A stretch of DNA of 64,000 nucleotides from Allomyces macrogynus ATCC 38327. Taxonomy: Eukaryota; Blastocladiomycota; Blastocladiomycetes; Blastocladiales; Blastocladiaceae. The stretch spans positions 634,792 to 698,791 of the forward strand of contig GG745332.1 in the NCBI GenBank assembly GCA_000151295.1, written 5' to 3'. Positions 1 through 64,000 of this stretch are shown piece after piece. The notes beneath the pieces were generated by a model. It was not told the origin of the DNA and made no database searches. It saw only the letters and a list, made by a program, of their open reading frames with translations. The translations under genes and the position numbers were made by a program. How positions within the stretch are numbered: position 1 is the first letter of the stretch; each line of letters opens with the position of its first letter.

Positions 1-1849
1 TGTCGGACGCGGCCATGGCCTCGGTGCGCCGCGACTTGGCCGCAGGCTGCTCCACGTCCGAGTCGTCGTCCGAGTCGTCGTGCCGCGCACTATCAACCTC
101 ATCGTCGCTCGCCAGCGTTCGCGCAATCTTCTCCTCTTGCCGCTTACGCTTGCGCGACGCTGACTCCTCCTCGAGCTCGCGGTTGTAGACGTCGAGGTAA
201 TCGTCGTCATCGTCGTCGCTGCCGTCCATGTCCACGTCCGACTCAATCACCGCCGCCGCGCGCTTAGTCGCCTTCCCTCCTGCTGGTGCGGCCGCCTTGG
301 TCGCCTTGGCCGACCCTGCCTTCTTGGCGCGCTCCTCTTCGAAAATCGACGCGAACATCGGGTTCGAAAAAAACATTGCGGCACGGCCCGACAACTTCGG
401 CGCCACGTCGTCGTCCAACACGACCCCCGCCTCGTCCATATCGTAGTCGCTCTCGTCGCCATCACTCGACTCGCTGTCGCTCAACCCCTGCACCTCGACC
501 AGCGCGCGGGTCGCGTTCGCGCCGCCATCGAACAGCGCGTCCTCGCCCTGCTGCTCGGTCCCGACATCCGTCGGCGCCGTCATGTTCAGCTGCATGCGCA
601 GCAACTCGCGCGCACGCTTTTCGCGCAACTTGCGCTTCGTGCGTTTGGCCCGGACGCGGTCCTCCTTGGCGAGCGCATCGAGTTCGCGCGCCATGCGCTC
701 CTCGTCGTCGAGCTCCTCCTCCTCGGCGGCGGCTTTTGCGGCTTTTGCCGCGGCGGCATCGGCCTGCGCCTGCTCCTTGGGCACCTCGAGCCCGAGATGC
801 ACGCGCATCGCCACGCGCCACTTGAGCAGCGCCTTGAAGTCCTTTTTGCCGAGCACTTTCAAGTCGGCGAAACAGGTCTTGATTTCGTCGGTCGTGAGCT
901 CGTGCGCGAGCAGCGCGCGGTCCGCGTCGGACGCGAATTCGATCGTGTTGTTGGCGGCGAGAATGCCGACCGGGTCGGGGGACTGCAGGAACTGCGAGAT
1001 GGTCGTCGTGTGGAAGAGCGTGTAGTCGCCGTCGCCGTAGCCCTCGCGCTGCCGCTTCTTCTTTTCGGGCTGGAAGACCGACGTGAGGTGCGTCTATCGA
1101 GAGGAAAAGCAAGTGGGTGAGCCAAGGTGCGATTCGAGCGGTGCCGCTGCCAGCGCGATGCGAGAGAAACGTACGACAGTCTGCTCCTCGACCTCGTCAA
1201 ACACGTGCCGCGGGTCCAAAAACTTTGGGTCAATTTTCTTGGGCGCCTTGAAGTCGCGGCACACAACGAAAATCTCGGCCGAGACGTTACGCGACGACGG
1301 CGGTTTCGTGGCCTCGACATTCTCAAACAGCTGGTTGAAGACCCACAGCAGCGAATTATAGTCCTTGGACCGGAAGACCTTGGTCACGAACGTGCCGCCC
1401 TTGGCCAAAAACTCGGTCGCCAACTTGAGCGAATGCAAGACGAGCTCCGACTGCGAGTAAGCGTCCTGCACCCACGCGGTACCGACGTTCGGCGCACCAT
1501 CGTGCAAAACGACATCGGCCTTCCACGTCTTCATTTCGCCGCGCAGTTCGGCGCGGCACTTGTCGGTGGTAATGTCGGACGCGAACGTGATCACGCGCGG
1601 GATCGGCTTGATGGGCACCAAGTCGACACCGAGAATCAGCGATTGCGCCGGCATGTACTTGCTGGCCACTTGCAGCCAACCGCCAGGCGCCGCACAGAGA
1701 TCGATCAAAACGCGCGCCTTTTCAAGGAAATTGTACTTCTTGTTCAGCTGCACCAGCTTGAAAGCCGCACGCGAGCGAAAACCTTGCTCTTTGGCCAAGT
1801 GGTAGTACTTGTCCAAGCGTCCTTTACCCGTTTTTCCCTTCTTGCCCAT
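1..1849 (-). CDS. SPB1: Spb1/FTSJ3-type 2'-O-ribose rRNA methyltransferase, 3' end cut by window edge
   Basis: Nucleolar AdoMet-dependent methyltransferase that modifies 25S/28S rRNA during 60S ribosome assembly. Exon 1 is 1849-1175 (225 codons); an 81-bp intron (1174-1094, GTACGT...TAG) follows, then exon 2 runs from 1093 off the left edge. The start at 1849 gives [20 protein letters not shown], the typical family N-terminus. The FtsJ domain fills about residues 1-215, with the AdoMet loop [11 protein letters not shown] and the K-D-K-E set in [23 protein letters not shown] and SAEIFVVC. Exon 2 carries the Spb1-specific middle region ([17 protein letters not shown]) and acidic, Lys/Arg-rich segments including [17 protein letters not shown]. 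An in-frame extension upstream to 2293 has no family similarity and is not used. Identification is firm; only the C-terminus is missing. Confidence 0.95.
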
Positions 1850-2829
1850 GGTGACGGTGCGGTTGCTGGAACGGCGGCAGCAGCGGGAGGTGGTCGTGCG
1901 GAACGAAGGCCGGTCGACGGCACAATGGATGGATGGCTTGCAACGCTGGTGGGTCCAAGGTCGGAACTGCAGCTGCTGCTTGTTGTCGAACGAGCTGCGG
2001 GGGCGTTTTGCTGTCGAATATGGGACGGCAATGAGGTTGATCGTGTCGAGGAAGATGCAAGGGACTGCACAGAGGTGCCCTGTGGACAGGGTCACGTGCA
2101 GAGTCATGATCCGTTGCTCTCTGGACAACCGCATCCTGCTTTGGATCTCAAGCAAAACCAACCTACCACACCACGAGCAATGTTGAACAGTCTGGCGATT
2201 GCTCATGGTGGACAAGTTGCGTGAGAGACCAAAACTTATTTTTTTTTCGACGTTATTCTTTGGGGTACTTGTGAGCAACTCTACCATCATCAAGAGCTGC
2301 CATTGATGCAGATATCCTGGTGCCAGTCACCCCAAATCCATATCATGATTATGATCACACTCTGGCACTCAGCGCCCTCGTTGTGACTTGCATACATTTC
2401 GCAGCACGGCAAGCAAAAAACTGAAAACAAAAAACTCGACCAACAGCTACCCCCCCCCCCCCCCCCCACCCATCCAAACCAGGCATTGCTGAACTTGATC
2501 CCTCCTTCATCCCTGAAGCACACCTGCGCTATGAAAACATTAACACCACTGCATATGCCGGGCCATGGGATTAGGCGCGCAAGTTTGGTCGCTATTTTAT
2601 TTGTTGAGCTGGGCCATCATCACAAATGCTTCTTGCAAATCGACCCAGGATTGTGACAACCTCATGCATTGTCACACATCTTCCAACAAAATCTCGCATG
2701 CATGCCAAACACTACACATCACTTCCATATCATGTTACAGCTATTAGAATACATAACTTTGGTCTCCTGGAACACATTGCGACTTTGGCACCCAGCTCCA
2801 CTGCAAATGAGCGCCTGCAATGACAGTGA
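1850..2829. other. Intergenic region upstream of SPB1
   Basis: No gene is supported here. The first few hundred bases should hold the SPB1 promoter and 5' UTR. There is a poly-C run at about 2451-2467. From about 2300 the base composition shifts to fewer CpG and more TpG/CpA than the coding DNA around it, as in the relic copies that follow. Confidence 0.6.
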
Positions 2830-2900
2830 CATCAACTTTGCCAGTGCTTGCCAAAGCACCAATGGCATGTCAGGCGTCACATACATCATGCGGCTGTGCA
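2830..2900 (-). pseudogene. Relic tail fragment of the 4919-5800 gene family (third copy)
   Basis: About 60 bases around 2845-2890 align with two other places in the window: 3660-3710 and the 3' end of the intact-looking gene at about 4900-4945. Shared blocks include CCAAAGCAC, TGGCATGTCAGG and CATCATGC. Several differences turn CG in the intact gene into CA or TG here (for example ACCGACGG becomes ACCAATGG), the pattern left by deamination of methylated CpG. No reading frame of useful length survives. Confidence 0.55.
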
Positions 2901-3236
2901 GCAACATCCGTGGTGAAGCTCGAGGGAGGCTTTGCGTTCCGCCAATCAGTTACAATCAAGTTGACCATCAGGGTGTGGCAAGAAAAATGGAAGAAATGGA
3001 TTCTCGCGCATTGAAGCCCCTGTCAGTGCATTGACGTGACTTCCAAACGATGCTGCAAGACGCGCTACACAGGTGAGGCTGCGACCACAATGGATCCTCA
3101 CAATGACAGGCCTCCAGCTGGCTTGCACAGTGCATGTGGCAGAGTGCTCCTGTCATCATGGGATATACTTGCACAAAATAGAAACAAGTATCATCGCTGG
3201 GGTGACCACTCATGCTGCCTACTTTTCACCATCAGA

Positions 3237-4786
3237 TCACGGTTTCTCTCCCTGTACCTTGTCCCTGGCACTCTCCACCGGATCAGCCGCAAAGACGAGT
3301 GTCATGGCTGCCAGAGCTGTTAACATCCCCCTGGACACGTTCGGTTCCACAGCCAAAAAAGCATTGCGCCCGAACGCGTCCGCCCGGACTTTAACAGCTC
3401 TGGTGGCTGCCGCGATCCGACGCGCAGCTGGCACTTGGTCCTGAGCGGTCAAGTCAAATCCCAAAACGCCAGGCGGGGACAGAATCCAGGGACCAAACGG
3501 CTCCCAGTACTCAAATATGTGCACGCGCACACGGCCCTGAATCACTTTCTCATCATGACAACAATTCTTAATGATCTTTTGGAGCGGCCAATCACAACTT
3601 GGCGCCAGATCCAGCGCGAGCAAGCGCCAGAAAAGCCGGCGACTTTGGGTCTGCAAAGACCCGCCAAAGCACAGATGGCACGTCAGGGGGTCACACACAT
3701 CATGCAAGTACGCTGTGGGAGTGCCTCAAGCCGATGCCCTTGCTTGGCCAGAAACGTGTCATAGTCTTGCCGTGTCAGCAGCGCGACCATGTCTGTGGCC
3801 CATTTCTTATACTGGACGAGACAGTCGTGTGCGCGCACGGGCGGCTCCACCATGTTGTGGATACCAGCCAACAGTCAAATGCCTAGCACGGTGATTCCAT
3901 GGGCTATACAATTGGGAGGTGGTGGGGTGAGCGTCTTGATGCTTGTTCATGGAATCCATTTTTCAACTACCAATTAATTCGGACTTGCAATTAATTCGGA
4001 CTTGCAAGCGGCACCGGGACACGCGACTACACACACAAGTCGCGTCAGGCAACGCCCAGGCCCAAGAAGAAGCGCGCGCGGTCGGGTAACACCCTGCCGC
4101 AACCGCGCGTTGTGACGACAATGAACGAGTAGATCCCAACCTCAACTCTGGCCCCAAGCAAGGATCGGCCGACGCCAGATCGTCCAACTGAATCAGCGTG
4201 TCACCCACCAGGTCGCACTCGTCCATCTCGGCTTGGAGCACGAACCCGGCGCCTGGCGTTGGCGCGTAAGACGATGCGAATCACGGCGCCCACGACTATT
4301 TCGCGGCCTTCGGGTCCGTGGCAATAGGAGAGGCGGGAAAAGAGCGGGCACGCGCGCGTCCACGCGAGCACGGTTGTGACCGGGAGTGGGTGGGTTGGGG
4401 GTGCGATTGCAGCCTCTTGTGCGAGAACCTAGTTGATGTCACTGCCAGTGGATGTCACTGCCAGTGTCTTGACCGTGACGGCAGCGCGTGTCGTGCGCAA
4501 GGGGCTCAGGTTGCGATGGTTCGATTCGTGACTTGTGGAGGGACCGTGTCGCGTGCTTGTCAATGATGGCGAGGACGCGAGGGCGACCTGGGCGGTTGCG
4601 GGGAGAGCGTTGATCTCGCTGTTGGCTGCTGCCAGTCCCAGTGGTGGCGGGGGGTTTACAGGCGGCCACGTCGCCGCTCGCGATGAAATTTGATCGCCAA
4701 TGCAGCAGGGACTCGTGCACGAAATGGTAGCAGAAAAAGGAACGGTTCAGCCGAAATCGAAGCACTGGCTCCGTTGTTGTCGTCAT
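3237..4786 (-). pseudogene. Decayed second copy of the unidentified gene at 4919-5800
   Basis: Scattered blocks on the minus strand resemble the neighbouring gene in the same order. At 4786-4690 the text TEPVLRFRLNRSFF parallels RTVLEWTTKCPLFS. At 4240-4160 DECDLVGDTLIQLDDLASADP parallels ELAEADLVGNDMLVDAAALAS. At 3871-3683 HNMVEPPVRAHDCLVQYKKW parallels WNMVEPLVRAHDYVVKYTDG. Different frames are needed between blocks, and the spacing is expanded. A 156-codon open frame at 3707-3237 continues the 3' part but matches nothing I know. The copy may once have been functional. It now looks like a pseudogene, although an intron-rich diverged paralogue cannot be excluded. Confidence 0.5.
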
Positions 4787-4918
4787 CGGTGTTGTTTAGC
4801 ATCATGATTGACCAGGATTGATGCCAATATTATGGCGCAAAAGCTGTGCTTTTATTCACTTTCGTGTTGACCAGGTCGCGGTCCTGGGTCGAGGTACTGC
4901 CAGAGCACCGACGGCATG

Positions 4919-5800
4919 TCAGGTGTCGCCTGGAGCATGCGCGTGCGCAACGGCGTGCCAGCGATCCTGCCGCGGTTTCTTGGCGAGAAACGCGTCAAAG
5001 TCGTGCCGCGTGGGCAGCGAGACGAGCGCCATGGATCCGTCCGTGTACTTGACGACATAGTCGTGCGCGCGCACGAGTGGCTCGACCATATTCCAGACGT
5101 TGGCGGTCAAGTGGATGCCTTGTTGCGAGACGGGCGAGGGGCTATGGATGGAGTGGAGAGGGGTGAGACTCGCGCGCGTCGTCGTTGTTGTTGGGTGGGG
5201 AGATATAGAGCGCACCTTGATACGTCGACGAGCCGGACGGGCACGCGCGACGTGTTTTGCAGATCGCGCAAGGCGGGCGCCGAGGTTCATCGAGCGCACG
5301 GTCGCGCCAGTGGTGGCGAGGTGCCGGCGTGGACGGCGCTTGCCCCCGCGGTCGCGGTGCGAGTTTTCGATGTGGTAGACGTGAATGCCAATGTCGATGT
5401 GTGCGGCGGTCGAGGATGGGTCAGTAGACGCGAGCGCGGCTGCATCGACGAGCATGTCGTTGCCGACAAGGTCGGCCTCGGCAAGCTCGCCTTTTAGGGC
5501 GAGGCGGCGCCAGGCGTGCTCGTGCAGGACGATGCAGATGAGAGTGCCGGCAAGGACCTTGTGGTCTTTCGAGTCGTGCTGGTGTGGGCGCGAAGTGTAA
5601 TAGATGCGCGAGAACAGCGGGCACTTGGTGGTCCATTCGAGCACGGTCCTGGGCGGCAGAGGGTGCGGCAGCGGGAAGACGGCGGCCTCCTGCGCGAGGA
5701 TGAGGTCGACGTCTTGCGCGAGCACGGCGCGCGCGGCGATGTGCGCGGGCGAGTCACGGCCTGGACCGTCGGGGCCCGCGCTCGGCGTGGACGCGGCCAT
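4919..5800 (-). CDS. Unidentified protein, founder of a locally duplicated family
   Basis: I do not recognise this protein. From the ATG at 5800 (MAASTPSAGPDGPGRDSPAH) the frame is open to the stop at 4919-4921, 293 codons if unspliced. A probable intron lies near 5215-5119 (GTGCGC...CAACAAG), because the stretch read there is low-complexity Thr/Pro. Its exact ends are unsettled: the obvious splice pair does not keep frame, while a GTATCA donor just upstream would. The N-terminal half is mixed alpha/beta-like with a block RTVLEWTTKCPLFSRIYYTS; the last 60 residues hold NMVEPLVRAHDYVVKYTDG. There is no signal peptide or membrane helix. Degenerate copies lie immediately downstream, so this is the least damaged member of a tandem set. 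It shares a 393-bp divergent promoter with the Zds-like gene. Confidence 0.55.
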   Translation of the reverse strand: MAASTPSAGPDGPGRDSPAHIAARAVLAQDVDLILAQEAAVFPLPHPLPPRTVLEWTTKCPLFSRIYYTSRPHQHDSKDHKVLAGTLICIVLHEHAWRRLALKGELAEADLVGNDMLVDAAALASTDPSSTAAHIDIGIHVYHIENSHRDRGGKRRPRRHLATTGATVRSMNLGARLARSAKHVARARPARRRIKVRSISPHPTTTTTRASLTPLHSIHSPSPVSQQGIHLTANVWNMVEPLVRAHDYVVKYTDGSMALVSLPTRHDFDAFLAKKPRQDRWHAVAHAHAPGDT

Positions 5801-6193
5801 GGCGGCGTGCGGCGGGCACGCGCGACTTGCGGTGTCGCGGCGCGAGTGCGGCAGGTCGGGCGCGTCTCGCGCGTGCAGGCGGGCGTGCGCTGCGATCAGG
5901 CGCGCGATCAGCGAGTGCGGAGCCGCGGTCCGGTCGGCAGGCGAGGCGGGCCTTGGCGCGTTTCTTCTCTGGCGCGGCGGGGGCCACGCCACACGGCGGG
6001 CAAGCCGCACCAGGCACGCCAGCACACCCACTGCAGACCAACCGCCACACGCGCACGCTTCTCCACCGCTCGCTCACCCGCCGTCCCCATCGCACCGCCG
6101 CGGCCGCGACCACCTCCTCCTCCCGCAGCGCACGCGCTCTCCTGCCCCGCAGCACTCGCCGCCCTCTCGCCGCCGGGCCCTCGCCGCGCCGCC
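5801..6193. promoter_or_regulatory. Divergent intergenic region between the unidentified gene and ZDS-like gene
   Basis: Head-to-head gap of 393 bp between two start codons, so it should contain both promoters and 5' UTRs. It is C-rich toward the plus-strand gene, with pyrimidine tracts around 6060-6180. No specific factor site could be assigned. Confidence 0.5.
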
Positions 6194-9100
6194 ATGGCCG
6201 CCGCCGCGCCGCTCGTCGACGACCTCGAGTCAAGCCTGCACGAACTCGACGAGCTCGCCGCCGACCTCGAGTCGGCCACACTCGGCCTCGAGTCCTCAGT
6301 CGCCGAGGACACGGCCATTGACGAGTCGACCGCCGACGACGCCGACGACGAGGACGATGGCGATGCACAAGACGACGCCCTGCGCGCGCACGCTGCGACA
6401 AGCAGCGCCGAGCCCGACGCTAACCCCGACAGTGACGCTGTTGCCGCTGCTGTCGACGCGGTACCCGGCCCCTTTCTCGACGACGACCTGCTTCCCGCCG
6501 GCGCCGCCGCGGCCCCGCTCGCCCTGCCCGCGTTTGTTCCGCGCGCGATCCCGCCAGACCTGCTGCCGCCCGATGCAGCCGTCCCGCCCACGCGCCTGTC
6601 GCTTCCCCGTACTGCCGGCGGCACGGCCTCGCCACCGCCGCCCATCACCATTCCGTCGCTCTCGCGGCGCCGCTCCTCCAAGGCGACGACGCCGCGCAGC
6701 CCTACGCAAATGGCCATGGACCCGGACCTGACGGAACCCGTCATGGCCGAGTCGGCCGTGGTCCCCGAGGACATGACGCCGCACCTGTTTTGGGTGCCGG
6801 CGCACCAGCACCCGGAAATCGCGCCCTTGGCCTTCAAGGACTGGCTCGACCGCCACGACATGCAGCTCACCAACAACGCCGTCGCGCGCGTGCGCCGCCG
6901 GAAATCGTATCGCGAGTCGGTCAATGTCGTTTCTCTGGCCGACGATGGATCGGGCAAGGCCCATGTCGTGGTGCAGCCCGTCGACGACGCGGCGGTACGT
7001 TTCCCTCCCGGCCTGCTCTCCTGACTTCCACTCGAGGACCCGTGCATCTAAATCCACTTCCCGCTCTTGCCGATCTTGATCTCGCCCAGGGCTCCGAATC
7101 CGATGGTCTCGAAACTGTCCCCGAAGACGGCCCCGTCACGAGCGACGGCGACGGCACCGGTCACAAGAGCGACTCGGGCGACGGCACTGCCCAACCCACC
7201 GGCGGTGCCTCGTCCATCCGACGCACGACCCTGAAACGCTCGTTCCGGCACCGTCCCGTACACCCGCGCGCGCACCGCGACGCGGACCTCGCACAGACCG
7301 ACGGCCCCGCCGTGCACCCGCATACGCAGGGCTCCGGCTCCTTCCGCCGTAAACGGTCGCTCCTGCGACAGGGGATCGGCGCCGGGTCGGACGCGCCTGA
7401 CGCGACCGACCGCCCCTCGGACCCGTCCGTGCGCGACCCGGACGCCGAGTACGTCGCCAACTCGGGGCATACGCCCGTGGAAATACCGTCGGTCCCAACG
7501 ATTCCAACGATCCCGACTGCGCCGGACGTGTCGATCATTGTCCGCGCACATTCACCAGGGGACGAGCTTCTCGCGCGCCCGCCCGGCGCGGCGTTTGTGA
7601 TTCCGCCGGAACGGACGACGTCGCTGCACACGCGCGCGCGGCCGGCACCGCGACCGGCCGCCAAGGAACCGTCGGCGCTCGCCGCGGAGCCGACCGCGGC
7701 ACCTGTGGATGCGCCAATGCCCACGCCCAAGCCCGTGCCCGCGCCGGCAGAGGACGCGGAACCGGCGCACCCGGACCGGATCCAGTCGCCGCCGTTACCA
7801 CCACGGCCGTTGGAGCCTGTGGTCGCTGACGCGGCCGCGCCCGTTGACGCGCCGATGCCGCCACCATCGCTGTCATCGACGGAAGACACGTCCCTGCCAC
7901 CCGCACTCCCCGCGGAATGCACCCCGTTGGTTGGTGTCGACGATACGGCGCCATCGGTCCCGCTCCCGCCGTCCCCCGCTGATGCGGTCGTCGCGCCCGC
8001 GCCGACTCCCGAACCGTGGTCTGCGCCCGCCGCTGGGCCGGGACCGGATACGCCCTTACCCGCTCCGACGGCCGTCGGGCCACTGATCACGCCGTTGCAG
8101 CCTGCGCGCGGCCGGTCTGATTCAGTCGTCTCCGTGGATTCTGACGCGGGCGATGTCTCGGACACGGCGTCGATTTCGGGCAAGCGGCACCGCAAGAAAT
8201 TGTTTGGCGGGTTCCGGCGCAAGAATTCGGCGCGTCCGAGCGACGAGCACAGTGTCGCCGTCGCGCCCGCGGACTTGGGTGGGAAACCGGCCGCGAAGCT
8301 CCCGCAGCATCCGGTCGCCGCGGGACCGCCGCCGCACGCGCCCGCACAGACGGCGACACCGCCCACGGTGGCGCAGGGGAAGCCGAAAAAGTCGACGTGG
8401 GGATGGCTGTTCTCGTCGTCGTCGTCGTCGTCTTCCTCGTCGTCGAACCAGCAGCAACATGGGGCCGGTGGGAACCGCGCACTGACGCCGTCGCAGGCCG
8501 CCGCCGCCGCCGCGTCGATGGCCGCGGAACCCGTCGCTGCCGTCCCACCACCACCGCCCGTGGCCGCCCCGCCCAAGAAGAACGGTAACTCGATCGTCTC
8601 GTTTTTCCGCGCCGCCAAGAAATCCGCGACCGCGGCCGTCGGGAACGGCAACTCGAGCACGACCAACACCATGGCTTCGACCTCCTCTACTACCCCGGGC
8701 AAGGCCACGGGAATTCTCGCTGCCGGCACGACCGCCGCCCTCCTGGCCGCCGCCCCGGGGTCCCACTTGGCCTCGGACCGGTACGGCGCGGGCAAACCGC
8801 GTTCTGCGGCGCTCGCCGGCCACCTGGCGATCCCGCTGCGGTACCCGATCCACATCGAGCGCGCGATCTGCCGCCTCGCGCACCAGAAACTCGCCAATCC
8901 ACGCCGTCCGCTGTGCCACCAGGTGTTGATCTCGAACATGCTCGTCTGGTACATGTCGCTCCGGAAAGCCGAGGAGGAAATGCACCTCGCGCAGCAGGCG
9001 CAGCTCGCGGCTGCTGCTGCGGCAGGGGGTGGGGCCGCAACCCCACCTGCCGCGCCGGCCGCGGAACCCGCGCACCCGGCGTCCGGGTGGAAGGCCGGGC

Positions 9101-9678
9101 GGTTCCGTGGGAGTGGGGGCGGCGGGAAGAAGAAACGGTCCCGGAAAGCCGCGGGTGCTGTACCCGGTGGGGCGCGGTCAGCTGAGATTGTCGTCGCTGC
9201 GCCGTCATATTCCGCGCAGGGGTACGGGTACCCGGACCAGGGCGGGTACGCGGCGAATGGGACCCCGTCGTCCTCGCAACCAAGTTCGGCACAAGATGGC
9301 ACAGGTAAGTCGGACGATAGTTCCGGGTCGTCGGATTCAGATAACGATTCGGACGATGACGAGGACGAGGAGGAGTCGGTGTCGGATGAGGAGCGCCGGC
9401 GTCGGCGCCGCGCGGCACAGAAGGCGCGGTCCGCACGGCCACGGCCGCGGTCGTCGTCGCGTGCACGTGCGACTGCGGCGGCGGCAGCGGCGGCGGCGAA
9501 TGGCGGGTCGGTCGTGCCGCGCGCGTCGTCGGGGCTCGCGTCGAATCCGAACTCGGATGATGAAGATGGTGGGGCCGCGTCGCCGGATGAGGACGACGAC
9601 GTCCCGCTGGGATTGGTGCTGCAGAAGAAGCCGGCGGCCGCGGCCGCGGTCACGGCGCCGGTCGTGGCGCCCGCATGA
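6194..9678 (+). CDS. Zds1/Zds2-like protein with Zds_C domain
   Basis: Zds proteins in yeast bind PP2A-Cdc55 and act in mitotic entry/exit, polarity and cell-wall signalling. Exons are 6194-6994 and 7090-9678, joined across a 95-bp intron (GTACGT...CCCAG), phase 0, giving 1129 residues. Two blocks support the call: HLFWVPAHQHPEIAPLAFKD near residue 197, and the C-terminal Zds_C motif RYPIHIERAICRLAHQKLAN followed by a PRRPL segment near residues 849-890. The region between is disordered Pro/Ala/Asp-rich, with a short basic block (KRHRKKLFGGFRRK) and a poly-Ser tract at about 8415-8445. The C-terminus is acidic-serine and basic low-complexity sequence. The N-terminal 100 residues are strongly acidic. 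Starting the second exon's frame earlier, at 6790, would ignore the intron. Function is inferred from the family. Confidence 0.8.
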
Positions 9679-10932
9679 GTGCGTGCGTATTTACTTGCGT
9701 GTCTTTTTTATTATCCACCCCTTGTTGCTCGTTTTTTATTGATTGGTTGACTTGTGGGTGTCGACGGGAATCTCGTTGGCGATTGGCTTGCTTCTTTCTT
9801 ACCTTATGCTCTTTGTGTTCCACTCTCGTCCTGGCCTTGCACCAGACTTGCTCTTCCCTTTTTTTTCTTGTTCGCTTGTGTTGGGTCGGCGCTGCCCCTT
9901 TTGCGCGTGACCATTTTGGCCTCGTTCCCTCCAAGAAGTGAGATTCCCCTGCCCGGATGCCTTGGAGATGGATCAGTGTCTGACAGGGATTAGTGATGGC
10001 CAAGACTCGACAAGTGGAAGCATTTGGAAGCATGTGTCCCTCACAACCGAGGAGAAATGGATTTCCACGGCGTGCGCCGGCTCACCATCGCCAGGACAAC
10101 GACTTTTGTCGTGGGTATCAAATATCGCCAGGATCCCCACTTGTCACCCACCCCATTGAACATCATCAGAATATCGTGTCCTGGTGCATGGCCGAGGTTC
10201 CTGATTGCGATGGGGTGTTCCGGTATGCGCGCGCGACGTGAGCGCCGGACGGTGGCTCCGGAACATTACAGGTTCACGGCGAGCGAGGCGCGTGCCCACG
10301 TCGAGCCGGGCCTGGGTCAACGGCATGCCGATGGACGCGGCAAGGCAGGGAGGCAAGGCAGGGCGGTAAGTAATACAGTGAGACTCTGACGCGAGCACGT
10401 GGAAGTCACGCGAGATTGACGCACCGCACCAAATGCAAGTAGAAATGACTTTGGCGAGAGCCTTCTCTGCGAGATTTCTTCAACCTTGGGCTTGATATTG
10501 CTTTCCGTTTCTTGTCCTCTGTTGTTTCCGGTTGTGCCTCTCTCAGAATTGCAACGGCTTCCAAACAGGTGCCAATTGATTGATTGTTGGGCCCATGTCG
10601 ATCGTTGAGACGGAGATGTCGTCTTCTTCCTGCAGAATGATCGCACAACAGCTGTCCTCGCAACGCTGCACTCCGTTTCAAGTCAAATCCGCATGCAGAA
10701 ACGGCGTTATATACAGCCCAACGCGCAATGGCAAGACCAAGCAAAAACGTGAACTGGACCAGGCACAACCAAACTAACAAGCCAGCAATGAATCAAGTGC
10801 AAAGCAAACCCCAAAAGGAATCACGAAACCAAACGAGAGGCAGAGAGGGAGCGAACGCCGCCAAACGCGTCGAGCGGGCCACGGCGCAGCACGTCCCATG
10901 GTTTTGGTGGAGTCGATCACAATGATACCGCA
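9679..10932. other. Convergent intergenic region between ZDS-like gene and RNR1
   Basis: 1.25 kb between two 3' ends. It is less GC-rich than the genes, with T-rich stretches at 9700-9880 that suit 3' UTR and polyadenylation signals of the plus-strand gene. No coding similarity, repeat or RNA gene was seen. Confidence 0.6.
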
Positions 10933-13524
10933 TCAACCAGAGCACGCCAGGCACGCGTCGCGGTTGTCGAGCGAGCACGCCAAGTCGGCGAGCTTCTGGT
11001 CGCGGTCGGTTGGACTGCTAGAACTGCTCGCACCGCCGGCCTCCTGCTTCTGCTGCTGGCTGAGCGCCTGCTGGTCAACGGTAAACTTGATCGCGTCGGC
11101 CGCGGGCCGCGACCGCAGGTAGTACATGCCCGTCTTGAGCCCCTTTTTCCACCCGTAAAAGTGCATCGATGTGAGCTTGCCGAAATTCGGGTCGGCCATG
11201 TGGATGTTGAGCGACTGCGACTGGTCAATGTAGGCGCCGCGATCGGCAGCCATGTCGACAATCGACCGCTGCGAAATCTCCCAAACGGTGCGGTAGATGC
11301 GTTTCAAGTCGGCCGGGATCTCGGCAATGTTCTGGATCGACCCGTTGGCCGCAATCATGCGGTTCTTGAGCGAGTCGTTCCACAGACCCAGCGAGACGAG
11401 ATCGTGCAACAAGTGCGGGTTCACGACTTGGAACTCGCCGGCGAGCACGCGGCGAGTGTAGATGTTAGATGTGTAGGGCTCAAAGCACTCGTTGTTGCCG
11501 AGAATCTGCGACGTGGACGCCGTCGGCATTGGTGCGAGCAGCAGCGAGTTGCGCACGCCGTGCTTGGCAATCTTCTCGCGCAGCTCGGACCAGTCCCACA
11601 GACCCGAGTCGGGGGTCACACCCCACAGGTCAAACTGCAGCTTGCCCTGTGAGATCGGACTGCCCTCGTAGGTCGCGTACTTGCCGTCGCGCTTGGCAAT
11701 CTCAACCGACGCCTCGAGCGCCGCGTGATAGATCGTCTCGAAAATGTGCTTGTTGAGCGTGCGCGCGCGCTCGTCGTCAAACGACATGCGCATCTTGATG
11801 AAAGCGTCGGCGAGCCCCTGCACGCCAATGCCAATCGGGCGGTGCCGCATGTTCGACCTCTCGGCCTCGGGCACCGGGTAGTAGTTGATGTCGATGATTT
11901 TGTTCAAGTTGCGCGTCACGACTTTTGCCACGTCGTGCAGCTTCTTGAAGTCAAACGTGTCCTTGTCAATCACAAACGTGGGCAACGCGAGCGACGCCAA
12001 GTTGCACACGGCCACCTCGTCGGGGCTCGTGTACTCGACAATCTCCGTGCACAGGTTCGAGCACCGAATCGTGCCGAGGTTCTGCTGGTTCGACTTGCGG
12101 TTGCACGCGTCCTTGTAGAGCATGAACGGCGTGCCTGTCTCGACCTGCGACTCGAGAATCGCAAACCACAGCTTTTGCGCGGGCACGGTACGACGCGCAC
12201 GGCCCTCGCGCTCGTACTGGTGGTAGAGCTCCTCAAACTTGTCGCCCCAGACGTCGGCGAGCCCGGGCGCCTCGGCGGGGCAGAAGAGCGACCAGTCGCC
12301 GTTCGACTCGACGCGCTTCATGAACAGGTCCGGAATCCACAGCGCGTAGAAGAGGTCACGCGCACGCGACTCCTCCTTGCCCGTGTTCTTCTTGAGGTCG
12401 AGGAACTCGAACACGTCGGCGTGCCACGGCTCGAGGTACATGGCAAACGCACCGGGCCGCTTGTTGCCGCCCTGGTCAACGTAGCGCGCTGTGTTGTTGT
12501 AGACGCGCAACATTGGCACCAGACCGTTCGAGTACCCGTTGGTACCGGCAATGTAGGACCCGGAAGCGCGAATGCAGTGCACGTTGAGCCCAATCCCGCC
12601 CGCCGACTTGGAAATCATAGCGCACGTCTTGAGCGTGTCGTAAATGCCCTCAATCGAGTCGTCCTTCATCGAGACGAGGAAGCACGACGACAGTTGCGGC
12701 CGTGGCGTGCCAGCGTTGAAGAGCGTCGGCGATGCGTGAGTGAAGTACTTTTCCGACATGAGGTTGTAGGTCTCAATCGCCTTTTCAATGTCCTCGCCAT
12801 GAATCCCGACGGCGACGCGCATCAGCATGTGCTGCGGGCGCTCAGCGACCTTGCCATTGATCTTGAGCAGGTAGGACCGCTCGAGCGTCTTGAACCCAAA
12901 AAAATTGTAGTTGTAGTCGCGGTCGTAGATGATGGCCGAGTTGAGCCGGTCGGCGTGCTTTTGAATCAGCGCGTGCGTCGCTTCGGAAATCATGGGTGAA
13001 GGCTTGTCGTTGATGGGGTTCACGTACTCGTACAGGTCGGCCATGACCGAGGAAAACTGCTTCTTGGTCTCCTTGTGCAGGTTCGACACGGCAATGCGCG
13101 CGGCCAGGACCGCGTAGTCCGGGTGCGTCGTCGTCAGGTACGCGGCCGTCTCGGCAGCGAGGTTGTCGAGCTCGACCGTCGTGACGCCATTGTAGACGCC
13201 TTGCACGACCTACGAAATGCGGGGAAACAGAATTGGTGAGCCGTGCTGGCCGGCAAAGTCACGCTCGCATGCATCGTGAGCACGCGTGCGCCGTGGAAGG
13301 ATTGAACCGTACCTTTTGCGCGACCGCAGCCGGGTCGAGGTACTCGGTGTTGAGGCCGTAGCAGAGCTTGGCAATTCGAGCCGTAATCTTGTCAAAGGCG
13401 ACACGCTCCTTGCGGCCGTCTGAATGAGCGAGATGTTCGTGTCAGCGACAGACCCAGCCTCATCAAGCCGTCACAGGAGCAAGCAATCCGAGGCCGTACC
13501 GCGCTTCACGACCAGCATCACCAT
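10933..13524 (-). CDS. RNR1: Ribonucleoside-diphosphate reductase large subunit (class Ia)
   Basis: Reduces ribonucleoside diphosphates to deoxyribonucleotides in the cytosol with the small subunit. Exons are 13524-13500 (25 nt), 13419-13313 and 13209-10933; introns are 80 and 103 bp. The product is 802 residues, close to the family norm of about 800-890. The N-terminal ATP-cone reads [20 protein letters not shown] and continues [16 protein letters not shown]. Catalytic pieces are visible: [22 protein letters not shown] with the N-x-C-x-E set, [12 protein letters not shown] with the second active-site Cys, and [20 protein letters not shown]. The tail ends DACLACSG, the C-terminal redox Cys pair. 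The very short first exon is required to supply the conserved first nine residues. Nothing is missing or damaged. Identification is certain from motif order. Confidence 0.97.
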
Positions 13525-15296
13525 GGCGTCGGGTTCGTGGGTAGGAATCGTGGTGACTCACAGCGACGAGTGCCGGGAACAGAAAAACGGGGGCCTTGAG
13601 CGAACGAGCGAGCGAGGCGGCGAGCGAAGCGGGGACCGCACGGGGAGCCGTGAACGGAGCGGGAAACGGAAGAATTCAAGGTCGACTTGAAGCAGTCGGG
13701 CGACCAGCGCGCTGGCGAGGTCGGTCGAGAACGAGGCGAGCACAGTGCAGTGAGTTGCGTGCGCGGGCGGGTCTCCTTGTCGTTGCGGTTGGTGTGGTGT
13801 TGGTGGTGCAGGCTCACGGCCGTCGTTGCGAAGAGAAAGGTGGGAGGGACGAGGATGGGACGATGGGCGCGGCGCGGGTTTTGTTCCAGTGGACGATTCT
13901 GCGACGACCAAGTCGCGGTCGCGACGCCGGGCAGGGACGGCACGCGCTGACCGTGCCTTTCCCGACACGTTTGACGCCACGATGCCTCAGCGGGATGGCT
14001 TGTCCAATTTCTCCCATGTTGGTCAGCGGCTGTTGCTCGTCAGATCGCGTCAGCAACGTCAGCAGCGCCGACAGCGCGGCAGCAGCGTGGCAAAATTGAT
14101 GATCTGCAAAGGCGTCGTGAGCGGCAATCCCGGCAAGGTGTGCGAAAGGGATAGTCGAGAAGCAGCCGCGAAAGGTCGACGAAGAGAAATGGTGCGCAAA
14201 ACATGCTGCACTGTTTGAACGATGAATGATGTGGAGGGCCCATGTGGGCGAAACTGACCAACGACGCAGTTCTTGGCACACCCAGCTGGTATGTACCAAA
14301 AGTCCAAGAAACCCACAATTCTCTTCCAGAAATTCAGATCGTTCTGAGAACCATGTACAGACAGCAATATGGACGAAATCTAGCGCATGTGTTTTCTTGT
14401 CGGAACAAACGCTTGCCTTGAGTTTGTACAGCCATGCAGGTCCGTAATGTAACCATTAGCCACGACACGGACGCATTGACCGACGGTGTACCGGTGGACG
14501 AGTTCGAAGCGCCACATAAGAGTAATTGTGGGGGCGCGCTGCTGATCGGTGCTGGCTCACAGCGGCGCGTTCACAAGTGTCACGACGCGATCTGGCCCAT
14601 AACGATGAAATGCAAGGAGAGAGTTTGCTTGCTCGACACGTCGAAAATTGCAAGCAGCGTTATCGTGTGCCTGCATCATCAACACATGTGTGGCTCGCTT
14701 CCCGATTTGTGACGCTTGACGCTATCTTTCTGCCACACACCCTGGGTGAAACAGCAGCAGCAACAGCAACGTCGTTCCTGGCGGTGCTTTGGTGGATGTA
14801 CAGGTGGGCAGCATGCTATTTATGATGGGATTGCTGGACGGAAGAGGCAGGGTGATGTATGATAAAAATTCCAAACGTCACACCCGCCCTGGCCTGGTGG
14901 GACGACGGCAGTTGATGAGACCGCCAAATGCATGGTCAGTGCGCTGGTACATGACAGTCACGCGGAAAACCTTTGGCAAAGGAAATGACTTGCTCGCAGC
15001 GCTTCAATTTGATTCCCTTTCGAAGCGACTGTCACGTCTCTGAACGCGGTCGCGTTTGATCAGGCCGGACATCGGCGAAATTCCCTCCCGTCGCTGGCCA
15101 CCCTCGTCGGCCAACGCGACAACCATTGTAGTCACGGCGCAGGGTAGCGCGTGTTCAGCTGATGAACGCTGACGTGATGAACGCTGACGGGCGACTCCAT
15201 CACAGATCACGGAAAAGAACACAGGTATACAGAGTTGATGCTCGACATATCCAACCCCAACCATCCAAAACCGGCGGGCTCCCTTCCCACCACCCC
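13525..15296. other. Intergenic region between RNR1 5' end and the Pkr1-like gene 3' end
   Basis: 1.77 kb. The first part should hold the RNR1 promoter. Open frames on both strands between 13560 and 14370 are mutual shadows without family similarity or codon structure. No tRNA, repeat or known motif was found. Confidence 0.55.
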
Positions 15297-17759
15297 TCAC
15301 TCACTCTTGCCGACAACCTCGTCCTTCTCCACCGGCGCGTCCTCGGTCCCAGCATCCGTATCGCTGGTAAATGCCGCGACCTGCGTGACCGCGTACCACA
15401 ACAGCACGTTCACGACGACCAGGAACCACACCCACACATTGCCCTCCATCCCATACGTCATAACCCCGAGCACGGTCATCGACACGACCAAGAACGCAAA
15501 CGCGAAATGCATCAGTCGCTGAATACTCGGCGGCGTCGTGGGCGTCGTCATGGCCGTGACCAGATCGTCGACCGCCGACGGCTGGCGCGCAACGGTCAAC
15601 TCTTCCTCGTCGGGCGACGTCGCGAGCAGCTCGTCGTCTTCATCGTCGTTGGCAATACTGCCGGCCTCGTCGTCGTTGTTGTCGTGCAGCGGGTCGGCCT
15701 CGTGGTCATGATCGTCGGTCGTGGACGTGCCCACAACGCGGCGCTGCGTCAAGAGCGACCTGGTCGCGCCAATCGCCTCGAACCGCACCGCGTCGACGAG
15801 TTCAGGTTCCGGCAGGCCCTCGGTGATGTCAATGTCGCCTTCTTGATCGGCCGTGTTCACGAAGACGGTCGTTTTGACAATCGGCTCCGCTACGGGCGTC
15901 GGCTCCTGGACGGCCAAGTCGCGCGCGACAGCGGGTACTGGTTCCGGTTCGGCTTCCTCGATGTGCGGCGGCTCGGGCTCGGACGTTGGCGTCGACTCGC
16001 TAGCGTCCTGGAACTCGCTTGACGAAATGATACTCGCCAACGTGGTCGGGACAGCGGCTTCTGTGGGCTCCTCGACTGGCTCGGCCGTGGCCTGGATCGC
16101 GTCGGCGAGACTCTCGGGCTCAATTTCCTCGACGGGCGGCAAGGCAGCGGTTTCGACTTCGCGGTCCGGCTCAATCGCCGCGTCGACGGGCTCGATTGCA
16201 GCTTCGTTTGGGCACGACACGTCGTCGTTCTCACCCTGAACAGTCTCGGCGGCGATGGTCGGTGCCGACTCGTTGGCGGGAGCAGCGGCCAAAACCTCAT
16301 CGGCCTCTTGGACAGCGGCATCGTTGGTCGGCGAGTCCACGGGCGCGCTGCGGTCAACGACCTCGGGCTCATCGGACGTCGGCTCGTCAACGGCAGCTGC
16401 TGCTTGCAACTGCACCGCCTCGACCGCGTCTTGATCAGCAACATCGTGCGCCCGCAGTTCCTCGGGCACCTCGCGGTCCACCACATCCGGGACGTCGGCC
16501 GCCAACACCACCGTCTCGACCGCATCCGCCTCGACCGCACCTTCCTCCACCATCAACTCCTCTGCGCCATCCTTATCCTCATCATCCGATACGATCTGCC
16601 ACGACCCACCACCACTGCCGGACCCACTCCCGTCCATCGACGCGACCTCGTCCACGTGAATCACCTCGCCCGACGAATTACTCGTCGGGGACACCGCCAT
16701 ACTCGCGGCCGTCAAATCGTGGTGGTCGCGGTAGAACGGCAGCGTCTGGTCGCCCGAATGGTGGTGGTGGTAGACGGCGAGCGTCAGGTCCTCGCGTTCG
16801 ATTTCAGGGTGCGGGATCGCCACGGTCGGCGCGGCGCGCGGGGCAGTGACGACGGAGGAGAAGAGCGGTTCGCCGTGCGTCGCGTACTCGGGCAGGAGAA
16901 TTTGCTCGCCGCCGTCGTGGTGCGCGTAAAATTCGAGCGTCGCGGGGGCCGAAGGAGGGATGGGGGTCGCGGCGGCGACGGCAGGGGTCGATGGCTCGTC
17001 GTGCATGGCGTCGTCGTCGTCGATGCTGGCCGAACGGGCGAGCGAAACGGGCGCCGACCCAGTCGGAGCCGAATCGATCGGGTGCGCGTCGTCGACCGCG
17101 GTCTCAGTCTCCTCCACCATCTCATCGGTCTCGTCGGCCGCGTGTTCCAGTCCGAGACTTGGCCCGGCAACGTGCGGCTGGAACAGGTCCTGGCCGGCGG
17201 TCGCGTACCCTGGCAGCAGGATCTGGTCGAGGTCCGCCTCTGCGGCACTCGCGTCGGCGTAGTAAGCGAGCGTGGCCGCCGTCAGCGGTGCGGCGTCGGC
17301 CAAGCCATCCGCGTCAGATGCGGGCGCGTCAACAATGGTCCGAGTATTCAGTGCCGCAGGGACCGGCTCGGCAGCGACCTCGTCGTCGACCACGGCACGC
17401 TGCTGCGGCTCGTCCTCGACGACCGCGTGCGTCTCGGGCGCGGGGCTGCTCGTCCCCGGGTGATAGAACGGCAGCGTCGCGTCGACAATGTCCTCGTGCA
17501 TGCCAGCGTAGAACGAGAGCGTCTGGTCGGCAAATTCGGTCGTCACGTCCACCGCGTAGCTTTCGCTCGGCGCGTCCTCGTGGGCGTGCTCGGCAGCGTA
17601 GAATGGCAGCGTCATCTCCTCGCCGGCCATGCGGTAAAACTCGAGCGTCGCATCCTCGCTCGCTGATGCATCCTCGCTTGCGAGTGCGTCCCGAGACGCG
17701 ACGTCAGCGACGTGTGCATGCAGAACAGCCGCCTCCTCGGCCGGAGGCAGATCCATCAT
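15297..17759 (-). CDS. Acidic repeat protein with C-terminal Pkr1-like two-helix membrane domain
   Basis: Single open frame of 820 codons; starts at 17759 or 17756 (MMDLPPAEE) are equivalent. About 710 residues are Glu/Asp/Ala/Val-rich and disordered. Within residues 1-340 a short motif of the form TL-P/E/S-FY recurs about ten times (ATLEFYRM, MTLPFYAA, TLSFYAGM, ATLPFYHP, TLAYYADA, LLPGYATA, TLEFYAHH, LLPEYATH, LTLAVYHH, QTLPFYRD). The last 110 residues hold DDLVTAMTTPTTPPSIQRLM and two membrane helices separated by YGMEGNVW, ending LLWYAVTQV. This order (PxTTP, helix, short loop, helix with LW) resembles Pkr1, an ER protein that assists V-ATPase Vo assembly. Pkr1 itself is only about 120 residues, so the long N-terminal extension is unusual. 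The Pkr1 link is an inference from pattern, not certain. Confidence 0.6.
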   Translation of the reverse strand: MMDLPPAEEAAVLHAHVADVASRDALASEDASASEDATLEFYRMAGEEMTLPFYAAEHAHEDAPSESYAVDVTTEFADQTLSFYAGMHEDIVDATLPFYHPGTSSPAPETHAVVEDEPQQRAVVDDEVAAEPVPAALNTRTIVDAPASDADGLADAAPLTAATLAYYADASAAEADLDQILLPGYATAGQDLFQPHVAGPSLGLEHAADETDEMVEETETAVDDAHPIDSAPTGSAPVSLARSASIDDDDAMHDEPSTPAVAAATPIPPSAPATLEFYAHHDGGEQILLPEYATHGEPLFSSVVTAPRAAPTVAIPHPEIEREDLTLAVYHHHHSGDQTLPFYRDHHDLTAASMAVSPTSNSSGEVIHVDEVASMDGSGSGSGGGSWQIVSDDEDKDGAEELMVEEGAVEADAVETVVLAADVPDVVDREVPEELRAHDVADQDAVEAVQLQAAAAVDEPTSDEPEVVDRSAPVDSPTNDAAVQEADEVLAAAPANESAPTIAAETVQGENDDVSCPNEAAIEPVDAAIEPDREVETAALPPVEEIEPESLADAIQATAEPVEEPTEAAVPTTLASIISSSEFQDASESTPTSEPEPPHIEEAEPEPVPAVARDLAVQEPTPVAEPIVKTTVFVNTADQEGDIDITEGLPEPELVDAVRFEAIGATRSLLTQRRVVGTSTTDDHDHEADPLHDNNDDEAGSIANDDEDDELLATSPDEEELTVARQPSAVDDLVTAMTTPTTPPSIQRLMHFAFAFLVVSMTVLGVMTYGMEGNVWVWFLVVVNVLLWYAVTQVAAFTSDTDAGTEDAPVEKDEVVGKSE

Positions 17760-18754
17760 GGCGTCGGCGGTCGCGTTGACGACGGGCGAATGGCTCTATG
17801 ACGTGTCGAGCATCAAACCTCAGTTCACGCAAATCGTCCATGGCGCTCAATCCCAAGCCAGCCATACCTCGAGCAAGAGGTCGTCGAGCGCCAATTTTAC
17901 AGTGGCGGCGTCGGTCGGCGCAGACTCAATGGTCGGCACAGCATCCAGATCTGCTGGTACGGGGCCCGAATTTGGCGGGTCGGGTCAGCATCTCGCCTCC
18001 CGGACGACAGCCTGATGGCAATGGGGCCAGCTTTGTTTGCTGATGAGGTACCGGACATGCTTGCTGGTGTGGTGCTGAGTGCTGGTGGTGGTTCACGGGG
18101 TCGCCAAGGTGCGGGGTCGCTGCAGGGGCGCTGATCTTGGCGCGTCGAGCAGACTGCCACAGTCTCCTGTTGCTTGATGGTGCTGCACGGGGAGAGACTG
18201 CGTCGAAGGAGCGGCACGCCTTCGACGGTCAAGCTGCCAAGACGTTCGACGGTGACGGCGGCGCACCTTGTCATGCTGGTGCTTGGCCTCTGGCCGCTTC
18301 TGATGCGAACACGACGGTCGAGCCGTGGAAAAGTCGTGGGAGTCCGCCGCTTGTGCCGCTGTCCGGCGACCTTCGTCGTGAGTCTGCGCTTGCTTGTGCT
18401 TCACCGAACCAAAGGTAAACCTTTGCTCGATCCAACAGAAACAACAAAAGTTCTATTCAACATCATGACGGGGCCACCGTGACAAAACGACTGGAACCGG
18501 CGCAAAAAAGAGAAGTGTCGCGTTCAACGACGGAGACAGGCGGGCGGGATGGGGAGGGAGGGCAGGGGCACAGGCGAGCCAAAAACGACGTGAAGGGGTC
18601 AAAGGCAAAACGGATCTCGGACAAGGAACACAAAACAGACGCTGGGGGGAGGGGGGGGGGGGGGGGCAAAAAGAAAAACGATCAAAAGGCACGGCATAAA
18701 CCGCCGACTAGGAAAGAGTGGATCAAGGGAGGTGGCATCAAGAGGGGGGCGCGA
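17760..18754. other. Intergenic region upstream of the Pkr1-like gene
   Basis: Roughly 1 kb containing the promoter of the minus-strand gene ending at 17759 and the 3' flank of the SH3 protein gene. A purine-rich tract with long G runs lies at about 18640-18668 on the plus strand. No gene is supported. Confidence 0.55.
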
Positions 18755-20829
18755 TTACTGCTGCGACCCCGGCGCGATCCCCCCCTCGGGCGTGGGCGTC
18801 GCCGTCGTGGGCGTAGGCAGGACCGGGTCGAGTGCTGCGACTGGGAACACGCCGACGTTCCCGACCGCCGTACCCGCTGCGTCAAGCAGCATCCCCGACG
18901 CCCACCCATCCGAGAAGACCAAATCGACACGCACGACATCGCCCGCGGTAATCGCCAACTCGTCGTCGCGCCGCGGAATGTACGCGTGGTAGACGCGCCG
19001 TCCGCGCACGCCCGACGCGAACGTGACGAGCCCCGCGGCAGGCAACGACCCAAGAATTGCCGTCGCGGCAGCAGCAGCCGCTGCCAACGCGTCGGCATTC
19101 TCCGGCACCGGCGGGACGGGCGGCGTGGCCGCCGACCCGCTATCCCCACCACCGCCACCGTTACCCAACGGCGATGGCCGCAGAACCGACGTGGGCCGTG
19201 CCGGCGGGCGGTCCGACCGGTACCGCGGGTTAATCCCGACATTCGACGCCGAGTCTTCAGGCGCAATCGTTTCGCGGTCGTCGTCGCCGTAAAACGACAT
19301 GCGTGGCGGCGGCGTCAGAGTAGACATGCGCTCCGTCATGGGCGGCGGCGGGATCGGCATACCCGCGCGCGGTGCAGTCGCCGAATCCCCCGGGAGCAAG
19401 GGGGACTGCGGGAGCGCATTGGCCATGGGCGGCGACGCGCCACCGGGCAGCGGCGGGGTACCGGCCGCAGCGTTGGGAATGAACACGGCCGACCCGTCGG
19501 CGGAGCGCGCGACCATGCCGGTGGCCGCGAGGTTGGCCATGGCCGTGGCTTTTGGCGCATCGACGTACTGCAAGTGGCTCGTGGTCGATGCGACCGCGGG
19601 CGAAAAGCCCTGCGCGGCGACCATTTGCCGCTGCGACCGCCGGCGGTACAGGAACAGGCCCAGGAGAATCCCGCCGAGCACGACGGCACCCAAGACCGAC
19701 CCAAGAATCACGCCGAGCGAGGTACTGCTTGTAGACCCTTGGTTGAGCCCATTTGCGTCACCCGCGGGCGTCGCCGAGGGCGACGGGTTCGAAACGGCGG
19801 GGACACCCGTGCACCCGGACGCGGTCGCGCACCCGGCGAGGCAAGCCGAGCTGAGTGTCGGGTACCCGCACAGCTTGAGCGGGCCTTCATTCACGCTGCC
19901 GGAAATACACTTGTCGCCCGACGAATACATGCGCGGGTACGAGACAATTGACGCGTAGACACGGTTCAGGTCGTTGATGAACGTGCTCGATCCGTTTTGC
20001 GACCCGTCGCACGACTGGTCGTTGGGCTGGTTGGCGCGCGCCGAAGAGAACGCTTCGTCGGCCGTGGCCTTGCACAGACCGGGAACGTCGGGCGCCGAGG
20101 CCATTGGGCATGCGCCGGTCTCGGGGTTCAGCAGCAGGTTGCAGTACCACGACAAGTCCCAGCGCACGCCGCGGTTCTTGAACGGGCACCGGAACCACCG
20201 GTGGTTGATATCCGGCAAGTTGGCAAGGATCACGTTTTCCATTACGAGCGTGTCAAAGTCGGTGACCGACTGCAGATTGTCGACCTTGAACGACTGAATG
20301 AGCCGCACGTCATCGTCCGACTTGTTGGACCGCACCATGACCGTGTAGAGCGTACTCGTCAGGTTGGTCGGTGCGAGCAGCTGCGTTCCAAAAGCTGGCG
20401 GAGGCAAGGCACGGGACATGAGGGCGTTAGCACCGGGTGCGATGAGAAGGGAGGGTGGGAGGGGGGGCATGGCTCCCAGCCGGGCAGGTCTCATCGCGCT
20501 CCGCGTCAACAAAGCAAATCAACAAGTGATAAGAAAACACGCGCGATGGTGCAACACGCACCCGAACAGTACTTTGACTGCGACACATCAATCCCCTGGC
20601 ACCCGCCGCGGCCTGAGGCCAGGTTCGCCGCCTGGGCGGACGGCATAGATGCGGTCGCGAGCAGCAGCATCAGCAGCAAGCCCGCAACGGCCGGACGGCC
20701 CAGGAGCGACGGAGATAAGGACGCGGTCCTCCTGGGCGATGTAGCCGCGGTTGGTGCAGTGCCGCGGCCATGACGGGCGTGGCGGCGTGGCGGCACCGGT
20801 GCGCAGACGGTGGCGGCGCTGCACGGCAT
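18755..20829 (-). CDS. Single-pass membrane protein with Cys-rich ectodomain and cytosolic SH3 domain
   Basis: Exons 20829-20562 and 20394-18755, intron 167 bp (GTGCGT...CCAG), 635 residues. Exon 1 supplies a hydrophobic core AVAGLLLMLLLATASMPSAQ, read as a signal peptide with a long N-region. The ectodomain (about 70-300) contains many Cys residues, including GGCQGIDVSQSKYC, HRWFRCPFKN, SWYCNLLL and LSSACLAGCATASGC, and ends in a Ser/Thr/Pro stalk. One TM helix (about 313-337) is followed by the stop-transfer YRRRSQR. The cytosolic tail is Pro-rich and ends in an SH3 domain at about 555-615 (VYHAYIPRRDDELAITAGD, SDGWASGML, GVFPVAAL). The architecture recalls fungal Fus1-type or receptor-scaffold proteins, but ligand and pathway are unknown. 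The splice is supported by continuity of the Cys-rich domain. Confidence 0.75.
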
Positions 20830-21572
20830 GTTGGCGGCGGCGCAGGCGGACACCGTGTGGGGGGCGAGCGGATGGGTGGACCAAGTGCAACCACAAAAAG
20901 GGACGGGCACGACGGTAGCGATGGAAGCGAGGTGCCGACGGGAACGGAACGCGATGGGCCAGCACAGCGCCAACGGGTGCAGCGTCCGTTGGCCAAGCAG
21001 CCGAGTTCGCGCTGAGCAAACGTTCCAGCAGCCGGTCGGTCGAGTGCGTCGCGGACGAGAGCGTGCGACTCGTCGTATCGACCGCAGGACCGGCAGCGGT
21101 GGGCAGGTACGGCACAGGGCACACGGGAAGTTGGAAAACCGGCGATCGTTTGGACTGGTCGGGGACTGGAGCAGGTCGCAGCTGTCTGGTGCAGGCGCGG
21201 GCTGGCAGCGCGGCGGACTAAGTGCAGGTAGTCTTGAGCGGGTGGGCGTCGTCGTCGTCGAGTACTGGTGGGCGAGCGACGGCAACGGGAGCGGCCACGG
21301 CGACGGCGACGGCGGCGGCGGCGGTGGAGAGAAGTGGAGCGACTTATGCTGGGCGAAACCTCGTCGGGGTGGGAAACGGGAAACCAACAGGGGCGAAACC
21401 GTGGAAAAGCCAGTCAAAGCAAAGACCCCGGTGTCCTCAAGCCAAAAAAAAAACGCCAAGCCTCTTCCCTTTTGGGTCGGCGCCGTTTGACGCGGTTTTG
21501 ACGCGGGGCGTCTTTCCCATTCAACGATCAAATCATGGTGATCCCTTCCCCAGTTCCCGCTTCAATCTCAAG
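20830..21572. other. Intergenic region between SH3 membrane protein and GPATCH1
   Basis: Contains the 5' flank of the minus-strand SH3 protein gene and the 3' flank of GPATCH1. Long overlapping open frames here follow from high GC and are not supported by any motif. Confidence 0.5.
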
Positions 21573-23772
21573 TTATTCAACCTCGTCGCCAAACGACAGC
21601 ACCGCCAGTGTCCGTTTGCGCTTCTTGCCGCTGCTGCTGCCGCCGCCGCCGCCGCTCGCGCCGGTGGTGGGTGCTGTCCCTGCACCTCCTCCCCCGCCTG
21701 GCACCACGCGTCGCGGCCGAAACTTGATCGCGACTCGGCCCGCAGGCGGTCCCGCATTTGCAGTCGCAAACGACTTCGACATCGCGCTCATCGATGCGCT
21801 TGTACTCTGCGTCGCGCGCCTGCGCCATCCTCAGCCGGACCCGTGCCGCGTCCTCGATCCCCGCGCCATCCTCATCGACGACCGCGTCACCCACAATCAC
21901 TGGCGCGTCTTCATCACCAGCGGCAACTTGCCCGACGCGCGCCGCGACCGCCGCACCAAAAATCAAGTCAAACACCTCCTGCGGCGGCCGCATACCCACC
22001 GCGAGCGGGTCCATGGCCGCGTCCTCGTCCCGTGCCTGCGGAGGTGGTTGTGAACGCGGCGGCTGCAACATCCCGGAGCCCCAACCAGACTGCGCAAGCA
22101 TCTCGCGCATCGTCGCGTCGCTCAACAGCTCGTCCACCGGCGCGTCAGCGCGCGATTCGGCCATGGTCGTTGCAGGTCCCTCGGACGCGGGTGCGCCCGT
22201 CGGGTGCGGATTCTGCACGCCGAACCGCTTGCACAGCAGTCGCGTCGGGTAAAACGTGTGCACCGAGCGCGTCAATTGGCCAAACTGGCCCATGGCCGCG
22301 GCCTGCTCGGCAGTCGTGCGCGAGTCCTCGACAGGTTGCACGCGAACCTCTTGCGCTTCACCTACCTGCACGTGGCTCGACGTGAACTTGGACGCGAGTA
22401 GCGAGGGGAAGGCAGGTGGCGGAGCTGGCGGTGGGACCGCAGCGGGTAGTGGTGAGGGCGGGCGCGGGGGTGGGGGTGGGATAGGGGCTACGGTGGTCGG
22501 TGGAGCCGAGGGCGCCAGACGGTGTGGGAACGATGGTACGGGAGGCGGCGGAGCGCCCGTGCGGTCGAGCCGCAGAATGGGAGGGTTGGGTTTCCAACCG
22601 AGGGGAACGGGCGGGGGCACAAACATGGAGCCGAGCACGGCACCGCGTTCCTGCAAAATGAAACCGTCGAGCGGAGCACGGCCGTCCGTGCACCGGTCGT
22701 AACCCGCCGTGCGCGGCACGGGTGTTGCTGCGGCTGGCAGGGCCAGCATGCGCGTGCGTTGCTGCTGGTGCAGTCGCTTGCGCAACATGCGTTCATGGTC
22801 GGACCCGCGGCCCTTGCCTTCGAGAACGGCGGCCATTTCCGACCGGATCGCGGCTCCGTCGTCAAATACGTCGACCTCCTCGTCCGGGTCGTCGTCCTCG
22901 TTGAGCACGCCGACACCGATCCCACTGCTTGGACCCGGGCCCGTGCGTAGTCGCTTCGTGACCGGTGGGTCATCGCATGGGGTCGCCGAATAGCCCGCGG
23001 GCGCGGCGCCAAGCCCACGGCGATCGGTTTTGGGCGCCAGATACCACGGGTCGAGTTGCCGCGTCGGGAGCAATGACGGGTAGCCGAGCTTGCGCGCTAA
23101 CCGGTCGCCAATCGAGTCGGGTCGGGTTGCCGGGACGGCAAACAGGCTGGTCAAGTCGTTGGCGTCCGATGTGCCAGGAAGAAGAGTGGGGCTTGGTGCT
23201 TGCCCAATCGCTTGAAGCTGTTTGCCATCCATCGCGTCCTGGATGAGCAGTGCGCAATGATCATGGTCAGAACCTGTAAAGAACGGCAAATCATGTACTC
23301 AAGAGAACGCTTACCTCGAGGTCTTCTTCATCCATAAAGTCTTCGGGCCGCATCGCCTTGCGCTCGGCGCGCGTGGTGCGCGACGAGGAAAACGTGCCCG
23401 GCATCCATCCTATCCGTACGCCCAATCGTCAATCTCCACCACCAGATCCAACTCTTGCTGGGAGAAGCAAGGCACGCGCACCTTCTTTACTGCCCACTGT
23501 GTTGAAGTATCCTGCCGAGAAACCACCCTTGAAGGCCCCATGCAGCCGCTTGCGCCCTTGATCGTCGGTCACCTGTGCACAGCGCGCACGCGTGATGAGG
23601 ATCGCGTTCGTTTGATTGTCTACCAGAGGCCATGACGCTCGGACCTGACCTCCTGCTTCCAGACGGGCACATAGCTCGCCTGCTTGCCGCGGCGCGCATC
23701 GAACGCGAGTTGGTCGGCGCTCACGGCGAGCGGCGTGCCGACCGAGACATAGTCGCCGGCGCGGTCGGCCAT
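21573..23772 (-). CDS. GPATCH1: GPATCH1/TOUGH-type spliceosome-associated protein
   Basis: Nuclear RNA-processing factor linked to late spliceosomes; absent from budding yeast. Exons: 23772-23650, 23572-23482, 23409-23315, 23238 onward; introns 77, 72 and 76 bp. The first intron uses GTCAGG as donor, chosen because it restores [20 protein letters not shown], the conserved family start. Exons 2-3 give [20 protein letters not shown] and [11 protein letters not shown], diagnostic of the DUF1604 region. In exon 4, [12 protein letters not shown] corresponds to the beginning of the G-patch, but the glycine cluster that defines a G-patch is not recognisable. Later [12 protein letters not shown] and YKRIDERD match the C-terminal region of the family. 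The exon 4 frame stops at 21577 after an unlikely Arg-rich run. A frame shifted from about 21790 gives [17 protein letters not shown] ending at 21573, a more credible C-terminus, so a small intron or frameshift is probably missed near 21800. Confidence 0.85.
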
Positions 23773-24057
23773 GGCGGTTGCGGGTCGCTGTCGGTAGTTG
23801 CTGGCTGGTGCTGGTTCAATCTCTTCGGATCGATTGCAGCTCGCCAACGATCTGAAGATGAGCACGCCTTTCGAGCAGACAGAAGTGGTTGATGCATTGG
23901 CACGTGCTCGCAGGTCATCCCTGACAATTTTCCATCGACAGAATCGGTCCCGAACAAACACCACCAAACCGGTCCCTCCCCGCTCCCGTCGCGTTCTCTC
24001 TCCTCAAAGCCGACCGTGCTTGGACCGACGCGTTACTCGACAGCCTTCAGCTTCACG
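23773..24057. promoter_or_regulatory. Divergent promoter region GPATCH1/SOD2
   Basis: 285 bp separate the two start codons. The region must serve both genes. No TATA box or stress-response element could be assigned with confidence. Confidence 0.5.
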
Positions 24058-25104
24058 ATGCTCGCTACGACCCTTCGCACCACCGCGACGCGTTCGATCG
24101 CGACGCGTGCCACTGCCGTGGCTGTGCGCACCAAGTACACGCTCCCCGACCTCCGTATGTTTTCCAGCACGCGAATGAAGACCATCGACACTCCACGATG
24201 GGCGGCGGAGAGAGTGAAATGAGCCACCGAGATTGTAACACGCGACAGAGGACTGACGACCACGCGCTGCCCAACTTGCATCGATTGAACAGCGTACGAC
24301 TACAACGCGCTCGAGCCCGTCGTTTCGGTACGATTCTTGCTCTACTATGTCCTCCCGACCACGAAATATCTGTTGCTGACGCGCTCCCACTGCTGAATTC
24401 CATCGACCAGGCCGAGATCATGCGCCTGCACCACTCCAAGCACCACCAGACCTACGTGACCAACCTGAACATGCTCGAGGAGAAGCTTGTTGACGCGCAG
24501 GCCAAGAAGGACATCAACACCGAGCTCGCACTCCTCGGCGGGCTCAAGTTCAACGGCGGGGGTCACATCAACCACACCATCTTCTGGACCAACCTGTGCT
24601 CGCCCAAGGACTTTGATCTGCCGCAGGGTACGTGGTTCGCGACGCGTCCATTTGTTCTTGTCTTGCGTGCTTACTTTTCCCGCAACTTGTCGATTCTCAG
24701 GTGAGCTTCTGACGGCGATCAACCGCGACTTTGGCTCGCTCGAGACGCTCGTGTCCAAGTTCAACACGGCCACCGTGGCCGTGCAGGGGTCCGGCTGGGG
24801 CTGGATCGGCCTGAACAAGGAGACGCAGAAGTTGCAGATTGCGACGACGGCTAACCAGGACCCGCTCCAGGCCACGACCGGTCTGATCCCACTCCTTGGT
24901 GTCGACGTTTGGGTACGATTCGAATTATGGCGAACTGACGCGACGCACAGCTCGACCGTGTGCCTGACCACCGCTTTGTGCCGTTGCTAGGAACACGCCT
25001 ATTACCTCGACTACAAGAACGCGCGCCCCGACTACCTCAAGGCCATTTGGGGCGTCGTCAACTGGAAGAACGTGGCCGAGCGCTACCAGGCCGCCAAGAA
25101 CTAA
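24058..25104 (+). CDS. SOD2: Mitochondrial manganese superoxide dismutase
   Basis: Converts superoxide to hydrogen peroxide and oxygen in the mitochondrial matrix. Five exons: 24058-24154, 24293-24327, 24411-24627, 24701-24912, 24991-25104; introns 138, 83, 73 and 78 bp, all GT-AG. The product is 224 residues. The first ~28 residues ([20 protein letters not shown]) are a basic, Ser/Thr/Ala-rich presequence. Mature protein starts near [20 protein letters not shown]. Metal ligands are in [11 protein letters not shown] (His), [14 protein letters not shown] (His) and [15 protein letters not shown] (Asp and His). The 35-nt second exon is needed to make [12 protein letters not shown]. The C-terminus [14 protein letters not shown] is standard. 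Reading straight through intron 2 gives a false open frame starting at 24198. Confidence 0.97.
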
Positions 25105-25343
25105 ACTGTCGTCGCTTCGCCAGTTTTTGTGAGGGGGTTCTGATTGTAGTGCGCGTCGGCTCGATGGCGCAGTGGTCATTGTCCAGAGGAGGGGCAGAAT
25201 GCAAATCGATTTTGTGATCCACACGCAAACCGAGCTGAGACTGTGCGTGCCAAGGCGATGCCAAACAAGGACAGTAACCAAAAGCATCCGTTCAGTCTCG
25301 ACTGTTAGATTCCAGCTTCAACAAAAAAGAATCAAAACACGCA
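25105..25343. other. Convergent 3' intergenic region SOD2/SNRNP27
   Basis: 239 bp holding the two 3' UTRs. No other feature seen. Confidence 0.5.
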
Positions 25344-26025
25344 CTACATCCGCTTGGGCGAGAGCGGGCGATTGAACCCGCCCTTCCTGTTCATATATTG
25401 TCGGTACTCGCGCGGATTTTGCACTCGAGCCTCGGACACGTCGGCGTGCTTCTTTTCCTACAGAGCGCAACGAGGAAAGGGTCAGCACTTCCATTTCGCG
25501 ATCCTGGACAACGGATCGACGTACCTTGGTCGTCTCGAACCCGCCAAACCCCATCAACCGGCGCATCTGCTCCTCCTGGTCGAGTTCCTCCATATTCTCC
25601 GGCACCTCGGGTGCGGCCGGTTCCGTCACTGCCGCCTTCGTCTCCTCCTCCTCCACCTTCTTCTCCTTTGCTCCATTCTCGTCCTTGGCCTCATCGTCGC
25701 GCTGCCTCCGTGGCGACCGCGACCGGTCCCTTCCACGACGGTCCCGCTCGCGGTTGCGACTACGACTGCGTTCCCTGCGTTCCCGACGCTCGCGCTCAAG
25801 TTCGCGTGCGCGCCGGATCACTTCGGCGCGGTCAATCACGCGGCCGAACTCGTCGTATTGCGGAGCGCCGTCGTCCGCAGCGGAAGAGGAGGGGCGTGCG
25901 CGGTCGTAGTCGTCGGTCCGGCGCGGCGGGTAGTCGCGGTCGCGTGAACTGCGACCATAATCGCGCGAGGACCGGGAGGGTGGGGGCGCGGGGGCCGAGC
26001 GGCGGTCGCGGCGGCGGTAGTCCAT
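25344..26025 (-). CDS. SNRNP27: U4/U6.U5 tri-snRNP 27 kDa protein
   Basis: Component of the tri-snRNP in pre-mRNA splicing, nuclear. Exons 26025-25525 (167 codons) and 25457-25344 (37 codons plus stop), intron 67 bp with GTACGT donor, giving 204 residues. The N-terminal half is Arg/Asp/Ser-rich (MDYRRRDRRSAPAPPPSRSS, ERSRSRNRERDRRGRDRSRS), as in the family. The diagnostic C-terminal domain begins EEQMRRLMGFGGFETTK in exon 1. It continues after the splice as EKKHADVSEARVQNPREYRQ and YMNRKGGFNRPLSPKRM. The splice is therefore fixed by the conserved domain. Reading through the intron gives an unrelated tail and a longer upstream start at 26331; both are rejected. Confidence 0.93.
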
Positions 26026-26422
26026 GCTGCGCGGGGGTGGAGAGTCGTGTACGGCGGGATGGGGGAGTTGGGTCTTGTCGTTGCTGCCGTTCGACGACGA
26101 TTTTGTTGCCTTGGTTGGAGTGAAGACGACAGGAGTGACATGGTCTTGGTTTGATTCGAATGCGGGTGAGCGGGCTGTCAGGACCATCAGCTCTGGGAAA
26201 CTGGCTGGCTGCACTGTTGCTTCTGCTTTCGGGACTCTCTTCCGCACGTTCAACTTGCCACGCGCGCTCAGTCGCCGAAAACGCGTGCGATGACACAGGA
26301 TACGATGAATATATTCAATGAGAAGCGACACGAGATGCGCCCCCTTCCCTCATCCACTCCGCCGCGCGCGGTAGCGACGCACTTCCACACGCTCGGCCCG
26401 CACCCGACGCGCCCAACCGCGC
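26026..26422. other. Intergenic region SNRNP27 5' / RPN11 3'
   Basis: 397 bp; should contain the SNRNP27 promoter and the RPN11 3' UTR. No further structure recognised. Confidence 0.5.
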
Positions 26423-27653
26423 TCAAAACGCGACTGAATCCAGCATCGTGCCGAGCATCTGAACAATGTTATCCGACATGAGCTCGTCGACCTTTTCCTC
26501 AAGGTGCCGCTTCGGGTCCTGCTTGCCGACATGCCGTGTGGCCAGCTGCTGTTCCGACAACCCCTGTTCTTCCTGAACCGACTTGTTGTACAAGTCGGCC
26601 AAGTGCAGCAACGACTTGACCGCATCGGCGTTCTTGGTCGCGTGCTGCGCAACGTCATCGAGCACAAGCCCGGCCGTCCAGTCGCGCTTGTGCAGGTTCA
26701 TGAGCATTTGGTTTTCGAGGTCGTTTTTCCGGTAGTTGATGGCGATCGAGTAGTAGTGCCGGTTGAGCCCGTGGATCAGCGCCTGGATCGACGGCTTGTT
26801 CAAGTGGCCAATGTTGGAGGTCGTCTGCCGCGGCTCCTGGTTCATCATGGTCATTTGCGGGTTGATCGTGCGGAACGCGTCGATCACGACTTTGCCCTTG
26901 ACCGACTGGATCGGGTCGACGACGACGGCGACGGCGCGCTGGTTGAGGGCTTCAAAGGACTGGTGGCCGGAGAGGAGCGGGTCAGATGCGCGAATGCGGT
27001 TGGCAGCGAGTTAAAGAAGGCACGCACGCACCTGCTGCGTGTTCACGTCGACACTGGACAGCCAGCACCCGAACCCTGGATGCGAGTGGTACCACCCAAC
27101 GACCATCTCTGGCCTAATCGTAATGCGCAAACGCATCAGTTGCGCCGTCCTTCGAGCACGGCGTAAAAAGGCGGCTCGCGATCACTTACCGGCCCGTCTG
27201 CTTGAGCATGTCCAACATCTTGGTCTGGAAAACGGGGTCGACGGCCTCAACAGACACGCCCGTTCCGCTTTGCGGCATGGCAAACACGTCGATGACGCGC
27301 ACCGTGTAGTCGTCGACAAACTCGCCGAGCATAAGGCCCATGACCTCCATCGGGACACCCGCGCGGCCTGGATTAGGTAAGATGCGCGTCAGATTCGTGG
27401 AATTCGAGCAAACGCCATCGGCAGGCGCGCGAGAATGGTACCGTGCTTGAGCATCTGGAATTACGGTGGTACGTGTCGCCAAATCGTCAGTTGTCGTTCG
27501 CGAATTCGTGTGCTGATCCGCGGGAATATCGCTTACCTTGAGCAGTGCCAGTGACGAGATATGAACGACTTCGGCCGTGTCCATGGTCGGCACGTCCATG
27601 CCCGGCTGCATCTGCGGGCCGCCCATGCCAAACTGCGCGGCCATTCGCTCCAT
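26423..27653 (-). CDS. RPN11: 26S proteasome lid deubiquitinase Rpn11/PSMD14
   Basis: Zn-dependent JAMM isopeptidase that removes ubiquitin chains from substrates at the proteasome. Five exons: 27653-27537, 27454-27442, 27367-27190, 27113-27032, 26959-26423; introns 82, 74, 76 and 72 bp. The product is 308 residues, the family length. Exon 2 is a 13-nt microexon that supplies MLKHG in the conserved stretch [24 protein letters not shown] elements: the catalytic Glu in [11 protein letters not shown], the His and Asp zinc ligands in [18 protein letters not shown], and [20 protein letters not shown]. The C-terminus ([20 protein letters not shown] to SVAF) is the usual helical tail. The start [12 protein letters not shown] at 27653 matches the family; an in-frame extension to 27803 is dropped. 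Confidence 0.97.
27442..27454 (-). other. 13-nt microexon of RPN11
   Basis: Sequence ATGCTCAAGCACG, flanked on the minus strand by TTCCAG upstream and GTACCA downstream. It encodes MLKH plus the first base of a Gly codon, completing the MLKHGR motif that is near-invariant in Rpn11. Skipping it would both delete the motif and shift the frame. Confidence 0.9.
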
Positions 27654-28631
27654 CTTGGGGGTTCGTGTTGTGCTTGAGGGAGTGGACGCGGTGCGGTCGG
27701 TCCAGAGCGTCGTAGTGCGGCTGTGGTCGCGCCGCTGGGTGTCGTTCGTTGGTTGTCGTTGATGGTTATTTTGCTTGCTCGAGCTGGCGGACGACATGAT
27801 CAAGCGGAAGCGCGTTCGTCACGTCGCGCTGTTGTCAATGATGGCCGTGACAGGCCTTTGACTCGACCGCGGCTGGCCGGCGTTTGCGCCGAGTTTGTGT
27901 GCTCGTTTTGGCGCTGCCACTGCATGTTTGGGACTTCGTTTTTGGACGTTGGACCTGTGGGTGCACCTGTGTTGCACAGCGTTGCACACACACGCTGGCC
28001 GGCCCCTCCGCCTCCGAACCTCGGCTCGCCATCGGCTGCTCCACCAACGCAACTTCCAGCTCCCGTACTGCCCGATAGAACCGTCCAGGACACTGGCAAC
28101 TGCCCGCATTCGCAGCGCCGAGGCCATTCCAGCACTGCCCGACGTGCTGCAAGCTCGACTGGGATCCTCGTCAAGTCGCCAACCTTGCCACTGCATCCGT
28201 CCAGCACGCTCGGCCCCTGCGCAACGAGTCTGAGACTCGGTGCCAAGCGCAACGAGGTGCGTGACCCTCTCCACCCTGTCCCGGGGTTATGCCATGGCGG
28301 AACTGGCGTGGGGACGGGATCGGGGGTTGGGCGGCGCAGTTTGTCCTGGCAACATTGTGGTTGAAGTAGATGGTGGTGGGTTGCGTGAGCCAATGCCGAC
28401 CATCGAGCCGACCCGACCCAAGTCCCTGCTCCTCCAAGCGCCGCAGGGCCCGCTCGTGCTCTCATTTCGTTCCGCGAGCCGAATCCTCACCGTCGTTCTC
28501 GGCTCGCCCTCGCAGCTTGCCGCCATAGACTACTAGATCGCCACTGCTCGTTTTTCGCGCCGCTGCTCGTTCTTCGCGCCTCTCCTCGCGTCCTACTCTT
28601 TTGCTCCACCGTCACCCGCACCGCGACCACG
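27654..28631. promoter_or_regulatory. Divergent intergenic region RPN11/SHO1
   Basis: 978 bp between two start codons. Open frames up to 221 codons occur on both strands but overlap each other and show no motif. The last 100 bp before SHO1 are pyrimidine-rich. No PACE-like proteasome element was recognised. Confidence 0.45.
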
Positions 28632-29723
28632 ATGCCATCTCCCGTCCTGGCCCTTCTCGGGTCGAGGTTCATCCTGGGCACGTCCTTCGTGTACCTGCTC
28701 GGGTGGATCCTGGCCATTGTCGGATGGAGCGACCTGTCGAGCGCCAACGTCTCGATTGCCGGACTCGTGTGGTTTTCGCTCGTGCTCGCCATTTTCCTCT
28801 GGCTCGCGATCCTGGGCCTTGCCGCGGGATCGGCCCTGCACGCCGGCTCCTACCGCGCGACCCTCTCGCACCTGGTCCTGCTGGACCTCGTCATGACCGC
28901 GTGGTGCGCCGACAACCTGATCGTCTTCATGAACCAGACGTCGGAGACGGTCGTGGCCAAGGCCGCCGCATCCGCCGCAGGGATCACCGACGCACTGAAC
29001 TTCGCCACCGCCGGGTCGGTCCTGCTCATGATGGCACAGACCCTGCTCGTCCTCTACCTGACGGCCGAATCGTCGTCGGCCGTCGTGGCCTTTCTCGAAA
29101 AATGGGACGCACAGGAGGTTGCCGAGGACCGCGCCGCGCGCCGGAAACTCGTGCAGTCCGTGTACTACCCGCCGGCGCCGCAACTCCCGCCGGTGCTGCC
29201 GGGCGTTTCGCCCATGACGTTCCCGATGCCCACATCCACGACCGTGCCGTCCATGTACCTGTCCCCGGCCGCCGCCGAGAGCGCACCGCCCGTGCCCAAC
29301 ATTGGTGCGCCCGGGTCGCTACAAATGCCCACGCCCGACGCGCTCTCGCTCGCGTTGCCAATGGCCGCGGTCGCCGCGACGCAGCAGCAGCGGCAGCAGC
29401 AGGAGCAGCAACAACAGCAGCAGGCTGCGGCTGCTGCTGCCGCCGCCGCACAGCCGACCTACGCCCAGCCCGCGGCGCCCGCCGAGGCAGCGATCCCGGA
29501 CTCGGCCGTGAACGACGATGAGTCGGACTTGCCGGCGTTCACGTACCGCGCGCAGGCACTGTTTGCGTACACGGCGAGCCCGGACGACCCGCAGGAGATT
29601 TCGTTCAAGAAGGACGAGATCTTGGAAATTGCCAACCCTCATGGCAACCGGTGGTGGCAGGCGCGCAACGCGCAGGGGCAGGTTGGGATCGCGCCGAGTA
29701 ATTACCTCAAGCTGCTACAGTAG
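28632..29723 (+). CDS. SHO1: Sho1-type osmosensor: four TM helices plus SH3 domain
   Basis: Plasma-membrane sensor/adaptor of the HOG-type osmotic-stress MAPK branch; the SH3 domain recruits a Pbs2-like MAPKK. Single exon, 363 residues, near the yeast length of 367. Four hydrophobic segments are seen: about 10-31, 39-60, 70-92 and 115-148, with short loops as in Sho1. The linker is Pro-rich and contains a Gln/Ala-rich tract (residues 253-280: [14 protein letters not shown] followed by nine Ala). The SH3 domain is at 303-363: [50 protein letters not shown], with the ALYDY-like, WW and PSNY elements all present. Intact; identification is strong from architecture and SH3 placement. Confidence 0.92.
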
Positions 29724-29994
29724 ATGACGGGCGGTGGGTGGAGCGGGTCGGTTTTTGTCGTCAGCCATTTTGTGTTCTTTGGCGCGGGGAGGGCCCGTGA
29801 TAGGTCGCGTCGACGAGTATCGGGTGCCCTCCCATATTACCTTTTGGCATGGACAATTTTGTACGGTTTGGAGAGTTGGTTTTTGAGCAAGTGGCGGCTT
29901 GATTGTGAAGGGAATAGAGACACTGTTTTCTCGTTGCAAACTCTCTCGCTTCGTGTTTTGGCAACCCAGAACTGACACGCAATTAACGCTACAT
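29724..29994. other. Convergent 3' intergenic region SHO1/PHO13
   Basis: 271 bp, richer in A/T than the genes, consistent with two 3' UTRs and polyadenylation signals. Confidence 0.5.
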
Positions 29995-31293
29995 CTATGG
30001 AATATGCTGCAACTCGCCCAGCGACGCCATATAATAGTGAGGCATAATCGCATTCTGCGAGAGCAGTGCCTCCTCGGTCGTGACGCCCGACAGCACAAGC
30101 AACGTCTGGCACCCGCCGTTCAACCCAAACCTCACGTCCGTATCGAGCCGGTCGCCGACCATGCACGTGCGTGTTGGATCGAGCCCGTGCACGCGCACAA
30201 TCACGTCGAGCATGGTCGCGTTCGGTTTGCCAATGACGCGCGGCGCGCGGCCGGTGGATGCGACGAGCGGGCTGTACATAGCGCCGCAAGCTAGATGCGA
30301 GAATGCGATGTCAGCGAGCGTGAAAACAGGGTGGAGAAGGAAGAAAGGATGCGAGTGAACGGACCGGGAAAGGTGCGGCCGCCAACGGGGTCGCACACGT
30401 CCGGGTTCGTGGCGAGGAAGAGCGTATCGGGGTTGCAGGTGAGGTACGTGTGCGCCTTGGCGAGCTTGGTGTAGTTCAGATAGCCGTCAAAACCGCAAAC
30501 CACGGCGCCAATCTGCAACGTCGTCAATCGCCGGTCAGAGCACGAAATCTGCGACTGATCAGTCGACGATAGGGTGAGCGCACCCGAGGATCCGGCTGGA
30601 TGGCAGCCAAGTCATCCATGCCCGTGAATGGCACGCCCGTGTCTTCCTATAGAGAGAAACAAGAGGGATTAACATTCAGAGCGCGACGGTCACATTTGGA
30701 GCTTCAACACGTCACGACACTGAATGAATCGTACCAGACCACACGCTTGGAATCCTTTCGCCGTCAGCTCGTCGACAACGCCCTGTTGCCCCACAACGTA
30801 GACCAACTTGTCTTTCGGGAAATTGATTGACGTCAAGTAACACGCGGTCGCGTACGCAGCACCGACAATGTCGTCGGGCGTCGCGCCGTACAGCCCGAGC
30901 GACTCGAGTTTTTGCACGTAGGACGCGCGCGACTTGGTGGAGTTGTTGGTCACGAAAATGAGCCGCTTTCCTGGACAATTCAAATCGACGCGATTTAGAC
31001 CAAATTCCGAGACCCTGGTCCCGGCACTCGACCACAAGTTGAGATGACCAACCGAGAGCACGAAGACGAGCAAGAGCGCGGTCAACTCCCGGAACGAGCT
31101 TGCTGCCCTGCCAGAGCACGCCGTCCATGTCGAGCAGGAACGTGTCGAATTGGTCGACGAGGGCGCGGTATTGGTCGGGCGTCGAGAGCAGCTGCCGCAT
31201 CATGATGCCGGCTGATCCCGGGGTCGTATGAGCGGGAACATCATCAGCGTCGAGCATGCTTCCGGTTCCATTGCATCGTGTCTTGTCGGACAT
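29995..31293 (-). CDS. PHO13: HAD-superfamily phosphatase (4-nitrophenyl/phosphoglycolate phosphatase type)
   Basis: Family members dephosphorylate 2-phosphoglycolate and other metabolic side products in the cytosol. Five exons: 31293-31053, 30970-30735, 30646-30584, 30512-30365, 30290-29995; introns 82, 88, 71 and 74 bp. The product is 327 residues. HAD motif I is FDTFLLDMDGVLWQGSKLVP with the nucleophile Asp; motif II is KRLIFVTNNSTKSRASYVQK. The cap region contains GAVVCGFDGYLNYTKLAKAH and FLATNPD. Motif III Lys is in RAPRVIGKPNATM and motif IV in CMVGDRLDTDVRFG. The first donor is GTTGGT, chosen because it joins RALG to KRLIF exactly as in homologues. The N-terminus is about 25 residues longer than usual; MMRQLLSTPDQ at 31203 is an alternative start. 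Confidence 0.92.
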
Positions 31294-31643
31294 TTGTGTC
31301 TGGTGCTGGTCAATGGTGGTTTGTTCACAAACAAGTGGGAGTCGGCGGCTCTTGCTCGCTTAAACAGTGCGTTGTGCAAGCCATCCCCGTGCTGAGCCAC
31401 AGCGTGGCTTGGTGATCAACACAACCGTCAACAAGCGGCCAACAACAACCACTCCGCCAACGACCTCAATCACAATTTGCTTCCTCCATTGCCCAGCACC
31501 TCTCTCGCCAATCCGTCTCCAAGTGCCCGCATCGCAGCATTCTAGCCAACTACTCTCGCCAGCTTTTGCTCGCCCGCCGCCCCGCTGCCCGTTCGCTTGG
31601 CGAGCGCACCGCACCCAACCCACCTTTGATCAGCCAACCCACC
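31294..31643. promoter_or_regulatory. Divergent promoter region PHO13 / mitochondrial IF-2
   Basis: 350 bp between start codons. The 150 bp before the IF-2 start is pyrimidine-rich. No specific element assigned. Confidence 0.5.
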
Positions 31644-34600
31644 ATGTCGGCCCTCCAACTTCTCCGCCGATTACGCCACGTCGCGCCCGTGCGCGTCTTC
31701 TCCACCCAGTTCCGGGCCTATTCCGGTGGCGATTTCTGGGACAACGTCGACGCGCAATCCGGCACCAACAAGGGCACAAGCAGTACCAAAGACGACGGCA
31801 CCAACGCCGCACCGCGCGGCAAGCGCTCGAGTACATACGACCGCCGTCCCGGATGGGGTACTGGCGGCCCACGCGCGCCACGCGACCCGAACGCGCCGTT
31901 TACGCCGCGTGCGCCGCGGGACCCGAATGCGCCGTTTGTGCCCCGCGCTCCCCGCGATCCGAATGCGCCGTTTGTCCCGCGCCAGCCGCGCGATCAAGGT
32001 CAACTTGGCGGTGGGTTCGCGCCGCGCGCTCCACGCGATCCGAACCAGCCCTTCGTGCCTCGTGCCCCGCGCGACCAGAGCCAGTTTGGCGGCAGCTTTG
32101 CGCCGCGCGCTCCTCGCGACCCCAACGCACCGTTTACTCCGCGCACTCCGCGGGATCCGAATGCGCCGTTCACGCCGCGTGGAGATAACTTCCAGCGCCG
32201 TTCGCCGCCACCCACGGGGTATAACGACATCATGTCGCGAGCGCAGGAGCTCGGTGAGCGCACCTGGCAGCAAGGTGGGCCGCGGCGTGGTCCTCGTGCG
32301 GCCGCACCAGCTCCGGCCGCGAGCGAACCTGCGGCTGCGGCGCCTGCGTCGGCGGTCGAGCCCACGGACCATATGCTCGACGTGGACGCGGACCTCGATT
32401 TGGTCGCCGAAGTCGCGAAACCGTCGCGCGCGGGACGGAACCACTATCATCCGCACGAGACGTTCCATCACCAGAAGAGCGTGGACGCGAAGCACCGCGC
32501 GCCCATTGACCCGGAGGTGGCCGCAGCGATGCGCAAGGAGGAGGAGGAGGCGCTGAGTAAGCGCGGGTCCGGACACATTCACCGCGCCGAATTCAAGGAT
32601 AAGGTGTCGCGGTTCCGTGCAGGGCGGGACGAGGACGAAGAGTTTGACGAGGATGATGTGGACGAGGTGGTGGTGCCGCGCGGTGGACCGATGCCGGCGT
32701 CGTTGGCGCCGCTCAAGCAGCGCAAGAAGCGCAAGCCGGGACGCGTCACGCAGCCGGCCAAGGTGCAGTTGCCGGAGGCGATCACGGTCGCGAATTTGAG
32801 CCAGATGTTGGTGGTTCCTGTTGGTATGGGGGGTGGAGAGTGTTTGGAAAGATTGTGTGGTTCCACGACTGATTGGGTTGCGCATTGGGTGTAGGTGTCC
32901 TGCAGCGCCAGGTCAAGTCTCTCCTCGAGCTCGACTTTGAGGTCGCATCCGATTACGGTTCGTTTCCCCCTACTTTGTCCATTCTACGTCCTCGGTACTG
33001 ACCACTCTCGATCCACACCAGTCCTGAACGCCGAAATGGCCACGCTGGTCGCCAACGAGGTCGCTCCGCGCGTTGAAATCGTCGCGCCGAACGTGACCGC
33101 CGAAGACGATATAATGCCGCGCCGTCTGCCGTTGGCACCTGAAGAGTACGCCAAGCTTCCGCTCCGCGCACCCGTCGTCACGATTATGGGCCACGTCGAC
33201 CATGGTAAGACGACGCTGCTCGACACGCTACGCAAGAGTGCTGTCGCCGCATCGGAAGCCGGCGGGATCACGCAGCACATTGGTGCCTTCGAAGGTTCGT
33301 GCTGCTTCTTTTTTTTACCCAGAGCAATGAACTTGCGACTTACCGAATTTTGCGTTCTAGTGGCTCTGCCCGGCGGCAAGATCACATTCCTCGACACGCC
33401 CGGCCATGCGGCGTTTGAGAACATGCGCGCGCGCGGCGCCAACGTGACCGATATTGTCGTGCTCGTCGTGGCCGCTGACGACGGTGTGATGCCGCAGACG
33501 CGCGAGGCCATCAAGCACGCGCACGCGGCCGATGTCCCGATCATTGTCGCGATTAACAAGTGCGACAAGCCGGGAATCGACAAGGTGCGTGTTTTCGCCA
33601 ATGCCAGCCGGTGGTGCGAATCGACACAGGCTAAATTGAGCTGGTAACGATTGCAGGAACGGATCAAGAACCAGCTGCTCGAGCACGACGTGCAGATCGA
33701 GGAACTCGGCGGCGACACGATGGCCGTGGAGATATCCGCGCTCAAGGTACTGCCAAGATCACCTGCACGTCTTCCCCACGTCGCCTCCCAAATCTCACCC
33801 CACCGTCGCACCGTACTAGGGCACTGGCCTCGACGACCTGGAAGAATCGATCCTGACGCTCGCCGAAATCCAAGAACTCCGTGCCGACCCGACTGGTCCC
33901 GTCGAGGGCATGACGCTCGAATCGCAAGTCAAGAAGGGCCGCGGCAGTACCGCGACGGTCCTCGTCAAGGAGGGCACCCTGCGCATTGGCGACATTTTGG
34001 TCGCAGGCACATCATGGTGCCGCGTCAAGTCCATGGCAACCGACGCAGGTGTGCAATTGCAGGAAGCGCCACCGGCAACTCCCGTGGAAGTGTTGGGCTG
34101 GCGCGAGCTGCCAGCCGCGGGTGAGCGCGTCGTGCAAGTGGACTCGGAGGACGCGGCCAAGAAGGCGATTGCTGCGCGCGAGCGCCGGATGGCGCGTGCG
34201 AAAGCCGTGTCGGCGATTGATGAGATCAATGCCGCGCGAATCAAGGCGGCTGCGGCCGCCGCGGAATTGGCCAAGGTGAAGCGCAAAAACCGCGCGGCGG
34301 CGTTGCGCGCGCAGGGTACGGACCGTGGGGACGGGCCCGCCGTGACCCCCGTCGCAGTGATTGTCAAGGGCGACGTGTCCGGGTCGGTCGAGGCCGTCGT
34401 CGATGCGCTCGCAAAGATCGATCACCCGGAACTGAACGTGACCGTGTCGGCCTCGGGCGTCGGCGCGATCACGGAGTCGGACGTGGAGCGCACGTATGCC
34501 GCGACCACGGCAATTGTTGGGGCCGGTGCTGAGGGTCGCGCCGCGTCTGGAATGGCGTCGGCCGGGTTGGTTGTTGGGTTCAATGTCAAGCCCGACAAGA

Positions 34601-35097
34601 AGGCCGCGGCGCTCGCGAAGCGGCACAAGGTCACAGTCGTCTCGTCCAATGTGATTTACAAGCTCATGGATAACGTCAAGGAGCACTTGGCGACGCTCTT
34701 GGCGCCCGAGACCAAGGAGGAGGTCGTGGGTGAGGCGACGATTGCGCAGATTTTCGACTTGAATGTCAAGGGCAGCGCGACGGAGAAGGTGGCCGGGTGT
34801 AAGGTCACGACGGGCGTGCTCGCCAAGGCGAATCAGGCGCGGATCGTGCGCGCGGGCAAGGTCGTGTTTGAGGGTACGCCTTTCTTCGGCAACCACGCTT
34901 TGCCGGGTCGAGCGCCAGCTGACGCATTACTCCTTCCCACAGGTCCGCTCAAGACGATCAAGCACTTCAAGCGCGAGGTGCACGAGATCAGCAAGGGCAA
35001 CGAGTGCGGGCTCATGTTTGACGAGTTTGAAGACTTCAAGGAGGGCGATGTCATTCAGAGCATCAAGACGTTCCAGGTCAAGAGGACCCTCGAGTGA
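31644..35097 (+). CDS. IFM1: Mitochondrial translation initiation factor IF-2
   Basis: GTPase that brings initiator tRNA to the mitochondrial small ribosomal subunit. Seven exons: 31644-32823, 32895-32957, 33022-33294, 33361-33584, 33657-33746, 33820-34873, 34943-35097; introns 64-73 bp. The product is 1012 residues, longer than yeast Ifm1 (about 676) because of a 390-residue N-terminal region. Residues 1-25 are a basic mitochondrial presequence ([20 protein letters not shown]). An Arg-Pro-rich tandem repeat follows, then a basic linker. The GTPase domain starts near residue 465: G1 [14 protein letters not shown], switch region [11 protein letters not shown]3 [18 protein letters not shown]4 NKCDKP. 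Domains II-IV include [38 protein letters not shown] and the C-terminal [20 protein letters not shown]. The last intron (34874-34942) is a multiple of three and open, so it could be missed; splicing restores [17 protein letters not shown]. Confidence 0.95.
31866..32182 (+). repeat. In-frame tandem repeat in IF-2 N-terminal region ([12 protein letters not shown] units)
   Basis: About eight degenerate 12-residue units of the type [12 protein letters not shown] / [12 protein letters not shown], with two variant units containing DQxQxGGxF. At DNA level the units are 36 bp with silent and conservative changes, so the repeat is kept at protein level. It lies between the presequence and the translation factor domains. 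Confidence 0.85.
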
Positions 35098-35201
35098 AAA
35101 CAGAGGTGTTCAGGGCGTGCGGTTTTCTTTCATAGCTTTTAGGACATTATTTACAACGTAGTTTGCCATTTCTTGTCTTCTTTGTTTGTTACAACGCCAT
35201 C
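35098..35201. other. Short convergent gap IF-2/PTPDC1
   Basis: Only 104 bp between two stop codons, so the 3' UTRs probably overlap. Confidence 0.6.
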
Positions 35202-37105
35202 TCAGACGGGGAACTTGGACACGGCATCCAGGATCAAGTGCGCGGCGCGGTTTGGCGCCAAGTCGGCAGGCAGGTCCTGGTCGCGCGTGAACAGGAGCCA
35301 CAACTGCATGACCAAATCGTGGTCGATATTCGCCGTGTGCGCGGCCGCGTCGAGCACGGCCGGGTAGACGTGCTCGAGAATCGTGCGAACGTGCGCGGCA
35401 GCTGCTGCGCTGGTGCATTCGAGCTCTTGGTCGGTGACCGCCATGAGCGGTTCCTATCAAGAGTGCGGCGATGTGAACGCACGTCTCGACCGAACAGGTA
35501 CGAACGTGAACGCACCCTGAGGAAACTTCTTGACCAGGTGGACAAGATCACGACGAGCGCTATCGGGTTGGTGCAGGCCTCGATGTGGGTGCATGTCAGC
35601 GTCTCTGAGTATTGCGTCTACACAATAAGCCCGAGTAAGGTCATGGTTGGCTCACTCGTCACCAACAAATCGTCGCACCGTCAATTTCGCCGCCGTCTCC
35701 ACGTCGTCGGACGTTGTCTCGCCCTCAACGACGCGCCGGAAGATGCGCGCGCGGTCCTTGGCCGGCACCGACACCGTGAGCGACCCGAACGTTGTTGCTG
35801 CGGATCGCACCATCTGTTGTCGAGACGCTAAATGAGCATGACGAAGTATACCATCGGTGGAGAAAGAAGTAAAGCAGCGTACCGCGTGCGTCTGGTCGCG
35901 CGTTGCTCGACCGTGCGCAAACTCGCGGTAGGCGAGCATGACCTCGTCGACAGTCCAGAGCGAGTGGTTGTCGTCGAGCACGACAAATCGCTGGCGCAAA
36001 CCCTGCAGGTACGACTTGAACAGGTGCACAAAGCCCGTTTGCTTGGCCGTTTGCACCGATCCGGGTCTATAAATACGTGGGGGGTGAGGAACCACACTCT
36101 ACGCGGTCTGCGCAAGCGACGCGAGACTGGCGTACCGCTGCGATCGTACAAGCGAGACTGCCTAGTGGAAAAAAGCGTCAGAAGAAGCACGAGAATGAAT
36201 CCGTGCCATGACGAGACGCACCTCCTCGGCGGTGAACGGTCCTTGGTAGACGAGGTAGCAGGCAATCGCGAGACCCGTTCGACCGAGCCCGGCATGACAA
36301 TGCACGGCCACCTTGCGCCCCGAGTCGATCTCATTGGCCATGATCTTCACAATGTTCATCATGAGATCCAGAGCGGGCACGTTCATGTCTTCCCTATCCA
36401 TTCCAGCCCGCATCAGTATCACATGTATCTTGCCTCGCCTCGGTACCGCACCCATCCGCGACGTACGTACCACGAGAAATGATAATAGAAAAACCCTTCC
36501 CGCATCCACTCCTCTGGGTCATAAGCGAGCCCGATCCCCTCGAGCACACCAAACCCGCACGTCGGGTGCTCGCGCAACTGCTGCAGGTTCACAATCGCGC
36601 CGATCCCTTGGTCACGGAACCGCGCCGGTAAATCGTGCTCGCGCATGAGCGGTGCGGCCGGCCGCTGCATAGCCAGGATCTCGGGCGTGATCCAGTTGGA
36701 GTAGAGGCCGTCAATCGCATTGTCGGGCCAGAGATTTGGCACGCCGCAGTACTTGCAAGCGCGCCCGCCACACAGCGCGCAGGTCATGGCGTTGAGAGCG
36801 CCGCCGGCGCCTTGGATCCCGGAGAGCAGGTTGGTGAGGCCGGGTGGGGTACGCGCGCCGGCTGCACGCGCAGGTGCGCCTGGTGCCGTCGTGGTGGCTG
36901 CGGTGGTGGGTCGCGTCGGGGAACTTGGTGCGAAGAGAGTGCCCGTGAAGAGCCGAGGGCTCCACAATGCGGGTGCCGGTGCATGATCAGCGGCGACGGC
37001 GGGCTCGGCATCGTTTGCAACGGTTGGAGAAGGCGGCGCTGGTGCGGGCGCCGCGGGTGCCGTGGATGCTGGCCCGAGGTTGGCCAGGAACGCCGGGCGC
37101 TTCAT
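35202..37105 (-). CDS. PTPDC1: PTPDC1-type dual-specificity tyrosine phosphatase
   Basis: Animal PTPDC1 is a Cdc14/PRL-like phosphatase tied to cilia and centrosomes; its presence fits a zoosporic fungus. Supported exons: 37105-36471, 36393 to about 36180, about 36075-35663, 35559-35516 (44 nt) and 35453-35202. Exon 1 has ALCGGRACKYCGVPNLWPDN and IDGLYSNWITPEILAMQRPA, like the vertebrate protein, then IGAIVNLQQLREHPTCGFG. Exon 2 carries the catalytic loop VAVHCHAGLGRTGLAIACYL (Cys-x5-Arg). Exon 3 starts at RPGSVQTAKQTGFVHLFKSY and includes WTVDEVMLAYREF. Exons 4-5 encode LSTWSRSFLREPLMAVTDQE, matching the C-terminal WSW...LKEPVITKED region of PTPDC1. The join between exons 2 and 3 could not be resolved with GT-AG signals in the right phase. 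The start MKRPAFLANL is tentative; an ATG at 37267 is in frame. Confidence 0.85.
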
Positions 37106-37522
37106 TGCAGCAGGTTGAAGTCGGTTATTGCTGTCGTTGATGGCAGGGGCGACGCGGCCGGCGCGACGGGATGGTGCGGACGTTGCCGTCAACAAGGTCC
37201 GAACGGGTCCGAACGCTGACGACGAGCAACACCGATCGCAGACACACCGACAGCAACTAGTTCCCAACCAGCCTGCTCAAATCCAAGCCAAATCCAACAA
37301 CGCCAAATCAAACCGTCTTGGTGTATTGTACCGTAGTCCGGGGGCCGAAATCAACATGAACTGGGCCATGAAATATCAAACCAAGAGCCCCCCACGACGG
37401 CGCTCTGGCCCGCCGTGAGCACCGCCCACCCATCTGTCGCTCAATCAACTACTTGCCGCGCGGCGGCACGACACGACCTCCGCGTCCCCGCACGCCAGCG
37501 ACACGTCGCGACGCGCGCACGC
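37106..37522. other. Intergenic region upstream of PTPDC1
   Basis: 417 bp containing the PTPDC1 promoter and the 3' flank of the next minus-strand gene. No other feature seen. Confidence 0.5.
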
Positions 37523-38044
37523 TCACAAACTAAACATCCCAATCTTGGTTGAACTGCGCCGGCGCATATGCGCACGACGGGCCTCCTCGCTAGCAATCAC
37601 ATTCGCGCGCAAGATCGCCTCCTCGGTCGTCGTATGCGTGTAGGCCCCGGCCCCACGCGGCGACTGCACGGGCCGCAACCACTTGGGCAGTTTCACCGTG
37701 CGCCCAGGCCCATACTCGTCATGCACGATCGTGTACCCGCCAATCTTGGTGTAGCTCACAGGCTTGGCGAGCTCTTCCTCGAAGAGCGCAATCTTATTGG
37801 CGCGATCAATCGCCGCGATCGTCGTGACGGGTCCGTGCGTGCCCGTCGCGTACCCGCGCGGCTCGTGACGGACCGTGGTCGTTGTCGTCTCGGGGTAGAA
37901 CCGCGCGACGAGACCCTTGAGCCCGCCGCCGCCCGTGGACGCGGACCGACGCGCGCGGGTGGTTGTCGCCGGCGCGCCCGTGCCGTACGGGATCGCGTGT
38001 TTGCCCGAGACTGGTAGCGCCGCGCCGTCGGGCGTGTATATATG

Positions 38045-38108
<64 letters not shown>

Positions 38109-39037
38109 NNNNNNNNNNNNNNNNNNNNNNNNNNNNNNNNNNNNNNNNNNNNNNNNNNNNNNNNNNNNNNNNNNNNNNNNNNNNNNNNNNNNNNNNNNNN
38201 NNNNNNNNNNNNNNNNNNNNNNNNNNNNNNNNNNNNNNNNNNNNNNNNNNNNNNNNNNNNNNNNNNNNNNNNNNNNNNNNNNNNNNNNNNNNNNNNNNNN
38301 NNNNNNNNNNNNNNNNNNNNNNNNNNNNNNNNNNNNNNNNNNNNNNNNNNNNNNNNNNNNNNNNNNNNNNNNNNNNNNNNNNNNNNNNNNNNNNNNNNNN
38401 NNNNNNNNNNNNNNNNNNNNNNNNNNNNNNNNGGCCCCCCCCACCGCCCAGCCCTAGGAACGCGCAAGACGCACCCGCCTCGACCACATCCCGCCGCACC
38501 ATCGTAGTCGCGGTGCCGCCGGGTACGCGGTCGCCGACGCCGCGCGCGACGAGGTCAGGACGGGCGACGGCGTGCGCGTGCGCGCACGCGTGCGGCCGCG
38601 GAACAGACCGCCGCCGCGGCCGTACTCTACCAGGTGAAACCTCGCCCCGATCAGCCGGTTGATCACGCCCCCACCACCACCCACCGCTCAACAACAAACG
38701 CACCGACGCTCCCGAGCGGATCATACGGATCCAAATCCCCGTGCGCGGCGGCGCGGCGCATTTCCTTTTCGTGCGCGCGCAGGTACGGGTCATGCACGTC
38801 ATGCCGCGCGAGCCGTGGGAGCCGTTCGTGGCCGTAGAGGTAGTCGTAGTTTGGGTCGTAGTAACCGCGCGGCCGCGCGCGCGATTCGAGCGCTTCGAGG
38901 TCGCGGTCGCGCAGGTCCTCGGCGTGCAGTGGAGCGCCGCGCACGCGGTCGGCGACGCGTGGGTCGAGGTAGGCGGCGTCGCGGTCGTAGTAGCCCGTGG
39001 CCGTGGTCGCCGCGGTGGATTTCCCGTGGCCGAGCAT
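37523..39037 (-). CDS. Unidentified protein gene interrupted by microsatellite and assembly gap
   Basis: I do not recognise the family. The 5' exon begins at 39037 (MLGHGKSTAATTATGYYDRD) and encodes a charged, Tyr/Asp/Arg-rich segment through AHGDLDPYDPLGS near 38720. The 3' part, open from the gap to the stop at 37523, encodes HAIPYGTGAPATTTRARRSA, IDRANKIALFEEELAKPVSY, TKIGGYTIVHDEYGPGRTVK and ends SSTKIGMFSL. The middle is unknown: 324 N and a TA repeat lie inside, probably in an intron, since the repeat would otherwise encode Tyr-Ile repeats. No signal peptide or membrane helix is visible. The C-terminal block with TVKLPKWLRPVQSP looks conserved in style, but no homologue could be named. 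Confidence 0.55.
38035..38108. repeat. TA dinucleotide microsatellite with TG interruptions
   Basis: About 74 bp of alternating T and A with two interspersed TATG variants, running directly into the assembly gap. Open frames reading Tyr-Ile through it are artefacts. Confidence 0.95.
38109..38432. other. Assembly gap (324 N)
   Basis: Run of undetermined bases, bounded by the TA microsatellite on the left and a C-rich run on the right; the true length is unknown. Confidence 0.99.
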
Positions 39038-39328
39038 GGTTGGTGGTTGGATGTTGGAGGGAGCGAGAGGAGGGTGGTCGGCGTCGACTCGATGGCAACG
39101 ACGCGGTGGGGAGAGAGAGAGGCAGAGCGACCAAGGTCGTGCTGTTCGGGTGCAGCTGCTTGTCGTCGAGCCGCGCACTTGGCCGTTCAGGCGGCACTCG
39201 TGGCCTGACGCGCCCAAAATGACGCTGGAACATGAACCAACCAGGCAATCCGGCTAACAATCATTTTACTCGATTTATTCGCTGGTAACACCACCACCAC
39301 CACCACCACCCGCGGCGCTCTGCAACTC
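39038..39328. other. Intergenic region upstream of the gapped gene
   Basis: 291 bp holding the promoter of the minus-strand gene starting at 39037 and the 3' UTR of the epimerase gene. A short CAC/ACC repeat lies at about 39290-39311. Confidence 0.5.
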
Positions 39329-40431
39329 TCACAACAGCGCGCGCAGCACCTGCCCGGCACGCCGCGTCTCGCCCGGCGCGACCGAGACCGCATTCGGCAC
39401 AACCACGTCCCCGACCTCGACACAGACCATATGCCGGTACTCATCGTCCCCGAAATCGGCCATGGCCTTGGCCTTGTCCACCCACGGGTTCCAGACGACC
39501 ACGTCGCGGAACGCCGTCTCGCCATGAGTCCGCACAATCTCGACCGCGGGCCGCCCGCCGCTCAACACATGCAAGTGCGACTCGGCCGCGGGCACGACAT
39601 TCTGGTAGACGCGGTCCGTCTCTTCCTTGATGGGCAGCGCCGGGAACGCCTGCGTCGTCGGATCGCGGTCGGCAATCGCCTTATTCACGTAAAGGTGGCC
39701 CTCGAGGCCGCGGATTTCGGTTTTCTCGATCGCGTCGACGCGCAGGTAGGTGTGCAGCAGCCACGTGAAGGGCATGTCAAACTCGGTTGTGGTCGCGAGG
39801 TTGGTCGCGGCCAGGTCCGTGGCGAGCGTGTGGTGCACGGCGTCGACCGTGACCGTGTACTCGAGCCGGAACGGCGTGGGCCACGCGGTGCGCGCGGCGA
39901 GGGACAAGTCGGACGAGGTCAGGACAAAAACGACGGTCGCCTTGGTCTCGTCGGGGCTAACGTCGGTGCGCAGGACGCGCCAGGTGGAGGTGCGCGCGAA
40001 CCCGTGCTGCGGGAGCGGCGCACCCGGGTAGGTGCCAAATTGCGGGAAGACGAGCGGGATGCTGGCAAGGCGTGGTGAGGGTTCATGTCAGGCCGCGTCT
40101 GGCCAAGTCTGAGAGAGGAAAACGCGCCCGTACCCGCCACTAGAGCATGGAGAGCCGAGTAACAACACGCCGCCGGATATGATGAGCATCTGATCCGTGA
40201 TTGCAACAAAATGCAGCCATGCAAAGCGCACCGAATCGGCTTGGATCCGTCAAGAATGGCCTTGCTGCTCAAGAAGAGCATTTCGCGGCCGTTGACGGTC
40301 CAGCTCGTGACGGTGGCGCCATGCAGGTAGATGGTGCAGGTCGCAGGCACGGCGCCCGTGGTCGTAGGCGTGGCCAAGGCCGGCGGCGTCAGCGAGATGA
40401 CGACCTTGTCTTGCAGCGTCTCGATGGGCAT
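39329..40431 (-). CDS. Glucose-6-phosphate 1-epimerase (hexose-6-phosphate mutarotase)
   Basis: Interconverts alpha- and beta-glucose 6-phosphate in the cytosol; orthologous in type to yeast YMR099C. Exons 40431-40232, 40139-40134 (6 nt) and 40061-39329; introns 92 and 72 bp; 312 residues. Start MPIETLQDKVVISLTPPA resembles the yeast start. Family landmarks: YLHGATVTSWTVNGREMLFL, SSKAILDGSKPIRGGIPLVF, PQHGFARTSTWRVL, FDMPFTWLLHTYLRVDAIE, ETDRVYQNV, VVVWNPWVDKAKAMADFGDD and VCVEVGDVVVPNAVSVAPGE. The catalytic His and Glu are in PQHGFAR and VCVEVG. The middle 6-nt exon supplies the GG of the invariant RGGIPLVFP; direct joining of the two large exons would lose two conserved glycines. Confidence 0.94.
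40134..40139 (-). other. 6-nt microexon of the glucose-6-phosphate 1-epimerase gene
   Basis: On the minus strand the context is GCTCTAG|TGGCGG|GTACGG. Joined to the upstream exon end (ATT CG) and downstream exon start (C ATC CCG) it gives CGT GGC GGC ATC, i.e. Arg-Gly-Gly-Ile, the invariant motif of the family. Both flanking introns (92 and 72 bp) have canonical ends and normal sizes for this window. Confidence 0.85.
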
Positions 40432-41152
40432 CGTGGTGCTTGGTTGGGTTGCGGTCGGATCAGGCGGGATGGAGTCGGTGCGCGAGGAGCAACGAGCTGC
40501 GGGGAGTGTCGGTGCGGCAGCAGTGATTTGCGGTCGTGCAGGGTCGCGACGTCGTCGCGGCGGACGTGGTTTGTGGATCGCGGCAGAACGGTGGAGGTCA
40601 GTGCTGACTGTCTGGCGCAAAGTGGCACCGACTCGCACCAACTGACCGACCGACGCGTTGTGCAGGTGTTTGACGTGGTGCGTGCACGGTTCGTGCGGTA
40701 GAGTGGGGCTTGCCGCTGACAAGCCTTTGCCAGCCGGAAAAAGGGGAGCCAACGCTGGCAAAAGGGACCGACTGCGACTGCCACGTCGACAGCGGTTCGC
40801 TTCGCGCAACAACGCTGACGAACCGCAACCGCACCCACGACGCCGTGCCGCTCGTCGCATTCACGACGTTCACGACGACGACGGCGACGACGACGTGTAT
40901 TTACCGCACCGCCAACCGACTCCCAGCAGATTTGGTCGGCGCCGCACCTACGGCCGACGCGAACGCATTCTTGCACGCTCCCGACCCGAACCGGAACACA
41001 ACCACAACGCCACCCGCACACCAACGTTGGGCGTTTGGGGCCCGTTGACGACGCCGACCACCACCTGCACCGCGACCTGCACGACCACGACGCGCGCGAC
41101 CGCGCTCCCCGCTCCCGCATCCGCACGCTGAACCGGCCCGCACGCAACCAGC
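40432..41152. promoter_or_regulatory. Divergent intergenic region epimerase / coiled-coil protein gene
   Basis: 721 bp between start codons, GC-rich, with ACG/CGA-type trinucleotide patches near 40870-40895. Must contain both promoters; no specific site assigned. Confidence 0.45.
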
Positions 41153-43874
41153 ATGTCCACCGGCGCAACCGCAGCCGGTCCGCCGCCGACCGCACTCCGG
41201 CGCGCGTCCTCCACGCGCTCGTCCAGCAACTTTGACGACAACGCCAGCACGCTCTCGTCAACCTCCTCGACAACGCCGCCAGCACGCCGCCGCACGGGTT
41301 CGGCTGCGATGGTGGGCCTGCGCTTCTCGCACCCGCCGTCGTCGGTCGCCAGCGAGCCGACCGTGCGCGAAGAAGAGCAAAACGACGACAACGACGCTTC
41401 GCGCACGGGTTCCGGCACGGCCAACAACGATGACGCTACCGCGTCCGGCCCCATGGCCGTGCCCGACTTTATCGCGCACGTCATGCACTCGCGTGCCGCC
41501 ATTTCCGTCGGCGAGTTTCTCGCGCGCGTGCGCGACCACGGTGACCGTGTCGGCCAGTGGCTGATTCCGCGCGTACAGCTCGGCCACTTGCTCTCGGTCG
41601 CAACCGAACAGGGGTCGATTGACGAGCTGGTCGATTGTGACGCCCTTGCCGCACTGTTCCTGAACCATGTCCACCCGGTGCCCGGTGGTGGAGCCGCCGA
41701 AGACGTCGGGCTCGACGGGGACGACGCGGTCATGTATGGTGGTGGCGGTGACAACGAGTCTGCGATCTCGTCGACGTCAACAACGACGTCCTCGTGCAGT
41801 AGTTCCGCGTCAGACCAGTCGCCGCCCGCATCCACGTTGTCGTCGTCGACCAACCCGTACGTCACGTCGCCGCGCCCAAAAGACGCAGATCTCAGTCCCG
41901 CTGACGCCGACACCGGCCGCCGGCCAAGGACCACGTCGTCGCGGATCGCGCACGCTATTTCGCTCCGCTCCACTTCCGCGCGCCGGATGGCCTCGACTTC
42001 GCGTGTACGTCGCGCCGTTTCGCGCGACCGTGCGGCCAGTCCAGACAGCAGCAGTACGGGCAAAAAGAAAAATAAGAAAAAGTCACGCAAGAGTCATCGT
42101 GCGTCAGATCCGCCCACCGGCGACCCGTCGCTCGTGTCCTTCAACAGTTCCGCCGACCCGTTCGATCTCAATGGGACCGACCTTGACTTTGTCGTGACGC
42201 CGCCCATGCCGAGCACCCCGCGCCGGCTGACCTCGTCGCAGTACTCCAGCACGCCGCCCTCGCCCGCACCGTCGTCGTCGTTGCGCTCCCACTCGTTCCC
42301 GGAACCGCACTCGCCGCACCGGCACCACCACCACCACCACCACCACCACCATCACCGGTCGACGACGCGCGCGGCGCGACTTGCCGCGCTCGATCCGGCC
42401 GTCTTGGTCCAGCAGTTGCAAGAGTACGAGGCGCACTTTGCGGCGGTGCGCGACCAGAACGCGCAGCTCAAGGCGCGCGAGGATCAGCACCTGCAGGCTT
42501 TGGCCGAGTATGAGGCCAAGTTGCAGGAAATGGCGCACGATCGGCGCAACTTGGCGATCACGCTGAGTACCGCGCGCCGCACCGCGGCCGAGGCCGAGAA
42601 CTCGCTGTTTGATATCGCGTGCGAGCGCGACGCGGCCATGGAAGCCCAGGCAGCGGCCGAGGCGCAGGTCGCGCAGTGGCGCCGCGCGAATGCTGAGCTC
42701 AAGGCGCACCTCGAAGTCGCTCTGCAACGCATGGACGCCTACAAGGCGCAGCTCGAGAATGTGCACGGCGCGTTGGATGAGGCAAGGTTGGTCGAGGCGC
42801 AGTTGCGCGACGAGGTCGAGCATTACCACGACCAGTACCAGCTCGGCAAGTCGTTGGCCGACGAGTCTGCGGCCGTTGCCGCTGCCGCAGCGGCTCAGAC
42901 CGAGGAGGGCGCCTGGCAACCGATCCCGGTCGTGATCGAGGGCGATGCGCGGTCCGGGTCCCGGCAGAGCCGTGGTAGCAGCGGGTCGCCCGGCGCGCCG
43001 CCGTCGGTCCCGCCGTCACCGACCCGTCTCCCCGAACCGCGCGTCGCTTGTCGTGCCCGTGCCCATGTCGCGGCGCGCGTCAGCGCTCTCGGCCATTGGC
43101 GAGGCCGCCGCTGCCGCTGCCGCCGCCGACCCGGACGCGCCGCATGCCGCAGAGCACGACGACGACGCGCTCGACGCGTTCGACTTGGACGCGTCGGCGC
43201 CGGGGAACCGGTCGCTATGCTTTGAGCTCGAGTCGGCGCTCGCGGCGGAAGCCGACGCCAAGCAGCTCGAGGAACTGACCGCGCAACTCTCTGCGGCCCA
43301 GGATGAAGTGACCGCGCTCAAGGCCGCGCTCGACGAGACGGCGACCCGTGCGTCCCGCGCCGAGCACGACCGTGACGATGCGACCGCGCAGGCCGCGTCG
43401 TTGCAGATTCAGGTTCGACACTGGCAGCGGTTGGCGGAGAGTATGCACCCGACGTATGCACAGGCGGCGGCGTCACGACGGACCATGGGCACGCAGACGC
43501 CGACGTCGACGGCGGCCAAGCAGACGGTCGTGGATGCGGGCGAGTGGGCGAGTGTCATGCAGTCACTGCACGCGCATCGCACGCAGGCCCAACGGTTGGC
43601 GGGAGAGAAGCGGCAGTTGGAGACGGCATTGGCGCGCGCGCAGCGGGATGTGGAGGCCGCGCAGCACGAGATTGCGCAGTTGCGGTCGGTGAACCGGCAC
43701 CAACAGGAATTGTTCAAAGTGGAGCACGATACGCTGCCGCCGCTTGCGGCGGTGTCGGAGGGAATCGTGCCGCTCGAACAGCAGCCGGCGGAGCTGATTC
43801 CGGACAGTAACACGGGCAAGAAGTCGAAGAGGAAAAAGAAGGGCAAGTTGTCGGCGGCCAAGCAGGTCAACAAG

Positions 43875-43920
<46 letters not shown>

Positions 43921-44712
43921 CCAAGCCCAAGCAACGAGAAGAACCGGTCCCCACCACGACGAGTTCGGTGATTGCGCCGCCAAGCGCCCCCTCCCCCGCA
44001 CCGGCAGCACCCGCGTCCCCACGGGCATCACGTCCGGCAAGCGTCGTGTCACGATCCTCTGACTCGTCGGTCTCGTCGCTGTCGCGGCTGACGGCGTTGC
44101 CGCCGCTGACCCCGAAATCTCCGACCCTCTCCCCACATTTCGCGGCGCGTCGGGCCCGACATGACCGCACCCGGCACGCGACGCGTTTCGACTTTGCTCA
44201 CGGGTCTCAGCAGCCCACCGGCCCGCGGCAACGGTCTGCGGCGACGCACGTCTGCAGCCCCCTCGGCCGCCTCGGCTGCATCCGTCGCGTTCCCGCCACC
44301 GGCACCGCTCCTGGCCACGCCACGGCCCGTCTACAAGTCGTCGCCCACGTCCTCGGCCGCATCGACCGCTCTTTTAGCGTCCACGTCGTCGACGTCGCTC
44401 GCATCGCTCATGTCGGACCTCGACTTGGAGTCGGACGGCGGGCACAGCGGGAACCCGAAACGGTTGCGGATCCGGTCGATTGCGCGCGGGTTCCTCGCCG
44501 CAGTCGTGCTCAATATCGGGTTTCTCATTATGCTCGTGCTCACAAGTGCCGGACTTTGGAACCCGGCAGCCGTTGGTGGGCGCAGAGGATTGCCGGCCGC
44601 CGAGTGGCGTCGCGCACCCGCGATGGTGGGTGGAGTTGGTGCGGGGGCCGCGGCCGCTGCAGTCGCGGTTGGCGCGACGCGCGCGGGTGGAGGAGCGTGG
44701 CGGCGACAGTAG
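41153..44712 (+). CDS. Large coiled-coil protein with C-terminal tail anchor; two apparent frame changes
   Basis: Family unknown. The frame from the ATG at 41153 (MSTGATAAGPPPTALRRASS) is open to about 43225. It contains a folded N-terminal block (residues ~100-180: PDFIAHVMHSRAAISVGEFL, RVGQWLIPRVQLGHLLSVAT), a Ser/Asp-rich linker, a His tract, and then long heptad-like coiled coil (VQQLQEYEAHFAAVRDQNAQ onward). Coding then continues one frame over from about 43030 (MSRRASALSAIGEAAA, LESALAAEADAKQLEELTAQ). It shifts by +1 again near 44130 to end at 44712. The C-terminal part has one membrane helix (RGFLAAVVLNIGFLIMLVLT) about 60 residues from the end, suggesting a tail-anchored golgin- or tether-like protein. 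The two +1 shifts may be unseen introns or single-base errors. About 1180 residues in all. Confidence 0.65.
42322..42354 (+). repeat. CAC repeat encoding poly-His
   Basis: Roughly eleven consecutive CAC/CAT codons in frame within the coiled-coil protein gene, encoding a His homopolymer before STTRAARLAAL. Confidence 0.9.
43876..43920 (+). repeat. ACG trinucleotide repeat encoding poly-Thr
   Basis: About fourteen ACG codons with one ATG interruption, in the second reading frame of the coiled-coil protein gene, between KQVNKS and TKPKQRE. Confidence 0.9.
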
Positions 44713-45471
44713 ACAGTGTGATTTTTTTTTTTTTGGGAATAGTGTGGAATGGAACATCCAGTATTGAATCATGTTTTTGTTGTTCTCATTGCAAAGGGAG
44801 GAGTTACAGCCGCTGTTCTGTAGAATGCTCAGAGCGCATGCACCAGGCCTCGCGCACTTCTCCCTGCATGCACACATTGGACTCACAGAGGCCACTCTCT
44901 CGGACCTTCAAGAAGACCCATTCACCATGCTGCCGGATAAGACGCTGTTACCGTCGCTGCTCATTGAGCGCCATCGCGCTCAATCAGCCGAGCGTCGACA
45001 TGGCAACGGTGGAAAATGCATCGCTGGCCCGACAACGATGTTAAAAGATGAGCTGCAATGAGTGATTTGGGCGTCTGTATGACTTGATCCGGCTGTGGAA
45101 TCGAGGAAAGATTTCAGTTTGCTGGGGCATGTCAGCGAGTGCACATCCTTGGACCATGAGGGGATTGAAGCGTTTTGATGGATCAGAAATGCTTCGAGGT
45201 CGGAGTCGTTGATGTCGATGCTGAGAATTGTGGTACCTTTTCAAACACGCGCGCATTGTCCATACCGCCGCGCAACACCACCACGTCGTAGTGCTTGTTC
45301 TTGCACGTCCACAACAAGCACATTCGGGTGAGCTTGTGCGTGGTGGCCCGTCATCTTTGCGACAAGGTGCTGATCGTGGCACTGCTAACATATTCAACAC
45401 AGCAAGCCATGGAAACAGGCTTAAAAAATGGCAATCCAGCGCATTCATTTATGAATTTCTCTCGACAAGGC
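44713..45471. other. Intergenic region between coiled-coil gene and APH-type kinase gene
   Basis: 759 bp between convergent 3' ends. It begins with a poly-T tract at 44723-44734. The only coding-like signal is the short fragment listed separately at 45234-45330. Confidence 0.5.
45234..45330 (-). pseudogene. Fragment resembling one exon of a DJ-1/PfpI-family protein
   Basis: On the minus strand a short open stretch reads CKNKHYDVVVLRGGMDNARV followed by FEK, then a GTACCA donor-like site. DJ-1/ThiJ/PfpI proteins have YDVVVLPGG...NA...L at the strand before the nucleophile elbow. The Pro of PGG is Arg here. No upstream start region or downstream nucleophile-cysteine exon was found in either direction, so this looks like a remnant. 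The match is short, so confidence is low. Confidence 0.3.
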
Positions 45472-46578
45472 CTACTTGCCCTTGCCAAACATCGAATCAA
45501 GCTCCTGGGCCGCCTCGGCAATCCCGCGCGCCACGTCCTTCACGCCGAAATACGAGTACCAGGTCAAATAACCGGCGACGAAGCGCAGCACCATGGCCGC
45601 GTGGTCGTACGTCTCGTCGAGCGGCTTGGCAGCGGCCACGAGCAGGTCAATCATGGCGTTGACAGCACCTGCATCAAAAAGTCCTGGCGTCTGCCGAATC
45701 CCGGCACGAATTGCGACCAGGTGCGCGAGATACTGCGCAAAATCCTGATCCGGGTGCCCGAGCCGTGAGCATTCCCAGTCGAGCACCGTGATGCGCGTGG
45801 GCGCGTCGGCATTGTCGAGCAGAATCGAGTTGGGCCACAGGTCACCAAAAATACGGCCGGACCGGGCGCGCGGATGCTTGAGCGCTGCGGCAATTCGGTT
45901 GGCCCACTTTTCCGCGTCAGCGCCGAGCAACTCGCACTCGGCAATCGTCCTTTGGAAGCTTGGCTCGAGACTGCCATCAAACAGCGCCGTCATGTCTGGG
46001 TTCATGTCCTTGGTTGCCCCCGCTTTTGGCACAGCACGCGTGAACGCAATAATCGCGTCGGCGAGTGCAGCGAGCTGGTCACGCGGGCGCGGCGACTCGA
46101 AGTATTTGAGCATGAGCATTGCGTTGGGCGTGCCCACGTCTTCCATGATCAGCGCGTATCGCGTCCTGCTGAAATGGTATGGCGTCGGAACAGTCCATGG
46201 GATCTTGGCGCTTGATCTCGACGGGGCCCTGCGAGCAGCGATCAAGACGAGTGCATTATGCTCATGCACAGCGCGGTCCTGCGGCAAGTCAACTTCCCCG
46301 TTGGTGCGCATCTGCGGTGCGAAATACTTGAGAATAAATGTCGTAGCCGTTGAGGGGATTGCCGCATAGCCTTCTGCGGGCAGTGGTACTCCATGCTGGA
46401 CGAAATCAGGACCAGACGCGAGCATGACACGCCAAACGTAGTTGGCGAAGCCGCCGGAGAGCAAGTCGACGTCGGCGACGCGTTTCTTGAGCGCCGGGTC
46501 GAGCAATGTGGCCGTATAGCGCGAAACGCCCTCGGACGTCGTCAGATCAAGGGCGGGCGCCGCGTCGGAGGACGCCAT
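45472..46578 (-). CDS. APH-fold small-molecule kinase with altered HGD motif
   Basis: Aminoglycoside phosphotransferase/choline-kinase-like fold; substrate unknown. Single exon, 368 residues. N-terminal lobe: DLLSGGFANYVWRVML (glycine loop) and TTFILKYFAPQMRTNGEVDL (Lys on the ATP-binding strand). The C-lobe has the catalytic block RSGRIFGDLWPNSILLDNAD and the metal-binding ITVLDWECSRLGHPDQDFAQ. The usual HGDxxxxN is here FGDLWPNS: the His is Phe and the Asn sits one position early, while the Asp of the loop and the Asp of DWE are kept. C-terminal helices (YDHAAMVLRFVAGYLTWYSY) are typical of fungal APH-domain proteins. Soluble; no targeting signal. Activity may be changed or lost, but the frame is undamaged. 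Confidence 0.8.
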   Translation of the reverse strand: MASSDAAPALDLTTSEGVSRYTATLLDPALKKRVADVDLLSGGFANYVWRVMLASGPDFVQHGVPLPAEGYAAIPSTATTFILKYFAPQMRTNGEVDLPQDRAVHEHNALVLIAARRAPSRSSAKIPWTVPTPYHFSRTRYALIMEDVGTPNAMLMLKYFESPRPRDQLAALADAIIAFTRAVPKAGATKDMNPDMTALFDGSLEPSFQRTIAECELLGADAEKWANRIAAALKHPRARSGRIFGDLWPNSILLDNADAPTRITVLDWECSRLGHPDQDFAQYLAHLVAIRAGIRQTPGLFDAGAVNAMIDLLVAAAKPLDETYDHAAMVLRFVAGYLTWYSYFGVKDVARGIAEAAQELDSMFGKGK

Positions 46579-48640
46579 TATTCTGTGGGGTGCGATTTCT
46601 GAACCGTTTGCAGGGAGCGCGGTGATGGGGATGAGCAGAGGTCGAATATTTTATAGGGAATGTGTCAACGAGTTGTGACGTGTGGTTCGGTTGACTCAAT
46701 CTTGGTTGACTCAATCTCGTCAAGCTTGGCGGCAGCGTGGCTGCGATATCGATTGTGCTCCAGTTTGTATTTGTCCCATGCTTTCAGGGATTATCTGTTT
46801 GCTCACTTGCACTTCACGAATGGTCAACAGAGACGCCCTGCTACTTGGCATCAATGTGCTCAATGTCCTCGATTTTTACCTCAACTTGCTCGCCAAGTGT
46901 GGTTGCGGACCAAGGCTTTTGGCGACGACTGCAAAAGGCAAATCTGCATCTACGAGTGCGGCTGACTTGATAACCGCGACCATCAGCACACGCGCCACGA
47001 CCATGGATCCCACTCCGCACGTTTTTGACGTAACGCCAGTCGCTCATGTGCTCAAGTCCGCCCCCTTTGGCACTGCCAGTCCCATTGCCACGTTTGGTGA
47101 CCTGCAGGTTGCTTAGGCCAAGCTCCAAGCATCCCATATTGCGCTCCTGGTATCACTCAATTAAATCGCTGCATTCACCAGCCCAGTCGACTGTGCTGCG
47201 ATTGCACATGCTGCAGAAGTTGAAGTAAGCTTTTCGCATGACAATCCAGCGACTCTGCTCCCAGAGCCATACAGCGGAGAATGTCTGCTTGTTGGAATAT
47301 ACACATAAGATTCTAACTCTATCCCAAGCAACCAGTACCGGCTTGAAGCACTCTCTGCGAGCGGTAACCCTGCTTCTGCATGCTCCTTGCAGATTACCAA
47401 GCTTCAGAACCTGTTCATCAACACTGGGCTCCTGGATCACATTGTGGTCCATGGTCTGTGCCAGGGTCACAACTTGTGACACAACGCCCACTGGTCCTGG
47501 CGCATTCATGGCCCACAATGCTCTCTTGTCAAGTTCTGCTTGCTCATATTTGACAATGTGAATGACCAAACATTGACTTCCAGCAAGGCGTTATAGGTGT
47601 CGCTCCAGGGTAATGACATTTAGAGATTGACTGGGCATCATCTGGCCACACCCCACTCAATGAGTACCTGACATTTGACGAAATGGCCATTCCATGCTCT
47701 TGGCCATGTTGTTGCCCATACTTTTCATCAATGACAGAAGCTGTCATAACTCTGACTGCAAGGGTGAAACAGAGACGTATGAATGGTCTGGAGACTTTAT
47801 TGGGGCTGTGGGCATGCAGTTCAAAGTGGACAATGTCATGGAGGCATGGTTCATGCTTTGCACTTTGTCACTGTCATGCAATGTGCTTGAACTGGAGTGG
47901 CAGCATTCTATGGCCCCAGCAGTAATGAAGAGGTTCTGCAGCACGTTCTCTGAACGCGACACAGTATCAGTGCTGAATGCACATGATGTTTGATCTGATC
48001 CGTGCTGAGTGTGCTTGACAAAGAGCCAAGTATCAAGTGCCCATGTACCTGTGTCTCATTGGGCTCAGGCTTGGCACCTGGGTGGTGGACAAAGTACAGC
48101 AAATGGCTTTACACATTGACAAATTTTTCGCATTGGCAACTTTCATTGTGCACATTTGACCAGCTTGCATGTGTTGATTTTGTGTGGATCAACCAGCCAA
48201 ATGGTGTGCCAGCCATTGTGACAATGTGTGGTGGCGCCAGGATCATTTTGGCGTTTCTTGCATGACAATGGAGTGTCGCTGTTGCTGGAACTGTACCATG
48301 ACAAGTGTTTGCTGGTCACCACGTATCCATCCTACTCAAACGTGTTGGATTAGACTGCCACCAAGAGCCAGACAGGCGGGTGCCCATCCTTTTTATGGAA
48401 GGCACAACCCATGCCAGCCTGCCCTGACCAGGTGACAATGTTATAACTGCAATGTGCCAAAACTATCAAAAACTAACAACAAACACCCATGATGCAGTGC
48501 GCATGGGCTCCCCTGGAAACTGGTGGAGTTCCTTTGTGTGTGCAGCTGTGTGGCCAAGCACACTCTCTTCAACAAAGCGCGCTCTCTGGAAACGAGTATT
48601 GATCAGATCTCATTTGGGCGAGTGGGAACCCAGCCACCAC
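46579..48640. other. CpG-poor gene-free region with plus-strand coding relics
   Basis: The first ~200 bp should contain the promoter of the minus-strand kinase. From about 47,100 CpG becomes rare and TpG/CpA frequent. Short plus-strand frames (46985-47115, MDPTPHVFDVTPVAHVLKSA; 47220-47310, FSHDNPATLLPEPYSGECLL) look like coding remains, and a weakly similar block HDNGVSLLLELYHDKCLLVT recurs near 48260-48340. Stops and frame changes separate them. Nothing intact and no family assigned. Confidence 0.45.
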
Positions 48641-48649
48641 ATGCTGCTC

Positions 48650-50408
48650 GTTCATTCTGGAGCTGCAGAGCCCATACATAAACAAGGGGCTTCTGGAGTG
48701 CAGTGTTGTGCATGGCAACATTGAATGATGGTCATGATCCTGTAGTTTGTATGGTGTTGCCTGCCTGTTGTTCCAGCATTCTTGTGGATTGAATCAATCA
48801 CTGTGCATTCATATGTCAAAAAGAGTTCTGCCTTGTGTTCCAACATGTTTGCCAAACTGGTCATTCCATTGTCATGTTCACATCATCTGCTTCACAGCAC
48901 ACCATGCCAGCAAATGGGGAACCACCACTTCCTCAATCCGCCCATCCTGTGGCTCATTGACGTACAGCGCCTGGAGTGCTGACTGCATGAGCACCCAAAG
49001 AAATCAAGAGTCGTCTTGCTCCACTTCTTGGTATGAATGTAAATGAAACGCAGCGCTGGCGGGAGATTATTGGCCAGCGCCACCACTTCCATATCTTGCA
49101 GCAATGTCAACTTCAAGTTGAGCCACACAACTGTTGATGGAATTGCTGTGGAAATTGGCATGAGCACATTTTCCAAGCCCACCTGCACTGTTACCCATGT
49201 TCTTGTAGATGACCAGGTCCATGAGCATCAGAAATTGTGGAAAATGGTGGCCAATTGCAGCTGCACATATTTTGGCTGCAAGGCAATCACCATAAATGTG
49301 GAGCATAGTGAGTATGTGCAGCAACCGCTCAAGATGTAGGTAACAACCAGGTACCAGAATTCAACTGGACGGATCAGGATGATCTGCAAAATAACAATCA
49401 TCACCATGTGACATGCTCAGCTAGCATTCAGGTATATGTGGCATTGTTGGGGCCATCATGACCAGCTTGTGGAGACTGGGCAGGATAAACTGTGCGAGGC
49501 ATGCATGCAAACATGTGATTCCCAACATGGAGACAGAGCATCGATTCGTGCAAGCCTTTGGGGATAAAATATGGCAATGGCATGTGCGCCTGCAGTGGCA
49601 AATGCAGGCAGAGTGACAGTGTTGTGACATTGGGTGGGACAACTGCAAGCAATGGAGAATTGAGATGGAGGGCAGTCAAAAAAGTCGCTGGAACAGGCAG
49701 AACAGGCAGCAAGTCCAGTGCATTGGGGCTCCAGATATCATCAACCCAGTCAAACATTGGATCATTCATGATCAAACACCAATACTGGCATGGCAGCTGG
49801 TGGGGAAGTATCTTGAGAGGATATCCTCCAGCTTCTGAGACATGGAACATTGCATCAGACTGGTCGAGGATCACAGCCAATGAACCAACAGTAAGATCAG
49901 ACTGGCTGAAATGTGTCTCCCAAACATTGACCTGATCCTGCAGCCCGTTCCCGTTTAACACAAGACGCCAGAAAGATGCCACAAACCTGCTGCCAAGGAA
50001 ACAAGATCCAGCAACCAAGGCCACTGGCGAGGTATGCACAGCAAGGGAGAGCAGAGCCATGACCACTAACACACTCAAGTGCTTGAACGCATGCACAAGG
50101 AAGACCAGTGTGATGTCATGCCAGGATCGTGGCAAATTTGCAAACAGATGAACGAGCACATCGTCCAGAATCTTGTGCGAGAGTTGCTTGATGGGAGTGA
50201 GCATGGCAACAGTGCTGGCAATGTGATCCCCACCATGGTCACCATGCTGAGTGAATCGAGCATATTGACGTTCAATAAGCGGCAATGGTGGCAGCTCAAA
50301 GCGCAGCATGGTTGTGCTTGGTGGTGCAGTTGCAGCTGTCATCAAGAGTCTGGTGGCCTGTGTCACTGGGAGGAGAAAAGCAATCCTCAGTCGAGAACTC
50401 AACAGCAC
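48650..50408 (-). pseudogene. Relic of an F-box-like / leucine-rich repeat protein
   Basis: The minus strand holds a 326-codon open frame (50408-49428) and broken frames beyond it. The part QLSHKILDDVLVHLFANLPR followed by FLVHAFKHLSVLVVMALLSL resembles an F-box-like helix pair. Further on come Leu-rich blocks of LRR flavour: VVPPNVTTLSLCLHLPLQAH, and at 49190-49020 IPSTVVWLNLKLTLLQDMEV and ALANNLPPALRFIYIHTKKW. The reading shifts between 49428 and 49324, and stops occur after 48890. The whole stretch is CpG-depleted, so missense and nonsense changes from deamination are expected. The family call rests on pattern only. Confidence 0.4.
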
Positions 50409-50628
50409 AACAGCGTGTCATGTCCCCTTTGTGGGGCTCCCTAGTGCCTCTTCCCCACTTCCACACTGGGAGGAACAATGTTGGACAGAGGTCGGACATG
50501 ACCGAACAGAATTGGTCTCTGAACGATGCACCTTGAGTGGAGCGCTGTGCCAACCACAAGCACGGCTGCCGATTGATCGCAATGCAATACACAGCACACA
50601 TGTTGATAAATAACTAACACAATTCCAT
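50409..50628. other. 3' flank of TRM4 gene
   Basis: 220 bp at the right end of the CpG-poor block. No coding feature is supported; the 3' UTR of the minus-strand TRM4 gene should lie here. Confidence 0.5.
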
Positions 50629-53176
50629 CTACGCCACCACCTTTGTCTCCACCTCCTCCACCTCACCCTCGGCCTTGGCCGGCGCCTCCTTGGCCTCCTC
50701 GACGGGCAGCGGGATATCGAGCCGGTGCATCATACTGACACGCTCCTTTTTGTTGACCAGCAGGCCAACCGACACGGGCGCACGCCAGAGCGGGATCCAG
50801 ATCGTCAGCGCCGGGTCCTTCTCATCCTGGAACTTGGCAACGGCGCCTCCGACCGCGAGGGCCTTGAGCTCGTTCGTGACCTTCTCCGACGGCAATGTGG
50901 CAATCAAAGGGCGGTCCTCGAGCAAGAGCGCCGTGACCGTGGCACGATCGAGCTGAATCACGCGCTTCGTGAGCATCGGGGCAATCAGCGCGAGCCCGTC
51001 GTCATTGAACCGGTGCGTGCAGGTCGCAAGCGCCGACTGGTCGTGGATACGCGAAAACAGCCTGACGCCCGTGTTCACGACCTTGAGCCGGTAGGCGCCC
51101 TTCGCCAGCAGCATTTGCTTGACGGCACTCGAGCACAGGTAAATGGCGCGGTGTGCGGCGGCCTCGGAACGAACGACGAGCTGTGAGGCGGGGAACGAGT
51201 CGGGGAACCCGTAGACGTCCTTGATCGTCTGGTACTCGCCGTCGGCCGACGACAGGAAGACAAACGGCTCCTCGTAGTGCTTCCTGTTCTTGTGCATTTC
51301 GGGGCCGTCGGTCGCGTCAGTCTTGGTCGCGGGTTCGGCGGGAGTCGCGGTGGCTGACCTAGAGCACGCGAAAACGAATAGGTCAGTTTGCTGGAGCAGC
51401 ACTGAAAAAAAGAGAGCAACACGGGACACATACGACTCGGCGGCATCGGCGTCAGGCGAGTCCAGCTTGATTTGTTTCCGCGGGGCAGCCTCGTCGGAAC
51501 TAAACCAAAGCCACCATGACGCCGAGTCAGCACCAAGTGTGTCCCGATTGGGCTCAAAAGGGAAAGAAAAAACAGCACGTACTCGACATCCTCCTCAGCC
51601 TTGCGCTTTTGCGTCGTGGTCTCCTCAGCTGCTTGGTCCACGACCTTGGCCGCCGCCGCCACGTCGTCCGACGTCGCCTCCTCCATCTCGGCATCACCCT
51701 CGTCCTCGGGCATGGTATCAACGACCGGGTCCTTGTCACGCCGATTGCGCGGGTTATGCGGACCCTTAGGCCCCTTTTGCCGGCGCACCTGCTGGTCCTC
51801 CGGCAGCTCGCCGTACTGGTTGGCGCCCTCGGCAAACACGGGCTCGGCCACCTTTTCGAGCAACGCCACGAAGAACCCGCCCGTGTTCTGCAAGTGCGGG
51901 TAGATGCGCAGGCACCGCTCAATGTTGAGCGCGTCGATATCGGTGGGCGGGAAGTAAGACGGCGTGATGCGGGCCTTGTCCTCGTTGGGCACCTCCGAGA
52001 ACTGCGAGTAGAAGGTGGCCTCCTTGGCCTTGTACGACGGCACCGTCCAGGTTTTGACGCCCGGGCGACGAAGCAGTTCCGGGAGCATCTTGGACGCGTC
52101 GACAAGCCGCACCGCACCACCGCACCGCTTGAGCGCAGCCGCGACGACGGCCTCGTTCTCGATCGGGTTCATCGAGCACGTCGAGTAGACGAGCTTGCCT
52201 CCGACCTTGGTCAACGCAATCGCGCGCATCAAAATGCGCAGCTGTAGGAAGTGCAGTGCCGACCCTTCGTTGGGCGTCCACGACCGCCAAATCAGCGGGT
52301 TCTTGCGCATCGTGCCGTCGCCCGAGCACGGCACGTCAGCGAGAATGCGGTCAAACTTGAGCTGCTGTCCCGTGGCCGGGTCGTGCAGCGATGGGAACAT
52401 TTGCGCAGCGTGGTTGGTGATGAGCAGGCACGGCGTCTGCAGACGCTTCGTCTGGTGCACCAGCATGTAGGCGCGCTTGCCGTCAGCGTCGTTGGCAACG
52501 ACCAGACCGTCGGGCAGCTGGCCTTCGACGTCAGTCGCGTCCACGGCCTCAATCAGCTGTGCCGTCTTGGACCCGGGGGCTGCGCACATGTCGAGGACGT
52601 GGTGGTGCGGCTGCACGTCGAGCAAGAGCGGCGGGATCATCGAGACGGCCTCCTGGCGCGAAATGTTGCCAATTTCCGACTCGGACGTCAGGAACTGGTG
52701 GAACCGCTTGAGCGCCGGCGACTTGCGAATGGCCGTGCGCGACGCATCGTACTGGTAGGCGAGTCCCTCCGGGTACCACGGAATTTGGGTGGGCGGCGCA
52801 ATCTTGACGCCGTCGACCTCGATGTTCTGCAGGGACGGGAAAAATTTGCGCTGGCTGTTCTCGGCCAGGTGCTTGGCGTACCTGGAGATGGTTCAGGTCA
52901 AAAGGGTAAGCATTTTGCCATGAGAGAACTCGGCGTCTGACGGGAGAGCACATACGAGCGCGAGCCCGTGAAGCGGAATGTGGTGGGCAGCTGGCTCTTG
53001 AGCGAGGTCATGAACGTGTCCCACTCGGCCTCGGACAAAATGCCTTGGGCCTTGTAGTAGGCCTCGAAATTGGCATTGTTGTAGTCAATGGCGGCGTAGC
53101 TCGAGGCCGGCTTGCGCTCGACGGGCTTTTCGGCACGGGCCTTGCGCTCGCTGCGTTTCTTGTGGTGGCGGGCCAT
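50629..53176 (-). CDS. TRM4: tRNA (cytosine-5) methyltransferase Trm4/NSUN2
   Basis: Nuclear AdoMet enzyme that makes m5C at several tRNA positions. Exons 53176-52956, 52881-51583, 51499-51434 (66 nt), 51358-50629; introns 74, 83 and 75 bp; 771 residues. Start MARHHKKRSERKARAEKPVE matches the basic family start; an in-frame ATG at 53242 (MASVARQFARAASQF) would add 22 residues. Landmarks: FRFTGSRSYAKHLAENSQRK, IPWYPEGLAYQYDASRTAIR, IGNISRQEAVSMIPPLLLDV, AdoMet loop VLDMCAAPGSKTAQLIEAVD, release Cys in ILADVPCSGDGTMRKNPLIW and catalytic Cys in LVYSTCSMNPIENEAVVAAA, then IYPHLQNTGGFFVALLEKV. The variable acidic linker is encoded by the small third exon (SDEAAPRKQIKLDSPDADAA). The C-terminal domain resumes at RKHYEEPFVFLSSADGEYQT. 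It is intact although it borders the relic block. Confidence 0.96.
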
Positions 53177-53547
53177 GGTCGCGGTCGTCGTTGGTGAAAA
53201 TTGGGACGCAGCGCGAGCAAATTGGCGGGCAACAGAAGCCATGCAGCGATGGGCGTGGCGGCGACTGGACTTGCGGCACGGCGCGTTGCGGCGCCGCGGA
53301 TGCGTCTAGGTCATGTGGGTTCGTGTGGAGCGTTGCTGGGCGGCCCCACCCAAGCACCTGGCGCGCCCTGCCCACATTTCCAGTCCAGGTGTCCGGCCTG
53401 CCACGCCCATCGTGTCGTGACGTGAAGCGACCACGACCGCGTCTTGCAAACGATGTGCTCGTGCTGATCACCTTTTTCGCTGAACAGAACGGCCACGACG
53501 GGCCCGACCACCACCACGACAACTACGCGCACCCAACGACCGCCATC
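53177..53547. promoter_or_regulatory. Divergent promoter region TRM4/RPN9
   Basis: 371 bp between start codons (about 305 bp if the longer TRM4 start is used). No specific element recognised. Confidence 0.5.
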
Positions 53548-55146
53548 ATGTCGAGCATGCAAGTCGACCTCAACCCGCAGGCCCACATTCGGGCCGTGCG
53601 CCAGCAGGCCCAGGCCGAGGGCAACGCGGCGCTCGTCGAGACGTTCAACCGGCTCGAGGATTACTATGACCGCAAGTACTGATCAATTCGAGAATGAAAC
53701 ACGCGGCCCGGCGTGCTTCCGATTGCCGTGAGCAAATTGTGGCCATCGAGCCCACCAGCGCGGGCAAGACGACGCGTCCAACTGCGAAATTACGAGTCCC
53801 TGACCAACGAACACGTGGTCTAGGCTCTGGCATCAACTGACGGTCGAGCTCGACCGATTCCTGACGCTGCCCGGGTCGGGACCGTACCTGATTGGCCTCT
53901 ACGAGAACTTCGTCCGCGATTTTGAGACCAAGTTGAACAAGCTGACGCTGGTCGCTGGGATTGGCGATGCCGCCGCAAAGCAGATGCCCGGTACGAATCC
54001 AATCTTGGCCAATTCCCCGATTTTGAAAGGAATCTGTTCGCTGACCCTGCGCTTGCCGACTCCAGACAACGAATCGCGCATCACCTTCCTGCTGAGCCTC
54101 GCCGAACGCGTCGCGCCCTCGCCGCCGAAAAAGGGCGAGGAGCACCTGCACCGCGTGGACCTCGAGGCGACGTCGGCGCACCTGCTCGCGCAGACCTTGG
54201 CCGCCTACTACCAGCTGCTCTCGGGCCAGTACACGACCGTCTATGCGCACATTGCCGCCTCGGAAAAGCTTCTCGATTCGCTCGATGGGGTCGACAGTCG
54301 CGTCTCGTCGGCATTCTACCGCGTCGCGGCCGACTACTACAAGGCCAAGCTGCAGTACGCCAAGTTCTACAAGACGTCGTTGCTCTTCCTCGGGTGCCTT
54401 GGCGATGTGAACGAGTTGCCGCTCGACGAGGCCGTGGAGCGTGCGCATGATTTGAGCTTGGCGGCGCTGTTGAGTGATGAGATTTACAACTTTGGCGAGC
54501 TGGTACGGACGCTGTTTTCCTTTGTTCTTTGAATCAACCTGAGAGCGATGCTGACGCGTTTGACCCCGCTCGTCGGACAGCTCATGCACCAGATCCTCGA
54601 AAAGCTCGACAACTCGCCGCACGCGTGGCTCAAGGCGCTGCTGCTCGCCTTCAACAGCGGCGACATTGCCGCGTTCGAGCGCGCGTCCAAGCCGTTCCCC
54701 GCCGACGTACATGTCTCTCCTCCCTCCAACATCACAATGCAGACCACTGACCTCGACCCTCCCCCCCAACACACACACGCCTCCAGATCCTCAACCAAAA
54801 CATGCCGTTCTTGCAACAAAAGATCTGCCTGATGGCGCTGATCGACTTTGTCTTTACGCGCACCGCCAACGAGCGCACGCTGCCGTTTGCCGCAATCGCA
54901 CAGCACACGCGGTTGCCTGTGCACGAAGTGGAGCACCTGCTCATGAAGGCCATGGCGCTCGAATTGATTCGTGGCGCGATCGACCAGGTGGACGGAACCG
55001 TGACCGTGACGTGGGTCACGCCGCGCGTGCTCGACCGTACGCAGATCCAGGGGATGGCCGGGATGCTCGACGCATGGCAGGCCAAGGTGCAGCAGCTCGC
55101 GGCCAAGTTTGAGGAGGAAGGAGCCGAGCTGTTTGCGTCGGCGTAA
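53548..55146 (+). CDS. RPN9: 26S proteasome lid subunit Rpn9/PSMD13
   Basis: Non-catalytic PCI-domain subunit of the proteasome lid. Exons 53548-53675, 53824-53990, 54066-54502, 54581-54706, 54787-55146; introns 148, 75, 78 and 80 bp; 405 residues against 376-393 in human and yeast. N-terminal repeats: DYYDRKLWHQLTVELDRFLT, DFETKLNKLTLVAGIGDAAA, YYKAKLQYAKFYKTSLLFLG, SLAALLSDEIYNFGELLMHQ. The fourth exon start at 54581 was chosen because GEL joined to LMHQILEKLDNSPHAWL has the same spacing as human GEL-LAHPVLESLKGTDRQWL. The winged-helix end of the PCI domain is ICLMALIDFVFTRTANERTL, HEVEHLLMKAMALELIRGAI and VTWVTPRVLDRTQIQGMAGM. Intact and clear. Confidence 0.95.
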
Positions 55147-55689
55147 GTTTGGGGGGGGGGGGGGGGGGTGGAGGGAGCGCGCGGCGTTGGGTGGCCGCGA
55201 CGGAGGTGGGGAGGGCATGTTCGTGGATTGGATTGGCAATGCATCGGGTTTCCTGAAATTGATAATTCTGAGCGCGCGACATGCAGAGCGACGTTGGGAG
55301 CCTTCAGAACACAGCGCACAAGAAGAGACGCGCATCAAAGACGCGCACCAAAGAGTGGCAAGCAGCTCGTGAGCCGAGCGAGTCGTCCACCAGTGTCGGG
55401 GCCGCAACGGTCCATTTCCGTGACGCGACGCGCCTGACTCGACCAGAAAGCACGCTCACGAGATAGAACCAAGTAAGTGCACACCAAACGTATGTTATTT
55501 GCTAAGAGTAAGGGTGACAACTGCGCGTCGCAACCGTGTTGCGACGGTGGCACGAAGCAAGCAAGACACGAAAAATACGGAAAACCAAAACGACTATGAA
55601 CAAGCACCAGCACCAACGTCCACACGAGCCGTCACTTGCTGGCGCGAAAGAGCGAGAGCACCAGGCCCACATCCACGAGCCGAAGCAGT
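55147..55689. other. Convergent 3' intergenic region RPN9/SHMT
   Basis: 543 bp; begins with a G-run at about 55151-55168 directly after the RPN9 stop. No gene or RNA recognised. Confidence 0.5.
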
Positions 55690-57215
55690 TTAGTGCTCCT
55701 CCTTGTACTTGATCGTGGCCGGGTTGAACCCGGGCATCGGGAACGACCGTGCAAACGCCTCGATCTCCTTCTTGAGGATCTTGATGTCCTCAGCAGCCGC
55801 TCCCTTGTCGACCGCGTCCGAGAAGACCTTCATCATCTTGGACCCCGCAGCGTCCTGGATCTTGAGGGCAATCAGGACGGCACGGTGCAAGAACTCGGCG
55901 ACCTGGACGAAATCGGCCTCCTTGAACGAGCGCGAGGTCAGGGCGGGGGCACCGACACGCACACCACCGGGCGAGAGCGCCGACGTGTCGCCGTGGACGG
56001 CGTTCTTGTTGAGAGTGATGTTGACGAGGTCGCAAATCTTCTCGAGCTTGGAACCCGTCAGCTTGACGGGGCGCAGGTCCCAGAGGACGAGGTGGTTGTC
56101 GGTACCGCCCGTGACCATCTTGTAACCCTTGGCCGTGAGCGCGTTGGCAAGCGCCGCCGCGTTCTTGCGCACCTGCTGCGCGTACTGGCGGAACGCCGGC
56201 GTCGCGACCTGCTTGAGGGCGACGGCAACAGCGGCGATCGTGTTGTTGTGCGGGCCACCCTGGTTCGACGGGAACACGGCCATGTTGACGCGCGACTCGA
56301 GGTCGGTCGGGGTGCCGTCGCGGTTGACCTTGCGGAAGAAGATCAGACCGGCGCGTGGCCCACGGAGCGTCTTGTGCGTGGTGGTAGTGACAACATCGGC
56401 GAGCTCAAACGGCGACTTCTGCTCGTGCGCGGCGATCAAGCCGGAAATGTGTGCGATATCGGCCATCAGGAAGGCGCCGTGCTGGTCGGCGACCTTGCGC
56501 AGGCGCTCGTAGTCCCAGTCGCGCGCGTAGGCCGACGCACCGCAGATCACGAGTTTCGGGCGGAAGAGCGCCGCGTTCTGCTCGAGCCGGTCGTAGTCGA
56601 TGACGCCCGTCTTCATGTCGACCTGGTAGGGCAGCGACTCAAAGTAGATGGCCGACGACGAAATCTTCTTCTTGGCCGTCTGGTAACCGTGCGTCAAATG
56701 ACCACCCGACGGCAGGTCGAGACCCATGATGCGGTCGTGCGGGGCCAGCATCGCCGTGAGCGCCGAAAAGTTGGCCGTCGAACCCGAGTAGGGCTGCACG
56801 TTGACGCCCCAAACGGCCGGGTCGAGCTCAAAGGCGGCGAGCGCGCGCGTGCGGCACAGGTTCTCGACCTGGTCAATGTACTCGTTACCGCCGTAGTAGC
56901 GCGCGCCGGGCAGACCCTCCGAGTACTTGTTGGTGAGCGGCGAGCCGTTGGCCTCCATGACGGCCTGCGACGTGAAGTTCTCCGAGGCGATCAGCTCAAG
57001 GCACGAGTACTGGCGGTACTTTTCGAGCTCCACGAGCCGGAACATTTCCGGGTCCTCCTGCTCGAGCGACGTGTTGAGGCACGCATTCTAGACAACATCA
57101 TGGTCGGGTCGCGGCATTGGCGTCAGTTGCTGAGCATCATTTCGTGGTGGGCGAGTGGTTGCAGGGCGAGCTGGCTTACCCAAGAGTCCACAGGCTTGGC
57201 GGAGGGCGTCGACAT
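55690..57215 (-). CDS. SHM2: Serine hydroxymethyltransferase, cytosolic type
   Basis: PLP enzyme that converts serine and tetrahydrofolate to glycine and 5,10-methylene-THF. Exons 57215-57180 (36 nt, [12 protein letters not shown]) and 57087-55690; intron 92 bp (GTAAGC...TCTAG); 477 residues. The short N-terminus lacks a mitochondrial presequence, so the cytosolic isoform is inferred. Family blocks: [85 protein letters not shown], and the PLP lysine in [20 protein letters not shown]. The C-terminus includes [17 protein letters not shown]. The second exon opens [20 protein letters not shown], exactly the expected start of the fold. Complete. Confidence 0.96.
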
Positions 57216-58782
57216 GTTGGCGATGAGAAGCTGAGTTGGGTGCGAGCGCGAGTGCGGTTGCGGGGCGCGAGCAAGACAGCAGTGGCGGGAAGGAGACAGC
57301 AGAAAGAGCGCGGGAGTAGCGCGACGCTTTATAGGAGTCGTGATCAGTGGATTCTGGTCAAGGAGCGGGACGGCGAGGCGGACGAGGTCGGTGGACAAGG
57401 CGCAAGGCGGGTTCACGTTTGCTCACGGCGGTTCAACGACGGCAACGTGGGCCCGCACGGTCCACCTCAGCATTTGAACCCGGCCCATATCGAGCAATAT
57501 CACATGATCGCGTCGAGCTGATGAATTCGAGCGGCCGTGGGCGGCCGAACCGCCATCGACGAGCGCTGACCTGCATTGGCTGGCCCGCGTGGGCCAACGG
57601 ACGGAGCAGAGTGGGCAGCAGGCGCGAGACAGCAACGCGTCAGGCGAGCACACGTGGATCACGCATGTACGTCACGCTCTCGTTAGAAGTCATGATCGGG
57701 GTCATTTTGGGCTATTTGACTGGTGTGAGAGCCAGAGCAGCCACCTCAGGTCAAAACCGGTCAAAACAGAAAGAGAGCAGAAAAGTTGTCGCGGCGCACA
57801 CGGCACACCCCACGCAACACCACGTCCACGCACAGCCGCCGCCGCCGCCGCCGCCGCCGCCGCCCGCCCGCCCGCCCGCCCGCCCCCCGCTGTCAAGGAA
57901 CTTCTCCGCAGTCGATCCTGCGCGAAAGTCGCTCCTCCTCCATGACCCGCCCTTGCCCACCCACCCGCATCCCCTTCTGGCCGCGCCCGGCCCACTGCAA
58001 AGCGCGCCGTCCCCTTTGCCTGCCGCGAGTGAAGCACTCGCCGCGCTCTCGCCGCTGTCGCCCAAGTCGCCGGCGACTCGTCGCAGTGTTTCCAAGTCTC
58101 ACGTCCAGTCTCGGCTTCCAGCGTTGACGACAACGACGACGCCGTTGTGGTGCGGGTGAGGGGCAACGTCACCACTCCCACCACCAGTCTCAGCTCGGCT
58201 CGGCTCCGGTCTCAGCAACAACCCCGTCTGCACCGCACGCTACGGCACCGGACTGCAACACTACGCTCTGCTTCGTCGTGCCGAGTCTGGATCGGGTGCG
58301 TCTCCTCTCCACGCTCTTGTCGGTGCCCTCGGGCCGCGCGTCGGCTGTGCAGCTCCGGCTGCTGGCTACTGGAGGCAGGGGACCCTGTGGGTCTGTGGGT
58401 GGGTGGGTCCTCGCGCCTTCTGCGCTTTCAGAGTGCATTGCTTTCAACGACTTGACCTGCCTGCTTACCGTTGCTTGGCTCTCCTTCTCTCCGCGCAATC
58501 CAACCACCACAGCCCGCCACTCTCCGCCCCCCGCTGCTCTCACCCTCTCCTCCATCGTCTCGCTGCTCGCCAGCTCCTTGACGTTCGCCGCGGCGCCCTC
58601 GGCTGCCCAGCGGTGACCCCGCTCCAATTCCGGCCTCTACCACGACGACCGGGCGCGCCGACGTTGCGGCTGCTGACTGCACGCGGCCGCCGTGACGACG
58701 CCCCGTGCCGTTGCTCTTCCACTCCATCACCCACACGTCGTCGATCTTCGCTTCGACACCCTTTTTATCCACGTTTTTCGCC
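57216..58782. promoter_or_regulatory. Large divergent intergenic region SHMT/PRL phosphatase
   Basis: 1567 bp between start codons. It contains a CCG/CCCG tract at 57836-57890 and pyrimidine-rich sequence over 58480-58780 before the PRL gene. Open frames up to 270 codons arise from GC bias and lack motifs. Both promoters must lie here. Confidence 0.45.
57836..57890. repeat. CCG trinucleotide repeat grading into CCCG repeat
   Basis: About nine to ten CCG units followed by five CCCG tetranucleotide units. The minus strand is correspondingly (CGG)n(CGGG)n and G-rich. Confidence 0.95.
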
Positions 58783-59754
58783 ATGCCTGCTACTTTGACC
58801 GTGGCCAATGGCGGCGGCGGTGCCAGTCCGGCCTCGTCCGCGACGGCTGCCGCAACTCCACCGCCCGAGACGTCACGCTCGGCGTCCCCCACGCCCGGCA
58901 CGCTCCCGCCAACGACGCTCGCGGCACTCAACGGCTCGACAGGCGGTGGGCGGATCGCGACGCCGCCCGCGGGCGGCAGCCGGCTCTACAAGCCGCTGAC
59001 GCCGATCGAGTACCGCGGCCTGCGGTTCTTGGTCATGGACGCGCCGTCCGACACGAACCTGCCGCAGTACATCAGGGAGTTGGAGCGGCACCAGGTGACG
59101 GATGTGGTGCGCGCATGCGAGCCCACATACTCGGGCGACGTACTCGAGAGCCACGGGATCAAGATCCACGTACGTTTTTGTTGGTGGAACCCCCACACGC
59201 ATGGATGGAGCTGCGATTGTCATCCTCGGCCCTAACCCGACGCCACCATTGTTCGCTACGGATAAAATTGAATTTTTCAGGAGCTCAACTTCAAAGACGG
59301 CGATCCGCCACCTGCCACGATCGTCTCGCAGTGGCTCGGCCTCGTCGCGGCCAAGTTTGTGCCCAAGAATACCAAGGTCCACTGCCCACGGGGCACGATT
59401 GCCGTGCACTGCGTTGCTGGCCTGGGCAGGTACTTCATCTCGCCCTTCTTTTTCTTCTCCACCCAATCTCCCCCCCGCTCACCCCCTCTCCCCTCCACTA
59501 GAGCGCCGGTTCTGGTCGCGATTGCGCTAATTGAAGCCGGCATGCCCAACCTCGAGGCCGTCGAGTACATTCGGTCGCGGCGGCGCGGCGCGCTTAACAT
59601 GAAGCAGATCCACTTCCTCGACTCGTACAAGCGCCGCGGCAAGGGTAAACTGATTGGCGCGTGCGGTGGTGGCGCCGGGGACGCGGCCTCGGGCGATGGC
59701 GCGCGCGTGTCGCCGATTCCGGGCAAGGACAAGGACAAGTGTACCATCATGTAG
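58783..59754 (+). CDS. PRL-type (PTP4A) prenylated protein tyrosine phosphatase
   Basis: Small membrane-anchored phosphatase of the PTP4A/PRL family. Exons 58783-59169, 59281-59429, 59502-59754; introns 111 and 72 bp; 262 residues. A low-complexity Ser/Pro/Gly N-terminal extension of about 70 residues precedes the core, which animal PRLs (about 170 residues) lack. Core landmarks: LTPIEYRGLRFLVMDAPSDT, LERHQVTDVVRACEPTYSGD with the general-acid region following, the P-loop VHCVAGLGRAPVLVAIALIE (Cys-x5-Arg then Ala, a PRL hallmark) and MKQIHFLDSYKRR. The C-terminus KDKDKCTIM is a CaaX box with a basic run, predicting farnesylation. The second intron splits the P-loop arginine codon. ATG at 58705 is upstream in frame, but the 58783 start is favoured by context (CGCCATGC). 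Confidence 0.92.
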
Positions 59755-60493
59755 GGCCACGCCCGGGCCGCGTTGCCACCCCCAGGATGATTGATCGTTG
59801 ATGTTTCTTTGGATTTCGTTTTAGTTTTTGGTTGGGACGGTGTGTCGTTGGTTTGGTTTGGGTTGCGTGTCGTTCTTTTCGTGGCTTCTTCATCGTCGTA
59901 CCCCTCCCCGCTTTTGGTGACGCTCTCCACCCTTGTCTTGCCGTTTGATAGTGGGCTGTTGCGGTTGTCGTGCTCGTTGATGATATATGGTTGTTTTTTT
60001 TCGTGGTTCATTTCGTGGCTGCCTCCACTTGTACCGTCTCGCTGCACAGTCTTGGACGCTCATCGCATCAATCAAGACCAACTTTACCCTCCTCTCCTCT
60101 CATCTCCTCCACCCAGTCGCCGCCCTCAAATGTTGTTGATCGCCATCGTGGTGTTGCCCTCCTCTGTCACAGCTTCGAGTCGTCGCTCTCTGTCAAGCTG
60201 TCACCCTCCACGCGTTACTTCCCTCCCTCACGTGTGTTGCTCTCCATCATGGCGCTGCTCTCCATCATGGCGCTGCTCTCCATCATTCACGTCATCGTTT
60301 TCCAACCAATGGTTTCCTCAGTCGAGCGTCCTGACGAGGATCAGGGTGCAAAGGCAAGCAAAGAATCCAAACGACTTTACGAGGAGAGGTACGGCAAGAT
60401 AGCATCCGAAGCAAACCAACGAACCAACAAAAGAATCCACACAACCCACCACCACCATGCACAACGACACCCAACCAACCGCGCGACCTCCCT
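59755..60493. other. Convergent 3' intergenic region PRL/YHM2
   Basis: 739 bp, T-rich over 59800-60030 as expected for the PRL 3' UTR. It contains the 18-bp tandem repeat listed separately. No gene supported. Confidence 0.5.
60239..60290. repeat. 18-bp tandem repeat, 2.5 copies
   Basis: Unit TCTCCATCATGGCGCTGC at 60241-60258 and 60259-60276, then a partial copy to about 60286. It lies in the convergent intergenic region. Confidence 0.85.
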
Positions 60494-61489
60494 CTACTCG
60501 TCCTTCTTGCTCTTCTCCGCGAAATATGCCTTGATCTGGTCACCACCAAACACCATGCACACGGTCAAGTACACCGACAACCCGATCCGCGGCGTGACGC
60601 CGCGGTAGAACCCGCGCACGCCGTTCCGCGCGTAAATGTACTTGGCCGTACTCCAAATATTCAAATTCTGCGGGCGGTCGGCCGCCTTGGCCTGCGACTG
60701 CATTTCGACGCGAATCACTTCAATCGGCTGGTTCCAGCACGCCAACGCGCCACCAATCACCGCCGACGCGATCCGTTCCGGTACCGTCAACTTGCGCTTG
60801 GTGTCGTCGCCCTTCATGATTTTCTCGGTGAATCGCGAAATCCCGAGCCGCGAGCCCCAGTTGGTCATTTGCCGGACCGCCACGGCGGACACGCCCTTGT
60901 TGAGCCCGCGAATGCCTTCGCGCCGGAACACGTCCGCCGCGACCGCCCACGTCGAGAGATTGGCGGTGCCCGCGGCCTTGTGCCGCGTCACTTCGACGGT
61001 TTTCATGAACGTGCAAAAGCCCATGGTCGTGTAGGCCTGCGCGAGCCCGCCGCCACAGCCCCCCACGAGCCCGGCCCACGCCGGGGACAGGCCAAACTTG
61101 GCGCGCGCGTGGTACTCGAGTTCCGACGAGGCGAAGAGCAGGACGCCGCCTTTGGTCGAGGCTTCGATCCAGGCCCACTAATCGATGGGACGGCAAGTGC
61201 GAGACGTGAGATGGTTGATTCTGCATGAATGAGACAGCGCGAACAGACGGCAGCAGCGTACCGGAATCAGACCCTGCCAGAACCCGCGCAGTCCACCGCG
61301 CTGGTAGGTCTTTTTGATGGCCATGGCCAAATTGTCGCCGCGGTGCGCGGCCATGTGCGTCTTGACCACCTCGAACGGCTGCCCGAGCGTCGAGACTTCG
61401 AACGTCTGGATGGCGGCACCAATGGCCAGGTTTTGCCAGGAAAACGGCTTCTTCTTGATAACGGGCGCGGGCGTGGATGCGGCGGCCAT
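60494..61489 (-). CDS. YHM2: Mitochondrial citrate/oxoglutarate carrier, Yhm2 type
   Basis: Inner-membrane carrier exchanging citrate for 2-oxoglutarate, which helps supply cytosolic NADPH. Exons 61489-61262 and 61177-60494; intron 84 bp; 303 residues, the usual carrier size. Carrier signature motifs are modified in the Yhm2 way: LGQPFEVVKTHMAA in repeat 1, TMGFCTFMKTVEVTRHKAAG in repeat 2 and ACWNQPIEVIRVEMQSQAKA in repeat 3. Yhm2-specific blocks are [40 protein letters not shown] and GFYRGVTPRIGLSVYLTVCM. The splice joins QGLIP to WAWIEAS exactly. Start MAAASTPAPVIKKKPFSWQN parallels the yeast N-terminus. Complete. Confidence 0.95.
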
Positions 61490-62785
61490 GGTGACGATGG
61501 GGGTGGGATGGCGGTCGGTCGAGCGGGGAAGTCGGTCGTGATCACGGTCGAGAGTGCGGCCAGTTGCTGGCAGTTGCGGTTGCTGCTGATGCTGGTGGTT
61601 GCGCGGGGGGAGAAAGAATGGACGTCGCGGCGATGGTGGACGACGACAACAAGACTGGTGAGAGAAGTGGCGACGCGCGAGCAAGAGTCGGGTGCAGGCG
61701 CGATCAAACACGATCAAACAAGATGAAGGAGCCGCGGCATGGTCAGGCTGCTGCAATCAAGTTGATGTCGTCCCTTCCGGCAGCGGCCGCGGCGCGCTCA
61801 TGTCATGCCCACGTGACAAGCGGCCACTGTTCATGTCGCAAAATGGTTCTCGCCGTCGCCGTCGCCAGCCGCGCCTTGTCAAAGATGACGAAAGGATGTT
61901 GCAACGTACGCGGCTGGGTGCGACCGAGTGCAAAAACCAAAGTGAGCGCCCGGGGCGACGAGGTGGGTTGGTTCGTTGCTGCTGCCGTGCGAGAGAAAGA
62001 GTCCGGTGCAGCTCGCTCGGCTGAAGAATGAAGCTCGAGAAGGACGAGACGGCCGACGCGCGCCAAGGAGAGACGACAAAGCGCGACAAGATTGTTCGGG
62101 ATCACGGCGCGACCGCGGCACATTTATTTGAGCGCGTGAGAGGCGTTGGTGCACGCATGTGCACAGCGAGTTGGGAGAAGTTGCATTGGCGTAAAATAAC
62201 CGTCTCTGTCGGTGGTGGGGTCGGCGACTCACGATCCGGTTTGTCGTTGGTGCGGGGCGCCCCACACTGTGTTCATGTTGGATTGGCGATTGGCGCGCGA
62301 ACACGACAGAGCGGTAGGTGGGTGCTAACCCCCAACTTGAGATTCGCCGCCAGCCAGGGATCGTGGCGTCAACGCGAGCCTGCTGCCGACGTGGTTCGGG
62401 TTGCACGCAGGGCCGTGCATGGGCGGGGTGGGAGATTGACGATCCGGAGCAAGAACCGGGCGCGGGGCGGGCGCAGCGTGTCACCTACCTGAGCAATTTA
62501 TATCTTGATCGCGCAGGCACGAGACGACGTGGGAACGCGCACGACAGTCGGGAGCTCGGTCGCGGTGACGAGCGTGTGTCTCGCACCCGAATGACGCGTG
62601 GGTGGCCGTGTCTCGCACTCTCACCCACGGCGCGCTTCCAACGCGCGGCCGATTCTGCCGGGTCGGCTCCACCCCCTCGCAACGCGCTCCTGCTGCTGCC
62701 TCTCCTCCTTGCGGCACTCGGTTGCCCTGCCCCACCACCACGCACCACTCCTATCCTCGTCTTCCCACCTCTCCCCTGCCTGCAC
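61490..62785. promoter_or_regulatory. Divergent intergenic region YHM2 / unfinished plus-strand gene
   Basis: 1.3 kb between start codons. No coding motif, repeat or RNA gene seen. Sequence from 62670 to 62785 is C/T-rich, typical of the 5' flanks in this window. Confidence 0.45.
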
Positions 62786-64000
62786 CATGGCCGACACCGT
62801 CATGCCGCCGCCGCACGCGACGCGCTCCACCATGGTCCGCACCCGCTCCATGACGCGGCGTCTCGCCGCCGCCGAGCCGCCCATGCTGCCCTTTGCACCG
62901 CCGCCGCTCCCGCCACCGGCCGCGGTCCCGCTTGCTCCCACACCGCCAGCATCTTCTGCCGCCGCGATCGCTGCGCGCCGACTCGTACGAGCCTCTGTGG
63001 CCGCTGTGACCGTCTATACGGCGACCGCGCTCGCGCTGAATGCGCTCGGGCTCGCCAAGTACGACGGAGACCGACACGTCGTGACGCTCGGCTGCGTACG
63101 CGCGGGATCGCCGTGGTGCTCTCGCTCCGTCGTCGAGATTCCGGCGCAGTGGCTCCCGCTCGCGCCGCGCGCTCGGACATTGGCAGTCGACTCGACAGCG
63201 ACTGCGCGCACGCCTGAATGCGCTTCTGTTTCCGAAGACGCGGGGCACGACGCGTTGGTGCGCCAAGAAGTGGACGATGAAGAAGCGTTGCAACCCACCG
63301 CACCAACAACTCCTCCACCTCCACCGCTGCTGCGACCGCATGACGCCGACCCCGCCGACGACGCGCTTCGCAAGCCACGACACGCGGCACCACCGCATGT
63401 GCCCGCCTTGTCCAACGCCGATCGCGCCAGCGAGTCATTGCCCGACGCGCGTATGCCCGTGCCGGGACCCGACAATGGCGACCATGCACCTCGACATGCC
63501 GTCGTCTGGGACCCGACTCTCGCTCATGGGCCCGCACCCGTCCTCCCCCCGCCTGGCCCGCCGCCTGCTGCCCGCGATCCCCTCCCGCGCATGCACCCGA
63601 CCCCGGACTCGGCGACACTGATCCGCATCCCGATCTTCGACCGCACCGACGTCGATCCGCCGCACGCGAACCCCGCCAGTGCGCCCGTTCGGCGCGCATC
63701 GCCGCTGTCGCAGCGTCCCGCTCGACCCGTCGCACCCCGCGTCCACGACGATGCACCGTCCCGCGTCCCGCCGTCCTTTGTCGAGACCCCCATCGCGGAT
63801 CCGGACCCCGTCGTGGATCCGATCCACGCCGCCACCGCGGACCTACACGCCTCCGTCCCGGTGCACGCGTCTCCTGCCTCTGTCTCTCCGCGTGTAGCGA
63901 GCGCCCGCGGGTGCCGCTGGCCCCCGCCATGCGCCCGCGCCCTCGACCTGCGCGATGGTCAGGCCCCGTTGACCACCAAGGTCGCCGCGTGCGTGATCCT
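62786..64000 (+). CDS. Unidentified Pro-rich protein with one membrane helix, cut by window edge
   Basis: From the ATG at 62786 (MADTVMPPPHATRSTMVRTR) the frame is open without a stop to the last base, at least 405 codons; no stop falls inside the window. Residues 1-60 are basic then Pro/Ala-rich; a hydrophobic helix follows at about 70-92 (VRASVAAVTVYTATALALNA). A short segment with three Cys (VTLGCVRAGSPWCSRSVVEI, later TPECAS) comes next, then a long Pro/Asp/Ala-rich region. Orientation would be type II (short cytosolic N-terminus, long lumenal or external domain) if the helix is a signal anchor. No family recognised. It may be read through an intron near the right edge. Confidence 0.5.

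Follow-up and report, generated by a model that had tools for sequence, protein, structure and literature searches.

Can a coding exon only six nucleotides long be part of a conserved enzyme gene in an early-diverging fungus? The question is raised by a gene on the minus strand of a 64,000-nucleotide stretch of the Allomyces macrogynus ATCC 38327 genome (contig GG745332.1, positions 634,792 to 698,791; hereafter the window). A sequence-only reading had proposed that six bases in the gap between two obvious exons form a microexon, and the analysis below leads us to the same view: with a probability that we put at roughly 0.93, TGGCGG at 40139-40134 genuinely serves as a 6-nt coding microexon of the Allomyces glucose-6-phosphate 1-epimerase gene and is normally included.

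The gene and the enzyme it encodes

The proposed gene structure, in window coordinates, is as follows.

40232..40431, minus strand: exon 1 of the glucose-6-phosphate 1-epimerase gene, starting with ATG (from the translation)
40140..40231, minus strand: intron 1, 92 nt, GTGCGC...CTCTAG (from the sequence)
40134..40139, minus strand: putative microexon TGGCGG, in phase 2 on both sides, completing Arg and adding Gly-Gly
40062..40133, minus strand: intron 2, 72 nt, GTACGG...GCCAG (from the sequence)
39328..40061, minus strand: exon 2 (coding 40061-39331) with the stop codon (39330-39328), from the PF01263 match in a genome search

Exon 1 ends in phase 2 on the CG of an Arg codon (last letters ...AAGCCGATTCG), and exon 2 begins at 40061 with CATCCCGCTC... 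In the gap separating them, TGGCGG sits between CTCTAG and GTACGG, and the flanks named by the sequence-only reading, TAG and GTACGG, both read as splice-site sequences on the minus strand. Inclusion of the six bases yields an in-frame product of 312 aa that reads KPIRGGIPLVFP; because six bases are two codons, their omission also leaves the frame open, giving 310 aa and the reading KPIRIPLVFP. The translation thus bears out the proposal that a direct join produces KPIR-IPLVFP and that the six bases restore Arg-Gly-Gly-Ile in frame. If a microexon is taken as an internal exon no longer than 15 nt, this one has 6 nt, an AG before it and a GT after it, and restores both frame and Gly-Gly. The start of exon 1 is supported by the N terminus and length of the annotated A. 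macrogynus protein AMAG_03410, which match those of the spliced product.

The gene is present in a single copy: searched with PF01263 and with the gene's DNA, the genome matched only here, and neither search returned a second copy for DNA comparison. An 18-mer spanning the microexon, CTCTAGTGGCGGGTACGG, has a single occurrence in the 54 Mb of the genome. An Rfam scan of the window gave nothing at gathering score. Elsewhere in the window, all in open frames on the minus strand, are matches to an FtsJ methyltransferase domain (1094-2326), SNRNP27 (25318-26349, a weak match), an APH-type phosphotransferase domain (45472-46650) and an RsmB/F-type RNA methyltransferase domain (51075-52892).

Judging by its Aldose_epim domain and its like-named nearest relatives, the gene product is predicted to be glucose-6-phosphate 1-epimerase (hexose-6-phosphate mutarotase). 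The joined protein scores 129.7 bits against PF01263 with the microexon and 122.4 bits without it (cut-off 27). The two glycines had been described as invariant in the family, and in an alignment of 48 homologues, hand-picked from the match lists with two proteins (P0002 and P0003, considered below) excluded, Gly68 and Gly69 do not vary and adjoin the likewise invariant Arg67 and Pro71. In the yeast enzyme, the loop that carries them presumably helps to bind the sugar phosphate. Yeast hexose-6-phosphate mutarotase (PDB 2ciq, 2cir and 2cis) is the best solved relative (E 3.6e-45) and has GSKPVRGGIPLVFP at the same place, whereas in the Allomyces gene this motif would be split across three exons.

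Splice models, chance and splice sites

We enumerated 2621 one- and two-intron models with introns of at least 30 nt, all built on a basic set of 39 donors (GT or GC) and 6 acceptors (AG). The 444 models with an open frame of more than 280 aa were scored against a family profile of 116 homologues, obtained from a list of the best 120 by removing the four from Blastocladiomycota. The top model of all 2621 contained the 6-nt GT-AG exon and scored 321.8 bits, followed at 314.8 bits by a model with a 12-nt exon, a GC donor and an extra Tyr-Gly. Between this second rank and the exon-skipping model, which scored 306.1 bits, 15.7 below the 6-nt exon, came several others that had tiny exons and a GC donor. 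A different splice pair that could supply the glycines had been named as one finding that would count against the microexon; among the enumerated pairs, the 6-nt exon alone gave Gly-Gly without extra residues. When the nearest GT within 60 nt was taken after each AG of the gap, just two candidate exons resulted, TGGCGG and a 21-nt segment at 40189-40169; the latter was rejected, as it gives RCSSYPAA and no Gly-Gly. A stwintron is one intron nested in another, with no coding bases between the two excised pieces. This nested arrangement was also rejected, because dropping the six bases costs the Gly-Gly and 15.7 bits.

The residues sought in our chance test were taken from the protein family and not from the Allomyces DNA. 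The pattern AG-NGGNGG-GT appeared in 0.0004 of 20,000 dinucleotide-preserving shuffles of the 170-nt gap, a frequency that fell to 0.0001 when a YAG acceptor and a GTR donor were required and rose to 0.0024 when a GC donor was also allowed. Both strands of the window together hold four occurrences, the microexon site counted, which corresponds to about 0.003 expected per stretch of the size of the gap.

For comparison with other introns of the window, we used seven from the ribonucleotide reductase, Fe/Mn superoxide dismutase and IF-2 genes, placed by the conserved protein sequence that they join.

13499-13420: intron, 80 nt
13312-13210: intron, 103 nt
24628-24700: intron, 73 nt
24913-24990: intron, 78 nt
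33295-33360: intron, 66 nt
33585-33656: intron, 72 nt
33747-33819: intron, 73 nt

Their donors are GTACGG, GTACGG, GTACGT, GTACGA, GTTCGT, GTGCGT and GTACTG, four of the seven being GTACG, and the microexon-flanking introns, with their lengths of 92 and 72 nt and their GTGCGC and GTACGG donors, are in keeping with them. In a score matrix trained on these seven introns only, the two highest GT or GC donors between 40300 and 39980 were 40133 and 40231. The intron 2 donor at 40133 reached 7.5 bits, which places it at the 99.1st percentile of the 7832 GTs in the window. The intron 1 donor at 40231 reached 3.7 bits (92.5th percentile), less than any of the seven training donors when each was left out in turn (4.5-11.8). 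The intron 1 acceptor at 40140, second best in the stretch, scored 7.3 bits (98.8th percentile of 6141 AGs), and the outer acceptor at 40062, sixth in the stretch, scored 2.0 bits (80.4th percentile), within the spread of the training acceptors (-1.8 to 7.1). No acceptor-like site in the stretch scores higher than a CAG on the minus strand at 40109 (GTTTTCCTCTCTCAG, 9.7 bits), which looks unused; it lies inside intron 2, 25 nt past the donor of that intron and upstream of a branch-like CTGAC found 26 nt from the intron's 3' end. Six other introns were examined for YTNAY: in five it occurs 18-27 nt before the end, and the sixth lacks it. The sole such site of intron 1 is CTCAT, 43 nt from its end, with no nearer YTNAY. 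The low intron 1 donor score, the modest rank of the outer acceptor, the stronger CAG at 40109 and the distant YTNAY of intron 1 count against the proposed structure.

Relatives in the Blastocladiales and rival readings

The closest database protein is AMAG_03410, with 92% identity over its full length and the same length as the spliced product, 312 aa; as annotated it reads RGG and so holds both glycines. Two homologue searches returned 5290 and 6219 matches from about 8000 scored candidates each, and 157 different proteins made up the best 120 of each. Of these 157 listed homologues, 155 carry the motif [RK][GA]G[ICVL]P, in 152 cases as the exact RGGIP. The two without it are P0002 from Catenaria anguillulae and P0003 from Blastocladiella emersonii, whose annotated proteins both read KAIRIPLVFPQFG (KAIRIPLVFP); the alignment gap in each is exactly the two glycine residues. 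Both species belong to the Blastocladiales, as do Allomyces and Sorochytrium, and the Sorochytrium protein (P0033) has Gly-Gly, so the annotated proteins of these relatives divide into two without the two residues and two with them. P0033 also has two insertions that its relatives lack, one of 18 residues between GAT and VTSW and another farther along; they are possibly retained introns in the gene model. When the four Blastocladiomycota proteins were aligned and used for a broader search, the best 120 listed included no further protein named as from the phylum.

The simplest reading of the two gaps suggests a conserved microexon that annotation skipped in Catenaria and Blastocladiella. As far as the annotated proteins tell, the ancestor would have had the microexon and gene prediction would have stepped over it in these two species; in Sorochytrium, the microexon may have been annotated or an intron may have been lost. 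In predicted structure models, residues 61-70 of the A. macrogynus protein have a mean pLDDT of 97, against 86 for residues 51-60 of its Blastocladiella counterpart, which lacks the two glycines. The lower confidence around the join in Blastocladiella may fit a faulty gene model there, a weak indication. On these sequence comparisons, the exon probably is old and predates the split between Blastocladiaceae and Catenariaceae, being in place before the Catenaria lineage separated from that of Allomyces and Blastocladiella.

The same two proteins could be read the other way, with the six bases occurring by chance, the exons joined directly, and an enzyme in these fungi that does without the two glycines. 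The outer splice sites do pair in frame and both relatives' annotated proteins do have the direct join, but this reading is disfavoured by the Gly-Gly of the annotated A. macrogynus and Sorochytrium proteins, by the rarity of the motif in shuffles and by the loss in family score, with the pLDDT difference adding a weak point against it; we regard it as highly improbable. We think it just as improbable that the glycines come from a larger or different internal exon, or through a non-GT donor. Although the 12-nt GC-donor exon beats skipping and the strongest acceptor-like site is the one at 40109, the Tyr-Gly that the 12-nt exon adds is absent from the A. macrogynus protein, its model falls 7 bits under that of the 6-nt exon, and a join of 40231 to 40109 shifts the frame.

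Somewhat less remote, though still unlikely, is alternative splicing, in which inclusion would give the active enzyme and skipping a form that keeps the frame but loses the conserved Arg-Gly-Gly loop. Both forms are indeed in frame, the annotated Catenaria and Blastocladiella proteins match the skipped form, and a glucose-controlled switch involving a 20-nt microexon is described for Trichoderma virens in the available part of PMC11121469. Against this stand the retention of Gly-Gly in nearly all listed homologues and the site scores: the sites bordering the microexon have good scores and the outer sites lower ones, which makes the exon-skipping pair the poorer one, and since skipping needs two weaker sites, it should stay low. 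A combined proposal, that the exon is older than the family split, has had six bases ever since and is also adjustable in its inclusion, is improbable to a similar degree, regulation being its least supported part. For Allomyces, a normally included microexon is our preferred reading.

Proposed splicing of the six-nucleotide exon and its significance

The microexon would be flanked by two ordinary short introns, each recognized across the intron and excised one after the other. As the other introns of the window are of 66-103 nt, intron-by-intron recognition and sequential removal can explain the splicing without special machinery, and since short introns can be recognized singly, an exon too small for exon-spanning contacts would be no barrier in itself. 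Complexes at sites six bases apart would obstruct each other, so that removal is probably sequential. Intron 2 is probably the first to leave, with its better, consensus donor and its CTGAC branch-like site; the microexon would then be the 5' end of exon 2, and intron 1 would be excised from there. The eMIC domain (SRRM3/4) is linked to regulated animal microexons. A search of the genome for this domain (PF15230) gave no match, but control genomes gave none either, and the same was true of the RBFOX-type domain PF12414; cwf21 (PF08312) was found.

Small plant microexons (1-15 nt), as far as the available text of PMC8831610 describes them, resemble the Allomyces exon in being very short, coding, conserved and mostly missing from reference annotation; most of those found in that study were unannotated. 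Their splicing depends on strong flanking-intron signals, both introns cannot be processed simultaneously, and the majority of those examined showed more downstream-first intron removal, the order that we propose for Allomyces. The same source names a 6-nt animal microexon, and it shows the plant microexons by RNA-seq, whereas the Allomyces exon is known from sequence alone. These observations uphold part of the earlier suggestion that an exon this short needs special recognition, in that plant microexons do use strong flanking-intron signals and leave too little room for the two introns to be processed together. As a general requirement it was overstated, since it presumes exon definition, whereas the window introns are short and fungal exons of 5-6 bp are known.

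Among the latter, the accessible portion of PMC1184071 gives 6 bp as the shortest exon in Phanerochaete P450 genes, and that of PMC9142197 gives minimum exons of 5 and 6 bp in two basidiomycetous bglA genes. These exons are of the same size as the Allomyces exon and also lie beside short introns, but they occur in Basidiomycota and in other genes, whereas the Allomyces exon is from Blastocladiomycota and carries a nearly invariant Gly-Gly. The Trichoderma Xlr2 microexon, as presented in the part of PMC11121469 cited above, is likewise fungal and was missed by the consensus gene model, as we propose for the Allomyces relatives; it is 20 nt long and glucose-regulated, whereas the Allomyces exon has 6 nt and no sign of regulation. 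Our literature search found no paper combining microexon and Allomyces. With exons of 5-6 bp already reported in other fungi, the interest of the Allomyces case is its fungal group and its likely age.

If these readings are right, an early-diverging group of fungi, a sequenced member of which is relatively intron-poor according to the available part of PMC8476143, has retained an exon of 6 nt, and in two public genomes of the group the model of this enzyme is wrong. The case would also suggest a way to find more such exons, through family-invariant residues that are missing from annotated proteins of these fungi. The gene would then offer a natural test of a short-intron spliceosome facing two introns six bases apart.
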